A DNA stretch of 64,000 bases, taken from contig NC_049982.1 of the NCBI RefSeq assembly GCF_000003815.2, forward strand, positions 28,208,329-28,272,328, given 5' to 3'. This stretch comes from Branchiostoma floridae (lineage: Eukaryota > Chordata > Leptocardii > Amphioxiformes > Branchiostomatidae). Positions 1-64,000 of the stretch are shown here, piece after piece. The position numbers and the translations under genes were made by a program. How positions within the stretch are numbered: the stretch's first letter is position 1; each line of letters begins with the position of its first letter. The notes beneath the pieces were generated by a model. That model was not told where the DNA came from. It made no database searches and saw only the letters and a program-made list of their open reading frames with translations.

Positions 1-696
1 ATGAGGATAACTATCTATGGAGAGAACACGGCACATGCGGACATTGCAAAGTCATTAAACGATCTGGGAGAGTCTTGGGCGACTCTCGGTGATCACAAGA
101 AAGCAATCCGCTACTTCGAACTGTCACTATCGATGAGAAAAACTATCTATGGAGAAAATACAACACATGCGGACATTGCCGCGTCACTTAACAATCTCGC
201 TTCGTCTTGGAGTGAACTCGGCGATTACAAGAAAGGAATCCTTTACTGCGAACAGTTACTACCGATGATGAAAACTATCTATGGAGACGACACGGCACAT
301 CCGGGCATTGCCAAGTTACTAAACATCCTTGGATCGTATTGGTATAAACTTGATCTGAAAAAAGCAATTAGTTACTCTGAAGAGTTACTATCGATGAGTA
401 AAACTGTCTATGGAGACGACACGGCACATCCGAACATTGCCAACTTACTAAACAACCTTGGATCGTATTGGTGTAACCTTGATCTGAAAAAAGCAATTAG
501 CTACTTTGAAGAGTTACTTTCGATCTGTAAAACTATCTGTGGAGAAAACACGGCACATGCGGACTTTGCGTCGTTACTAAACAACCTAGAATCGTATTGG
601 GGTACTCTTGGTGATCTAAAAAAAACAGTCAGCTACTTTGAACAGTCACTGACGATGTATCGAATTATCTATGGGGAAAAAATCGACAAATCCTGA
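1..696 (+). CDS. TPR-repeat protein, C-terminal part (kinesin light chain-like TPRs)
   Basis: An open frame runs from the first base of the window to TGA at 694-696, giving 231 residues. The upstream part lies outside the window, so the first ATG need not be the start. It is a string of about five to six 42-44-residue helical repeats. Each has a 'IYGENTAHADIA..LNNLG..W..LGD.KKAI.YFE..LSM' pattern, that of TPR_10/TPR_12 units in kinesin light chain and in the large TPR proteins expanded in invertebrate deuterostomes. Two units carry a one-residue deletion ('LDLKKAISY'), so repeat length drifts. TPRs bind peptides or other proteins; the partner cannot be read here. An AATAAA at 822-827 is a plausible poly(A) signal. 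A decayed relative lies on the minus strand at 54114-54370. The TPR call is firm; the protein's job is unknown. Confidence 0.8.
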   Translation: MRITIYGENTAHADIAKSLNDLGESWATLGDHKKAIRYFELSLSMRKTIYGENTTHADIAASLNNLASSWSELGDYKKGILYCEQLLPMMKTIYGDDTAHPGIAKLLNILGSYWYKLDLKKAISYSEELLSMSKTVYGDDTAHPNIANLLNNLGSYWCNLDLKKAISYFEELLSICKTICGENTAHADFASLLNNLESYWGTLGDLKKTVSYFEQSLTMYRIIYGEKIDKS

Positions 697-1180
697 TATT
701 ACCAGAACCTGGCATTGGTTAACATTTGTAATTTTTAAGGCAAAAGAGTACAAGCAATGATTACAAGAATGCTAATCGCTTTTTATGGCTACGGTCCTCC
801 AAGATTCTAATTCTTTGCATAAATAAATGGTGGGAAACAAATGCATAACAATTGTTAACAGTTTATCAACGACAGGATATAGCATACTTTTCAATTATGC
901 GTTACGATCAGTCTTGATTATGACATAAATACAAGTAGAAAATTTAGCGATGTCTTTTTAAAGTCTGAAAAATTCATTTTGACTCTTTCGTGGTACCAAA
1001 AGTGTAAATCTAAATATGAAGAGTTGTAGGCAAAATTTCTCTACCTAGAATCATTGTGTATATATTTTGTTTCAAGTTAAAAAATATACTACTTATATTT
1101 TTATTTCAATTTTTCTTTTGGCACTTTTGTACTTATTCATCCTCTAAGTGAGAGGCTATATGCATATGATGAGTGCTCTG
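697..1180. other. Gene-free stretch, probable 3' UTR of the TPR gene
   Basis: AT-rich sequence with no convincing frame on either strand. The only signal seen is AATAAA at 822-827, about 125 bp after the TPR stop codon. Confidence 0.4.
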
Positions 1181-1182
1181 TG

Positions 1183-1316
1183 TATGTGTGTATGTGTCTG
1201 TGTGTGTGTGCGCGCGCGCGCGCGCGCGTGTGCGTGTGTTGTGTGTGAAAGAGAGAGAGAGAGGTGTGTGGTGTGTGTGTGTGTGTGTGTGTCTGTCTGT
1301 GCGTGTTGTTGGTGTG
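1183..1316. repeat. Compound microsatellite (TG)n-(CG)n-(GA)n-(GT)n
   Basis: Alternating purine-pyrimidine runs include about nine CG dinucleotides around 1210-1228, followed by a GA block and a second GT block. The short frames across it on both strands (for example a His-Thr-rich one) are products of the repeat and are not genes. Confidence 0.9.
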
Positions 1317-1727
1317 CAAATATTTGTGTATGTATTTGCTGACAACATACCATATGACCTCGGCGAATGAACTTTATGATATTTGTAGTCGGGTTGTTAG
1401 GTAAGCAAAGGTCAATTCCGGCAATGGTCCTATATATATATAGCGCGGTTCTCTCTGTCAACATTTGTGTGCTAAGTGCGTTTCTCAATGGTACAGCACC
1501 GGGGCATGCCTCGAGACGTAGATCCAGGACCTCTGAGTTCTTGACTTTTCATCTTAACCATTACATATACGACGTCATGTATTCTTACAAACAGTCAACT
1601 GTTTATGTACTATCAATTCGTCCCATACTTATATGATATAGATCACGTTGACGAACATGAAAGTTGCCGGACTTAGGAGTCACAATCTGTTTTTGCACCC
1701 ATGTCCAGTATCAGGTCCAGTATCAGG
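1317..1727. other. No gene recognised
   Basis: Unique-looking sequence. An 89-codon frame at 1367-1636 has no family signature and no splice context, so I do not call it. Confidence 0.4.
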
Positions 1728-1739
1728 GTGAAATGCACG

Positions 1740-2190
1740 AAGTTGTCCTAAGTTAAGTTAGATAGCAGAAGTTGTCCAAAGTTGTCCGAAGTTATGACGT
1801 CATCGTAACCATTATGCATCCTAACTTTGGACAGTCATCCGGATGGTGTACGAAGTTGTCCGAAGTTATGACGTCATCCTAACCATTACGTCATCCTAAC
1901 TTTGGACAGTCATCCGGGTGGTGTACGAAGTTGTCCATAGTTGTCCGAAGTTATGACGTCATCCTAACCATTACGTCATCTTAACTTTGGACATTCAGCC
2001 GGGTGGTGTACGAAGTTGTCCGAAGTTGTCCGAAGTTATGACGTCATCCTAACCATTACGTCATCCGAACTTTGGACAGTCAGCCGGGTGGTGTACGAAG
2101 TTGTCCGAAGTTGAACAAAGTTATGACGTCATCTTAACCATGACGTCTCCAAACTTTTTACAGCCAGCAGGAAGGTGTCTACAGGTGTAC
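1740..2190. repeat. Left minisatellite arm, 75-94 bp units
   Basis: About five units start with GTGTACGAAGTTGTCC at 1846, 1921, 2006, 2091 and about 2185, giving spacings of 75, 85, 85 and 94 bp. The steps of about 10 bp come from gain or loss of an internal 'CGAAGTTGTC' subunit. Most units carry the palindrome TGACGTCA, a CRE/ATF-type site. Confidence 0.85.
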
Positions 2191-2674
2191 GAAGTTGTTC
2201 AAATTTTAATTGTCTTTTATATTACTCAGGATGGTGGTTAACGTTAATATCTATTTGACACAGAGTTCTCCTAATAAACTTTATAATGAAGTTCTGTTGC
2301 AAGAGGAGACCATCAACTTTAAGGTTTATGTCTATCATAACCAATAAATATGAAGAATACCTACCTAAATTAACGCAACTTCTGAAAACTCTATGTAATG
2401 TGCAAATAACTGCGACTGTGAAATCGTACTTATTAGGCTTCACATGTCTATTTCCCTTTGACTGTTCGAACTTGAATTCGAATTCGAAACAAAAGGTTAT
2501 CGAACCAAACTGTCACGTTCTTTTTATTTCTATGGAAGTAAGCTTGCAATAAGCAACAAAATGCTTCTTACGTTACAAGAGGTATCTTTATACCACCGTC
2601 CACCCAATAAATATCCTGAGAGGAGGATAAGTTTTGCTGGGAAGACTAGAGGGATAGAGGAATGAGGCGAAGCG

Positions 2675-2794
2675 CTACTCTTGGCGATCATAGATTCTTG
2701 CCACGACTACGTCCGCGCACTGATCAACGTTACCTAGGAAAGGTCCCTGACGGCGAAAACAACTGTAGTGACCGTAGTCCTGATATTGTTCGCG
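2675..2794 (-). CDS. Doubtful terminal exon of the ARF-like gene
   Basis: Downstream of the WDVGG exon on the minus strand, a pyrimidine-rich tract and GAAACAG acceptor open a phase-0 frame of 39 codons that ends in TAG. It contains GHYSCFRRQG and VARIYDRQE. These weakly recall the ARF segment 'RHYFQNTQG...VDS...EARQE' in the right order and phase, but identity is low. It sits in the core between the minisatellite arms. Chance similarity is quite possible. Confidence 0.2.
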   Translation of the reverse strand, partial: REQYQDYGHYSCFRRQGPFLGNVDQCADVVVARIYDRQE

Positions 2795-2852
2795 CTGTTT
2801 CGCGGAAGCAGAAGAAGATGGTGGAATTATTTTTACGACACAACAGAATGAC

Positions 2853-3690
2853 ATCACCCAACTTTGCACAACTTTGCACAACTTCGTACACAAGCCACCC
2901 TACCCTGCCTACTGTACGAAGTTAGATGACATCACCCAACTTTACACAACTTCGGACAACTTCGTACACATGCCACCCTACCCTGCCTACTGTACGAAGT
3001 TAGATGACATCACCCAACTTTGCACAACTTTGCACAACTTCGTACACAAGCCACCCTACCCTGCCTACTGTACGAAATTAGATGACATCACCCAACTTTG
3101 CACAAATTTGCACAACTTCGTACACAAGCCACCCTACCCTGCCTACTGTACGAAATTAGATGACATCACCCAACTTTGCACAACTTTGCACAACTTCGTA
3201 CACAAGCCACCCTACCCTGCCTACTGTACGAAGTTAGATGACATCACCCAACTTTGCACAACTTCGGACAACTTCGTACACATGCCACCCTACCCTGCCT
3301 ACTGTACGAAGTTAGATGACATCACCCAACTTTGCACAACTTCGTACACATGCCACCCTACCCTGCCTACTGTACGAAGTTAGATGACATCACCCAGCTT
3401 TGCACAACTTCGTACACTTGCCACCCTACCCTGCCTACTGTACGAAGTTAGATGACGTCACGTAACTTTGCACAACTTCGGGCAACTTCGTACACTTGCC
3501 ACCCTACCCTGCCTATTGTACGAGGTTAGATGGCGTCACGTAACTTTGCACAACTTCGGGCAACTTCGTACACTTGCCACCCTACCCTGCCTATTGTACG
3601 AAGTTAGATGACGTCACGTAACTTTGCACAACTTCGGGCAACTTCGTACACATGCCACCCTACCCTGCCTACTGTACGAAGTTAGATTAC
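2853..3690. repeat. Right minisatellite arm, 78/68-bp units
   Basis: Eleven copies of a unit containing GCCACCCTACCCTGCCTA start at 2893, 2972, 3050, 3128, 3206, 3284, 3352, 3420, 3498, 3576 and 3654. The period is 78 bp, with two 68-bp units that lack one 10-bp 'CAACTTTGCA' subunit. Because 78 is divisible by three, a 169-codon frame at 2874-3383 stays open. It is a repeat artefact and not a gene. Confidence 0.9.
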
Positions 3691-3832
3691 GTCATCCAAT
3701 AAATGATTTGACGTCATCTGTGACACCCGATATAGCCTCAAAGCCAGTAGGAAACGGTTGTAACTTCGTACAACTTCGTACAACTTCGTACACCCTAACT
3801 TCGTGCACTTCAGCCTGTGGCATCCTACTTAC

Positions 3833-5116
3833 GGCTTTGTCACGTCCTCCCACGTCCCAAGAGGTGAACTTGACGTTCTTGTGTTCTATCGTCTCCACAT
3901 TGAAGCCTGCAGGAAACAAATTAGAAGTCTCGGAAAACGGACATGTGACATATGGATTCCCTGAGGTCTCGCCAAAAATCATTTGATAGTAAGTACACGT
4001 AGTTGTCGGTATAACGACCTTGAAAAATAGCATGTTGCCGAATGTTCGCAAACAAGGTCAAATATGTTCTATCACATCCTGCATGTAATCCAGGCGCACT
4101 AATTAGTGACGTCCGAAACTTCATCAATTTAATCATTTTCATTCTTATGGAAGAGCTTATCTACCACTCTGAAATCATGACCAGAACACGAGATATTAAA
4201 GCCGGAAGTTTTGCTGCAGTATGCAGAATGAGCCGCTGAGGGCCCAAAGCCTAATCATTTTGTGGTTCCGTCAAGACTATCCCCTGAATGTATTTTCCCT
4301 TGTTCGCCTGTGTTCCCTACCTATAGTCGGTATGGTGGCGACAACCTCCCCAAGCTTCAGTCTATACAGGGTTGTAGTCTTTCCGGCGGCGTCCAAACCT
4401 AGGTTGAAACAAGTATAAAATTTACATCTACTGTAGTACGTACACGTGAAGACCTACCCAGTGATGTACTGTGTGCGCATGCCGTGCCGTCTCTAACCTC
4501 CCCCAGTCCAGATTTCATAAGTCTGTATAGGATTGTGGTTTTGCCGGCACAGTCTAGTCCTGAAGTATATGTGAAGACAGAAGTATGTGTGTGAGAGAGA
4601 GAGGTGAGCAGAGTGATTTTTTCACTGAATTGCCCCATCCGTTCATAGTTGGAGCCTGAAATTGCGTATTTCTTTAAATTTGCAAGTAACAAAATGGCGA
4701 AAATGGACTTATTGACATAATGATTATCTACAATACATTTATCGACAAGTTTCCACGATTTTGTCCTATTTATTCCTATCTAAGTCTTTAACTCTATCTA
4801 AATACGAAATTATGTTTTGTCCTAACTTCCAAGCAGATACATATAGTTACATAATCTATGTTGTCCTGTTTTGAGGAGGTAGATTTAGCCTCCCTAACAT
4901 CTGCTTGGAGATTTGCCGTCTGCCGTTTTTTTTACATATACTAGGTAAGGTCACATCCATTGTATAATACCCCCCCCCCCCCCCACACACACACAAACAC
5001 ACACGTGCACAGTACATGGACGGCTTGTGCTAGAAGAAAATTGCAGATTACCACTCACCTAACATGAGAATCCTGACTTCTTGTTGTCCGAACAATTTTG
5101 CGATGAGTTTTCCCAT
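3833..5116 (-). CDS. ARF-family small GTPase, N-terminal exons
   Basis: Minus-strand exons at 5116-5059, 4398-4321 and 3906-3833 join in phase (1, 1, then 0). They read [20 protein letters not shown], then the P-loop [21 protein letters not shown] (switch I), then [10 protein letters not shown] and WDVGG (switch II). Donors are GTGAGT, GTAGGG and GTAAGT; acceptors are CTAG and GCAG. Gly2 is the usual N-myristoylation residue of ARFs, which regulate vesicle coats at Golgi and endosome membranes. The WDVGGQ glutamine is Arg here (WDVGGRDK). Sequence for the C-terminal 100 or so residues (NKQD, SAxxG motifs) was not found; the minisatellite element begins about 25 bp beyond the third exon. An extra P-loop exon lies at 4559-4458 and a doubtful fourth exon at 2794-2675. 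It could be a true ARF/ARL gene with exons elsewhere, or one disrupted by the element. Confidence 0.8.
3907..4320 (-). other. Intron of the ARF-like gene
   Basis: Lies between donor GTAGGG (4320) and acceptor GCAG (3907) on the minus strand. I see no other element in it. Confidence 0.6.
4458..4559 (-). CDS. Second, alternative P-loop exon of the ARF-like gene
   Basis: On the minus strand, after acceptor TTCAG, this 102-nt segment reads [25 protein letters not shown], and then a short Ala/Ser/His-rich stretch before donor GTAGGT. It starts and ends in phase 1, exactly like the neighbouring 78-nt P-loop exon (4398-4321), and the two are clearly homologous. The GxxxxGKT nucleotide-binding loop is intact, but the switch I part (TIPTIG) is replaced and 8 codons longer. 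It is therefore either a mutually exclusive exon or a decaying tandem copy. Splicing in both would also keep the frame. Confidence 0.55.
4823..4914. mobile_element. Short MULE-type MITE relic (CTCCAAGCAGAT family)
   Basis: A 92-bp hairpin with ends TAACTTCCAAGCAGATA and ATCTGCTTGGAGATT, the terminal repeat seen in three better copies at 39.4, 40.1 and 46.0 kb. It lies in the first intron of the ARF-like gene. No 9-bp duplication is evident, so this is an old or internally deleted copy. Confidence 0.5.
4970..5003. repeat. Poly(C) and (CA)n tract
   Basis: About 15 C followed by CA repeats. Such tracts are prone to sequencing length error. Confidence 0.85.
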
Positions 5117-5149
5117 GTACAGTCCCATTGTTGTATATATGGTAATTGA

Positions 5150-6545
5150 CAACGCGTAGAAAGCCCTTTATATGCCACTGCATGCTGCATACAGCCCAGT
5201 TTGTGTCAATAACGTTCCAGGTTCTGTTTTATGAACTGACAACCGTGCCTTATATACCACACGATTTGTATTCATAGCGATTACGTCACCCTTTAAATTT
5301 GTAGTGTCATTACTTCCACGTGGAGTTTACCACCTGTTTCATGCCAACAAAACAAGAATGACGTCATATGTGTCTTTCAACTGCTGGAAGCGCCCTCTAG
5401 CGGTTCTTGTGAGAAATGCTTCAAACAGTAAAAGTGTGCACATCCCCGAGCAGATATTCGGAGGAAATGTTCTAGATGACATTGAGATCTATACATCAAG
5501 CTACTTCCCATATCTTCTGTAATAGATTATATCAACACGTGGTATCATTCCTTGTATAATATGGGTTTCTTTTTCTTCTTCTGCATATGATATGACATTG
5601 CGAGTGCATTTTTTTGTACCGACTACACTCTCTTCGCTGCCAAGGGCTGAATAGTAAAGAGGTTACAAAATGCGAGGCTGGAGCGGTTGCCATTCGGTGC
5701 CACTCAGGTGACCTCAATGCGACAGCAATTGCCCCATGTGCGGCCAAAGGACTAGGTTTTGAACCACATCAAAAGTCACTTATTACGTATAAGTCATTCC
5801 TCAGCCAAGTCTCTCTGAAAAAGATTACCTATGACTTTAAAATACATTTGCCTTTGCCAGAAAATGTCCTTCTTTTCTGTAATATTCAGACTACAACGTT
5901 GGAAAATCATATTAAACTTACACCAAGGCTCAGGTTTAACCTCCTTGCTTACACTATATGTCTTAGAATTCGAAAACTGACACAAATTTGAGTTACTACT
6001 GTATCATAGTTATTTTTCCTCGTACATGTAAATTGTGTTGATTCCAATAAATCTTATGCGCCTCTCTATGATTCCTGCTGTATTTCATTATTATTTATCC
6101 ATGCATATGCCATATGAGGATTATAGAACGATCCCATACATAGCCCCGCCACCTTCGTAAAAACGTAGACATGCAAAATATAAAACTTTTAAATGCAAAG
6201 ACTTGGCTGATATACAGCTAGTCAACCCTCATTGGCCCAACCGGAAATTACCATGTTGTCATTGGTTAATCTGCTAATTATGATGGACAATCAGAATTTG
6301 TGTTTTCTCCTGCTGCATTCAGTGACCCCAGACTTAAAGGGCAACGTCCTGTAGGTCGAGTGACGTCATTGTTGTTTACGTTTGAACCCAACAGATCGAC
6401 CGGTAGGTTGATTTTTCCACCACAGAACAACACAGACGTTGTATTCTAATGCCCTTACCTTATTGGCTATTCGTTCAGCACAAGATTTTTCGCATGCAAC
6501 GTATTCTGTCAGCTTTCTATTTGCATATTGCCCGTTTGCCAGCTG
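5150..6545. other. Intergenic region between the ARF-like gene and the P450
   Basis: No gene is supported. Open frames at 5304-5522 and 5614-5991 lack family signatures. An AATAAA lies at 6047-6052. The last 300 bp are the probable 5' regulatory region of the P450 gene. Confidence 0.4.
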
Positions 6546-6553
6546 GCATGCAT

Positions 6554-6600
6554 ATTATATACGGACTAGATCGGCCTGGCGGTCATTCCGAAAGCAACAC
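6554..6600 (+). promoter_or_regulatory. Putative TATA promoter of the P450 gene
   Basis: CATATTATATACGG (TATA core about 6555-6562) lies about 140 bp upstream of the first ATG of the P450. That would place transcription start near 6585-6595 and leave a roughly 105-nt 5' UTR. This is called from position and motif only. Confidence 0.4.
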
Positions 6601-6697
6601 CAGATAGCGTACTAGAGGTCTCATTTTGCATTTGCTTGTGTCAAGAAGAAGGTCTCTGAGTCAGTGTATCGCTGATAATCGGAGTGTCCTGTGCAAA

Positions 6698-9600
6698 ATG
6701 ATGGCCTTGGAGTTCTGTCCGGTCCCACTGATATGGGTTCTACTGCCTCTGCTAGCCGTTCTCTTCTACGTGTAAGTCAGTCGGTCTCAAATGTTTATGT
6801 CTAATTTCCGAATTTTTCTTTGACTTTCGCTGTCACAGTTTCGTTCAGAAAACTTACCTCACTGCCGTCGTCTGACTGTCTCGTAATCTAACGTTAGTAA
6901 CAAAATGGCATCATATAAACACAACCATGGCTTAAAAGCAATGTAGAATTTAGAAAATGTTTACTGTTCTGCGACCCCTTTGCACAGTTTAGGTCAATAT
7001 TGCCTTGATCAAGGGGGCCCGTGGTTTCAATCTCCACTTAAAAGTTATATACTGTAAATGTATTTAAGGTTGCGATAGCGGAAAAAAGGACTGTTCGCGG
7101 TGGTTTTAAGTTTGCGGTAGCACCATGTATTGTAGTCTCTTACTGCCATGGAAAAATATTCTCGGCGGTGAAGTGGCCACCGCGTAAACCGCGAACATAA
7201 AACCACCGCGAACATTTCTGAATTTACAGTATACAAAGTAGGGATGGGCTGCAATTCTAAAATGTATTTAGAATCATTCACTTGTGCCATTTAACCCATG
7301 TATATAATAGTCTTTGGCTACACTGTGATGTTATTACTGAATGACCTGAAGGGCGATCGCTAGTGGCCGACCTACAGGTCGAAGGGGTTCCGGAAAAGGT
7401 GGGCTGTGCGGTGGCGTGGGCTACCTCAACGGGCTACCTATTCTGGGCCCCCAATGCGGTGTATAGGGGTTTAATAATGGAATTTCCTTGACCACCACCA
7501 TTGTAATTTACAAGTACCTTCCCTTCGGCCTACTCCCGGCTGGCATTGCCATTGACAAAGTTTTTTCCTAATGGAAATTCCATTACGTGTCAAACCCCCA
7601 TTTGTAGCCTTGGGGCCCAAATGAGGTAGCCTGCTGAGACAATGTGAGATAGCCTACCTCAGCTTTTCCAAAAGCCCAGGGGTAAATGGCATTAGTCTAG
7701 ATTATGCATCCGTGTATAAAAAAAGTACATGTACAACAATAAGCTGTTTGCTCGCAAAAAGAAAAGTTTTATTTGGACTTTGTGTAATAATTTTTGATAA
7801 TTTGTATGGGGAGGTTTACGGTATTTACGCTTTACACTACCCTGTGCTCCTGTATGGGTTCCAGTTCTGTTTGTTTTTTGGCATTTTGGCCCAGTTATTG
7901 GCACCGTCAGATTCTTTGGCAGTGTGCATGTCTGGGACCCCTGTGGTATCGAAAAGAATACGGGTTTGCGGAAAAGGCTAGGCTGTCTACCAGGCCTGGC
8001 TACCCTGACACTGCCAGTCTGCCAGTCTACCTTTTCTGGGCCTCAAGAGAATATAAATGGACGGCCTAAAACGTCTAAAACGTCTCAACAGAGCGGTGAC
8101 GTAAATTGCAACTGTGTTTTCCTAACCCTGCGTACACCAACATATTCATTTATCTATATCCAAATCACTGCCCATAACGACCGCGTCAAGCTTGAGGTGT
8201 CAACGATTTTTGATGCGTAATTTTGTGCCGAAATCGCCCAGTTTGCGTCGGATTTCGACAGCCATACGATGTTATGTTTAAAATAAAGACCACTATATAT
8301 CTACTACACTTCAATGTAAATAAATCCTCCCCCTCCCTCTCTCATCTCTTAGGTATGCGGTACAACCTCTGTTTGTATTCAAAAAGATGGGAGTACCCGG
8401 AACTGGGATTCCACCATTACCGATCGTCGGTACATCCTACACGGTCTTACTTTCGGTGAGCGTTTCAGCCTGAGTACTGTACTATAATAATATCTGGTGT
8501 ATTTTGCAAGCCAGTAGGTACCCAATGTGTTGAGTAATGAGGCTGTATAACGTGGTCGAAGCACCTCCTCGAGCAAGGGAGCCCGTTTCACGTCCCTCCC
8601 GGAAGACGATTTCGTGGAAAGCTTCGTCAGGCTACAGCAATCCGGTCGTCCTTGGGTAATCCCCCATCCAAGCACTGTCCGGATCGCGCGTTGCTTAACT
8701 TCCGAGATCGAGGGATCGGGTGTACCAACGCGCCACACGGCCGTAGCTACTAATGTATGTAATACAGTCAAACCTGCCCAAGCTACCACCCCTTCAAACC
8801 GACCACCTGGTCATTACGACCTCGTTTTTCTGGTCCCGAAAATTTTCACCTTTGACGGAAGTGACCCTTTTAAGACGACCAGTTGGCCAACGCGACCACC
8901 GAAAATTGGGACCGCAACGGACCAAATCACTGCCCATAACGACAGCGTCAAGCGTGAGGTGTCAACGATTTTTGATGCGTAATTTTGTGCCGAAGTCGCC
9001 CAGTTTGCGTCGGATTTTGACAGCCATACGATGTTATGTTCAAAATAAAGACCACTTTTGCCCGGTCCCACGAGTGGTCGTCTTGAGTAGGTTTGACTGT
9101 ATTCTGTAACACGAGGTGAGTCTTAAAGTAATATAAGTGATTCTAAAACAGCCTCGTTTTTTTGATCGAATGGGTTCGAAAATCGAATTTGGCACATACT
9201 GAAAAAGCATTATCCTCTTCAGATTTAAATATCTAAACTTGCTGTTTATCATGAATAGTTAAGTTGTACTGTACTAGTCTTTTTGGGCAACGCAAGTTCA
9301 TCTTTATCCGCTAGGTACCTACGTACTGTTTTAACCGTTATTTTTAAAAACAGGATATTTTTGATCGACGCACGATGTAATAGTTTGAAAACAACTGCAA
9401 TATTCTGAAAATATTGCTATCTAATGAAAATTTTGCGCGGAAGCGTACCTTTGGAGAATGACTAAAAGTACAACAAGGGTGGATTCCATGCTAATTAAAC
9501 AAGTTCAAAAAAAATCAAACTTGAGCGTCAGGCACCCCTTCCACACACAAAAGGCTACCTGCAGTGTCAAGTTCAAACATCAGGAGGTCTAAATCAAACC

Positions 9601-12600
9601 ATGTACTAAATATCATCACGATCACATATTCTGTTCTGGAGATATAGCACTGGAAACCCCCGTCCACACACTGCTACTGAAAACTCAAAACAGATGCCAC
9701 AGCTGTAGAAGGCCAGATCACTCCATATAGAAAAAGGGGTGTAATTATTTTTTTTTTAAACGAACCACGAAACAGCAGCAAACGTCTAATGCGCGCTATT
9801 GCACAATGGCTCACACATTCTACCCCCATAGCAAAGGAAATCGCAATCCATTCAGAGATTCTAAAGATATCGGTCCGGAATCACAAATGATTGCTACCAA
9901 AATTAATACCTGCAATGTCTCATGCAGGTAAAAACCAACGTCCACTGACTAGGTATCCCGAAATACCATGTTTTGAAAAGCGGATATAGGTTACCCCGTG
10001 GATAAAGGTTAGCTAGCGTTACCCAACAGAGTTATGTTCAAAACGATGAATTTCTTTTTGTTGCTACAGGGCATTTACAACACTCAATTCACTGCCTCTG
10101 ATTTTGGTCCTGTCTTGGGGTAAGTGAATTAGCCTGGTAGGGTCTGTTTAGTTGGAGTACTGTAAATGCATTTAAGTTCGCGGGGATTTGATTTCGCGGA
10201 AAAAAGGACTTTTCGCGGTGGATTTAAGTTTGCGGTAACACCATAGACTGCAATCTAATACCATAATAGGAAAATGTTCGCGGTGGTGAAGTGGTCACCG
10301 CTAAAACCGCGAACATTAATTCACCGTGAACATTTCTGCATTTACAGTATCCCGTTTTACAATCGTGATTATAACTTTATGCAAAAAAGGCTAATTGCCT
10401 CTGTACGTTTTACAGTAAAGATCTCAAGTTGGTAGAAATGACTTAATCCACTATAAACTCTACTTTACTTTGTCCTTGTCATCTTCTTGGAACGGTAAGC
10501 CCCGGAACGTGTGAACGCCTGTCAATATAATGTGTTCATTTTTTAATCGGTCAAAATCTGGTTTACTGTTTTTTTCATGCCCTTTTTCTCCAACCGGTCC
10601 AAGAAAAAAAAATAGAATTTACCATTACGATGAACTAGTACCCACCCCTCGTCACCGGTGTACCGAAAGTGCGAAAAGGAACGAAAAGGAACGAAAAGTT
10701 CATTTTCGCACTTTCGGTACTTTCCTTTTCGTTCCTTTTCGTTCCCTTTTGTTCCTTTTCGTTTCTTTTTGCACTTTCGGTAGACCCCTAGTCACCCATG
10801 TTCATACATCGTTTTTTCTTCTTTTTTCTATACAGGGTCTTTAATGGAATGAATCCAATTCTCATTGTCAGTGATCCAGACATGATAAAAGAGATCTTCG
10901 TGAAACAGTTTCACAACTTCGTCAATCGCCAAGTGAGTGCTATAATTTTTCCTCTCTTTCACAATTTAAGGTATTCCTGGAGAAAACAGTCATTATGCTA
11001 ATAGTAATCAATTTAGAAATGTTCAACCTGATTGGTTAACCCCACGTCTGTCCAAACTGAGACCCTGAATGCTGATTGGCTGTCACACAAGAGTACCCTG
11101 TCCTGCTCAGATACTACCGACCAATGCGAGTTGACTTGCAGTTTTTTGATAGGTCTGGACTAAGCAATTAGAACTGACATCCTATTCCTAGTTTCTAGAT
11201 GCATGTACTTAGAACTGTCCGTCATATATAGTAAGCGTGGTTCTTCTCAGACATAGGACCTAGCAGAAGGTCATCCATAACCAAACCTGTCTAAAGTACT
11301 TTTTTGACCTGAATGAATTGAAGTAACATCGACTATCATAATTCCACCAGGTGCCATAATACCGCCACCTCAAAACAACGTTAGTATAGAGGTCTCCCCA
11401 AGATTGTCTTGAACACCTAATGTTAAATATCCTAAATGTAATACAATTCACATATTTAGGTGTCGAAGACAATCTTGAGAAGGCCTCTATAACAACGTTT
11501 TTTGAGGTGGCGGTATAATGGCATCTGGTGGAATTATGCGAATGTTTGTTAAAGGAAACCTGTGTTAAGTACCTTTCCCGAGGGCACAATTTCAGTGGGA
11601 TATGTCTCTGGGTCTAAAACCCTGCCATGACGCTGCCATGACAACAACGTCAACAACACTTCTGATCGCCAAAGTTCGCTATCTCTCAACACATCTACAT
11701 ATCATATCATTTCATTGGACAGAGTCAGACTACGAGACAATGAACAGGACTTCTTTGTAAGAGGGCGTAGAAAGGAGGCCGTTAACATCAGGGCACTCCA
11801 GCCATCACTGAACAGAGACGGTGGGCGTTATAAACTTCCTGGCGATTTTGACCAATTGCTGACGTCACGTATCCGCAAGATCACGTGTTAATATGAGATC
11901 ATGTGTGAGTTTAGTGCGTTCTGAAGTGATTAGTCATCAGTATTGATCCTGAAGAAGGCGCCAGTGGTCTTTGGAAATATGATCCTTTGTGTTGGATCCT
12001 TTGAGCTTCCATAAACATCATCATCATCATCATCGCGGGCTGCTTGCCCGGACCAAGTGCACCCTCTACTTCCAGACGTCTCTGTCCCCCATAGCGTTCT
12101 TTAAATCCTAGACCCGCAACCCCACATCACGAGCAAGCTGGTCTATGTAGGTTAGACGGGGTCGCCCAGCATGTGTATACCAGTGTGCTGGCTTCCACAG
12201 TATGAGTTCACTAGCAAGCTCAGTTTTGTTCCTAAAGCAGTGGCCGGCAAATCTGGTCCTACGCTCCCTGATGATGGTTGATATCGCGGGAATATTGCCA
12301 TACAAGAGTTCTTCATACAACAGCTTCCATGATAACACTTCTGATTGATTTCCAGCCAGAGGTACAAGACATCAACATCATGCCTCAAAAGCCGGCAGGT
12401 GTTCCAACTGAGGGACGAGGACTGGAAGAACGTGCGGGTTACTCTCACTCCTGCCTTCAGCGGCAGCAAGCTCAAGCAGGTAACGTCAACGCTTGTTCAC
12501 CTTTATCCGCGGGGTAACCTATATCCGTTGTTCGTAAAAACAGGGTTTAGAGATATATTACAAATCACAATCGACTTGATAAGCCCTAATTATGTTATAC

Positions 12601-15600
12601 GCGAAAACGTTCGATACGACTGTCCGTTCCGGGTGATAACTTTCCGTATGGCACGGGCTATAAGTTGTATCACACAGGCTCCATTCGAATGTATCGAACT
12701 GTTTCGAGCGGGACGAATGTGGTGCCGTCTAAAAATTCGAATACCTGATTCGGACGTTGGAACATTACGGTTGTAACACTTTTTGTTCGAGGGAAGCAAA
12801 TTTGTTCAACTTCTGGCGCATTTCGCATCAAAACATGGGTTTTATTATTCTCAGGTGGGTATCGGCCGTCGGGCGATACTTCCCGCGGTCGGGCTGGTAC
12901 CTCGGGTGATACGGAATATACCGTGTTGCATTCTATAAATTTTACAAATACCCAGTGTTATTAGAAAACAGCGGATGTAGGTTAACTTTTCGATAAAGCA
13001 GTTTACCATTCGTTGTGCTTATGCAAATAAGGTTTTTATCAACATTGCATGCTCCCATTGATTGCTTCCTGTCAGTCATTGGTGAACGTGACTAACATTT
13101 AGAAAACATAGATAACAGATAGTCGGAGTATACTTCCCCATGATTTATTTGGCTACTTAATAGAATTTTCATTAATCAGCAGTGATTGTTATAAAAGGTA
13201 ACTACACGTACCTCCAAATTTTCGATGGCTATCAGTCCATCTTGATCACGGAGTGACCTAGTTCTCGCGAAAGTTGTGAGTACTAGGTCAAGACTTGCGT
13301 GGATCTTCTGCCCCTCAACCCGCCTCCTTGCGAAGTAAGGGTAAACAGGATCCACGCAAGTCTTGACCTAGTTCTCACAACTCTCGCGAGAACTAGGTTA
13401 CTCCGTGATCAAGATGGACTGATAGCAATCGAAAATTTGGAGGTACGTGAGTTTACCTTTCAAAAATTACTCACTGATTGATAAAAATTCTATTAATTCA
13501 ACGATTTATCTGGCATCTTTAATTCCTTGACCCATTACTCTAGAATCACTGCCAGTTGATAAATTACTAAATATACCAACTCTAAATTGCTCTTCCTGTC
13601 ACTCCCCTTATTCTGGGACCTTTTTAACTACTTCCTATAATTACTCCATGTGGAAATTGCTATGGAAGCACATACAGGCAGACAATATTTCTTCAACACC
13701 CTGTTCATATATCCATTGAGATAAAAACCAATTCACAATCCAACTACACATACACTGGTCAAAGGTGTTATAGGCCTTAAAAAACATAGACAATACCTGT
13801 CAAGGGATATTGTTAGGGCTATAAAGTCAACAGAAAGTGCTTCTAAATTACAATATTTGGAAATACTGTCGTTGTTTTCAAAATATTGCACTGCCCGTCG
13901 ACTTGATATCCCATGCTACCCTGTTTAAAAAAAAACAACGAATATAGGTTGCCCCGCGGATAAAAGGTGAACTTGTGTTAATCGTTCATTAATCACATAA
14001 ACAAACAAACACACAATACATATATGTCACTCTAACAGTTTATTCCAGAAATGAGCCCGAATCACACTTTTTGGCTACACCCTAAGGATGGAAGCGTTTT
14101 GTCATGTGATTAATAAAGCAGCTGATGCCGTGTTTCCAGATGATAGCAGCGATGAACAGCTGTGCTGACCAGCTCGTGGAGAATCTCAACAGCTTCGCGA
14201 CAACAAAGGAGTCTTTTGATGCCAAGGAGTAAGAAACAACAAATATTCTTATTTTTCTAAACTTTTCAGAAATATACAAATTGAATATCATAAACTCCTA
14301 CTAAAGTGAGATGGCAAAATACATTTTCAGAGTACCTCATCCACCAGGTTCTTACTGTTTTTCAAAGAGGTTGTAACTAGATTTGATACAATTTTGCTAA
14401 CTTAAGCTTGTGTTATTCTATTCATTTTGCGGGAACTTAATTTCGTAGAATTGGAAGTTTTCAGTTTTTTCTTAAAATTTTGCGGTTAAAATAATTCTGT
14501 TGTTTACTAATGCATGCTTGCTGTGTCATGATTTTGGATTGGAGAGCGAAAATATTTCCAAACTTACAGTGGTCAAATGGCGTGTCAAACGTAGGTGAAA
14601 AACATTGGCTAACTTGCTGACATGATCTGCAAATGACTTCATTACTTGAAAATGACAAAAATGTACTTTCATTAGCTTCGAAGGACACTGATTCAAAACT
14701 GTAAATTTCAGAAGAGATATTTTAGCTTGAATGCGGATCTCGTAGTCATACATTGTGTATTTTGAATGTCTAATTGGAATTATTATAATTAAAAATTCCA
14801 GAGTGACAGCTGCATACAGCATGGATGTCACTGCTAGAACAATCTTTGGAGCTGAGGTCAACTCACAACAGGATCCACAAAACCCTGTTATCGTCCACGC
14901 CAAGAGAGCATTCAACCCCAACTTTAACAACCCGCTGATGTGGCTTTGGAGTGAGTAAAATTCGGACTTGAAACGTACTGTTTTCTTCGTAGCAACTGAC
15001 GTATAATTGTAATCATTCGTTTTTTTTTTCATTTTGCCGCCTTAGCGGCAAAATGCTCTGAGGCCAGAGTAGTCGCCGTTGTGATGTTGAGATGTTGAGA
15101 TGTTGTGATGTTGAGATGAACGGACCTGTTCAATATCTGCTAAGAATTTGTATACTTCTTAAAAGCTTTGTCATGAGTCATTGTTTGTGGTCCGTAATTG
15201 CCCTGATATTTCATTGAATTTAATAAATGAAGTATGATATTCCTTAGATTGGTGCAGCATATCATCAAATAATTGCTTTAACATTTAATCCCGCATTAGC
15301 AATTCATAAAGATGAAATGTTTTCCAAATAAATCGAATATATATACATAACACTTACATATAGCGTCCCAGAGGCCCTTGCGAATATTCATAATTTGATC
15401 CGCGAAAACCAACGGGAGGGGGCCATACTTCGACAGCCGTTCTAGGTGGATGCGCATGGCTTTTGTCATTGTACATTTTACAGTGAACTCATCAAAAACA
15501 AGTTAAGATCTTGTATACATCCATAGAACTGTAATTAAAGCTTTACAGATATATATTTCATTTAATGGTAGCGTTCCGCACTGTACTTTGACAGCGCACG

Positions 15601-18600
15601 AAACTTACGGCAGGTTTTCGGCTTGCGTCCTAGCAGAACGTTCCAACACAAAAAAGGGGTCCAAACTCCGACATAGTAACAACCAGACAATCGCCGTGCA
15701 TTTTTAAACATCTTATGCAAATAGAATAGCACTAAACGTTTTCATTACTATTTATTTGTACCAAATATGGGTCATATTTTGTATAACGCGACTTATTCAA
15801 ATACGGTGCGTTAAAACGTTTACCTCTCATGGTGAGACCAACTTGCCGCAAAACGGCGGCGCAGTGTTTACGTCGGACTGTGTACTTCTCACTATGCTGT
15901 GATAGCATAGTTTATTTTTCGCTTTTCGGCTTCCTTGATTGCGTTTCATCCTGTCTTCTGGCAGCAGCAATGGCTACAGGATTTTTTAGTCGGTAGGGAT
16001 TGATTTTTCTTGAATGTTTGTCGCTCTACGGACGGGTTGACTAAGTTCATCGTGTTGAGCATCGCTCGCCCGCTGGCGTGCGTGATAGTAAAATGGCAGG
16101 GCCCCGACTGGGTGAACTTGTGGCATCATTTAGCTCCGTTTATCCAACCCAGTTAAAGGCAAGACACAGCCTGATTTGCAGAGCTACGGTCCGTGCGACT
16201 CGTGCGACCCGGGTTCGAGTCCAGGGGAAGGGTGATTTTCAATTGTTCTTGTTTCCTTTTTGACATCTATTTAATATAAACAATAGTTTCAGCACATTCC
16301 AATAACTAGAAAAAAGCGTTTACACACGCAAACCTAGGCAAAATGCCAGCTTTTTTAAAGCACTTGTTTTATTTGTTTTTGATGTGCATCTGCATTCATT
16401 TTGATTATAAGGAAGAAGTGGTGTGATAAGATACTTGGAGAACTGGAACAAAATGTTACAATCGTGACAACCTTCCATTGTCATTTCAACAGTGGTGTTT
16501 CCCAACATCGCGAAGCCCCTTTTCGAGACCTTTAATTACCACCCCTTTACCACGAGGGACGTTACCGACTTCTTCTACGGAGTCATGGAGCAGCTTCTGG
16601 CAATGAAGAAAACTGATGGAGGCAAAGTAGGGATATCGACACGTTGTCCTTCCACATAATACCCAGTAACGCTGCTTCACTTTTATTCGAGGGATAACCT
16701 ATATCCGTTGTTTTCAAATACTATCATAATATTTTTGAACTTTGAAGCCACAGTCGGTTGACTAGACATTCATGAATATATTATTTTGAAAAAAAAAATG
16801 CAGTTTGAAACCACCGTCCATGGATCTGATATCCCTATATTGATAGATACCCTGTTCTTCAACAAACGAATATAGGTTACCCTGCGAATAAAAGTGAACT
16901 ACAATGATACACATTGGGTTTACATCAGGTGCTATAGGAGATACCTTAACTGGACTGCATGCATGTGCCAAATCGATCAGTAAAATTACACAGACTTTGA
17001 GAAGTTGTACCAATTCTCCCTACCGATTTTGCACGCATATTAAGTCCAGATGAGCCACACAAAATGGCCACGCCTGGAATATTACTCAATCTCAGTTTCG
17101 ATACAAAATGACGGAATATAAAACATAATGTCGAAAAGCCTATTCAACAGTATGCATGTTGACTCATGTGAAAAAAAAACTCTGATTATCTTTTTGTGAT
17201 GTTCTTAGGGACGTGTCGACCTGCTCCAGATAATGATAGATGCACACCAGGAAAGCGACGATGGCAGCACAAGTGGACCCAAAGTGGTCGGGAAAAGACA
17301 ACGTATGTACTCTTAATAGTGTTACGGCTCGATCTCATTGGCGTAGATCGTCATGCGTTTTTAATTTGATAGAAGACTATGACAGAACTTAACACCAACT
17401 GATTCTAATGTAGCTTTTTTTCAGTAACATCTGAATCTTCTAAACTATCCCGTTATTAACGCTAGTTCACCTTTATCCGTTGGGTAACCTATATCCGTTG
17501 CTTTCAAAAACAGGGTATTTGAGGATATCACGTCGACGGACGTTGCTTTCAAATTGCAAATTTTCAGTATGATGCAGTAAAAAACTACCACCTGTCGGCT
17601 TGATGTGCCTAAACACCCTGTTTTTGAAAAACAACGGATATAGGTTACCCCGCGGATAAAGGTGAACTAGCGTTACTTTTGTCAATGCCATTTAGAGTGC
17701 GAGGGTTCAACTCAATGTGAATAGTTGGAGGGTGTGTAATGCACTGTTTTTATGTCATTCCTGTCGTACCTTTGATAATTGATACGGGTCTCCTAATTGG
17801 TTATTTCTTTGGTTTATCACACGTGCTGTTGCTTTTAAGTTGTATCAAATGGTTTTCCATAGAACCACTCGAATGCACTTTGCATTGCACTGAGTGCGCC
17901 AAAGATTTGAAGACCAGATTTTGTTGTATATGCTAGATGCGGCGGGATTTTCTAACCCTTAAACTGCCAGAGTTTCAGCCCTATAAAATGCTATCAGTGC
18001 CAGGGTTGACTGCTGACCTCTAAAACGAAACCCCCAAACAAGGCCGAAGTTCCTAACTTCCGGGGTTCGTGCGCTACACGCGCGCAAAGCTGCTACTTCG
18101 GGGGAATACGCTATCCCGGATATATCCGAGCTTGCATTTAATTGGCAGTTTAAGGGTTTTAAGACACCTGAGATTTTCATCTGATTGAAATGTCTGTTTT
18201 CTTGGCTGAGTATTACATAGGGCCACAACAAATAAATTTTATGGATGGCATCCTCTGCAGACTGAAACAATAGTGAGATAGGGCCAAAAAAAGATGGATA
18301 AAAAACAAGATGGCAAAATTGTCCAAATATACGCAATAAACATTGTAGTAAAAACAAGAAGCGACGAAACGTGGTATCACAAGGCACTCATTCCTGTATT
18401 CAAGAGACGTGAACTACTGTAGTAAAGGTGACACTATGAAATCAGGCGAAAATTGATGCGCGCGCTGATCATCCATAAAATTTACTTGCTGTAGCCTAGA
18501 TATAAAAGACAAACGACGCCCGATCCAACTTGTGGTCAGACTGGCACTATTAAATCTAATTATATTGCCATTATTATTGATACTGAAATCTTGAACTTTA

Positions 18601-21600
18601 TACTTTTTTGTGATTTCAGCTTTAACCAGAGATGACATTGTTGGAAACGGAATCGGCTTCTTTTCGGGAGCTTTTGAGACCGTCTCAATCACCATGTCCT
18701 TCGCGTTGTACCACCTGGCGCTCGATCAGGAGGTCCAGGACAGAGCCAGGCAGGAGATCAGAGAAGTTGCCGGAAGCGAAGTACGTTTCTTATGTTTTAA
18801 TGTTTTCATACTTTTTCGTGTTCTTCATTGACAATTCTCAAAAGGTATACCGATCTGATCTAATCAAGGTTTTTTTTAAATGACCTGGTTGTCTTACTGT
18901 CTGATCACCAGTTAATGTCCAAGAAATTATCCTAAATGTTACTATTAGTAAATAACAAAACATCTGGTCAAATAATTTAGGATTACTTTGTGGTAGAAAG
19001 GGTATTGGTATATGTTCCGATGCGTTAACGGCAACTAATACACCGTGTGACGGTTGACACTAAGACACCGTAATACGCTGTAATACACCTTATAACTTTA
19101 CTACTACTACTACAGTAACTACTAATACACCGTATGGCGGTTGACACGAAGACACCGTAATACGGTGTATTGCAGCGTATGACTTTACTACTACTACTAC
19201 TACTACTACTTTTACTACTACTATCACGACTACTTTGTGGTTTACATGGTGAGGTTGACTACTATTACTACTGCTAGTAATATATACTACTACAGAACTA
19301 CTGATAAATACTATTATTATCATTATTACTACTAGTACTACTATGTTATGGTTTACAGGGTGAGGTTGGCTATGAGGCGGTCCAGAAGATGTCTTACCTC
19401 GAGATGTGCATCATGGAGACCCTTCGTCTCTACCCTCTTGTATCCAAGTATGTTTTATCAATATACATTTGTAGCTGTGGTGTACTAAATATCATTAGCT
19501 ACGAGGTGTGACTGGAGTAGTGTACTACATATTACATAGATACGAGGGGTGACAAATAATTTTGCAGCCTCACCCAGAAATAAGAAACACTTTTCTGAAT
19601 ATCTATAACTACCAAAAATCAAACCATTGCCATCATTACTCTTCAAAACACAATATTTTCCTTAAGAGTTTATGTGAGTCCCGCAACTAAAATTTGATCG
19701 TCATCTTACTGAAAACTTGGACTATGTAATTGTTATAACTTAGTTACCTGTACGAACTGCATACGTGTAGTTATACCTTTATCTCACGTGAAGAGCTTAT
19801 ACAAAGTTTATATATAAATGCTGTACAGCTGACATTGGAGGTTCCGTTACGTACTTTGTACAAAATACAGTTGGCACAAAAATGCTGAGTTCGCACGTCA
19901 AAGTTTGTTGTAGGTAACGGTACATACGGAATATTTGTACCATTATGTGTTCACTGTTATATGTGTCCTTTTAGCATCCAGAGGGTTGCTAATGAAGAGG
20001 CCAGGCTGAAGTGGATCACCGTCCCCAAGGGTATGCGTGTAATGGTCCCCGCCATCGCCATTCACTATGATCCTGCTCGCTGGAACGAACCGAGGAAGTT
20101 CAACCCCGAAAGGTTTGTTTGTATAAGCCTTTCACGCTAGTTACCACGCACGCGCGGGTGAAAGCTTACTCTGGGTAATATGTTAAAGTTGAAAGCCCCC
20201 ACAAAATCAACATTCCGCCATTTTGCAGGCCCCATTACGTTTCGGACATTGTGACACAAATAGAAACAATGGTAGAGACGAGACTGTTTACGTTTGAAGG
20301 CCTTCAACTTTGACATAAAAATTTATTACCCAAAGTTCCTTTCACTCGCGCGTGCGTGGTAACTAGTGTGAAAAGGCTTATTGCATTATAACCTTGACTG
20401 AACCGCCTCGTGGCAAAACACACTAGGTTTGTACTGAAGGGTACAAGTTGAATATTCTGACAGAATTATTTGATCCAATCACCTTTTCTATAAGTGTGTT
20501 GGGTTCTTTTATGTGCTTGAGATGTGGCTCTCCTTAGATATGGGACATCCATTTAACGTAATGTTTGACTGAAAAAGTATTTTTCAAGCCTCAGTTTTGC
20601 CTCAGTGTGAGAAAAACATTGTTAACTAAATTTGATAGGACACTTTTTCACACTTGTGCATTACAATATTGCATTTAAGTTGTGTGTTGACTTTTTGGCT
20701 TAGGTATATATAGTTTGTCCCAGTGGACTGCCGGATATTGCGGAGGTACCCCTCGACAATGAGGACGCAGCGTCTACATGTATTTGCTGCCGGGTACCGG
20801 GTTAATATTATGTCGGAAAAAACATCCAAGGGCCTGGCCGTGCCCCAAAATAGCTTGGGAGTCAAGCTACGTAGGAATCAAGCCCGAAAGTGCAGAAAAC
20901 AGGCTGTGAACTACCGAGGGAACCCTTTTTTTCATTTAGGACTGTAGCATTAGTTGACGTTGAACTTGATGTGTGATCTTTAGCATTATCTGCTTAAAGT
21001 ACATAGATGTCAGTATAACTCTTTTTTATTGTCGAAGGTTCACGAAGGAAGAGAGGGAGAAGCGGAACCCGATGGATTGGCTGCCCTTCGGGGTGGGGCC
21101 GCGGAACTGCATCGGGATGAGGCTGGCTCTGTTGGAGCTGAAGGTTGGACTGGCCAGGGCGCTGATGAAGTACCGCTTTGTGACTGGACCCGAGACTGTG
21201 AGTCACTTAAGCTACATTTTGCAACGAGGGCGCGCGGGCGGACACATGTACAGTACACACTGCCAAAAATGCTTTTTTCTTGTTTATCTTATTTTGCTTC
21301 CTCACAGAAAATTTATCCTCCAGGAAGAAAATTATTCTGTTCCCAAGAAATCTTGGGAAATGTGCATGTCCATGGGGCAAGCAAATTTTTGCTTGTTAAG
21401 TTTTTGAGACAATTTGAGATTTTGTTTTCTTGTATTTGCAAAAATGCTTTTTTCTCACAGGAAATTTATCTTCCAGGAAGAAAAATCTTGTACTTCGTAA
21501 GAGTTGAATCTGCTTAGAAAAATCTGGTTTGCTTATATCTCTAGAATTTTTTTTGCAGTTTCTCGTTTTGCTTGAAGTTTATTCTGCATTTTCTTCCTGC

Positions 21601-22857
21601 AAGAATATTTTTCTTCATATAAGATTTGTGCATGGAGTAAGCAAAACAAAACAAAAATTATTTTTGGTAGTGCACACATACACACACCCAAACACCCAAA
21701 CATTCAAATGCACACAAACACATATATGCACTCATACACACACAAATTAATAAAAAATAATAATTCACCACCTTTTACCTAATAATACATGCATGTCCAG
21801 TACTTCACCATTATTGTTTATTGAAAACTAACGATGACCATCAAACCAATCATGCAACCATTGTAGCATGTTGGTTTAAAAGGGAAACTAAATTTAGTTT
21901 TGCTTTAATTTCATCAGCATTCCTTTGATTTTTTAGTTTTAAGTTATACACTCCTTCGTAAGGACCACCTGGTCACTGTAATCACTATTTGATGGCCCCT
22001 TAGATTTTTTTGTCAAAAACAATAAAAATCTTTCTTGATAAAGTTGAACTGTAATTTTCAACACAAAAATGGTATTACCCAAATTTTCGGATAATCTATT
22101 GCTGCTGTGTCGTCAATCAGCTGATATCAGAGCTTTTCAACAATCCCTGTATAGAGACGGAGGACGCCATAGACTTCTTGTAAATTATCACGTTTGCTAT
22201 TTGCATAACGTGACGTCACAACAGCATTGGATTGTGCATTCCTTGACAGAGACTAGAGCTGACCAGTCGAAAAGTTCTTTATGTCCAATTTTGTGTTGGA
22301 AATTACAGTTCAACTTTTGTATCCAAAATGACTTCTACCATCACAGATGAACTTTCAAGCTGATACGAATCTTGTCTATAACGCCAGTTCACCTTAATCC
22401 GCGGGGTAACCTAGATTCGTTTTTTTAACAAAATTGGTATTTACTGAGATTTCCGGTCAACGACGTGGGTTTCAAATGTCAACATGTTCAAAACATTGCA
22501 ATGTGAAAGTACCTTCCATCGACTTAACGATTCCCAAATACCCTATGTTTATGTACAACGGATATAGGTTACTCTGCGAATAAAGGTGAACTAACGTTAT
22601 AGTGACAACCTGTTTACATAGACCATTAGGTCCCTTCAGTGGTCTTATTGGTCTGTTTTGACGGTAGTTAGTATTTTCTCCATCTATCGATTCTCTATGA
22701 TATTGCATGATAAAGTTTGGCTTTGACACTTGTCACTCAATGAGTTGAAATGCCTGCATCTCTTCCACCCTCCCAGGTCCCTGTGAAGCTGAACAAGTGG
22801 AAAACGTTCCCCACCCCTATGGAACCCATTCGTCTGAGGGTGGAGCCAGTGGACTGA
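6698..22857 (+). CDS. Cytochrome P450, CYP3 clan, complete 14-exon gene
   Basis: Exons: 6698-6771, 8353-8455, 10070-10119, 10836-10932, 12360-12479, 14140-14228, 14802-14950, 16493-16626, 17209-17302, 18620-18780, 19359-19447, 19975-20112, 21038-21197, 22777-22857. All have GT-AG borders and compatible phases; together they give 512 residues, the usual CYP3 length. A hydrophobic ER anchor (about residues 5-24) is followed by a Pro-rich hinge (PGTGIPPLPIVG), VSDPDMIKEI, helix C (DEDWKNVR), helix I with an acid-alcohol Glu-Thr at about 323-324, ETLR (K helix, about 377-380), FNPERF, and the heme loop PFGVGPRNCIGMRLA with Cys at about 457. The family oxidises lipophilic substrates using NADPH-P450 reductase; the substrate is unknown. 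The start was chosen because ATGATGG follows the promoter and precedes the anchor. The 5' edge of exon 5 is uncertain. Confidence 0.93.
7050..7231. mobile_element. MITE, 'TACTGTAAATGCATTTAAG' family, copy 1
   Basis: A 182-bp inverted-repeat element that starts TACTGTAAATGTATTTAAGG and ends CTGAATTTACAGTA, with internal GTTCGCGGTGGTTTTAAG and its complement. The TA ends suggest a TA target. It sits in P450 intron 1. Other copies are at 10158-10349 and about 62366-62513. Confidence 0.75.
8161..8292. mobile_element. Fragment of mariner-type MITE
   Basis: About 130 bp (AATCACTGCCCATAACGACC to AAATAAAGACCAC) match the right half of the complete element at 8765-9099 with few differences. The terminal part is missing. 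It ends about 60 bp before the acceptor of P450 exon 2. Confidence 0.7.
8480..8749 (-). mobile_element. 5S rRNA-derived SINE (SINE3 type)
   Basis: Read on the minus strand, 8749-8631 is a 119-nt 5S rRNA-like head. It starts GCTACGGCC and contains GATCTCGGAAGTTAAGCA and GTGCTTGGATGGGGG (the internal pol III promoter region), and closes with GCTGTAGCC. An unrelated tail follows to about 8480, including GGGAGGGACGTGAAACGGGC. Substitutions across the head mean it is not a functional 5S gene. A 5S head plus foreign tail is the structure of SINE3-class retroposons. It lies in P450 intron 2, antisense. Confidence 0.75.
8765..9099. mobile_element. Tc1/mariner-type MITE flanked by TA
   Basis: A 335-bp element with terminal inverted repeats CAGTCAAACCTGCCCAAGC and, at the right end, GTCTTGAGTAGGTTTGACTG. 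It is flanked by TA at 8763-8764 and 9100-9101, the target duplication of Tc1/mariner elements. No transposase is present. It lies in P450 intron 2, immediately 3' of the 5S-SINE. Confidence 0.75.
9289..10020. mobile_element. MITE, 'AACGCTAGTTCACC' family, copy 1
   Basis: A 732-bp copy with diverged ends: AACGCAAGTTCATCTTTATC at left, and AGCGGATATAGGTTACCCCG with GCTAGCGTT at right. It fills most of P450 intron 2 up to about 50 bp before exon 3. Related copies are at 12488, 13860, 16667, 17458 and 22380. Confidence 0.65.
10158..10349. mobile_element. MITE, 'TACTGTAAATGCATTTAAG' family, copy 2
   Basis: A 192-bp inverted-repeat element from TACTGTAAATGCATTTAAGT to TGCATTTACAGTA, best preserved of the three. 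It lies in P450 intron 3, 38 bp after the donor. Confidence 0.8.
10661..10782. repeat. Palindromic (GAAAAGGAAC)n array
   Basis: Starts TACCGAAAGTGCGAAAAGGA and ends TTTTTGCACTTTCGGTA. Decameric GGAACGAAAA units occur on both arms, so the stretch can fold into a hairpin. It ends about 50 bp upstream of P450 exon 4. Confidence 0.7.
11337..11538. mobile_element. Palindromic MITE
   Basis: Left arm CATAATTCCACCAGGTGCCA with ACCGCCACCTC pairs with right arm GAGGTGGCGGTATAATGGCA and TGGTGGAATTATG. A second paired block, AAGATTGTCTTGAACACCTA, lies toward the centre. No coding capacity. It is in P450 intron 4. Confidence 0.7.
11680..11995 (+). mobile_element. Penelope-like element 3' end (GIY-YIG C-terminal part)
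   Basis: The frame ending at TAA 11889-11891 reads KEAVNIRALQPSLNRDGG then RYKLPGDFDQLL. This resembles the C-terminal end of Penelope-like elements, where 'EAI.I....PSLNRD.G' closes the GIY-YIG endonuclease. The part upstream is broken by stops. The following 3' segment includes CCTGAAGAAGGCGCCAGTGG. This is a 5'-truncated relic in P450 intron 4. The family call rests on motif memory only. Confidence 0.45.
12013..12345 (-). mobile_element. LINE 3' end abutting P450 exon 5
   Basis: The minus-strand frame from 12338 to 12108 reads YEELLYGNIPAIS, IRERRTRFAGHCFR and HAGRPRLTYIDQLARDVG, the typical ORF2 C-terminus of several LINE groups ('RR.RFAGH...RGRP..TYIDQL'). It is followed by CGGGCAAGCAGCCCG and a (GATGAT)n tail, the 3' end of such elements. 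The insertion reaches to within about 15 bp of the exon 5 acceptor, replacing its upstream intron sequence. The exact clade is not resolved. Confidence 0.7.
12488..13006. mobile_element. MITE, 'AACGCTAGTTCACC' family, copy 2
   Basis: The left end AACGCTTGTTCACCTTTATC, GGGGTAACCTATATCCGTTG begins only 8 bp after the exon 5 donor. The right end is decayed (CAGCGGATGTAGGTTAACTT). Confidence 0.65.
13158..13496. mobile_element. Large palindromic MITE with TTAA ends
   Basis: 339 bp that fold back almost fully. TTAATAGAATTTTC pairs with AAAAATTCTATTAA, ACGTACCTCCAAATTTTCGA with its complement, and CTAGTTCTCGCGAAAGTTGT with its complement. Outer TTAA tetranucleotides (13158-13161, 13493-13496) could be a piggyBac-like target. 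No gene is inside. P450 intron 5. Confidence 0.7.
13860..13980. mobile_element. MITE, 'AACGCTAGTTCACC' family, copy 3 (right end only)
   Basis: Retains AACAACGAATATAGGTTGCC, CCGCGGATAAAAGGTGAAC. The left end is not recognisable. Confidence 0.55.
16667..16906. mobile_element. MITE, 'AACGCTAGTTCACC' family, copy 4
   Basis: A 240-bp element from TAACGCTGCTTCACTTTTAT to CCCTGCGAATAAAAGTGAAC, starting about 40 bp after P450 exon 8. Confidence 0.7.
17458..17674. mobile_element. MITE, 'AACGCTAGTTCACC' family, copy 5 (best preserved)
   Basis: 217 bp. The left end AACGCTAGTTCACCTTTATC, GGTAACCTATATCCGTTG is mirrored at the right by CAACGGATATAGGTTACCCC, GCGGATAAAGGTGAACTAGC, GTT. Terminal repeats are about 45-60 bp. 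P450 intron 9. Confidence 0.8.
19033..19345. repeat. (ACT)n microsatellite with a tandemly duplicated unit
   Basis: Two diverged copies of a roughly 100-bp unit (ACTAATACACCGT...GACACCGTAATACG) are followed by a long CTA/ACT tract that runs almost to P450 exon 11. Confidence 0.8.
20124..20380. mobile_element. MITE 11 bp inside the P450 intron 12 donor side
   Basis: 257 bp with terminal inverted repeats TAAGCCTTTCACGCTAGTTA, CCACGCACGCGCGGGTGAAAG, mirrored by CTTTCACTCGCGCGTGCGTG, GTAACTAGTGTGAAAAGGCTTA. It begins 11 bp downstream of the exon 12 junction. Confidence 0.75.
21665..21750. repeat. (CA)n-rich microsatellite
   Basis: Interrupted ACACAC runs in P450 intron 13. Confidence 0.8.
22041..22316. 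mobile_element. Inverted-repeat element related to 62598-62853
   Basis: Terminal repeats AAGTTGAACTGTAATTTTCA and TGGAAATTACAGTTCAACTT. The interior (GAGACGGAGGACGCCATAGA, then GTGACGTCAC) resembles part of the Penelope-like fragment at 11810-11870. This suggests a non-autonomous element carrying a captured segment, or a shared family. Confidence 0.6.
22380..22598. mobile_element. MITE, 'AACGCTAGTTCACC' family, copy 6
   Basis: 219 bp, from AACGCCAGTTCACCTTAATC, GCGGGGTAACC to ACAACGGATATAGGTTACTC, AAAGGTGAACTAACGTT. Last intron of the P450. Confidence 0.75.
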
Positions 22858-22973
22858 TTCTTCGGAATATGAATAAGCTCCCGAATCCTTGTTTCATTTT
22901 CACGAACGTTTCGGTGACCGTCTGTCACCTTTCTTAGCGCAGTTCTGACTGGTTTAGATGTTCATTGTAAAGG

Positions 22974-23297
22974 TAAGGGCACAACCCGCCGTACATTCAA
23001 ATACGTGCTGTCTACGTGCCAAAACGTAGGCAATCTTTTGAATCCGTAAGTGGTAAGTACCGACTCCGTACGAACTCGTAGGGAATCCGACGGATTTTTG
23101 AGCACGCAGACACGCTGTAGAACTTAACGTGCAGGCGAAACTTTGTGTGCCATCGGGCTGCGGATTCGCCCGCCGTTCTTGCTAGTACGGGCGACGCACC
23201 TGTCCTGTACAGCCTAAACGTTTTAAGAAATACGTGGTGGACGTGGCCTCCAAAAAAACGTACGGACAAATTGCACGTACGGCGGGTTGTGCCCTTA
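22974..23297. mobile_element. MITE, 'AGGGCACAACCCGCCGTAC' family, copy 1
   Basis: 324 bp with long inverted ends TAAGGGCACAACCCGCCGTA and GTACGGCGGGTTGTGCCCTTA, apparently with TA duplication. It starts 116 bp after the P450 stop, so it may be transcribed as part of the 3' UTR. Copies are at 32938 and 34690. Confidence 0.75.
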
Positions 23298-23689
23298 GCT
23301 TAAGGGGCAGATATATACATGTAGCTGTTCATATGTAAATAACGTTGTGAACACATCTGTAAACAGCGGCACCTATAGCTGCAGTACAATGTATATCAGT
23401 ACCAGACAGAAATGCCCCGAGGAAGGACATGGGCGAAATTAAGCAAGGATTGTGAAAAAAACATTTTTTTTGTTTTATTTAGTGTCCTACCAACCTGCAG
23501 GTAATTGAATTTATTATTCACAGGTGTTTCACAAAAGTACATACATTTACATGTAGCCAACCATGACCTCCCAGGGATCGCAACCTGTCCCAACCACCCC
23601 AAAACTGCAAGGCCATCTGTGGTTGGTTATTGAGTTGGCCTAAACATTGGTTGATGATCTGCACAATCCGTCGATGAAATTCATTCTGA

Positions 23690-24640
23690 AGCAATTGGAA
23701 AAGACATTTTCTGCTTGGATGCGATCAGAAGAAATAGCTGTATCTAGAATGATGAATGCCAGGTTACTCCCCAAAGTACCACTAGTTGGAAAGTGCTTTG
23801 TCGGGGGTTAAAGTCGTGGGAAGGTTATTAATGCATAACAGGATCCTCATATTCAGTGATCATCTGATGAACATTGTTGGTCGAAATTTCATTTCTGGGA
23901 ATAATTCCAATACGATTTCGGTCATTGCAGAAAGCACTATACACTCTAGTTATAGTTGTTGGTCGCTTGAGCTATTTATAAAAATTCTATGGATGATTTA
24001 GGGTAATTTTGGTAATGTGGCAGTTCTTTTATATTGTTTGCATCTCTTTTGATTGATATCGATATTTGGCATGTTCGGTTTTGGTGTGTAATCGACATTC
24101 TTTCTAGGATATATTGACTGCTGTGCGTATATTATTTCAGCAGAGGTATCTAATGACTAAAGTTACACTTGATTTGAACCTAAATATGTAAAATATAGGT
24201 ATACAGCTTCATAGAAAATTAACATTACCTACAACTCAGAACTTCATCAGAAACTGTTTTAGCAGTAATAGCAGAATTATCTTAATAATATTTGAATTTT
24301 TATATTTGTCTAAAACTAAATTAAATGTTTATATATGCATCTTACTAAAAGCTACTAATCGTTCATATGCTTGTCTGCATGCTCAAAATACTAATACACA
24401 ATTGAGGGAAGATTGTAATAAAGTTCGCAAAATCTTAGTAGATATATGATATGATATGATATGATATGGTATAATATGATATGATATGATATGACATGAG
24501 TGATTTGTTTCAGGTTTATACGTTTGATTTTTTTCCGTTATATGATATAGATGCTGGTGAAGACATTATAATCTGCAATAATAATGCATTTAGCTTTGCA
24601 AGTATTAAAAACTATTAACTAAATATGATTGTGTTTCTTT
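23690..24640 (+). repeat. Long diverged repeat, copy 1 (with 39630-40750)
   Basis: About 950 bp match 39630-40750 in the same order and orientation. Shared blocks include ATGGATGATTTAGGGTAATT, GGTGTGTAAT.GACATTCTTTC and ATTATAATCTGCA...TTTGGCTTTGC-like sequence. It has an (ATATG)n tract at 24450-24495 that the other copy lacks. This is a dispersed repeat or a local duplication; no coding sequence is recognised. Confidence 0.6.
24450..24496. repeat. (ATATG)n microsatellite
   Basis: About nine imperfect ATATG pentamers. Confidence 0.85.
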
Positions 24641-24946
24641 CACATTTCTAGAACTAGATAAGGAACTATGGATAGTAAGCTTTCAGTTGGTCAGCTGTGC
24701 TGTTTAGGTATCGAAAACTAGAAATTGTGTACGATTTAGGAGTACATTTCTCTCGTATAAAGTACTATATACAGTTTAATTGTCAATACAATACAACTGC
24801 ACTTTCAGGGTACACCTTTTATGCAACAATTCTCAAAATGTTTTTGCAACAAATTTAGTTTGGAAATAGATAGTAAATCCACACGGTTTATGCTAATTAA
24901 CATAACTAAGCTGTACCGAGTCATTGCATGATTGGTGAATGATAGG

Positions 24947-24958
24947 AAGTTTATATTA
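24947..24958. repeat. LINE target-site duplication, left copy
   Basis: AAGTTTATATTA, identical to 29726-29737. Confidence 0.85.
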
Positions 24959-25201
24959 TTCGCATTCGTTTTTCGAGCATTAGACAAGAAGCTCGCAAAG
25001 AGCTTATGGAGGTCTTCTGCTCTAACAATGCACATACAATGACACACAAAAGTAACAAAATTGAGATTATAACGAAACGTATAACTTAAGATGACATGAA
25101 CATAAACGTCATTTTGCAACATAAGAATAACATAAATACTAACAACAAAAACGGGCTAAAGCGCATACAAGGCTGGCATTACCAATCAATTTCAAATCAG
25201 A

Positions 25202-28200
25202 TTAAGTAAATCTTCCGGTCATTTTGATGAAATTGAAAACATAGTCAAAGATGTTACAATTTATCGAGTGTGGAAGGAAAGGGCTGCCCATAGTGAGAAG
25301 GGTGCATAAAGTATTGTCAGATGAGTTAAGGGGGTCAGGCGAGAGTAATTCTTCTAGGTTTAAACGGGATATGGAGTGCAACATATGAATCCTTTCGCTA
25401 TTGTATAGTTCGCAGTGCAACAAGTAGTGCTCAGTTGTCTCGTTTGAATTCCCACATTCACAAGTAGGGCTAGTTATACAATGGTGTTTGAATAGGTGTG
25501 AGTTAAGCTGGCTGAAGTCGAGTCTGAGTCTAGTCAAGTGAACTGCAGGGCGTCCGTGGCCATGGGAGTAGTGGGTGTGTCTGGGCGGGCTGTCAAAGAA
25601 AGACTCTAGTTCTCTTTTAAAAATACTAATAGATGGTGATGTTTTGGCGGACAAAGGAAGTTGACTCCAGGAGAAAACTGCGGCAGGTAAGAAGGATCTT
25701 TTGTACTTTTCGGTTCTTAGGGCAATAGGGAGGTAGTTCTGGTCATCTCGAAGGCCATAAGGGGTGGAATCACGGATAAGTGGAGGTACCAGTTCATGGA
25801 GATAATTTGGTGCAGAGCCACTGGCCATTTTATAGAAGTGAATAAGTACATGCTTTTCCCGTCTGGTGGCAAGTGTGTCCCAACCGACCTCCGTTAAGAT
25901 GCGGCTGTGATTCGTCCCCCTTAGTGCACCCGTGCAGACCTTAGCCGCGGACACCTGTACTGATTCGAGTGAGTCAGAGTCTTTCTAAAGAATACCGCAC
26001 CAGGCGACGTTGGCATACTCAATCAAGGGACGTATCATGGCTTTGTACAGAGTCTCGAGTGTTTTCCGTGGGACAAAGCAAGAAATTCTTTTCAGTAGAT
26101 TTATGCGTTTCATTGCTTTCGTCACCAGGATTGACACGTGAAGTGACCATGATAGGTCTCTAGTGAGATGTAGGCCAAGGTGTTTGTGGGATTCGACTTC
26201 AGTGAGCTGAACACCTTTAAAGTATAAGGGGGGATGTCGAACTTTGTTTTTCTTCAGGGAGAACGTCATCAATACTGTTTTTTGGGGATTGAATGTAACA
26301 AGCCACTGAGCAGCCCATTCCGAAACTGAGGTGAGATCACGGTTTAACCTGTCCGCTGAGGCAACAGGGTCAGTAATTATCTCTAGTAGTGCAGTATCAT
26401 CCGCAAAAAGGCGGGAGTCTGTTAATAAGTCATCAACAATGTCATTTATAAATACAAGAAAAAGTAAGGGGCCAAGGAGGGATCCCTGAGGAACACCTGC
26501 ATTGATAGGTAGCCATTCAGAGCACACTCCATTGATGACGACTCTTTGCCTTCGGTTATTTAAGTACGACTCTATCCATGCCAACAGAGACCCAGTGACT
26601 CCAAGTTGTCGTAGTTTAAAGAGTAAGCCGGTGTGCCAAACCTTATCAAAGGCTTTGGAAATATCAAGGAAGACTGCGCGGGTTTCAAGTCCTTGGTCAA
26701 GTGCTTGATGAATTTTGTGAACAAGGTATGTTAAGGAGTTGACGGTAGAATCTCCAAGGGCGAACCCGGCGTTACGATCAGTAAGAAGCTTGTTTTGGTG
26801 GAAGTACGAGGAAAGTGAACTGTGAACTACTCGTTCCAAAACTTTGGATACACAACATAGGAGGGATATGGGTCTGTAGTTTTCCTTTGTCTGCTTGTCG
26901 CCTTTCTTATGTACAGGCACTACGTTCGAGCATTTCCAAATGTCCGGGAAGCACCCGTGCTGTATGGAGATATTGAATAATTTTGATAGTGGATTAGCCA
27001 ATGATGGGGCGACGTTTTTTAAAAGCCTGTTACCAAGACCATCAGGACCTGTGGCCTTGTTAACATCAAGGTTACACAAAATTTCATAAACTTCAGAGGG
27101 GGAGCAGATAATGCAGTCGATAACCGTGTCAGTTCTAGTAGTAAACAAGGGAAGAGAGGCGCCTGTTGTGTCAAGATTTGATTGAGAAGCGAAGTAACAA
27201 TTAAAGACATTGGCCTTGGTCTTGTCGTCCGTAATAGTAAATTCATCTTCGACTAAGGGTGGTAATGTTCGATCTATCTTACCCATGAATATTTCTTTAG
27301 AGACGGACCACCACTTTTTTGGGTTCGAGGATGGATTTGCCAGGTCGAGACAAAGGCCGAGTCTGTGGTTGTGCTTCGCCTTTCTGATTAACTTTGTACA
27401 ACTATTACGGATATGCTTGAACGTGTTGTATATCTCTGGCCTGTTAGTTTTCTTGTATTTACGGTACATTCGTCTCTTCTTCCTTAGCATTTGTCTGATT
27501 TCACACGTCATCCAAGGTTGGTCTCTTGGTCGGATTGTGACCTGTTTGCTGGATACAAACCGCGCGATCGTTGTAGAAAGGGTTGTCATGAATGTTTCGG
27601 TTAAGGCGTTTATGTCCGGAATGTTCTCCGAGACAATGGAACCCCAATCTATAAGTAAGAGCTCAGAGTTCAATCCTTCGTAATCTGCCTTATGAAACTC
27701 GTATACAGTACGTTTGTAGGTTTTAACACGGGGGATTTTAAGATACATTTTGCCATATACAAGTGAGTGGTCACAATTTGACAAAGGCGGGTTTGTACCA
27801 CACTCCGTAAAGAGACTTGGTGAATCTGTAATGAGGACATCGAGCAAGGATGACGATGTGTCGGTAATGCGAGTGGGCTCTGAAATCAGCTGGTCGAAGT
27901 TGTTTTCTGATGTAAACATTTCAATCGTGGAAGCGGCATTGTCAGAATTTGCATTCAAATCACCAAGCAAGACAATAGTAGTTTTGTCAGATGGGCCGCT
28001 GTCAATAATTACGTCAACTGATTGTTGCAGGTGCTCAAAGAATGTGGAGCGTTCCTCCGCACTCTGGCCGGGCGGTCTATAACAACAACAAACAAATAGT
28101 TTCATACCGATATCCACCTCACACCAGATTGCTTCAGACGTATCACTTTCTAGATCGCTCCTCCTTTTACATGGTACAGAGTTGGATATATACAGTGCAA

Positions 28201-28432
28201 CTCCGCCACCATGGCGGTTGCGATCTCGACGCATGGGGACTTGATAAGAGGGGAGGTACATATCTACGTCTGGGATGGTGGAGTCACACCATGTCTCGGA
28301 GAGAGCAATGATATCGTACCCCTCCTCTAGAGCAATGGTCTCAAGTTCGTGGAGTTTGGTAAAATCATGTGCGGGAAGACTCCTCACGTTTGCGTGACAG
28401 AGAGAAAAGTGTTTCTGATTATTTACAGGCAT
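25202..28432 (-). pseudogene. LINE ORF2: endonuclease-reverse transcriptase with one internal stop
   Basis: The first 815 residues (28432-25985) carry an exonuclease-endonuclease-phosphatase domain (HANVRSL, SETWCD, GGGVALYIS, LGDLNAN, CDHSLVYG). The reverse transcriptase follows (ENYRPISLLCCVSKVLE, GVPQGSLLGPLLF, catalytic FADD). TAG at 25987-25985 interrupts it. The same frame then continues without a shift for 260 codons to 25202, with DSDSLESVQVSAAKVCTGA and a terminal CECGN..ETTEHYLLHC zinc-knuckle-like segment. One nonsense change thus separates this copy from an open reading frame of about 1076 codons. Read-through or a sequencing error cannot be excluded. Confidence 0.88.
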
Positions 28433-28856
28433 TAATTATGCTGAGTCTTGTACTGAGTTTGATGCTACTTGTCTCTCTGTCATGCATTCGTGAGTAACAG
28501 TAACTAAGTATTGATTGATTGGCGCGCCAGCCGGACAATACAAAAACACAATCAAAATAACAGAAGCAATAAGAACATAACTGGGCAATAATGACTACAA
28601 AAAGAAAAGAAGGGGCGAACATGCCCTTCAAATAACTCAGAAACATCATAACGTTAAATAAAACATCAAACATATGATCAACATAAACAGAATGTCACTG
28701 CGTTGAGCTTCATAGAGTGCAAGGATAAGCTGAGCCCCTTACAGGTGATCTGATTGCCTTTAATCATGTTCGACGGATCGGACGACATGAAAAGCAATAT
28801 GGTGAAAGTAGATCATATGTGAATAGCTTGGTGAATAAACATAATAACTTCAAGTT

Positions 28857-29621
28857 TTACTTGTTAGCCATCAGTTCGAGCTGGCGGATGTCGGTGGGGC
28901 CGGTGATTCGGTGTATCTCTGGATCGCCGCCTTCGCAGTTGACCTTGACGAAAATCTTGCCATCTTGGGTCCATGCGGAGCTGACACTGGGCAGGCGTTT
29001 TGCAGAATTATACAGTTCAAGGTTGCGTTTGGTCAAGTTTTCTCTGATGATGTAGGATTTGCCCGTGCTGTTTGTTTTCCCCTTTAGTCGTTTCTTGGCC
29101 TTGTAGACTTCCTGACGCTTTGCATAGTTGGTGAACTTGACGATGACTGTGTGAGCTCCGTCACGAGGCCGGCCAACACGGTGTGCTATGTCGATGTCTG
29201 ATCGTTGGACGCTGACGTCGAGATGTTTCCTGGTGAAGTCCATGAATGTTGATGCGCAGTCCTCTGATTTCTTCTCTTCAGGTGATGGGGGAGGGGGGAT
29301 TCCGAAGACGAGCAGACAATGCTTCCGACTATATTGTTCGTTTCTATCGGCATGACTTTCGGCTTCGGCTAGGCGTACCTTTAGTGTAGTCAGTTCTTCG
29401 TCTTTCTCGACAAGTGTGTGCTTCAGCTCGTCAACCTCAGCTTGGAATGACGACTTAAACTGGTCCAGTTCGTGTCTGACTTCAGCCTTTATGGCCGCTA
29501 AAATGTCTTGCTTCACAGCGCCCAGGAACTCTTCTTTCAACTTGTCAAAACTGAGTCTCAGCTGAGAGTCAACAAGGTCTGAGACTCTCTTAACTTCCCT
29601 AGTGGACGGTGTGGTCGTCAT
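28857..29621 (-). CDS. LINE ORF1 protein (coiled coil + RRM-like)
   Basis: 254 residues, intact. The N-terminal two fifths are a predicted coiled coil (FDKLKEEFLGAVKQD to LRLAEAESHADRNEQYSRK). They are followed by a VFGIPPPPSPEEKKSED segment and a C-terminal RNA-binding-like region (IDIAHRVGRPRDGAHTVIVK, YIIRENLTKRNLELY). This architecture is that of L1-type/Transposase_22-like ORF1 proteins, which trimerise and bind element RNA. 'AHRVGR' followed by 'R.VIV.F' is their most conserved feature. Start: first ATG after the 5' UTR. Confidence 0.85.
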   Translation of the reverse strand: MTTTPSTREVKRVSDLVDSQLRLSFDKLKEEFLGAVKQDILAAIKAEVRHELDQFKSSFQAEVDELKHTLVEKDEELTTLKVRLAEAESHADRNEQYSRKHCLLVFGIPPPPSPEEKKSEDCASTFMDFTRKHLDVSVQRSDIDIAHRVGRPRDGAHTVIVKFTNYAKRQEVYKAKKRLKGKTNSTGKSYIIRENLTKRNLELYNSAKRLPSVSSAWTQDGKIFVKVNCEGGDPEIHRITGPTDIRQLELMANK

Positions 29622-29725
29622 GGTGGTGAAATGGAGGCTCAGAATGAGGAAATTTGTTAAATATCCGCAGTGTAGCAGGGAGCCCTTAGACTATACGTGT
29701 GTCTACGGGCGCCATCTTGGTTACT

Positions 29726-29737
29726 AAGTTTATATTA
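29726..29737. repeat. LINE target-site duplication, right copy
   Basis: AAGTTTATATTA, identical to 24947-24958; joins directly to the LINE 5' end (minus strand AGTAACCAAGATGGCGCC). Confidence 0.85.
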
Positions 29738-31075
29738 ATGACATTGGCTAGATATGTACATGTTATGTAAGCATCTTCACATGTGGTATTATGCAAATGA
29801 GATTATCTTGATATTCTGTAATATTGTTTGACAGTAGCATGAGGTCGTCGAATTCTAAGCTTGTTGCACGATGTGAGAAAAAACACACAGCAGATATGTT
29901 CTCTTCAACAGAATAGCTTAAGGGTAGTAATACAGTAACGGAAAACAGAACTATATCCAATGCAGGGTTCTAGTCAGCATCCGTCCTTCCGTCCTTTGAC
30001 AGAATTTTGCCTATACCGTCCCCTGTGACGGGCGAAAATTGGCATGTAAATATTCTAATTGAACCAAGCTGAGTCAATATTTGTCCCTCATAATACAGGA
30101 AATAGTATTTCAGAAAGTCTAGATTTCAACATTTCCCCGGGTAGCATACCCCCAGACCCCCCTCGGATCATCGCGCCTTCGACAGGATTTCCATTCAAAA
30201 TTCAGGGACAGAAAAAAAAATCAGGATGACATTATTGCGATCTGCCAAGAGACAGGCACAAAAAATTAACATTCCCACAGGAGTTGAAAAGCAACGGATG
30301 ATGTTTTCTTATTCTGTATGTTCTTCCAGCTGAAAACCTCAAATAATGCACGTCTTCTAAATTTCAAACTTAATGTTAATTCCATCATCTTATTGTGCCT
30401 GTATCTATGTAACCGGTATAACCACCCTTCCCGTAACACACCAGCTTCACAGGCACTCGGCGCGGCAGCAGCTGGTTATATTACACCGAAGGACCCGTCG
30501 CACCTAACTTTTGCACATCTATCTGCAAGCTTTCTTTGAAACTATCCAGAGAAGATGCCCCTACAGTATTTGGTGATAACAAATTCCACTCTCCGATAGT
30601 TCTGGGAAAGTACGAATTTTTGAACACATCAATCCTAGGTTGGTAACTCTGGTATTTGAAGGCATGACTGTTTCTTGTTCTGTTAAAGTATCATATAAAT
30701 CCACAACAAGTACATTTATGGATGACGTTTTGAAAAAAAAGATGACCCCTCCAAAGACTGTGAGAAGGTACCAAAATAAGAAAATATATCGTGTGGCAGC
30801 CTTGACGGTACTTGTAGAAGTGACAGCGGTGAGGAAAATGTAGCCAATGTGGCAGCCATGACCATAGTTAGTAGTCAAAAATTACCATGCTAACGTCACT
30901 TTGTGCACCTCTTGAATACAGGCATAAACACTAATTGTGTGCTCCCCCACCGAACCCACTTTCGTCACTTGGTGTAGTCCATATTCAATATTGGTATATT
31001 CCACTCCCAGAAGGGAAGTTGGAATTGTAATGTAAGATGGGTTACTATCTAACTTCATTCTTATATGCGTGTATC
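29738..31075. other. No gene recognised; contains one copy of a short dispersed motif
   Basis: About 30235-30420 contains a block (GCCAAGAGACAGGCAC...AAAATTAACATTCCCACAGG) that recurs at 45.7, 46.9 and 48.0 kb. Frames at 30561-30878 (-) and 30640-30843 (+) overlap each other and have no signature. Confidence 0.45.
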
Positions 31076-31175
31076 NNNNNNNNNNNNNNNNNNNNNNNNN
31101 NNNNNNNNNNNNNNNNNNNNNNNNNNNNNNNNNNNNNNNNNNNNNNNNNNNNNNNNNNNNNNNNNNNNNNNNNNN
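31076..31175. other. Assembly gap (100 N)
   Basis: A run of 100 N, the conventional length for a gap of unknown size. Confidence 0.99.
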
Positions 31176-31849
31176 TATCATGCCAATAACCTTTGACCTT
31201 CTGAAACGTTTTCCCGCCTTTTTCGTATCGCTTGCGTATAATTTCTGACAGCGACCGACTCGCCGAGACCAGGTCGTCTGTGGTTGCTTGCTTCGTTCCC
31301 GTAAAACTCTAACAGGAGCAAGGACTGTCAAGGTGCAAGGTAAGAATATACTTACTGTTGATACTGTTCATTATAGTAATAACGTTACTGTATCCAAATT
31401 TCCAGAGCGTATCTCTAAACGGCGCTGTGTAACAGCAAAACCTGTCTTGATTTCGCTCCCGTCCAAGGGCGCCGCCATCTTCTTTGTGTAGTGGTGTATG
31501 ATGGGAAGGAGTGTCGCCATTTTTGATGTGTTGATTTTGGCGTGTAATGTAATGAGCATGTTGTTGTTGTCTTGTATAATAGAGGTTTCACTATAGGCTT
31601 GATCACATTGAAATGTGCCAATTTCTGTTCCATGCCTTTATGACTTGGTATGGAGCAAATTAAAAACAACATTCAGTGCTTCCTCTATCCCCATAACACT
31701 ACCAACAACAAATGCCAATGACTAACGTAAAATTGTAAGCAGAGGTGATGTTTTACCTACTCTCCAAGCAGAAATTGGTGGGGAAAATCGTGACCTTTAC
31801 CTCTCTGTCCTCAAGACTGAATTTCTTACAATAGAAATTATATTCTTGC

Positions 31850-32525
31850 ACTAATATTTCAGTTCTTGTACTAGAAATACATTCCTGTTATCAAGTCTTG
31901 TTACTAGTATTACGTCGACCCGATTAAAGTCACCAGCAACAACTATCCCTATGTCAGGATACTTCACACGGATAGAGTCAATCGTATGCACTAAGTGGTC
32001 GACAAGTAGCTCGTCGTGACCGGAGTTAGGTGGAGAGTACACGACACATACGGTTAGGCTGGAAACGTTCCGTGGAAGATGGTACAGCCAGATTTTAACC
32101 CACAAACACACGAGTTCATCATAGGAACGGAGATGTCGAGAAGACTTGACGGGCGGATGTCTTTGACATAAACTGCGACGCCACCTCCTCGGCGATCGGG
32201 ACGACATTTGGTGAACAAAAAAAAACGTCAACGGACAGAAGCTGGTCGGGTGTTGCCGAGGTAAACCACGTTTCTGAGACCACGGCTATATCAGTGTTGT
32301 TGCTCGAAAGTACGGACTGAAACCCGTCCAGTTTGTTTAACAGCGATCCTGGGTCGAAGATCTGGAATGTTGGTAGCTGATAACCACACCTGGGTCTGTT
32401 GTTGTTGTTTACATTCCGCCGGGGCGTCTTTGTACGATCACAGGTGATAGAGTGCAGGTAACGCTTCTTAAATGGATCAGAGCCGGTGTCACATAGAAAG
32501 TCCGACGCTGATTTGCATATCAAAA
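31850..32525 (-). pseudogene. Broken LINE fragment: endonuclease domain
   Basis: Two overlapping minus-strand frames (32523-32119 and 32231-31851) contain DIAVVSETWFTS and IVVAGDFN. These are the Glu-Thr-Trp and Gly-Asp-Phe-Asn motifs of LINE apurinic-type endonucleases. The middle part (GGGVAVYVKDI) is in yet another frame, so there are at least two frameshifts. The reverse transcriptase half is missing. It is a different family from the LINE at 25-29.7 kb. Confidence 0.7.
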
Positions 32526-32937
32526 GGTGATCAGGTTGTAAAGAAGGTGAGGGTCGATTTGCAAGGATTGTGGAGATATTACGAGCGCAGATTTTACCAG
32601 CTTTCTTCCCTCTCTGTCTACTTCTTCTGAATAGTCCGTACTAGGTTTTCAGCTTTCCCTCGGCTTGCAGTTCAATGAAACCCGGTGATGACCATCACCG
32701 CAGTCCTCTTAGGAAGCCAGTGGAGTAACGTAGAACTCCAATGGACGCCATTTGAAATTTCAAAAGACAAACTTCGACCACACAGCACGACCAAACGTCG
32801 GATACTCCTCCAAAAGTCCGCACAGTACGAAATAAAAGAGAAGCCAAGCGGTACACAGGACTGCTGGACGTACAATATGTGAATAATGCACTTCGAATTC
32901 AAGCTGTTTAGACTAAAGAGAGAGACACCTTTAATAA

Positions 32938-33252
32938 GCGCCGTACCTACAAATACGTGCTGTCTACGTGCCAAAACGTAGGCAATCTTTTGGTGTCCGT
33001 TAGTGGTAAGTACAGTCTCCGTACGAACTCGTAGGGAGTCCGACGGATTTTGGAGCACTCAGACACGCCGTAGAAATTTAAATGCATGCAGAACTCCCTC
33101 TGCGTTCGGGCTGCGGATTCGCCCTCCGTACGTGCCAGTACGGGCGACGCGCCTGCCATGTACAGCCTCAACGTTTTCAGGAATACGTGGCGGACGTGGC
33201 CTCCACAAAAAAAACGTACGGACAAATTGCACGCACGGCGGGTTGTGCCCCA
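32938..33252. mobile_element. MITE, 'AGGGCACAACCCGCCGTAC' family, copy 2
   Basis: Very similar to 22974-23297 along its length (TACAAATACGTGCTGTCTAC; GACGTGGCCTCCA). The left end is truncated. Confidence 0.75.
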
Positions 33253-34689
33253 GGCTTTAGACGCTAGAGTAGGGGAGAGCTAAAAAGCTTGCGGCTGACC
33301 TACACGAGCGCCAATAGAATGATATTAATTTTACATTTCCAGATTATGTCTACAGATTTCCTTTTTCCATCTTGATTTTACATTTTAGGATTATCTTTAC
33401 AAAGCGTTTCAATGTAATATTTAGTTTCCAGGACCACTTTTTCTAAATATCATATAAAGCAATCAGGGAACAGACGACGGGCGCTGTCGCCAGGAATGTC
33501 GCCCAAACTTGGTGCCGCGTCGAGCGTCCTCTCTTCACTTTCTTGCTTCGCCGTTCTCCGCTTGACCAGACCCGAATATAGTCCTAGACGTATACACCTC
33601 CGAAAGAAAGTAAACACAACGTAGCGACTTTAGGGTACAGTGGGGAACTTGGGGATCCTCCGTTATTTATTTCAACCATAAAGGCCACACTAATTTTGTT
33701 TGGAATGACAGCAATAAAATCATTTCTTTCAGTAAGAGATATGATGGAATCTGTTCATCAATCTTGCCACAATGCGATACTAAGTGCATTTAGATTCATA
33801 ATAGTATACCTGGCACCCCTCAAACTCAATAGTATCGCCCAGAACCAATATGCTTTGCACAAGTCAGTTGCCAAGGTTACCGGTGGTTAAGCAGCGCGCA
33901 TGCGTGCCTATTTTAGTAAACAGCGTCATTCCGAGGTAAGAGTTACTGCACAGACAACATACTAGTACTAGTATACAGAAGGGCAGTGGACTTGAGTCAC
34001 AACTTGTATCACAACTTAGAGCAAGTCGTAGAGAAGCTGTGGTTTTGTCACGCATACTACAAGGTATGAATTCTATTTTATTATGTTTATAAATTATTTT
34101 AAGCTACGTATACCGCTAATAGATGGGTTAGATATAGTAGAAAATGGTACGGCGTTGGCAGAAAATTTCCTCGTAAGTTTACTACTCCTTCAAAGTACCA
34201 AACTGATCATTTTTCGTCGTAAGTTATTTGTAAATTAGTAATCGTCTACTACTAGGTTGGTAGCACTGAGTCGAAAATGTTTGTTTACACAAAACGTGTT
34301 GTCTAGTACGCTGTGCAAATCCTGGTTGCTATGAGGAAACGCCCATCGAGGAATTGTTCGCCCGACTGACTCTGCTCACGCGTCTCCTTGAAATCATTAT
34401 GTGTTGTAAAATAGCCAATTTACCGCTACTCGCGATCGTTTTTTTTTTAAAGTAAAGTACGCATATCTAGTCAGACGACAAGCCTGGTCGAGACACGGCA
34501 CTCGTTGTATCAAAATGGTCCGCCAGGCTGCCCAGGTCGCTGGAGAAATAGTTGTCTTCAAAAGGTAATAAAACAATTTCCGAGCATATGCCACCACGCC
34601 CTTTGCTTTTGCGCTCACGAAATGTGTGTCCATTCTGCATATAGTGAGGAAATGCACGCGATCGGAGTTAGCGTGAAGTTGAGTTAAGC
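33253..34689. other. Upstream region of the SRPBCC gene
   Basis: No coding sequence is supported. A strong donor (CTACAAG|GTATGA) at 34063/34064 could end a non-coding first exon of the SRPBCC gene, because that gene's ATG exon begins with an acceptor (TTTATGCAG, 35524). A 16-codon frame 34515-34564 also ends at a donor but has no partner in phase. Confidence 0.3.
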
Positions 34690-34973
34690 TAAGGACACAA
34701 CCCGCCGTACGTGCGATTTGTCCGTCCGCCACGTATTTCTGAAAGTGCAGGGAGGGAGTACGTCAACGCACGTCACTCGCACGGTCGCGCAAGGTGCAGA
34801 CAAAGTTTTGCCTGCACGTAAAGTTCTACGGCGTGTCTCTGTGCTCCAAAATCCGTCGAATTCCCCACGAGTTCGTACGGAGGCGGTACTTACCACTTAT
34901 GGATCCCAAAATATTGCCCACGTTTTGGCACGCAGACAGCACGTACTTGCACGTACGGCGGGTTGTGTCCTTA
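34690..34973. mobile_element. MITE, 'AGGGCACAACCCGCCGTAC' family, copy 3 (inverted)
   Basis: 284 bp, TAAGGACACAACCCGCCGTA to ACGGCGGGTTGTGTCCTTA. The interior is the reverse complement of the other two copies. Confidence 0.75.
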
Positions 34974-35329
34974 TATTAGAACATGACACGAACGTGCGAT
35001 TCGTCAAGCGCCACTATCTTTACACGCGTGCGGTTACTCACCTAACACTGTACCTCCGCACTGTAACGTTACCTCCGCGATACAGTATCTGCGTGCGAAG
35101 TTGATTCCTATGTGGGGTAAATTTGGGCCTCCTACTTGTTTGCCGTGGATCTGCAGCGTCGTTTGTTTTGTGGATGTTTGTGTGTCCGACGAATTTCTTA
35201 GGAACCTGTGGATGGGTCGCGACTATAACATGATTTAATAGGTGTTGTGACCCCGATATTTGTTAAGCACTGTATGGCCTTCTGGTGGCTGAACTTAATT
35301 AGTACTGCAGCTATCTTTTATACACTACA

Positions 35330-35500
35330 GTAGAAGCCGCTTAATTGCATACCCCATTTGCCAGTGAATTTCGTGCAACTATCCGAATGATGCGATCAAG
35401 CAAAGTTATTAAGCTAGGCCGCTCATCATGGGATTTGGGGATTTCGTGCAATTAACGGAAGTTTGCAATTATCACTTGTGCAATTAACTGATTATTCACT
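35330..35500. repeat. Possible pogo/mariner-type MITE relic
   Basis: CAGTAGAAGCCGCTTAATTG at left, and several GTGCAATTAAC/GCAATTATCAC blocks at right, resemble ends of non-autonomous Tigger/pogo elements. The inverted repeat is imperfect. Confidence 0.35.
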
Positions 35501-35571
35501 TAAATGGGCGTTATGTTTATGCAGGGTTATCTTAGAAAGGATCTCAAGACTACCAAAAGACATCAGCAACT

Positions 35572-38500
35572 ATGTCTCTTCAACGCTTCCTGGAGGGTGT
35601 CGAGGTTCCAGATGGTAAAGTAACTTTTTTATTTCTTCTTGATGCATAAATCTTTTTGCCATATCGTTTTTGTTGTCGTGCGGAGCAAGACGGCAAATAG
35701 TAAGTCTGGCAACAGCGGTGAAATCTGTGAAATTTGTAAACTTCTGCAAAAGTTTTTTTGTACTAAGGAATTGGTGGACAATTTTAAGTGGGCATACTCA
35801 GCGAATTGCTCTGTTGACAATATGTAAAAGGAAAGAACATGTAAAAAAAAGATCTCGTTTCGACCATGTCTCATTTTCCCGAATTTCATAACAATGTCCA
35901 GATATGTTTTGTTCTTGTCTCGGGAACCTTGACCTTTGACATATCACCTACAACGCATTTCGATGCACATGCGCACTTAGAATCGTGAACATCCTTAGTT
36001 GACGACATACTCCACTAGAGTCTTTCTACGTGTCGTACCAACTTTAGTATAGTAAAAAGGTCATTTATGACACTCCGTCTTTTTAAGGAAATCTTTATTA
36101 ACGATACAAAAGTACAGCGAATTTCGTAAGGTCTATAACAACAACTTACAGTACAGCTAAACAGACATAAACGGCCATCTATGGATATGAATAAGTCAAC
36201 ATATTGGGTCCTGCATGTCATTTACACTATTGGTTCTACTGTATAAGCATTCGTAGATATGTTTGCATACTGAATCCATAACAAAGTAACGTTCGTCTTC
36301 GATCTTCGTATTTGGGTAGAATGGACAAAACCTCTGGTCACGGTGAATTTTGTTATATATCCCGGCTTGTACATTTAGTTTGTGACTACCGATTCTTATC
36401 TTTGTGATTGCTCTACGAATTTCAAAACCGTGTACATTCGAAGGCTATTTTTTTTGTACGTATCTTTTATTTAGCGTAGAATAAATGGAAAGTTTTGTTG
36501 GCTTTATTTTACCAGAGTACATGGAGTTTGGGAAGGAGATCACCGTGACCCACACAGAAGTAGTTCCGGTGTCAGCGGAAGTGTACTGGACGGGCTTTGA
36601 CGACTACTTCCATCTGCAAGACTTTGTGGGCATGCATGAGAACATGACGACCATCAAAGGTAACGAAGCAGAACCCCCAGCCTTTATATGGTCAAGATTT
36701 TTAACATAAGAAGCATACCTATCAGCTGGTTTCAGGCAAAATACAATTACCAATAAATTGATACAAAAATACTTTTGATATCAGTGCTCTAGATTATATA
36801 GGGATATATAGCATAGAGTTTCTATTATTCTGTGTATCTGATTTGCTGCACTTCGCCCCAGTGGGGCATAGAAATGCAATAAACGTCACTATCATTCTCA
36901 GTTTTACTGTCTTTTGTGTTGCCTTTAGGAGACGGAGGGGTTGGGACCGTGATCGAGTTTGACTTCTTAGGCGGAAGGACCCAAGAGGAGCTTGTCCAAA
37001 AAGATGAAGACACCAAGACTTGGGCCATCGCCATGTTGGGCAGCAACCCTCTCTTCACATCCTACTTAGCCACCGTGAAGGTGAAATGACTGATCATATC
37101 CCATGAATATGATTCTGATTATATCGCCTTGTAACCTCGTAGGGCAAAATCCAGTAGATCACTGGGTCTAGCCCATGCAAAATTTGCAATGTTGCAAATT
37201 TTATAACATTATCATCACTAATATTTACAATATTTACTGTATTGAAGGTGGATGAAGATACGAGTGAGACAGCAAAAGTTACCATGAGCATCAAGGGGAT
37301 AGTGGCCCTCCAGGACTACAACAAGAGAAAGGACCACATCGCCTTCACGAAGTACATGCTGCGTAACCGCATCAATGAGGTATGGAATATATCCTCTTCT
37401 GTGTATCGTTTATACTATTACACATTAACCCTATTCAGATCACTTTTTTTTTAAATTGAAGGTGGTGGATATAATATGGCGGAGCCCAACTGCTATCTTG
37501 CTGTTACATTTTTGTAGCATACCTTGAAGTTTTTTGGGAATACCGTTCTTTACGGTTCCAGCCAATACAGTCAAATTGATGACGTCGTAATTACGTCATT
37601 CTACATTATAGTAGCGCTAAATTTCTTAAATTCTTTAGATCTTATGTCTATATCATTCTTTGAAAATTGATGGCTATATGATAACTCGTTTAGGAGTTAC
37701 AGGAGTCAGAAGGGGCAGGTCTCAAAAGCCCTCCGCCAATCTAGGGATTATCAAAAAAGCCCGGTCTGAATAGGGTTAAAGATTGTAAGAAAAACAACCT
37801 CCAATGAACCGGGACGTTACTATTTACTAGCATATAACCCCCTTTGACCCGTTGCTTGATAAACCTCAAGGAAAAGGGCCCAGGAAAAGGTGAAAACACC
37901 TAAATTGATTCCAACCATCATCCAAACATTATTCATTGATTACTATCTGTAAGGGATCTTTACCCGTCTGACCACATGGACAAAAGAATGGAATCACAGC
38001 AGACAACAGGGAGTGATTTGCATATTAACTGACATTTCAGCTCGCAGGTGGTAAATTATCGTTTTAACGGACATACAAGTTCTGCTAGAATGGGAATATG
38101 GACAAATATTCTTTAAATGTAAATAATCTACAACTTCTGAATACACCTCTTGCAGATCATGGCCGTCATTTCGGAGAAGAAGGGCGACATCTTACCCTTC
38201 GAATTCGATGTCGACTGCTCCTTCAAGACTCTGTGGGACATGGTGAGCGACTGGGCGAACGTCTCCTGGGTGATGGGCGCCACAGACGTGGAGATTGTAC
38301 CCGACTACCAGGCCAACGATCTGCGAAGAAAGGTCTTCTTCGGGTCACATTTTATGGAAGAACGCCATGTGCAGACGATCGACCATCCTGCCAGTACGAC
38401 CTACGAGTTTGGCAAGAATGACACCGTGGGCGTTCTGCATTATCGTGGCAAGGTAAGCACAGAAAATTTTAACGTGTAGACAAACTGTTTTGTAGTACTA

Positions 38501-39091
38501 AAATGCAAGTTCATCTGTGAGGGTAGGTGACATTATGTACAATTTGCCTCCGCACACAAATATATGCTGATACCGACTTCCAAGCACCTTTGACCCTTTG
38601 CTGACGTCACACTTCAAGTCTGGTTGTGTGACTTAGGCTTTGGGTCATTTCATCTTCATAAGGATCATAAGACTGATCGAAAGCTTTTTGGTAAGCGTTT
38701 TATGTTTGTGTCGGATGTAAAGTAATTAATTGTAACATACTGTTTTGTAGTTTGCGTGTGAGGATGATAAATAGCCATCATTCTCGAGGGTCTGAACGGT
38801 GGCCTGCGACGATTAACGGTGAATCAAAATAGCTCGCTACACCTCACGGGCTAGCTATAGGGGAAAACGGCATACAGACCCTCATACATGAAATCCATTT
38901 TTCACTCATAGCTGGAGCTGATCAAGTTGGATGAGACGAAGACCAAGGTCAAGTACACCTCCTACTTTACTCCTCAACCCGGAGCAGACCCCAAAACTAC
39001 CATCAAGGCGCTGATGGAACCCCGCTTTGACTGGATTCAGGCAACGTTTGCGGAGAAGCGTTCACTTTTCTCTTCATGTTGCCTTTTGTGA
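35572..39091 (+). CDS. Two-domain SRPBCC (START/Bet v1-like) protein
   Basis: Six exons: 35572-35614, 36516-36659, 36929-37080, 37248-37379, 38156-38452, 38912-39091. All have GT-AG borders and joining phases (1, 1, 0, 0, 0); together they give 315 residues. No signal peptide or membrane segment is seen, so it is probably cytosolic. There are two repeats of a helix-grip fold domain. The first, about residues 18-155, has VPVSAEVYWTGFDDYFHL and IKGDGGVGTVIEFDFLG, the 'GDGGVGT' turn of polyketide-cyclase/Bet v1-like proteins. The second, about 165-300, has VDCSFKTLWDMVSDWANVSW and a C-terminal amphipathic helix DPKTTIKALMEPRFDW. Such folds bind lipids or other hydrophobic ligands; the ligand is unknown. 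The end is taken at TGA 39089-39091 because the frame stays open past the helix. A non-coding 5' exon is implied. Intron 4 holds a piggyBac-type MITE. Confidence 0.85.
37429..37775. mobile_element. piggyBac-type MITE, short copy
   Basis: 347 bp between TTAA tetranucleotides (37425-37428 and 37776-37779). Ends are CCCTATTCAGATC and CCCGGTCTGAATAGGG. The interior (AAGGTGGTGGATATAATATG, GCGGAGCCCAAC) matches parts of 42059-43002, of which it is a deletion relative. It is in intron 4 of the SRPBCC gene. Confidence 0.8.
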
Positions 39092-39378
39092 GCCGCTGCA
39101 GCGTGGTGACATTTGGTAAACTTTGGCAGCCAGCTTAAACCATCTAAAACCTTCCATAGATATTGAAATTTGCACTGGAAAGAAAAGACAAGAAAACATT
39201 CGTGTTCATTACACCAGAATATGAGTTCAGGTACGCACCACTATGAGCTAGTTGACTGATTCTTCAAATTAATTGACGATTTAATACCCTGTCACACATA
39301 CATGTCGTCAACCATGGCCTTCAGATCTGAACCTTGCCGAAGCTTTTCCTAAGACCATGGTTTCGGGTGAGCAAGGCC

Positions 39379-39539
39379 TAATCTCCAAGCAGTTCCTACT
39401 GTAGCATTGTTAAGTTAAGATAGTATCAAAAGCTGCCAGAGGACTGAAGCCGGCTTAGGATTTTGTATGCGACCGGAGGTATCAAAACACACAACTTTTG
39501 ATACTATCTTATTCTTCCGTAGGATCTGCTTGGAGATTA
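39379..39539. mobile_element. MULE-type MITE, copy 1, 9-bp duplication
   Basis: 161 bp, TAATCTCCAAGCAG to CTGCTTGGAGATTA. Flanked by AGCAAGGCC (39370-39378) and AGCAAGACC (39540-39548), 8/9 matching. Mutator-like elements make 9-bp duplications. Confidence 0.8.
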
Positions 39540-39629
39540 AGCAAGACCATATGGTTATCGAGTTTTTCTACATAATGTTGCACACATTATTTGTACAAGC
39601 CATCTTTAAAATGACGTCTTAATCATTTT

Positions 39630-40750
39630 AAAAAGTCATTTGTTGCTATCAGAAGAAAGAATAGGAGCTAGAATAATGAATTTCAGTTTACTCCTAAAAG
39701 TACCGAGCTCGACCTTGGTTAGGAAGTGCATGGTTGGGAGCAAAGCCGTGGGAAGGCCGTGCATGTGTAACATGGGATTTATACTCAGTGTATGAGCATC
39801 TCATGATGAGTATATTTCGAAGTTTCATTTCAGGGGATTATTTCGGCCATACCATTAAGGCCATTGCAGTAAGAAGCATTGTGCACTGACATATAGTTGT
39901 TGTTGATGCTTTAATCTATTTTCAAAAATTCCATGGATGATTTAGGGTAATTTCGGTAATGTAGCAGTTAAAATAACTTTGTTTGCAAATCTTATCAAAT
40001 CGGATAGATCCTTAGCACTTTTCTATCTGGTGTGTAATGGACATTCTTTCTCATCTTATTTTTTCTACTTTCTTTAAACTGCAAAGTGAATGGGTGTATT
40101 GGCCACTGTGTATTAATCTCCAAGCAGATTCCTCCGGTGGCTTAAAACAGTAACATAAGCTGTGGCAGATTCCGCGGTGGCAAATTTTTCCCTCTGCCGG
40201 CTGAAGTCCTTCCCCAGCTTATGTTACTGCTTTAAGCCACCGGAGGAATCTGCTTGGAGATTAACTGTGTATATCATTCTAGCATGTCAGTATATGAATG
40301 ACTTATATTGCACTTATGATAGTTAAGATGTCCTAAGAAGCTGGGACTTGATTTGGCCCTGAATACGTAAAACATAGCCTAATAGAAAACTTGCAATACT
40401 TACAAGTCAGAACTCAATTAGAAACTATTCTAACGGTGATAGCATAATTACCTCTAATATTTGAATTGTTATGCTGGTCAGAAAACATGTTTATATGCAT
40501 TTCTGTATCTTACTAATATGCTATTCATCATCCATATTATCTGCATGACTCACAACTGAGGGAGTATTTCAATACAGTTACTAGCAAAATACGATATGAA
40601 ATCATATGCAGATTGTCAAATTTGTTTGGTGGGGTGTGTCTTAGGATTAGAAGTTTATTTGATATAAGATGTGAATGATGGTAAAGGAATTATAATCTGC
40701 ACTCATAATTTTGGCTTTGCAATCATTAAACTATGAATCAATGGGCAAAG
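39630..40750 (+). repeat. Long diverged repeat, copy 2 (with 23690-24640)
   Basis: Colinear with the 23.7-kb copy but interrupted by the MULE-type MITE at 40114-40263, which the other copy lacks. It runs up to the 431-N gap. Confidence 0.6.
40114..40263. mobile_element. MULE-type MITE, copy 2, perfect 9-bp duplication
   Basis: 150 bp, TAATCTCCAAGCAGATTCC to GGAATCTGCTTGGAGATTA. Flanked by ACTGTGTAT at 40105-40113 and 40264-40272. Confidence 0.88.
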
Positions 40751-40763
40751 GACCAGCTACAAT

Positions 40764-41194
40764 NNNNNNNNNNNNNNNNNNNNNNNNNNNNNNNNNNNNN
40801 NNNNNNNNNNNNNNNNNNNNNNNNNNNNNNNNNNNNNNNNNNNNNNNNNNNNNNNNNNNNNNNNNNNNNNNNNNNNNNNNNNNNNNNNNNNNNNNNNNNN
40901 NNNNNNNNNNNNNNNNNNNNNNNNNNNNNNNNNNNNNNNNNNNNNNNNNNNNNNNNNNNNNNNNNNNNNNNNNNNNNNNNNNNNNNNNNNNNNNNNNNNN
41001 NNNNNNNNNNNNNNNNNNNNNNNNNNNNNNNNNNNNNNNNNNNNNNNNNNNNNNNNNNNNNNNNNNNNNNNNNNNNNNNNNNNNNNNNNNNNNNNNNNNN
41101 NNNNNNNNNNNNNNNNNNNNNNNNNNNNNNNNNNNNNNNNNNNNNNNNNNNNNNNNNNNNNNNNNNNNNNNNNNNNNNNNNNNNNNNNNNNNNN
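40764..41194. other. Assembly gap (431 N)
   Basis: A run of 431 N. Frames reported across it are meaningless. Confidence 0.99.
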
Positions 41195-41399
41195 ACGTTG
41201 ATTCCGGCAGGTGTGGCGAGGTGGACCTAAATATGGAAACTTTGGTGTAAACAATCGCCAGAAGTGACCGCTGCAATTTTCTCGTGACGTGTTGACTGCA
41301 TGGACCCAACACACCGAGGTAGTATCGCTATCTCCGGTTCGATAGTTCGAAACAAAACCAGAAGCTGAAATTCAGCAAACCATTAACAAAGTCAACCTG

Positions 41400-41750
41400 C
41401 ACAGGAGAAGACAGATGTTGGCCGCCTTCGACAGGAGCGCATTCAGGATATCCAGAATGCGCTTCTTCGCTTGCGACGTGTTCTGGATATCCTAGAAGCG
41501 CTTTTAGGATAGACGCAGATTTTGGATGCAGATCTATCCCAAATGTGCTTCTATCCCAAAAGCGCTTCTAGGATATCCAGAATGCGCTCCTTCGCTTGCG
41601 ACGTATTCTGGATATCCCAGAAGCGCTTTTGGGATAAAGCACATTTTATCCCAGAAGCGCTTTTTAGGATAGACGACAAGATACTTTTCTTGTTAGACGA
41701 ACATCTGCTTCTATCCCAGAAGCACTTTTGCGATAGAATACAACCTGGGA
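41400..41750. repeat. Array of 'TATCCCAGAAGCGCTTTT' motifs in both orientations
   Basis: GGATATCC, AGAAGCGCTT and GGGATA motifs recur about ten times in both directions, giving many short palindromes. A related stretch with the same flank (AAATATGGAAAC) is at 43210-43510. Confidence 0.7.
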
Positions 41751-42058
41751 ACTGAATGGCTTGGGGAATTGATCAATGTGCAGCTGGACGTTTTCACTGA
41801 CTGTCATCATGTTTTATTATGGTACATTTTGTAATACATTTTATATGGTACATTTTGTAGTACATCTTGGGATGCACTATTAAGAATTGCTTTCTGTGTC
41901 TTCCAGGCACAATTAGATTGATGAAAATCATATAGTGAGAATCAAAAGGACAAAATAGTGTTTAATCTGCATGGAATTAAGTTTGATAAATGTCCCATTA
42001 TCTGTGTACACTGTATACATATTGTATTCAGCATTGTATAATTACCTCTGTGCATTAA

Positions 42059-43002
42059 CCCTATTCAGACCGGGGGGGGGGCTTTTGAGGCCCGCGCTAA
42101 CTTCGATGTCCTATAACGCCAGAACGGCTTACGCTAGAGCCACCAAATTTAGTGAGTTTTCCTAAAATATTGTTGGCAACAATTCTACGAAGTTTGACAA
42201 ATTTTCCATTTTTTCTTGTTGCCATGGCAACCGTTTGTTGACAGGCAGTTTTGCCAAAAATCACTATTTTTGGTTCTAACAATGTATTTTTCAAATTTAT
42301 TTGCTATATTACTGTGATTTTGTTACATAAATAAAATCTTATATTATTCAGCATATCTTTCATAATTATATATGCATAAATTATGTTAATTTGATGACGT
42401 CATCAGCCCAAAATCCAAGATGGCGGACGGAATGGCCAGATCAAGAAAAACAAGCTAATTATCCCTTAAAATTTGTAACTACCTGGTATTTTTTCATCAA
42501 AAACCATCTAAATGAATTAATTTAGTCTATTTCCATTGCCCTTTGTGATTATTTGTTGCAAAAAAAGTATTTTTAAAAATTCAAGGTGGTGGATATAATA
42601 TGGCGGAGCCCAACTCGTATCTTAGATGTGCATGACGTCATTTTATGACGTCATATTGACGTCATTGATGTTGCTATTGGCAACGCAAGTCGTAATAAAC
42701 ATTATTATTCTGTTATCTGCACTTGTTGTTACACTTTTGCAGCATAACTTGAAGTTTTCTGAGAATACCCATTTTTCATGGGTTTGGCCAATGTAATCAA
42801 ATTGATGACGTCATAATTACGTCATCTTACGTCAACGTAACGTCAAACGTCACATACTTGTCAGATATTATGTCGAAATCATGTCCTGAAAATTTGGTGG
42901 CCCTACGGCACGTCGTTTTAGAGTTATAGGACTTAGAAGTGGAGGGCCTCAAAAGCCCCCCCCCGGTCCAGGGATGACCAAAAAAGCCCGGTCTGAATAG
43001 GG
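42059..43002. mobile_element. piggyBac-type MITE, long copy
   Basis: 944 bp between TTAA (42055-42058 and 43003-43006). Terminal repeats are CCCTATTCAGACCGGG and CCCGGTCTGAATAGGG, with subterminal CCTATAACGCCAGAACGGCT mirrored by CACGTCGTTTTAGAGTTATA. No transposase frame. TTAA targets with CCC ends are the piggyBac signature. Confidence 0.85.
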
Positions 43003-43209
43003 TTAACTTGCAATAAAGATAACTTCCATTAGAAGATTTGTCATTTTTTCTTTTCTTATCCATGAAGGAGAAATAAAAGCTACTATACAGTCCGACAGGG
43101 CTTTGAGAAATTTCATCACTAACTAAAAAGACTGTTGCAGATATATATCATCACATTCAGTCCCTCCATGCTTTTATTTCAGAAACAAGATGTCTTGAAT
43201 AAATGACTC

Positions 43210-43510
43210 TAAATGGTGGAATTCGCACATCAGCCAGCATTCAGCGCAATTATCGCAAGTAGCCTGCCGCGACGTCTCGTTATCGCGAGGTCGAACCAAA
43301 TATGGAAACAATCACCGCTTGCGGTCCTGTCAATCACCATGATTGACGGCGACAAAGAAGCGCGTCTGGGATATCCAGGATGCGCTCTGGCTTAGGGCGC
43401 TTTTAGAATAGAAGCACATTTAGGATGCAGACTTATCCCAGAAGTGCTTCTATCCTAAAAGCGCTTTTGGGATAGAGCACATTTGGGATAGTACATAGAG
43501 TTAATTTCTA
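43210..43510. repeat. Second copy of the AGCGCTT-motif region
   Basis: Shares CAAATATGGAAACAATC, GGGATATCC and CCTAAAAGCGCTTTTGGGAT with 41195-41760. Confidence 0.55.
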
Positions 43511-43514
43511 GAAG

Positions 43515-43980
43515 CTTTCTAGAACATTCGCAAGAACACTGACGTCAAACTGTTGATATTGTGTGTGAAATATTTGGTAATCTTTACCCTCATGGTACAA
43601 ATGTTTTCACCCATAATTGTCAGCAAAGTACTCTAAAGTACTCAAGCTGGACAAGGATCAAAGACTACAGACATAAACTGCATATGAAAAACAAAATGGC
43701 TCTCGGATATCTATAACATATCCAATCGCAAAAAAAACGTGTTTACGTCTTAGTAATGGTAAATACACTTCGCTTATGTGACAAAGGTTTGTGTTAAATG
43801 ACAATATCTAATATGGTGTGGAAATTTTAATGTAATGAAGCTGTGGCTTTTTTATTTTCTCAGCATATTAAAGAATCCAGATTTTTCTCACAGATTAAAT
43901 CAGCACTCTCGAGCCTTTTAGCGTGACCTATGCCCTACTTATATCCACTGTTGTCTCAAGACAAAATTCAGCAAAGAGCT
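43515..43980 (+). repeat. Local duplication, copy 1 (with 46260-46700)
   Basis: Colinear blocks such as TTGATATTGTGTGTGAAATA, AAAATGGCTCTCGGATAT and the later TTTTAGYGTGACCYATG recur at 46260-46700. No frame is shared. Confidence 0.6.
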
Positions 43981-44962
43981 AATGTTACCATTTTCCGCAG
44001 TAAAGGCTGGCCTACGCAAATCAGGCGATATTTCTAACGACGCCTCATGGGAGGCGTCAAGTGGTATATATTGCATTCAGTCTACAAAAATTCTAGGAAT
44101 TGCACAGGCATTTTTTTCAAGAATGCTAGTACTCCACAGTATGCTGGGTATGCAGGTCACCCCCCCCCCCCTAAATCTGTTCCAAATGTATCTCTTGTAT
44201 GCAATGGTGGAATGTAGGTCAGACCATTGTGCTGTACCGGGAATAGTACATTTCTGCTGGCTGTAGGTTTATGTTACAGGTGGGCTAGTACATTGTGCCA
44301 GGGATAGTGCGACAGGGAAGTTCCAGTCTATTTCTGATTTGAGCTGCATTGTTGTACCCTCAATCGTCGTCATGGCAATAATACATTTTTATTGCCAGTC
44401 TTGTTGCACTTGCTTGCATACAAGAAATCAATGGTTAAAAAAAATCAAATAATGCTGAGAATAAAGGAATTGACATCGATATCTTGCCTCAAAAATCAGT
44501 TTCATATCATCATAGATATGGTCAATACCACATCAATATCAGTCTACATGTGGATATAATCTACACCTAGACACAACAACGATGCGTAGTTCTATTGAGC
44601 AGAGTCTGACACGTGTCTGTCATGTTTACTATTGATTGATCCTGGCACGTTATCAGCTTTTAACACTTTTAAACAATTTAAGACGTTGTATGACGAATTT
44701 TCCGAAATATCATGAACTGTTAAATATGTTTTTTTTTAAGCTTGGTTCGCAAAAATGCCATATTTCCCTGACGAAACCGTTAGAGAATTGTTGGGTCAGT
44801 GCACACGGGGCGTGACAGCGCACTGTCCGCGTCCGGCGGAGATGCTTGCAGTTTATTAGCCGTCCACGGCAGGCAGGAAATTTGCACCTCCTTCTTAATC
44901 GCTTGTTAATCGCCCTAATCGTTTTTTTATATGACTTTGTAGCACCGTTTCCATGCAGGCTC

Positions 44963-45172
44963 CAAAATGGCCGGCTGTCAGAAAAGGCCAGCAATCAGCG
45001 ACCCAGTACAAAAAGAAATGGCCAGCAAAAGTGCCAAAAAAGGCCATAGAGAGCCTGCTATGGAGGCTAAAATGGCCGGCTGTCAGAAAAGGCCAGCAAT
45101 CAGCGACCCAGTACAAAACGAAATGGCCAGCAAAAGTGCCAAAAAAGGCCATAGAGAGCCTGCTATGGAGGC
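44963..45172 (+). repeat. Near-perfect 105-bp tandem duplication
   Basis: Two copies of a 105-bp unit (start AAAATGGCCGGCTGTCAGAA; period measured from ATGGCC at 44967 and 45072) differ at about one base. Because 105 is a multiple of three, a Lys/Trp-rich repeat frame stays open through both. No homologue is recognised. It is a recent duplication in non-coding DNA. Confidence 0.85.
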
Positions 45173-45395
45173 TACCTTCTACTACTTTCATTAACCCTCA
45201 AACCACCGTAGCTTTTTTGTGACGTAGATTACCGTATGGTGTCAAAACTGACCCCAAAACGTTTTGTACAAAAACAGTTTTTGTGTGACTCTTTTTGTGA
45301 ATTGTATATGTTGGGCCAATCTAGTATCTCTGTTGAGTGAATGGTCAGACTCTTTGTATATTTCGTAATGTTTGGGCATGGGGTTACGTTTCGTA

Positions 45396-45712
45396 AAGGT
45401 GGGATCACACATGCGTATATATTCAAGTCCGTTTGAGGTGCGTATGAAGCTCTTAGTCTCTACCAGGCTCCACAGGTCGCGGGGAAAATAGTACAAATTG
45501 GACAAATATAGATACATAACATGCCAGAAGAGTTAGCTGACCGAGAAGTATGGTTAGCGACCCAGCTAACTCGTCTGACATGTTACCTGCTTTCGTTTGT
45601 CCAATTTCTATTATTTTTCCAGCGACCTGTGGGGCCTGGTGGAGGAAAATACTCCCATGCGCGCCTCATACGGACTTAGACATATACGCAAGTGTGAACA
45701 CACCTTATGATG
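45396..45712. mobile_element. Palindromic MITE
   Basis: Left AGGTGGGATCACACATGCGT, ATATATTCAAGTCCGTTTGA pairs with right TCATACGGACTTAGACATAT, ACGCAAGTGTGAACACACCT. A second pairing is CCAGGCTCCACAGGTCGC. It has a near-central hairpin around 45530. No coding. Confidence 0.7.
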
Positions 45713-45830
45713 ACTATTGCATCAGAAATCTGCCCAGAGACAGGCACCGAAAATGAACGTTCCCACGGGCATTACGGACATATGATGATTTCTTCTTCTG
45801 AATGTCCTTCTAACGTTAGTTATAAGTCCC
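45712..45830 (+). repeat. Dispersed motif 'CTATTGCATCA..ATCTGCCCAGAGACAGG'
   Basis: One of four diverged copies; others are at about 30235-30420, 46850-46960 and 48035-48150. Shared core: CTGCCCAGAGACAGG...CATTCCCACRGG...GAGGACA..TGATGTTTT. Confidence 0.55.
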
Positions 45831-45963
45831 AGATAGCGAATTTTTTTTTAAATATACGTTGTGAAAAGTACATTTAGTAAAGTTAATACAACCACTGACA
45901 GACAGCGCGAAAACTTTACCATCTAGTAAAAATTGATAAAGGTTTGCTACCCTAGCACTGTAT

Positions 45964-46097
45964 TAATCTCCAAGCAGATCCTACGGTGCCATAAGATAGT
46001 ATCAAAGCTGGCCAGGGAGTATAGCCGGCTAAGGGAGTCAAACGGGAAGTTTGATACAGTACTATACATTACGCACCGTGGATCTGGTTCGAGATTA
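45964..46097. mobile_element. MULE-type MITE, copy 3, 9-bp duplication
   Basis: 134 bp, TAATCTCCAAGCAGATCC to GGTTCGAGATTA. Flanked by GCACTGTAT (45955-45963) and GCACTGTAC (46098-46106). Confidence 0.8.
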
Positions 46098-46259
46098 GCA
46101 CTGTACCTGTTTGCAAGAGTAGTACGTTAAAAATGTTGTTTATAGCCTCACTAAGTACTGACACTCTAGCAGCCATCCCTACATTGATTCACCATCTGAA
46201 GTTCTACTTCACTAACCAGGTCAGTGGCCAATCAGAGACGTGATTCCGAGGCTACAGTA

Positions 46260-46700
46260 GCCTTCTGGAACATTCGGAACAACACTTACGTCAGACTTTT
46301 GATATTGTGTGTGAAATATGGGGATATCTATACAATAACGGTGCAAATTCTGTCACCAATTGTTGTCAACAAAGTACTTCAGAAGTGCTCAAGCTGGCCA
46401 AGAGTCAAAGACTACATAAACTGGATATGAAAACCAAAATGGCTCTCGGATATTCAACATATTATTCCATCGCTATTTTTTTTTATTTCTAAAATAAATG
46501 CTCATAGTATTAGTTACATACTAGATAGCTACCTCTAAAGTGGTGTGAAAATGTGAAGAAATTGTCGCCTTCTTTAAGGTATTGGCATACGAGTTCAGTC
46601 TTTTCCGATGGATTGCAACATCCCTCTCAAACCCTGAAAACTTTTAGTGTGACCCATGTGGCTCTTTTTCCACTATCAATTCATAAAACTAAAACTTAAA
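46260..46700 (+). repeat. Local duplication, copy 2 (with 43515-43980)
   Basis: See 43515-43980. About 2.7 kb separates the copies, which carry different MITE insertions around them. Confidence 0.6.
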
Positions 46701-46849
46701 GACAACAGTTTTCTACTACATATCGAGAATAAGATACATCTGTATGTGTTTGAACACGTGGCTAGTTTTTTAAGATGATCATTGCATCATAAATAAAAAT
46801 TAATTAAGGGATACATATATACTTTTAGACAGGCAGTTCAGTTTCGTAA

Positions 46850-46960
46850 GAATACTATTGCGTCATGTATCTGCCCAGAGACAGGGACCAAAAATTGACA
46901 TTCCCACGAGGATTGAGGACAGAGTATGATTTTACATGTTGTATTTCTAGCTAAGAATCA
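46850..46960 (+). repeat. Dispersed motif, another copy
   Basis: CTATTGCGTCATGTATCTGC, CCAGAGACAGGGACCAAAAA, as at 45712 and 48035. Confidence 0.55.
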
Positions 46961-47149
46961 CAGAGAGCACACGTTTTACGTAATGTGAATTGTCATCGGT
47001 TCCAACCACTTTTCTGTAAGGGGAAGCCTAATGATGTAAAGATGCAAATAAGGTTTTCGAACTGAATCCCAATAAAGTACATTTTTTAGAAAAATAAAAC
47101 TACCAGTAGTAACATTTAGTTCCCTTCCATTTGGATTAAAACTTATGTG

Positions 47150-47315
47150 TATTTAAAAAGGAGTGAGAAAGAAGAAGAAAAGTAAACCCCCTTCTCTACA
47201 GCCCACATTGGTCTATGCCAAATCCACTACTAGGTGGAATCTTTCCAATCGAGTCATACCGTTCTGGACAGAGGAGGAGACGAGACTAGAACAGACTTCG
47301 TGAAACTTCTTTGAG
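47150..47315 (+). promoter_or_regulatory. Putative promoter and non-coding first exon of the gene at 48369
   Basis: TATTTAAAAAG at 47150-47160 is TATA-like. A clean donor (TTTGAG|GTATGT) follows at 47315/47316. The signal-peptide exon begins with an acceptor (TTATTTCAG, 48334), so an upstream non-coding exon is required. This is the best candidate. A second strong donor (GTAAGT) at 47884 is an alternative. Confidence 0.35.
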
Positions 47316-48034
47316 GTATGTACTATCGGGCACTTGATACTTCTTTAATTTTGAGTAATTCTATTTTATTTCCACTTTGTAAATGTCACTACAGCTTGAA
47401 GATGCAGCTCATTTCTTAATTATGAGGAGACTTGGGAAATCAGCCGGCTGTCGAAAACTTGTAGACGGTGTTTTCGTCGGGTAGGGGGTGGGGCAGGGAG
47501 AACGATTCTTTGGCGAGGGAGAACAGTTTTGTTAGGCTACCTATGGATATGCATGATGGATAGAATTGTCGCTTTCTGGCTAAACAAATGGCAGACAGGG
47601 GTCCGTTATAACTAGGAGACAACGTTTGGGTGAGTGGGACAAAAACTCGCGTACGGGAAGAATTAGAGGAAGGCCACCGTGGAAAGGACCCAAAGAGGCT
47701 GGGTAGAATTTATTACTTTGAAAGGTCCGGACTGTGCTGGAAGTTGGAACGTAATTGTTGCATGGTTTCTAGACTGTTTCCAGAGGCCTACACAGGCCAG
47801 CTGCTCGCTCGGCTCAATGACCGACATGCCCCGAAGAAAACTTAGACTCAGGCCCCTGAGGTTGACCAAGTTCACGGTACCGGTGTAAGTCAGTCAGCGG
47901 CCCGTTGTATGATTTCCTTGTGAAGGCATTGACAACAGTCAGTTATCTAAGTTAACGTGGTCCTGACTTCTGGTTGGAGGTTAGGGTTATGGTGTATATT
48001 TATTAGGGCAGTGCATATTAACCGGTAGTTTCGT

Positions 48035-48150
48035 AAGATACCCATTGTATTCATGATGAATCTACCCAGAAAATTCCCACAGGGATTGAGGACAGCGTGA
48101 TGTTTTCATGTCTTGTTCTTCCATTTATGAATCACGCATTATTAAGCACT
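48035..48150 (+). repeat. Dispersed motif, another copy
   Basis: Shares TCATGATGAATCTACCCAGA, ATTCCCACAGGGATTGAGGA with 46850-46960. Confidence 0.5.
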
Positions 48151-48368
48151 CGTTTTTGAGTCGCGATAGGTACGTAAACATCGTAACTATAAGTAAGTAA
48201 ACCAGGATTGATTCCATAACAATTGAATCTGAAATAAAAGACGGTCAAACGGTAACATTTTATCCAAACAATCGAAGGATCTAGTGTGCGCATTTTGAAT
48301 TGATGAATACTAAATGTTATTGCATTTATTTCAGGTTTTTAGCCAACACGAGTGAAGACTGAATCACC

Positions 48369-48844
48369 ATGTCATTCCGACACATCGCGACATTTGCCGT
48401 GCTCCTTGCAGTTGTCATCGCAGCTGAAGGTGAGTTGTTGTTGCTGATTTGTTTCTCGATAGAACAGTAGTTTCGAAGACATGTTTCCATGTGTATCGTT
48501 TCAGCATAGCTTTAGATCTATCCAGTTAGGTAACTCTGTGCATATACAATGCTTTAAATGAGGGGCAGTAACTGGTGTTCACGTATGTAATTGGTTTTAA
48601 ATCTACAGTGGAGTTTTTTTCTTCGTTTCTGTTGTAAATCAACACATTTCCGGCTTGTTGTTCTAAACCCAAAGGCCTGCTGCTGGTAGCTTGGGGGCGT
48701 GGGTAACTTTAATGTGTCATGGGTAGCATGTCGGGCTAAAGTAAGCAACACTTTAAGTGTTACTTCTACAAAATGAATTGCAATGTCTCCTATCTCTTGT
48801 GAAATTTGAAGAAGATTTTCAGGTAAAAGTAGTAGCAGCGCTAG

Positions 48845-48912
<68 letters not shown>

Positions 48913-49523
48913 TACAAAAGTCAGTGATTTATGAAGTTAAAGGCCCTAAATGCAGCAGTATCCAGGACTTTATGACCAGTATGACCAGTGTGTTTTTCTG
49001 TGCAACATAAACTGTACAACATTGTGCAGTATAACTAACAATATTTTACCTGTTTACTTCAGGACGCCCCGGGCCCTATACCGATGAATTCAAAACTGAG
49101 CTCAGGCTTGGTCCAAACCCTGATGGCCTGAAGACGCTCGACAAGATCATCGAGACAAAACAAGTCTTCCCCACGAAGTATGTGGTTAGAACATTATCTT
49201 ATGTCAAGTACTGAAAGAAAATGTTGCGTTGATATTCCTCTGTAGGAATATCATTATTTGCATTTTTAAAAGAGGATTGTTTTATGGTCAATTTTATTCT
49301 CAATACATTGTGGTAAGTACCATTGGTGCAGCCACAAAAATAATGTGTTTAACCACTTTTGAAAGTGGTATATATTGGTCTTGTTAATAACACGACTTGG
49401 GTTTCTTGTGTCTCCAGGACTGAAGCCATCAAACACACAGCAAAGTTGGATGTAGACCAGAAGACTAAGGAGAGTGACATCAACGTTTCGACCTTCGCCA
49501 AGCATGACAAAATTTCTACGTAG
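48369..49523 (+). CDS. Small secreted protein, 93 residues
   Basis: Exons 48369-48429, 49063-49177 and 49418-49523 join in phase (1, 2) and end at TAG. The first codes for a signal peptide (MSFRHIATFAVLLAVVIAAEG). The mature part of about 73 residues is hydrophilic, rich in Lys, Asp and Thr, has no Cys, and contains RPGPYTDEFKTELRLG and DGLKTLDKIIETK. I do not recognise the family. All introns are GT-AG with good acceptors (TTACTTCAG, GTGTCTCCAG). The signal-peptide exon is also phase-compatible with the exons at 49680 and 50156, so two C-termini may share it. Confidence 0.6.
48847..48900. repeat. (AT)n microsatellite
   Basis: About 27 AT dinucleotides in intron 1 of the 48369 gene. Confidence 0.95.
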
Positions 49524-49679
49524 ACACAGGACGTAATATAAACATAATGCTGTTTAACTATCCCACATTTTTTTCTATTTACTTCATGATGCTATGCTGC
49601 ATAGCCCTCCTGCATTCTTTTATTTAATTCAATTCATCACAGAACTACACTAATGTGATTGCCTTCTGTTGTTCCCCAG

Positions 49680-50235
49680 ATGAAGTCCTAACCCGCAAAT
49701 ACGACCAGCTGTTCCACCCTGAGCAGCTCATCACTGGTAAGGAGGATGCCGCCAACAACTTCGCCCGTGACCACTACACCATCGGCAAGGAGATCGTGGA
49801 TCTGGTCCTGGACCGCATCCGTAAGCTGGCTGATCAGATAACCGGTATGTAGGGCTTTCTCATCTTCCACTCACTTTTTTCAATTCACAACAAAACAAGG
49901 CTCATTGAAATTAAGCCGCTGCAGTATGTGGGGTTTCACTAACTGGGCTTGGATGATAGATATGGTTAACATTTGACTTAAATAGTTGTAGGTTGTACCC
50001 ATCAAGGAAAGCAAATAACGAGAAAACATGTCCCATAAGGATGCAGTTTTAGATAAGACGGGGTGAACTGAGCCAGTTTGAAATCTAACAAAGACATTGA
50101 GTTAAAGTTAAAGATAACAATGATGAATAATATGTTGTTTTGCATTTCTTTACAGATCTCGACGGCAAGACCGCACAAAGCAAAACCTTAATGTTGGATG
50201 ACGTTGGTGATGTCAACCAGTACCGGAACCTGTAG
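49680..50235 (+). CDS. Exons with an alpha-tubulin-derived segment plus a short unique C-terminus
   Basis: Exon 49680-49844 (phase 1 at both ends) codes for 55 residues matching alpha-tubulin residues 76-130 at about 85% against the consensus as I recall it. Examples are [37 protein letters not shown]. It begins at the G|AT junction used by conserved tubulin introns. Exon 50156-50235 adds [26 protein letters not shown] and TAG and is not tubulin. Together with the signal-peptide exon 48369-48429 (phase 1) they would make a 101-residue protein. The segment lacks the tubulin GTP-binding loop (GGGTGSG) and cannot act as tubulin. Alternative view: a tubulin pseudogene fragment not spliced into anything. 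Confidence 0.55.
49845..49873 (+). pseudogene. Decayed continuation of the tubulin fragment
   Basis: Directly after the exon donor, the same frame still reads GM-stop-GFLIFHS, matching tubulin GLQGFLVFHS with the Gln codon turned into TAG (49850-49852). The new donor (G|GTATGT) lies within former coding sequence. Homology then stops. Confidence 0.6.
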
Positions 50236-50812
50236 GCATCATATGGCGCCCGCTGGCTCGCCTCGTCCGGAGCCCTGGTCAGTCTGACATTTTAAAAAAA
50301 TCATCCGTCAATCATCCCTGTACTGTAACTCTGGCTGCTAGAAAAGTTATTCGATCAATAATGAATGGCCAATGTTGTTGCACTACTTCCAGCCTTTTTT
50401 AATTTTTTCATCATGGCTAATGATATCCACTTCAGAAAATGTAGTTGAACTGTTCCCATCATTACACTGTGTAAGTATTTCTTGGAAGTGAAGGGGAATT
50501 TAGAAATGATGATGATCTTGCTGTAGGTGGCCCTGGTGAACGTTCAAACGAACTCACGTTTCCTTGTCTATAGCCTATTGAAGCATACTTAACATCTGTT
50601 AATTCTATTTCGCAGTGGTACATGTCACAATTTGTAACTGTGAAAGTAGCTTTTGTACTGTATAAGGGACTTGAATTATTCTAAGAGGAGTCGTAATTAA
50701 AGACATCATAATAATTTCCTATAATGTTTGAAGTATGTGCATCAGGAGAGTTTTGTACCTGATATCCTTTTACTGTGGCTGTACTGACTCTTCTGTACTA
50801 ATTTGCCTACAG

Positions 50813-52591
50813 GTGTCTGACTTGCTGGGCCGTGACTTCTCTGCTGCTGACTTGGCCACGGGTGGTTTTGATGCAATGAATACTGCACTGCCACTGGAGC
50901 TCGCCACTACATTAGTGTTGTTGTCAACTCTGCAGGTGTGTTTATTCTTGGACTTGGGTTCTTTGCAAATCTGTCAGCTTGTTGTTCAAGCATGATGTGT
51001 ACTATTAGCAGTACAATTAAGTACAGCATTCCAACATTGATGCTCGCTTTCTTTTGTTACTTCCCTTTCATGGGTACAAGGAACTAGAGCCCGCCATCGC
51101 TGCTGAGGTTATGGGCCAGTTGTCAAAACAGTACACGACTCCGGATCTCGCCCCTGAGATATTACAGACACAGCTTGTAAGTCCCCTTGCTATCTTTTTA
51201 CTTCAGGCCAACAGTCGTTTTTATCCGTTGCTTGTTTGTATACGACTAAGTCTTCTCAGACAGAGACAAACAATTCAATCCAGCTTAGCATGTGAGGCAA
51301 CCTGCCTTACTTCATAAGAAACTTTTAAACTTGCCTTATGTAGGCATAGGACTTGAACTTTGGTCTTTGTTATGTATGTGGTTTGACATTTGTGCTGCAA
51401 ATTCAAAAATGTGATCTCTGGTTCTGTGCCAAACTGTCAGCTTCTTGTCTAGGTATTAGCACTACAATTGGGTACAGCATTCCAACACTAATGCTTACTT
51501 TCCTTTGTTTCCTCGCTTTCAGAGGTACAAGGAACTACTGGACATGCACATCAGCGCTATCCTGGGTATGGACAAGTTATCAGAAAAGGACATCAAGTTG
51601 GCTGTGGATAGCGCCATAGAGAATGAGGTCCATCTGGAAAGCATCAAGAACGCAGAGGCGTTTCAAATCGGTTAGTACTATTTAGCTTTAACTATTCAAG
51701 CAATCATAATCAAATCTCAAAAATACCCTTTTCACTGTCCAAAGTTTGTATCTTATGACAGGAGGCTGTTAATTAGCCTTTACGTGGGTGTAAGTTTTAT
51801 ACTTGAACGTTTGTCTTCCTCTGATATTCATAACTTCTTAGTGAAGCTTAAGACACTCTTGCAAATTACCTTGGCAGCGAGGATACCGATAATGGAAGAC
51901 AAGTTCTACAAACTCAGCCGCGAGGCCAAGCACGCCGTCAGCGAGGGCACCAAGGCCGTCAAAAGAGGTATAGTTAACCGCGACCCTTTTCAAGGCCACC
52001 CACATCCCCACAAAATAGCTGTAACAATCACCCTTTTTAGTCAAACAACCACCGACCTGCTATCGATCGTACGTGCCTAAAGCCCAACAACAGTCCCTAG
52101 CAGAGCAAGGCTGTGCAACGTAACGCACACCAACAAAAATCAAAGACATCAAGTGTCTTCTGATATAATAGAAGTAAAACTTTCCTTCAACTACCCACAG
52201 GATTACAAATAATAAAATCTCAACAATAACTTTTCTCTCATAATCTGAAGTTTGTAACCGATGATTGCTTGTGACATTGTAGTTAAATCAATGGTTTTGA
52301 TGGTACTGATAAATGAATACAGACCTTGGATAAGTAAACGAATTCATGTTCATTTGCAGCAACTACAAAAGTCGTATCCTGCATATGGAACTATCAGCTT
52401 TAGATCTAGCAAAGTCATCAGTGAAGCTCAATGAATGTACAAATCATGCTTTTAGGCATCTTTAGCTTTGGCAAGGAAAAGGAAAAAAGGAGTATCTGTT
52501 ACGGATGATTAGTCTGGGAATTAATTGTTGTTTACTTTGAATCTTTGTAACTGACGGATGTTTTTCTCTTTTTTTCCCAGCTGAGGAGTAG
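50813..52591 (+). CDS. Unknown helical protein, 3' five exons
   Basis: Exons 50813-50935, 51081-51176, 51523-51670, 51842-51967 and 52581-52591 join in frame (phases 0, 0, 1, 1) to 167 codons ending in TAG. Content is mostly amphipathic helix with no Cys: LLGRDFSAADLATGGFDAMN, YKELLDMHISAILGMDKL, KLSREAKHAVSEGTKAVKR. No family is recognised. No upstream exon in the window ends in phase 0, so either a 5' exon was missed or it starts near ATG 50735 by a different promoter. The second exon's expected acceptor is CAT instead of CAG; AG at 51079-51080 is used in this model. AATAAA at 52895-52900 is the likely poly(A) signal. Confidence 0.5.
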
Positions 52592-52894
52592 TTCCAGTGA
52601 TGGCGCCTCGTGCCGCCAGAGAACCACCGTCTACCTCGCCTTCGTGCTAACACTGCATCACGTGACAAGCCACATCAACCAATCACCGTCCTTCATCGCA
52701 ATACATTAACAACAACATGACAGTACATGTAATCCACGTCTATATAGCCGTAACATATCTCCAATATCATTCGCCATTGTTGTAATACTGATGAATCATT
52801 TGTGTATTCCGATATATATATGCATGTTTCTCTTCGTTTATGGTATTTTATCTGATACAGAAATGCTGTGCCTTGGTAAAGTTGTCTTGCAGTT

Positions 52895-52900
52895 AATAAA
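52895..52900 (+). terminator. Poly(A) signal AATAAA
   Basis: AATAAA about 300 bp after the TAG of the helical protein gene, followed by a GT-rich stretch (TGTGTGGTCTAAATGTGTGT). Confidence 0.6.
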
Positions 52901-52929
52901 CAAAGATGTGTGGTCTAAATGTGTGTTGC

Positions 52930-54110
52930 TTTCAATGTATGGTTAACTTTAGTTAGAATTTGAAAGTATTGATGGCTTAGAGCGTTATTTTTTTATGTTC
53001 AATGATAGTACCGTTCTAAATCTAACATGACAAATAGAATGAAGTACGTCTTGTAACAAAATCAATGGCATATTTAAAATGCAATACAGACCGTTAGTAT
53101 TTTAATAGTTCTAAAAGAAGAAATAAGCGTTTAGTTGATAAATCTTGACATATCGTTTCGTACATAATGTAAGAAAAGGAAAAATGATCTTTACAATCTT
53201 TCAGGGGCAACAACAACAATACGTGTGAAGATAACAAGCCAAAGTCCGGCGCCATTTTGGATATTATTTCCCCTCCAAAATCCTCCAGCAATTTAAACTA
53301 ATTTACCAACATGCTCTCCAAATTTTTGTCTCTATCGAAAACGTGATGATATAAACAGACACAGCACGCTTAGGCCGTTTTTATATGGTAACTTTCGGTC
53401 ACAAGGTGTCTTAAAAGTACCAGTAGTTTTCCCTGAAAAGATATGATAGTCTCACTCACTCTCACTCATCCTCGATACTTTTATTTTCGAGGTGTTTGAT
53501 GGCAAATTTACATTCAACATGTGCCTAAAACCCTATTTTACAAGGGAGTATGTTGATATTCAATGAGCTATGTGCAAGATGTGCAACATAATGTGCCTTT
53601 GCGTATTTTGTGTGGACTTTGGAGAAACAGGCGCCAATGACCATTGATCTTTTATGTATTTTTAACCTGAGTCATTTTGATTGAAATAATTTGTAACTAT
53701 GTCTTTAGAATGTTTTCAATTAATAGTGTGTAATTAAGAAGTAGGATAAATAGTTTATTGATTATCGCTCTTGATGAATTAATAAAGAAATAAATCATGA
53801 AAATCAGGGCCTCATTTACATACTTTCTGATGAAATGCTACAATAAATTACATTCTTTGCTAAGGATTTCTAGTCTGTGTAACGCAAACTCCGCAATCAA
53901 ATCAGGCGAAAGGATTTCATGCTTTGAACGTACTGTGTTACTTATTAGGTAGAGAAGATGATCAACTTATAGCTTATGCAAATAGGAAACATTACTTGCC
54001 TAATAATTTAGAGTCACGATACGTCACTCAAATCATTTGCTATACGTCAACAACAAAAGACTGACTTTTATTAACATCAATACCCTACAAACATTCATCG
54101 TGTTGAACAA
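52930..54110. other. No gene recognised
   Basis: AT-rich intergenic sequence. Frames such as 53094-53291 (-) have no signature. Confidence 0.4.
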
Positions 54111-54113
54111 TCT

Positions 54114-54370
54114 TTATAAATACGGACAGGCCAAAGGATAGAACACGAATACTAAAGCACATATAAACCAACAAATGCACATCAATACATAAAAAACGCA
54201 ACTCTGTTGTTCGTGTTTCTTGTTCTCCGCCGCTCCCATATTATCACAAAATTTGTCCAAATGTGGATTGCTATTAAGTGTCTCAAAAATGACAGGAGGT
54301 GTCGAATTTTCCCCATAGATGATCTTATTCATCGATAGTAACAGTTCAAAGAAGCTGATTGCTTTCTTTT
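54114..54370 (-). pseudogene. Decayed TPR fragment
   Basis: The minus-strand frame reads EKKAISFFELLLSMNKIIYG, ENSTPP, then loses the pattern. It ends with a hydrophobic stretch CVFYVLMCICWFICALVFVF before TAA. 'KKAISYFE.LLSM...IYGEN' is the repeat of the TPR protein at 1-696. One helix pair remains; the rest is unrelated. It could instead be the last exon of a TPR gene with a membrane tail, but no upstream exon is seen. Confidence 0.5.
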
Positions 54371-55179
54371 CCCTCCCTCTGTTGATACATTACCCCTCTC
54401 CCCATCTCCCCCCCCTCTAGTCATTTCGCCCTCCACCCAGGATTACATGAAATTTTGGATGTTGCTTGGTACAAATTCCAAACTACAGTTTCAGAATCAT
54501 ATAAGAACACGAGTTTGATACATAATGCCAACCATAGTATTTTTATTTACGTAATGAAATTGTAACAATATATATTGTTCACTCACTCCGATAGAAAATC
54601 TCTGTCATTTTTTCCCAATTCAAGCAAAATCAATACGCGCGCTGATGTCATTCATAAGATTTACTTGCTGATGCCTTAATTTTGTGTCCGTTGATCACTT
54701 CCTGTCACTGAAAATATACGACTGTCCGAAAACACGAGCAAAAAGAGAAACAATCAGAAAAAAAACAATACCTCTCGGTGATAAAGTCAGCTCTTCCGTT
54801 GTCCCTTGACCTGGAATGTCTGTCAGCTGCCATTCCATTTTGATAAATTATTGACTCTGGCGACTCTGAACTTCACGTCCTGTCATTCTGACAAACCTTT
54901 CACTCTACTATGAACTTGACTAACATTATGGTAAATATATAATGAGGAAACGCAAACAGCAAAAACAATACCTCCCGTTTTACGGAGGTAACAATGGCGA
55001 AAAAAACTGTGCGCCGCAGGGGTCTACGTACGGGTTCGTGGGACTGGAGAATATTTTGACAACTGTTTAAGCTGCTCAGAAAACACATCTGTGCATGTGC
55101 TGTATAAAACTAGATCAGCCTTTCACAATAGAATCTCAAAACTCAATCTAAAAACTTGTTAAATTTGAAGGCCGTGAAA

Positions 55180-55310
55180 GAAAAAAATCTTTCACGGCCT
55201 TCACATTAACAACTACCCAGGTGCAGCAAAACGTGACCAGACTACAGGGGACAATACGTGTATGTTGACATTTACCTTTGCCTGCAGTCTTTTGTTCGCT
55301 GCAGGTGGCC
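55180..55310 (+). repeat. Diverged duplication of 58500-58650
   Basis: AACTACCCAGGTGCAGCAAA, ACGTGRCCAGACTACAGGGG, ACAATAC recur at both places. Adjacent blocks 55740-55780 and 56655-56890 match 58680-58720 and 58714-59010 in order. The first copy is expanded by MITEs. Confidence 0.6.
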
Positions 55311-55953
55311 ACATTAATTCGATTAAATGGATGTCATCCTCTAGGAATCCCAAAACTGATGCGAGCGTGCGAATGAAAATAGTTCCCTCCCCCCCCCAAT
55401 AAAAAAGTCGCCATCATTATAAAATTCATGTCGTTTATAGGAAGGTTAAACAAATGAGTAAACGCACAGAGGATGGTATACTAGATTAATTTCTTCGTCT
55501 CTGTTCTTCTGTTCTTCTTTGACATTTCAAATTGCTCTTTTCGTAATTCTGAGACATTAGTACCTTTTTCTTTCCACAATCCACGGCACATATTTTCTCA
55601 TTTTATATGTGTGTTGTACGATTCAACAGCATGGTTTAAAACTTTTTTTGGGAACCGGCCGAAAATTATGATGCGCGCGCGGACGTTATCCATATACTTT
55701 TTTTTTTAGTCAACAAGGCCTTACAGAAAAATCCAGTTTTTCAGCCACTCCCTGACCTCTTGACAATTTGCTGCGACGGCATTCGTGACCCAACCAAGTC
55801 AGTCACTGTTCATACCTACATTCTGTCATATCGTCAGCAGTGAAATCTCGTCTCTTTCCGTCCAATCGGTGGGTATTTGGTGTTTTTTAATACATTTGTC
55901 ACGAAAACGGGTGATCAGTTAGGCTTAAGTTAAGTTGATGGCTAAAAGACTGC

Positions 55954-56466
55954 TTTTTTTTAGTTCGATAACACGGCTGCATAGTATAGGGGGTGCACAT
56001 GCATGTCTATGGCATGATTTCGTTCGGATCTTGGCCTCGACTTGGCATTTCGAAAACCCGATCGTCGTTATACCCCTGCCACATCGCGCGAAAATCGATC
56101 GGACGACGATCCTGTGGCAATCGCCCGAGCCTCGTTTATAATGAGAACTTTATTGCAAAACAATTGTACAATGTACAAAGTATGGCTTATTTGTGACAGG
56201 GACGGTTTTTAGGTGAAAAATACGCGCAACTCTCTGTAGATCTTAAATATGGCCGATCTTCCATCGATACGCCCGAAGATCGTGAATAATGTGAAAGTGA
56301 TATGAACAATTTTGATCGGCTGCGATGTCAGGTAAGCTTGCTGTTTTACCGTCTTCAACGACCATCGGGTTTTCGAACCGCCAAATCGCTGCCAAAATCC
56401 GAACGAAAACATGCCATAGACATCGGCACCCTCTATTGTGCAGCCGTGTTATCGAACTAAAAAAAC
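55954..56466. mobile_element. Inverted-repeat MITE, 513 bp
   Basis: Left TTTTTTAGTTCGATAACACG, GCTGCA and right TGCAGCCGTGTTATCGAACT, AAAAAA. Pairing continues through ATGTCTATGGCATG and the GGTTTTCGAA/TTCGAAAACC blocks. No transposase. Apparently inserted into the 55-57 kb copy of the local duplication. Confidence 0.75.
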
Positions 56467-56719
56467 GGTCATTTGGCCGTCAACTTTACTTCAGCGATAA
56501 GTTACATAATCAGACTGTCTGTTCCGTTGTCTAATGATGTGAATAAAAATACTTTAGTGTGTGGGGATTTCGTTTTCGGAAATTTTATGCCTATATGATA
56601 AAACAACAAAACAATGACGCAGTGAGCAAACCCCACAGTGAAGGTGGTGAGAGTGCACATTAAGGGAGTCACGTACATAACAGTGGTTACAATGGTCACG
56701 CCCATTAAAAGAGAACAGA

Positions 56720-56840
56720 TCGAGTGCGTGTATGTGTTTGTGTGAGCTTGTGCGCGTGCCTACGCGCGTATGTACATTGTTTGTGTGTATGAATGTATGC
56801 TTTGTGTGTGTGTGTGTGTGGTGTGCGTGTGTATCTTAGG
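56720..56840. repeat. (TG)n microsatellite
   Basis: Imperfect TGTG/CGTG repeat, paralogous with 58770-58930. Confidence 0.8.
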
Positions 56841-56990
56841 CCAAATTTACAGATGACATCTTAATTGTAGTACTACACATCGCACAACTATGTGGGATAT
56901 GACGTAATTCGACTGGACGCATGTTCCAAATGCACTAGACAGCTCTCTCACTGCGCTCTCTCTGCGAACTCAATTGGCTCCTTAAGCCCT

Positions 56991-57090
56991 NNNNNNNNNN
57001 NNNNNNNNNNNNNNNNNNNNNNNNNNNNNNNNNNNNNNNNNNNNNNNNNNNNNNNNNNNNNNNNNNNNNNNNNNNNNNNNNNNNNNNNNN
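56991..57090. other. Assembly gap (100 N)
   Basis: A run of 100 N, flanked by a hairpin (CGAGGAGGCATGACTCTGAT ... AGGGTCATACCTCCTCG, 57092-57165). Confidence 0.99.
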
Positions 57091-57389
57091 GCGAGGAGGC
57101 ATGACTCTGATGGCTACGAACAAAGGGCAAAGTTTCTTCGTCGGCATCAGGGTCATACCTCCTCGTAATTTAGAGATCGCTGACAACTAGGCCGAGCTAA
57201 ATTCTTTGATTTGTAAAGGGGGCTTTACCACTAGACGGCGACCTAAGTAGGATATGTGTATCCTTCGCTTTCACACTGGGAATATCATACAAAATATAAA
57301 AATGCGACCGAGGAGAGAACAAAACACACAATGTGTAAAAAGATTCGTTTCTTTTCTGTACAATTCGTTGAGCGATATGTCAAATTCTA

Positions 57390-57625
57390 GGTCGCTGGGA
57401 GAGTGCGGTGAGAGCGAAAGGGGGTATAAGAGCTCATGAGAGCGCGGTGGAATCGCCAAGGTCGCCATGGAAGCGCGAAGAGAGCGCACAGCTCGCACTG
57501 CGAGTCTGAAGCACCGTGAGGGAGAGAGATTCCACTAGAGCAGCTTTTTCTGGCGTCGCGGCGCTCTCACCGCGCTCTGGCCAATTTTCCATCGCAGCGA
57601 GAGCGCGGTGAGAGCAAACGGTTGT
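57390..57625. repeat. 'GAGAGCGCGGTGAGAGC' inverted-repeat cluster
   Basis: GAGAGYGCGGTGAGAGC occurs at both ends and in both orientations (also CTCACCGCGCTC). Probably the ends of a MITE that spans the N gap. Confidence 0.5.
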
Positions 57626-58499
57626 TAAGTGGAAAGCGGGCCTTGGGTCATCTGCGATTATTCACATGTTTTCACAGTATCAAAAACGAGCTGTCATGCC
57701 CTTTTCCTGAGTACCTTTCAACACTCATTTTTCACAAACATAAAGTATGCTTAACATTCACATTCGACATCTGTCAAAGGTCACAATAAACGTCACTACA
57801 ATTTCTCGACAATCAGGGAATAGCAACTGCTGTGCCCCCTATCAATGAGTGTAAAGACGACGCGAATTCGTAGTCTAATGCAGAAGTAGACAACGATTTG
57901 TGACTTAATTAAGTTAACACATCAGTGCAAGTTGGTATATGACATGTGCTTTAAAAAAACTAGATAAGCCTCTAAAGGGGCATTCCACTCCAGAAGGGAG
58001 TGTTATTTTCCAATAGATAATGTATCAATGAATACATGATCAGCCGACTTTTGGTGGAATTCCACTTGTGGCGAATTAAGCAACGTGTGTTGTGTAAAAC
58101 AATATGACACTCACTAAACCCATGCAGACCCTACCCATGTTTTCCCTATACGTGTAGACACTTACTTATCGTGAATATTTTCGGCATAAATGAGGGGCGC
58201 TTAGCAAACAAAGAAGGTCAATTGTTCACAAGATATCAAAGAGCACATAACAAGACGTTTTTTTTCTTAGCGCCCCTGAAAAAAGCTTTGTAACCAAACT
58301 TAAGTCAGGCGTTGGCAGGCACATTATATTTTGCCATAGGCTGAGATTGATTGATTTAATTAGAGGGTACTTGGGGAGTTTTGTAGAAGACTGAATGCTT
58401 TTTGATGTGCGTGGGGCTAATGGGTACTCTATCGTATAATGTTTCGTAGCATACATTTGTCACTTCCTACAATTACTATCTATTGGAAAATAACAGTCT

Positions 58500-58855
58500 C
58501 GTCTGGAGTGAAATACAATAGACTCAGTCTGAAAAACTTGTTTAATGTGAAGGTTGTGAACGATAAAAAAACTACCCAGGTGCAGCAAAACGTGGCCAGA
58601 CTACAGGGGACAATACATATGTTGACATTTATCTTTGCCTCCAGTCTTTTGTTCGTTGCAATTATAAAATCCTGTTCGTCAGTTACTCCATGACCTCTTG
58701 ACAGTTTGCATTGAACAGTCACGTACATAGGAGTGGTTACAAAGGGCACATCCAGTGAAAGAACAGGGCGAGTGCGTGTATGTGTTTGTGTGAGCTTTTG
58801 CGCGTGCCTACGTACGTATGTACATTGTACATGTATGTGTGTATGTATGTATGTA

Positions 58856-58894
<39 letters not shown>

Positions 58895-59010
58895 TTGTGT
58901 GTGTGCGTTTGTGTGTGTGCATGTCGTGTGTGTAGTGAAAAACTATGTATCTTAGGCCCAATGACAGATGCCATCTTAACTGTATACGTAGTACTACACA
59001 TAGTAATCTA
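58500..59010 (+). repeat. Local duplication, compact copy (with 55180-56890)
   Basis: Includes (TGTA)n/(TG)n microsatellite 58770-58930. The flank TATCTTAGGCCCAATGACAG, ATGCCATCTTAACTG parallels 56835-56870. Confidence 0.65.
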
Positions 59011-60110
59011 CCACTGAGGTAGACTACAGTTTGTCGTGTTCAACACTGAAATGTTATGCTTAACCTATTCTGACAGGAATAGTACGAATGTACTGAGTGG
59101 CTGGGTATGCTAGTCTGTCAGTTAGGCACACAAGGAAACAATTTGACTAAATTTCACGGACCATAAGTCTACAACCATTTATTTGATAGACAATACAAAG
59201 ATATCTCTTTGAAAAGAAGTTGAGTTCAAATTCTGTTTGGATTTTTCAAATCAGTATTTGAACATGACTAAAATAACAAAAATTACGCAATGTACTTAAA
59301 CTGGCCTACTTTCAGGACGACCACGTAACAACCAAAGTTTTGCAACATTGCATTCAATAGATATACAAGTTGGGGCACAATTTGCAAGCTTAAGAATTCC
59401 AGAGTGACACATAGCGTTGCAAAGTTGGGCCAAAAATTACCCTTCTTAGAAGCTTAAAATAATGCATTGCTTTCTGGCTGCAAAAGCATTGAAATTTATT
59501 TCGTTGGACATTTTATAACCATCTTGTAATTGCCAGAATTTTGGTTCATTTAGGTCTTGTTTTATGTTGAAGATACGTTAGAAGATGTTGCAGTGACATA
59601 ATGATTTCCGTGTTTGCTAGATGCAAAAATTGGGGAAAATAGCCAAAAAATACTTGATTTGCCCGTTACTGTGGCAACAAGACGTTTGAAGCTAAAAGAA
59701 GGCTATTTTGAGGGGGTGTGGACCAAGTATTATCACTGTGCAAAATTTAAGCCGAATTGATTTCTTTTTACCACTTACACAGATATTTGCTCTTAATATT
59801 TCCAATTAAGCTCTGTCGCATATTCGATCATACATGAGCGGCAACATGAATTGTAGGTAATGTGTCAAAACTAAAGGCCTATCAGACGTAAACAATCTCG
59901 TATCGACCATTGTTTCGATTTGAATACCCAATGTACGGAACGTAACAGTGTCTGTAAAATGGAGATATATTTACAAGTTGCTGTGAAAAATAAATGCGTA
60001 GTCAAATGTCTTTCTCCTGTTTAAGTTGCTTGCTAGTGAGAAACAGCTTGAGTGCGGGCACTCTTAAGTTATTTTTTCAAGATTGTAAATACATGTGAGC
60101 CACAGGAGAT
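59011..60110. other. No gene recognised
   Basis: AT-rich intergenic sequence without a supported frame. Confidence 0.4.
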
Positions 60111-60400
60111 GTACACATCTATTGATCTCTTGTGCCAATTAATGCATGTCATAGTCACTATACTAGGCAGTCATTGCATGATTATAGATTACTGAATACA
60201 AGGGACAACAGCGGGAAGAGAACATTTAATTACAGATCAGTTAAAATTTGGAATCTGCTACCCAGAGATTTCAAGATTGTCTCCAATACACAATTGTTTC
60301 ATGAAAGACCAATTTTATGGGTTATAATTTTTAGTGTATATAGACCTCTGACCTCACTCGTGATTTTAGATTTTATGTATGTATTCGTGTTCTGACCTGT
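60110..60400 (+). pseudogene. LINE ORF2 C-terminal fragment
   Basis: Frame 60132-60395 reads HYTRQSLHDYRLLNTRDNSG, KRTFNYRSVKIWNLLPRDF. This is the common C-terminal signature of jockey/CR1-group ORF2 ('TR....YR..N...GKR.F.YR..KIWN.LP'). It decays after VSNTQLFHE. Family unresolved. Confidence 0.6.
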
Positions 60401-60423
60401 TTTGAGTGGATCTTATTGCATTT

Positions 60424-60660
60424 ATTACCTTCGCCAAGAAGGTCATGTTATGGTTAGAAATTTTTTTGTGTCCCAGTATATAGGTCAATCTCAAATAACT
60501 TTGGTAGCTGAGGATGGAATGTCGCGATATTTGGTATTTGAGTTGCGGTTGCGTATAGCAAGGTTTTGTACGAAAATGGTACTGTTGGCGCTTTCTGTCG
60601 TGAGGGCAGCGGGGTGAGTGTGTGTGTGTGTATTTGCGTACAAGATAACTTTTGACGCTG
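60424..60660 (+). repeat. 'ACCTTCGCCAAGAAGG' repeat, copy 1
   Basis: Starts TTACCTTCGCCAAGAAGGTC, then a diverged body ending in a (GT)n run. Parallels 61351-61662. Confidence 0.6.
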
Positions 60661-61350
60661 TGGATCGTTTTGCATTATATTTGGTAATTATTTAGGGGTT
60701 TGGAAAACGACGGTCAAGTTCGATAATGGGCATCCTGGCGACAAGTTGTGGTACTGCAGTGGACCGTCGAAGTTGGCGTTATAGTTATCCTGAAGTGGCA
60801 GGTTGAGGATTTTTGGCTAGTGGATACGTCTTTGGGTAGGGAGTAAATCATGTAAGTTTGGCCCCCCTGGCGGCTTGTTTTGAACTGCAGTGGGCGATTT
60901 TGTTGTTATCTTTGAAAGAGAGTAAATCAAGCAGTGGTTGGTGGATTTGCATTATTTTTGGTAAGTACATACCTTAGGTAATGATTAAAATCCTGAAATG
61001 TATTGTATGCAAATCAGGGCTTAATTTACATGGTAATTAGAAGAATGTGTAAATCCTTCAATTGACCTCTTTTCTGGACAGTCAGTGCTCAGTGTTTAAA
61101 TACATCTGTGGTGCAGATTTGTGTTGTTCATGACATATTTGTGTCATCAAAACATAGATGTTATTGTTGCTAACACATTGTTTATTAGTTCTCACTTTGC
61201 AAGTGCCATGTTGTTTGTTTGTGCACTATGGGAAAGGGGTTTCTCCATTTTGATGTCAAGGGGTGTTTTTCCGGGCCTTATATTGGTGATGCTTACATGT
61301 ATGTGGCAGGGAAAAGTGGAAGCTTGGTGGTTTGTGGCCTTTTCATTACC

Positions 61351-61662
61351 TTCGCCAAGAAGATTAAACTTTTGGTTAAGGCTTAAGCCATAGTGTTAGG
61401 TGAGTCTTTATGTAGGTCAACAGTATAACTGGAGAACTGATTGATGGATCTTCATGATACTTGGTATTGAGTAGCGGTCGCAGAAACAAAGGTTGAGTTT
61501 GAAAATGGTTCGCCCGGTATCTTCCGTCGGTACTGCAGCGGGCTCAGTGTGTGAGTGTGTGTGTGTGTGTGCGGATAATATAACTTGAGAAGCTTGAAAA
61601 CCTTTAAGTCATTGATAAAGGCATTCTCCATAACGAACCTTGAATGTTTGGCGAAGGTATGT
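61351..61662 (+). mobile_element. 'ACCTTCGCCAAGAAGG' element, copy 2
   Basis: 312 bp from TTACCTTCGCCAAGAAGATT to GTTTGGCGAAGGTA, so short inverted ends TACCTTCGCCA. Internal (GT)n. No frame. Confidence 0.6.
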
Positions 61663-61779
61663 TGTATTTGTATATATTGTATGCCTTCTTATTTGTATGA
61701 GCCCTGGAAGATTAGCTCAATATCGGGTACACAAAGGAGAATATTAACTTCTGACTAAAAACACCGTACAGGTAAAACC

Positions 61780-62955
61780 ATGAGGAAGTCCGTCGCCATC
61801 CTGTTGATCGTGGCCCTGACTGTGGCCATGATGTCCGAGCAGGCTGAAGGAATATCCGGTCGCCGTCGTCGGCGTCGTAACCAAGAGGTGGTTAATCGCC
61901 AAAAGCGAGCTGAGTTGGGAGGTATGTTACGTTGTATTCTAAGGCCATGTTGTTGTTTTTTTCTATTTGATTTTGGACAGACGAGGACATTAGGGCACTG
62001 CACTCAAGTTTTGTAACTTACATTAACAGCGCCACAAACAAGGTACATACAGAAGGTAAAGATAATCTCCGAAGGCAGGTACCCATTTTTACACCTGGGT
62101 GAAGCGAAGAAGGTCGCGTAAAGTGCCTTTCGCAAGGGCACAAAGTCGGGGGCACGGCGGGGATCGAACTCAGAGCCTGTATAGATTCCGAACCGAACGC
62201 TCTACCAGTTACGCCACGTCTGACCACTATATATATGGTAGCGTCCGTACGCGCATCAATTTGGATCCGTTTTCAAACAAAAGTTATCGACCATGCTATA
62301 AATCGTACGAAGCAGCTCATAAATGAGCACATTTGTGCCGTAAATTGAAAATGAAATTACGCATACAATCGATGCATTTAAGTTCGCGGAGATTTAATTT
62401 CGCGGTAGCGGGAAGGAGGACTTTTCGCGGTGGTTTCAAGTTCGCGGTAGCACCATGCACTGTAGTATCTTAATGCCCTGGAAAAATATTCGCGGTGGTT
62501 TTAAATTCGCGTATTTGAAAAGTACCTTGTAGAAATCTGGCATTACATGAAAGTTTATCTATTTTCAACGTACTAGAAATTATATATAATGTTGATAAAG
62601 TTAAACTGTAATTGTCGACACAAGGTTTACCCAAATTTTATTGTAATTTACTCCAGTCTTCGTCAAGGACTGGACAATCCATTGCTACTGTGACGTCACA
62701 TCATGTAGAAGTCTTCTACATAGGGACGGGGGGCGCAATAGACTTTCTGCATTTAATGATCGACTGAGTCATGTTTGCTTAAAATACATAACATAACATT
62801 GCTTCACGGCAGAAAAAAAATTGGCTAAGTGTTGGAAATTACCGTTTAACCTTATCCAAAATGAAAACTACCATGTTACTATGTTTTGTGCAGGGGATGA
62901 CCCAGTGAATGATCTGTTCGAGGAGACCCCCCAGCGCCTGGGTGGAGAAGCCTGA
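61780..62955 (+). CDS. Secreted cationic peptide precursor, 67 residues
   Basis: Two exons, 61780-61921 and 62894-62955 (phase 1; GTATGT donor, TTGTGCAG acceptor), with the stop 5 bp before another donor. A 3' UTR exon begins at 63505, with ATTAAA at 63718-63723. Residues 1-23 are a textbook signal peptide (RKSVAILLIVALTVAMM...AEG). Then ISGRRRRRRNQEVVNRQKRA, then an acidic tail DDPVNDLFEETPQRLGGEA. The Arg6 block and Lys-Arg are convertase-type sites, and the charge switch from basic to acidic resembles prepro-antimicrobial or neuropeptide precursors. No Cys. I recognise no family. It could be a hormone precursor, an antimicrobial peptide, or a small matrix protein. Confidence 0.65.
62060..62226 (-). 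mobile_element. tRNA-derived SINE (SINE2 type)
   Basis: Read on the minus strand, it has a pol III A box (GTGGCGTAACTGGTAGAGCG) and B box (GAGTTCGATCCCC), followed by a tail with GTGCCCTTGCGAAAGGCACT, CACCCAGGTGTAAAAATGGG, TACCT. That tail is common to marine invertebrate SINEs. The anticodon arm is not tRNA-like, so this is not a tRNA gene. It is in the intron of the 67-residue precursor gene. Confidence 0.78.
62366..62513. mobile_element. MITE, 'TACTGTAAATGCATTTAAG' family, copy 3 (right end lost)
   Basis: GATGCATTTAAGTTCGCGGA, then CTTTTCGCGGTGG and GCGGTAGCACCATGCACTGT, as in 7050-7231. It stops after TTTTAAATTCGCG. Confidence 0.65.
62598..62853. mobile_element. Inverted-repeat element related to 22041-22316
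   Basis: AAGTTAAACTGTAATTGTCG at left and GTTGGAAATTACCGTTTAAC at right. Shared internal TAGGGACGGGGGGCGCAATA. Confidence 0.55.
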
Positions 62956-63504
62956 CGGAGGTAATAACACATGCTGCACTTTTATTTTTACACTCAACAT
63001 GAGACATAATATTACAATCACCGTGTATGGTATTTACTGTTTACCAAACACATGCAGAACCTAGCCAACACAATGACCTAGCGGGTAGAGTGTTCAGATG
63101 TCCCGGTTTAACCCCCCCCCCCCCCTCGCGCTGAATAGTACCGAAAACATGCAAAAAATCGCACATACTGTTTTCTCTGCTGCTCGACAGACGGCACTTA
63201 TGACTATGGGACTTAAACACACTCCATTACTAGTAGAATTTCCCCATGCTGTAGTGATCGTATGCAGCACAAGGGCCATAGACGTGGAGATAGGCACCGC
63301 TCTATACAACGATATTTTTTGTTGCCATTTTCGGCATGTATTTGTTCATTTTACAGCTAATTTGAACGATTAACAGTCTGGTTGAAAACTTAGTTTTTCA
63401 ACTGCCCAAAATATATGCACGGATGGCATCCATGTAATCCAATCAACATAGCCTTCAAAGTTTTATTATTGAGATATCATTTCATTCTCCTCTCCATGTT
63501 CCAG

Positions 63505-63725
63505 GATGCTGTTCATCCACAGCTGTAAGCACTGGACCAGCTGCCTTCACGAGAAGCCGTGAACACCAATCCGACTGATCGTCCAGTAATGCTTCATTGC
63601 GTGAACAAGCTTAAGCTTAGCTTTTATGCTTTGGTCCCAGAAAGGACCCGATGTGCTGCTGTTGTATTTTAAGAAATATGTTGAAATTTAAAGTTAACAT
63701 GCATGTCAACGTTTAGAATTAAATA
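63505..63725 (+). other. 3' UTR exon of the 67-residue precursor gene
   Basis: Follows acceptor CCATGTTCCAG. No frame continues into it because the stop lies in the previous exon. ATTAAA at 63718-63723 is the candidate poly(A) signal. Confidence 0.45.
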
Positions 63726-64000
63726 TGGCTCCGACGTATCACGTATCATAATCTTTTAGTGCAAAAATACACAAACTCTCGATCAACAAAAATGACAGCA
63801 ACAGGCTCATATAACGACCAAATCTACCCCACTTTTACCTGGCATAAAAAGTTATCTGATACCAAACACATAACACATATAGAGGGGGGAGACACCAAAG
63901 AACAATGCCCGACTTTGCAATGAAAGGGTAAAGGGATCACTGTTTCAACATCGTTGTTAAAAACACTCTGTAAATATCCATATAGTAAGGTTCTTTTTGC
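63726..64000. other. No feature recognised
   Basis: Short intergenic tail of the window. Confidence 0.4.

What the first reader, a model, noticed from the sequence alone, without database searches (positions are those of the whole stretch)
49680..49873. Alpha-tubulin exon fragment apparently recruited into an unrelated small gene
The sequence shows 55 uninterrupted codons matching alpha-tubulin residues 76-130. They start exactly at the phase-1 junction of a conserved tubulin intron, so this was copied as DNA rather than from mRNA at that end. Tubulin homology continues 9 more codons into what is now intron, with a stop codon and more change. The donor G|GTATGT sits inside former tubulin sequence. 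Sharp loss of conservation beyond the donor is what exonisation plus selection would produce. The piece lacks the GTP-binding loop and could not be tubulin.
Basis: partly seen in the sequence, partly recalled or inferred. Interest (0 to 1): 0.8.

Follow-up and report, generated by a model that had tools for sequence, protein, structure and literature searches.

The report
Alpha-tubulin gene fragment near small gene
A 197-base piece of an alpha-tubulin gene that begins at an old intron boundary lies beside a small predicted gene; it looks like an ordinary partial gene copy, and whether it is ever used as an exon cannot be told from this sequence alone.

Summary
Window 49679-49876 (+) matches alpha-tubulin residues 76-141 (82% identity, E 9e-31). 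It starts at the phase-1 intron junction published for sea-urchin alpha-tubulin, keeps an acceptor-like site and has TAG at codon 133. Copying as DNA is the likely route. Recruitment as an exon is possible, not shown. For it: the chimera 48369-48429 / 49680-49844 / 50156-50235 is in phase; piece 50156 looks mildly coding; the donor at 49845 was probably made by two substitutions (6% by chance). Against it: the signal-peptide-like exon has another complete continuation ending at 49523; a stronger donor lies inside the fragment; an open frame is expected in 49-75% of neutral simulations; and the claimed drop in conservation at the donor is not significant (12 of 165 against 4 of 33 bases, p 0.31). 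The window's own genome could not be searched (11 of 11 requests unanswered), so no parent gene, orthologue or dN/dS was obtained. Verdict: most likely a partial tubulin pseudogene, at best a candidate shuffled 1-1 exon.

The parts
49680..49876 (+). Alpha-tubulin gene fragment, codons 76 (phase 1) to 141
   Evidence: tblastn 81.8% identity, E 9e-31; PDB phmmer
49680..49844 (+). Proposed 1-1 exon: 55 open codons, residues 76-130
   Evidence: Reading frame and phases; splicing not shown
49657..49679 (+). Acceptor-like site, probably the 3' end of tubulin intron 2
   Evidence: 15 of 20 pyrimidines plus CAG, matched by 1.6% of 3481 AGs on the + strand of the window; intron position from PMC6539552
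49845..49850 (+). Proposed donor GTATGT inside former tubulin codons 131-133
   Evidence: Weight-matrix score 3.96, top 1.4% of 4129 GTs on the + strand (recalled matrix)
49737..49742 (+). Stronger internal donor-like site GTAAGG, also phase 1
   Evidence: Weight-matrix score 5.95, top 0.4% of the same 4129 GTs
49850..49852 (+). TAG at tubulin codon 133
48369..48429 (+). Signal-peptide-like first coding exon, ends in phase 1, donor GTGAGT
   Evidence: donor score 8.21; signal peptide judged by eye
49063..49177 (+). Predicted exon 2 of the 93-residue frame
   Evidence: acceptor CAG; donor GAA|GTATGT is weak, 0.92, top 6.3%
49418..49523 (+). Predicted exon 3 with stop TAG
50156..50235 (+). Possible terminal exon, 26 codons, phase-1 acceptor
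   Evidence: GC3 0.68, reached by 4 of 88 comparable acceptor-linked frames, itself included
49628..49654 (+). Left copy of an imperfect direct repeat around the fragment
   Evidence: 20 of 27 identical to 49879-49905; 81 of 2912 random places of the window score as high, so weak
49879..49905 (+). Right copy of the same imperfect direct repeat

Best explanation
A short piece of an alpha-tubulin gene was copied as DNA into this place: the 3' end of intron 2, then codons 76 to about 141. It has no start codon or GTP-binding G-loop of its own and has changed without tubulin constraint: a partial duplicated pseudogene lying between the exons of a small predicted secreted-protein gene and a possible downstream exon. 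Because it brought an acceptor along and holds donor-like sites that keep a 1-1 phase, it may sometimes be spliced in as a cassette, but nothing here shows that this happens or matters. Shown: homology, boundaries, stop codon, phases. Inferred: the DNA route, loss of constraint, lack of use.
For: One hit, to residues 76-141, and nothing else below E 0.61 in 64 kb. The start matches the published phase-1 intron after codon 75; the intron at codon 125, present in 4 of the 10 sea-urchin genes named in the passage, is absent here as in the other 6. Within codons 76-130 the fragment differs from the recalled human protein at 8 of 55 residues, whereas a protist tubulin (L001) differs from it at 4 of 55 (counted by eye from the sequences); 6 of the 8 (79, 81, 82, 84, 106, 129) also differ from L001 and L002. 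The minimum change rate is not different inside and beyond the donor (12 of 165 against 4 of 33 bases, p 0.31). No stop in 55 codons arises in 49-75% of neutral simulations. A complete alternative frame ends before the fragment and a stronger donor lies inside it.
Against: All proposed exon phases fit. Piece 50156 looks mildly coding (4 of 88) and needs an upstream exon that ends in phase 1. The only AATAAA/ATTAAA between 49401 and 51000 is at 50696, none soon after the stop at 49523, which fits a gene that ends with 50156 better than one that ends with exon 3. Exon 2's donor is weaker in the same matrix (0.92) than the fragment's (3.96). The donor at 49845 scores -0.61 in the reverted ancestor; a new or much improved donor as good arises in 6.0% of neutral simulations. 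No gap in 66 codons. The fragment's GC3 of 0.75 is the highest of 88 candidate frames, which fits a young copy or constraint.
Confidence: 0.7

Rival explanations
1. Exonised, selected cassette: the fragment is a real 1-1 exon of a small secreted protein of 101 residues.
For: Phases 1-1-1 and an open chimera; donor probably gained by two substitutions; mildly coding piece 50156 and a polyadenylation-like ATTAAA at 50696; shuffled lancelet exons are reported to favour 1-1 phases (PMC4284660 section 14, read), if this is a lancelet.
Against: No transcript evidence; the first exon has another complete continuation; stronger internal donor; no significant break in conservation at the donor; lancelet domain novelties have been ascribed to gene-prediction errors (PMC4967905, passages).
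Confidence: 0.15
2. Spliced but not selected: the cassette is included now and then as noise or in an isoform without a function.
For: A good acceptor and two donor-like sites.
Against: Only splice-site scores with a recalled matrix; no reads.
Confidence: 0.13
3. Assembly artefact: a misplaced tubulin piece.
For: The window holds three runs of N, so it is a draft assembly.
Against: The nearest runs of N lie at 40764-41194 and 56991-57090; the piece carries a stop and residues not seen in the tubulins that I compared (human, L001, L002), so it is not a stray stretch of an intact gene.
Confidence: 0.02

Closest known systems
Partial duplicated (non-processed) pseudogene
   Same: Part of a parent gene copied as DNA with an intron edge and splice site, lacking the rest of the gene, with a stop codon
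   Different: The frame is still open over 55 codons and happens to fit neighbouring phases; the parent gene was not found
Shuffled symmetric 1-1 exon (as reported for lancelets, PMC4284660)
   Same: A phase 1-1 unit beside a signal-peptide-like exon that ends in phase 1
   Different: Encodes part of a fold, not a domain; the donor is not a known tubulin exon end; use not shown
Alpha-tubulin gene
   Same: Residues 76-141, intron position after codon 75
   Different: No other tubulin exon found in the window, stop at codon 133, residues 142-148 (G-loop, recalled) missing

Membership tests
Alpha-tubulin | Sequence homology to alpha-tubulin | tested here: met
Alpha-tubulin | Complete GTPase fold with G-loop and C-terminal domain | tested here: not met
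   No other tubulin hit below E 0.61 in the window
Partial duplicated pseudogene | Copied as DNA: intron edge or splice site kept | tested here: met
   Starts at the published phase-1 junction after a good acceptor-like site; no intron DNA of the parent was available to compare
Partial duplicated pseudogene | Neutral evolution | tested here: inconclusive
   No break in the change rate at the donor; no parent or orthologue, so no dN/dS
Processed (retro) pseudogene | Copied from mRNA: introns absent, poly(A) at the end | tested here: not met
   Starts at an intron junction with an acceptor-like site and ends near codon 141 with no long A tract in 49870-49920, by eye
Shuffled 1-1 exon | Symmetric phase compatible with both neighbours | tested here: met
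Shuffled 1-1 exon | Spliced into a transcript | not testable with these tools
   No RNA data on hand
Shuffled 1-1 exon | Frame conserved among species | not tested
   Own-genome search unanswered 11 of 11 times; no other collection on hand is built of animal genomes

The most novel reading that the evidence does not exclude
A helical piece of alpha-tubulin (residues 76-130), with its intron acceptor kept and a donor newly made from tubulin codons 131-133, has become a 1-1 cassette exon of a secreted small protein, so that a fragment of a cytoskeletal GTPase serves outside the cell.
Probability: 0.12. Interest if true: 0.5.

Novelty: new member of a known kind. Interest (0 to 1): 0.22.

Why it matters
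If it is only a relic, it is an ordinary case of partial gene duplication. If it is spliced and selected, it would be a clean example of exonisation: acceptor inherited, donor made by two point changes, within a piece of a very constrained animal protein. It would also bear on the dispute over how much lancelet exon shuffling is real (PMC4284660 against PMC4967905), provided the window is from a lancelet.

Tried and rejected
Own-genome search for the parent tubulin and other copies: sent in the same form 11 times and never answered, so nothing is known of paralogues. Viral-contig scans with the fragment and with the 93-residue protein found no relatives. The genome-contig scan gave two intronless alpha-tubulins (L001, L002), probably protist contaminants in a bacterial bin; they served only as distant yardsticks. 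The 93-residue protein has no Pfam match listed up to E 10 (the tool's filters drop most above about 0.1) and no PDB match up to E 1. Self-comparison of the window found no second copy of the exons.

Target-site duplication: a 20-of-27 direct repeat flanks the piece. Shuffles reach its score in 17 of 2000 cases (8 of 2000 with the right flank cut to 40 bases), but 81 of 2912 random places of the real window do (2.8%); the exact nine-base core is reached in 89 of 2000 shuffles and 117 of 2912 places. The test was chosen after seeing the repeat, so it stays a weak hint. Clustering of changes at residues 79-84: 7.6% by permutation, not significant.

Rows not used because they were mis-set: the row for exon 3 was read in the wrong frame, and the acceptor rows for 48336, 49419 and 50814 were off by one base. 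The splice matrix is a recalled approximation for human-like sites, not trained on this species.

Full report
Observation. The 64-kb window was searched with a recalled human alpha-tubulin. One significant hit appears: residues 76-141 at 49679-49876 on the + strand, 81.8% identity, E 9e-31; the next hit has E 0.61. The 56-residue translation also matches PDB alpha-tubulins at residues 76-131, best E 6.4e-26 (141 distinct sequences at E up to 0.001, best 60 shown). The frame is open for codons 76-130. It continues as tubulin to about codon 141, with TAG at codon 133 (49850-49852), and similarity then stops. Exon base 1 is 49680, directly after TTCCCCAG. A preceding G is needed for codon 76, so the junction is phase 1.

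Origin. PMC6539552 section 2.2 (passage seen) states that in sea-urchin alpha-tubulin genes the second intron lies after codon 75 in phase 1, and that a third intron at codon 125 is present in some genes only (four of the ten named). The fragment begins exactly at the first position and lacks the second. The 23 bases before it hold 15 of 20 pyrimidines and CAG; 1.6% of the 3481 AGs on the + strand of the window do as well. A copy of mature mRNA would have no reason to start there, and no long A tract follows the end. DNA-level copying of an intron-exon edge is the natural reading, although the parent intron could not be compared.

The neighbourhood. Exon 48369-48429 encodes MSFRHIATFAVLLAVVIAAE, signal-peptide-like by eye, ending in phase 1 at a strong donor (score 8.21). 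In phase with it lie 49063-49177 and 49418-49523, which give a complete 93-residue frame with its own stop; its middle donor is weak (0.92). The protein has no Pfam match listed up to E 10 and no PDB match up to E 1. So would be 48429 joined straight to 50156. The last piece has GC3 0.68, reached by 4 of 88 phase-1 acceptor-linked frames of 20 codons or more on both strands, itself included. The only AATAAA or ATTAAA in 49401-51000 is at 50696. Both facts favour a real last exon at 50156 a little, and hence count against my reading a little; if instead exon 3 is the last exon, its 3' untranslated part might run over the fragment.

Is it an exon? The donor 49845 (CCG|GTATGT) scores 3.96, in the top 1.4% of 4129 GTs, but 49737 (CTG|GTAAGG), inside the fragment and also phase 1, scores 5.95, top 0.4% (recalled human-like frequencies). 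In a tubulin-like ancestor made by the fewest changes the 49845 site scores -0.61, so changes in codons 132 and 133 made the donor. With 22 random substitutions a new or much improved donor as good arises in 6.0% of 20,000 simulations, and any as good beyond the first 60 bases in 4.1%. This is suggestive, not significant.

Selection. Against the recalled human residues the minimum base changes are 12 of 165 in codons 76-130 and 4 of 33 in codons 131-141 (Fisher p 0.31). A first count by codon positions 1 and 2, entered by hand, gave 9 of 110 against 3 of 22, p 0.42. The claimed sharp loss of conservation at the donor is therefore not supported; the homology just ends near 49876. Neutral simulations with 12 to 25 substitutions leave all 55 codons free of stops in 49-75% of cases, so the open frame says little. 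In codons 76-130 the fragment differs from the human protein at 8 of 55 residues and from each of the two protist tubulins L001 and L002 at 8 of 55, while human and L001 differ at 4 (counted by eye). Six positions (79, 81, 82, 84, 106, 129) are shared by both lists. L001 and L002 differ from each other only at third positions over these 165 bases (0, 0, 10). That speaks against tubulin-type constraint since the copy; it does not exclude selection for something else. No parent or orthologue was obtained, so dN/dS could not be computed.

Insertion. A 27-base direct repeat (20 identical, first nine exact) lies at 49628-49654 and 49879-49905; the homology ends at 49876. Of 2912 random places of the window with the same geometry, 81 score as high. 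It may mark an insertion, but it is weak.

Literature. PMC4284660 (passages; section 14 read) reports very frequent exon shuffling in lancelets, with 40% of shuffled exons in 1-1 phase between two species. PMC4967905 (abstract and passages) ascribes lancelet domain novelties to gene-prediction errors. PMC12373286 (passages) treats lancelet presence-absence variation. The word tubulin is not in the held main text of any of these three. No title or abstract start in the listings (10 of 18 listed), 36, 37 and 48 describes this locus; most papers of subscription journals are not in that library.

Verdict. A real tubulin gene fragment, most likely a partial duplicated pseudogene; recruitment as an exon is possible (about 15% selected, 13% spliced without selection, my estimates) and cheaply testable with RNA-seq.

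Noticed in passing
25205-29690 (-): A LINE-like element: reverse-transcriptase- and endonuclease-like frames (25205-25984, 25988-28435) and an ORF1-like frame (28860-29690), named from recall of the motifs only.
   Followed up: no
51003-51086 and 51454-51537 (+): An 84-base stretch, apparently an intron end and exon start, occurs twice at 85% identity, suggesting tandem exon duplication in a possible downstream gene; its joined peptide has no Pfam match above the curated cut-off.
   Followed up: partly
L001 2039-3226 and L002 2776-4092: Two intronless alpha-tubulin genes, probably of a protist, sit in contigs of a bin labelled Verrucomicrobiaceae (JAIYDP010000231.1 and JAIYDP010000217.1), so that bin seems contaminated.
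   Followed up: partly
2784-3380 (+): An open frame that repeats a unit of about 26-28 residues (such as YCTKLDDITQLCTTLHNFVHKPPYPA), probably a DNA tandem array read through.
   Followed up: no
20970-21404 (+): A frame with a cytochrome P450 haem-binding-like motif, FGVGPRNCIGMRLA (motif recalled).
   Followed up: no
48847-48913: A long AT dinucleotide run between the first two predicted exons of the small gene.
   Followed up: no
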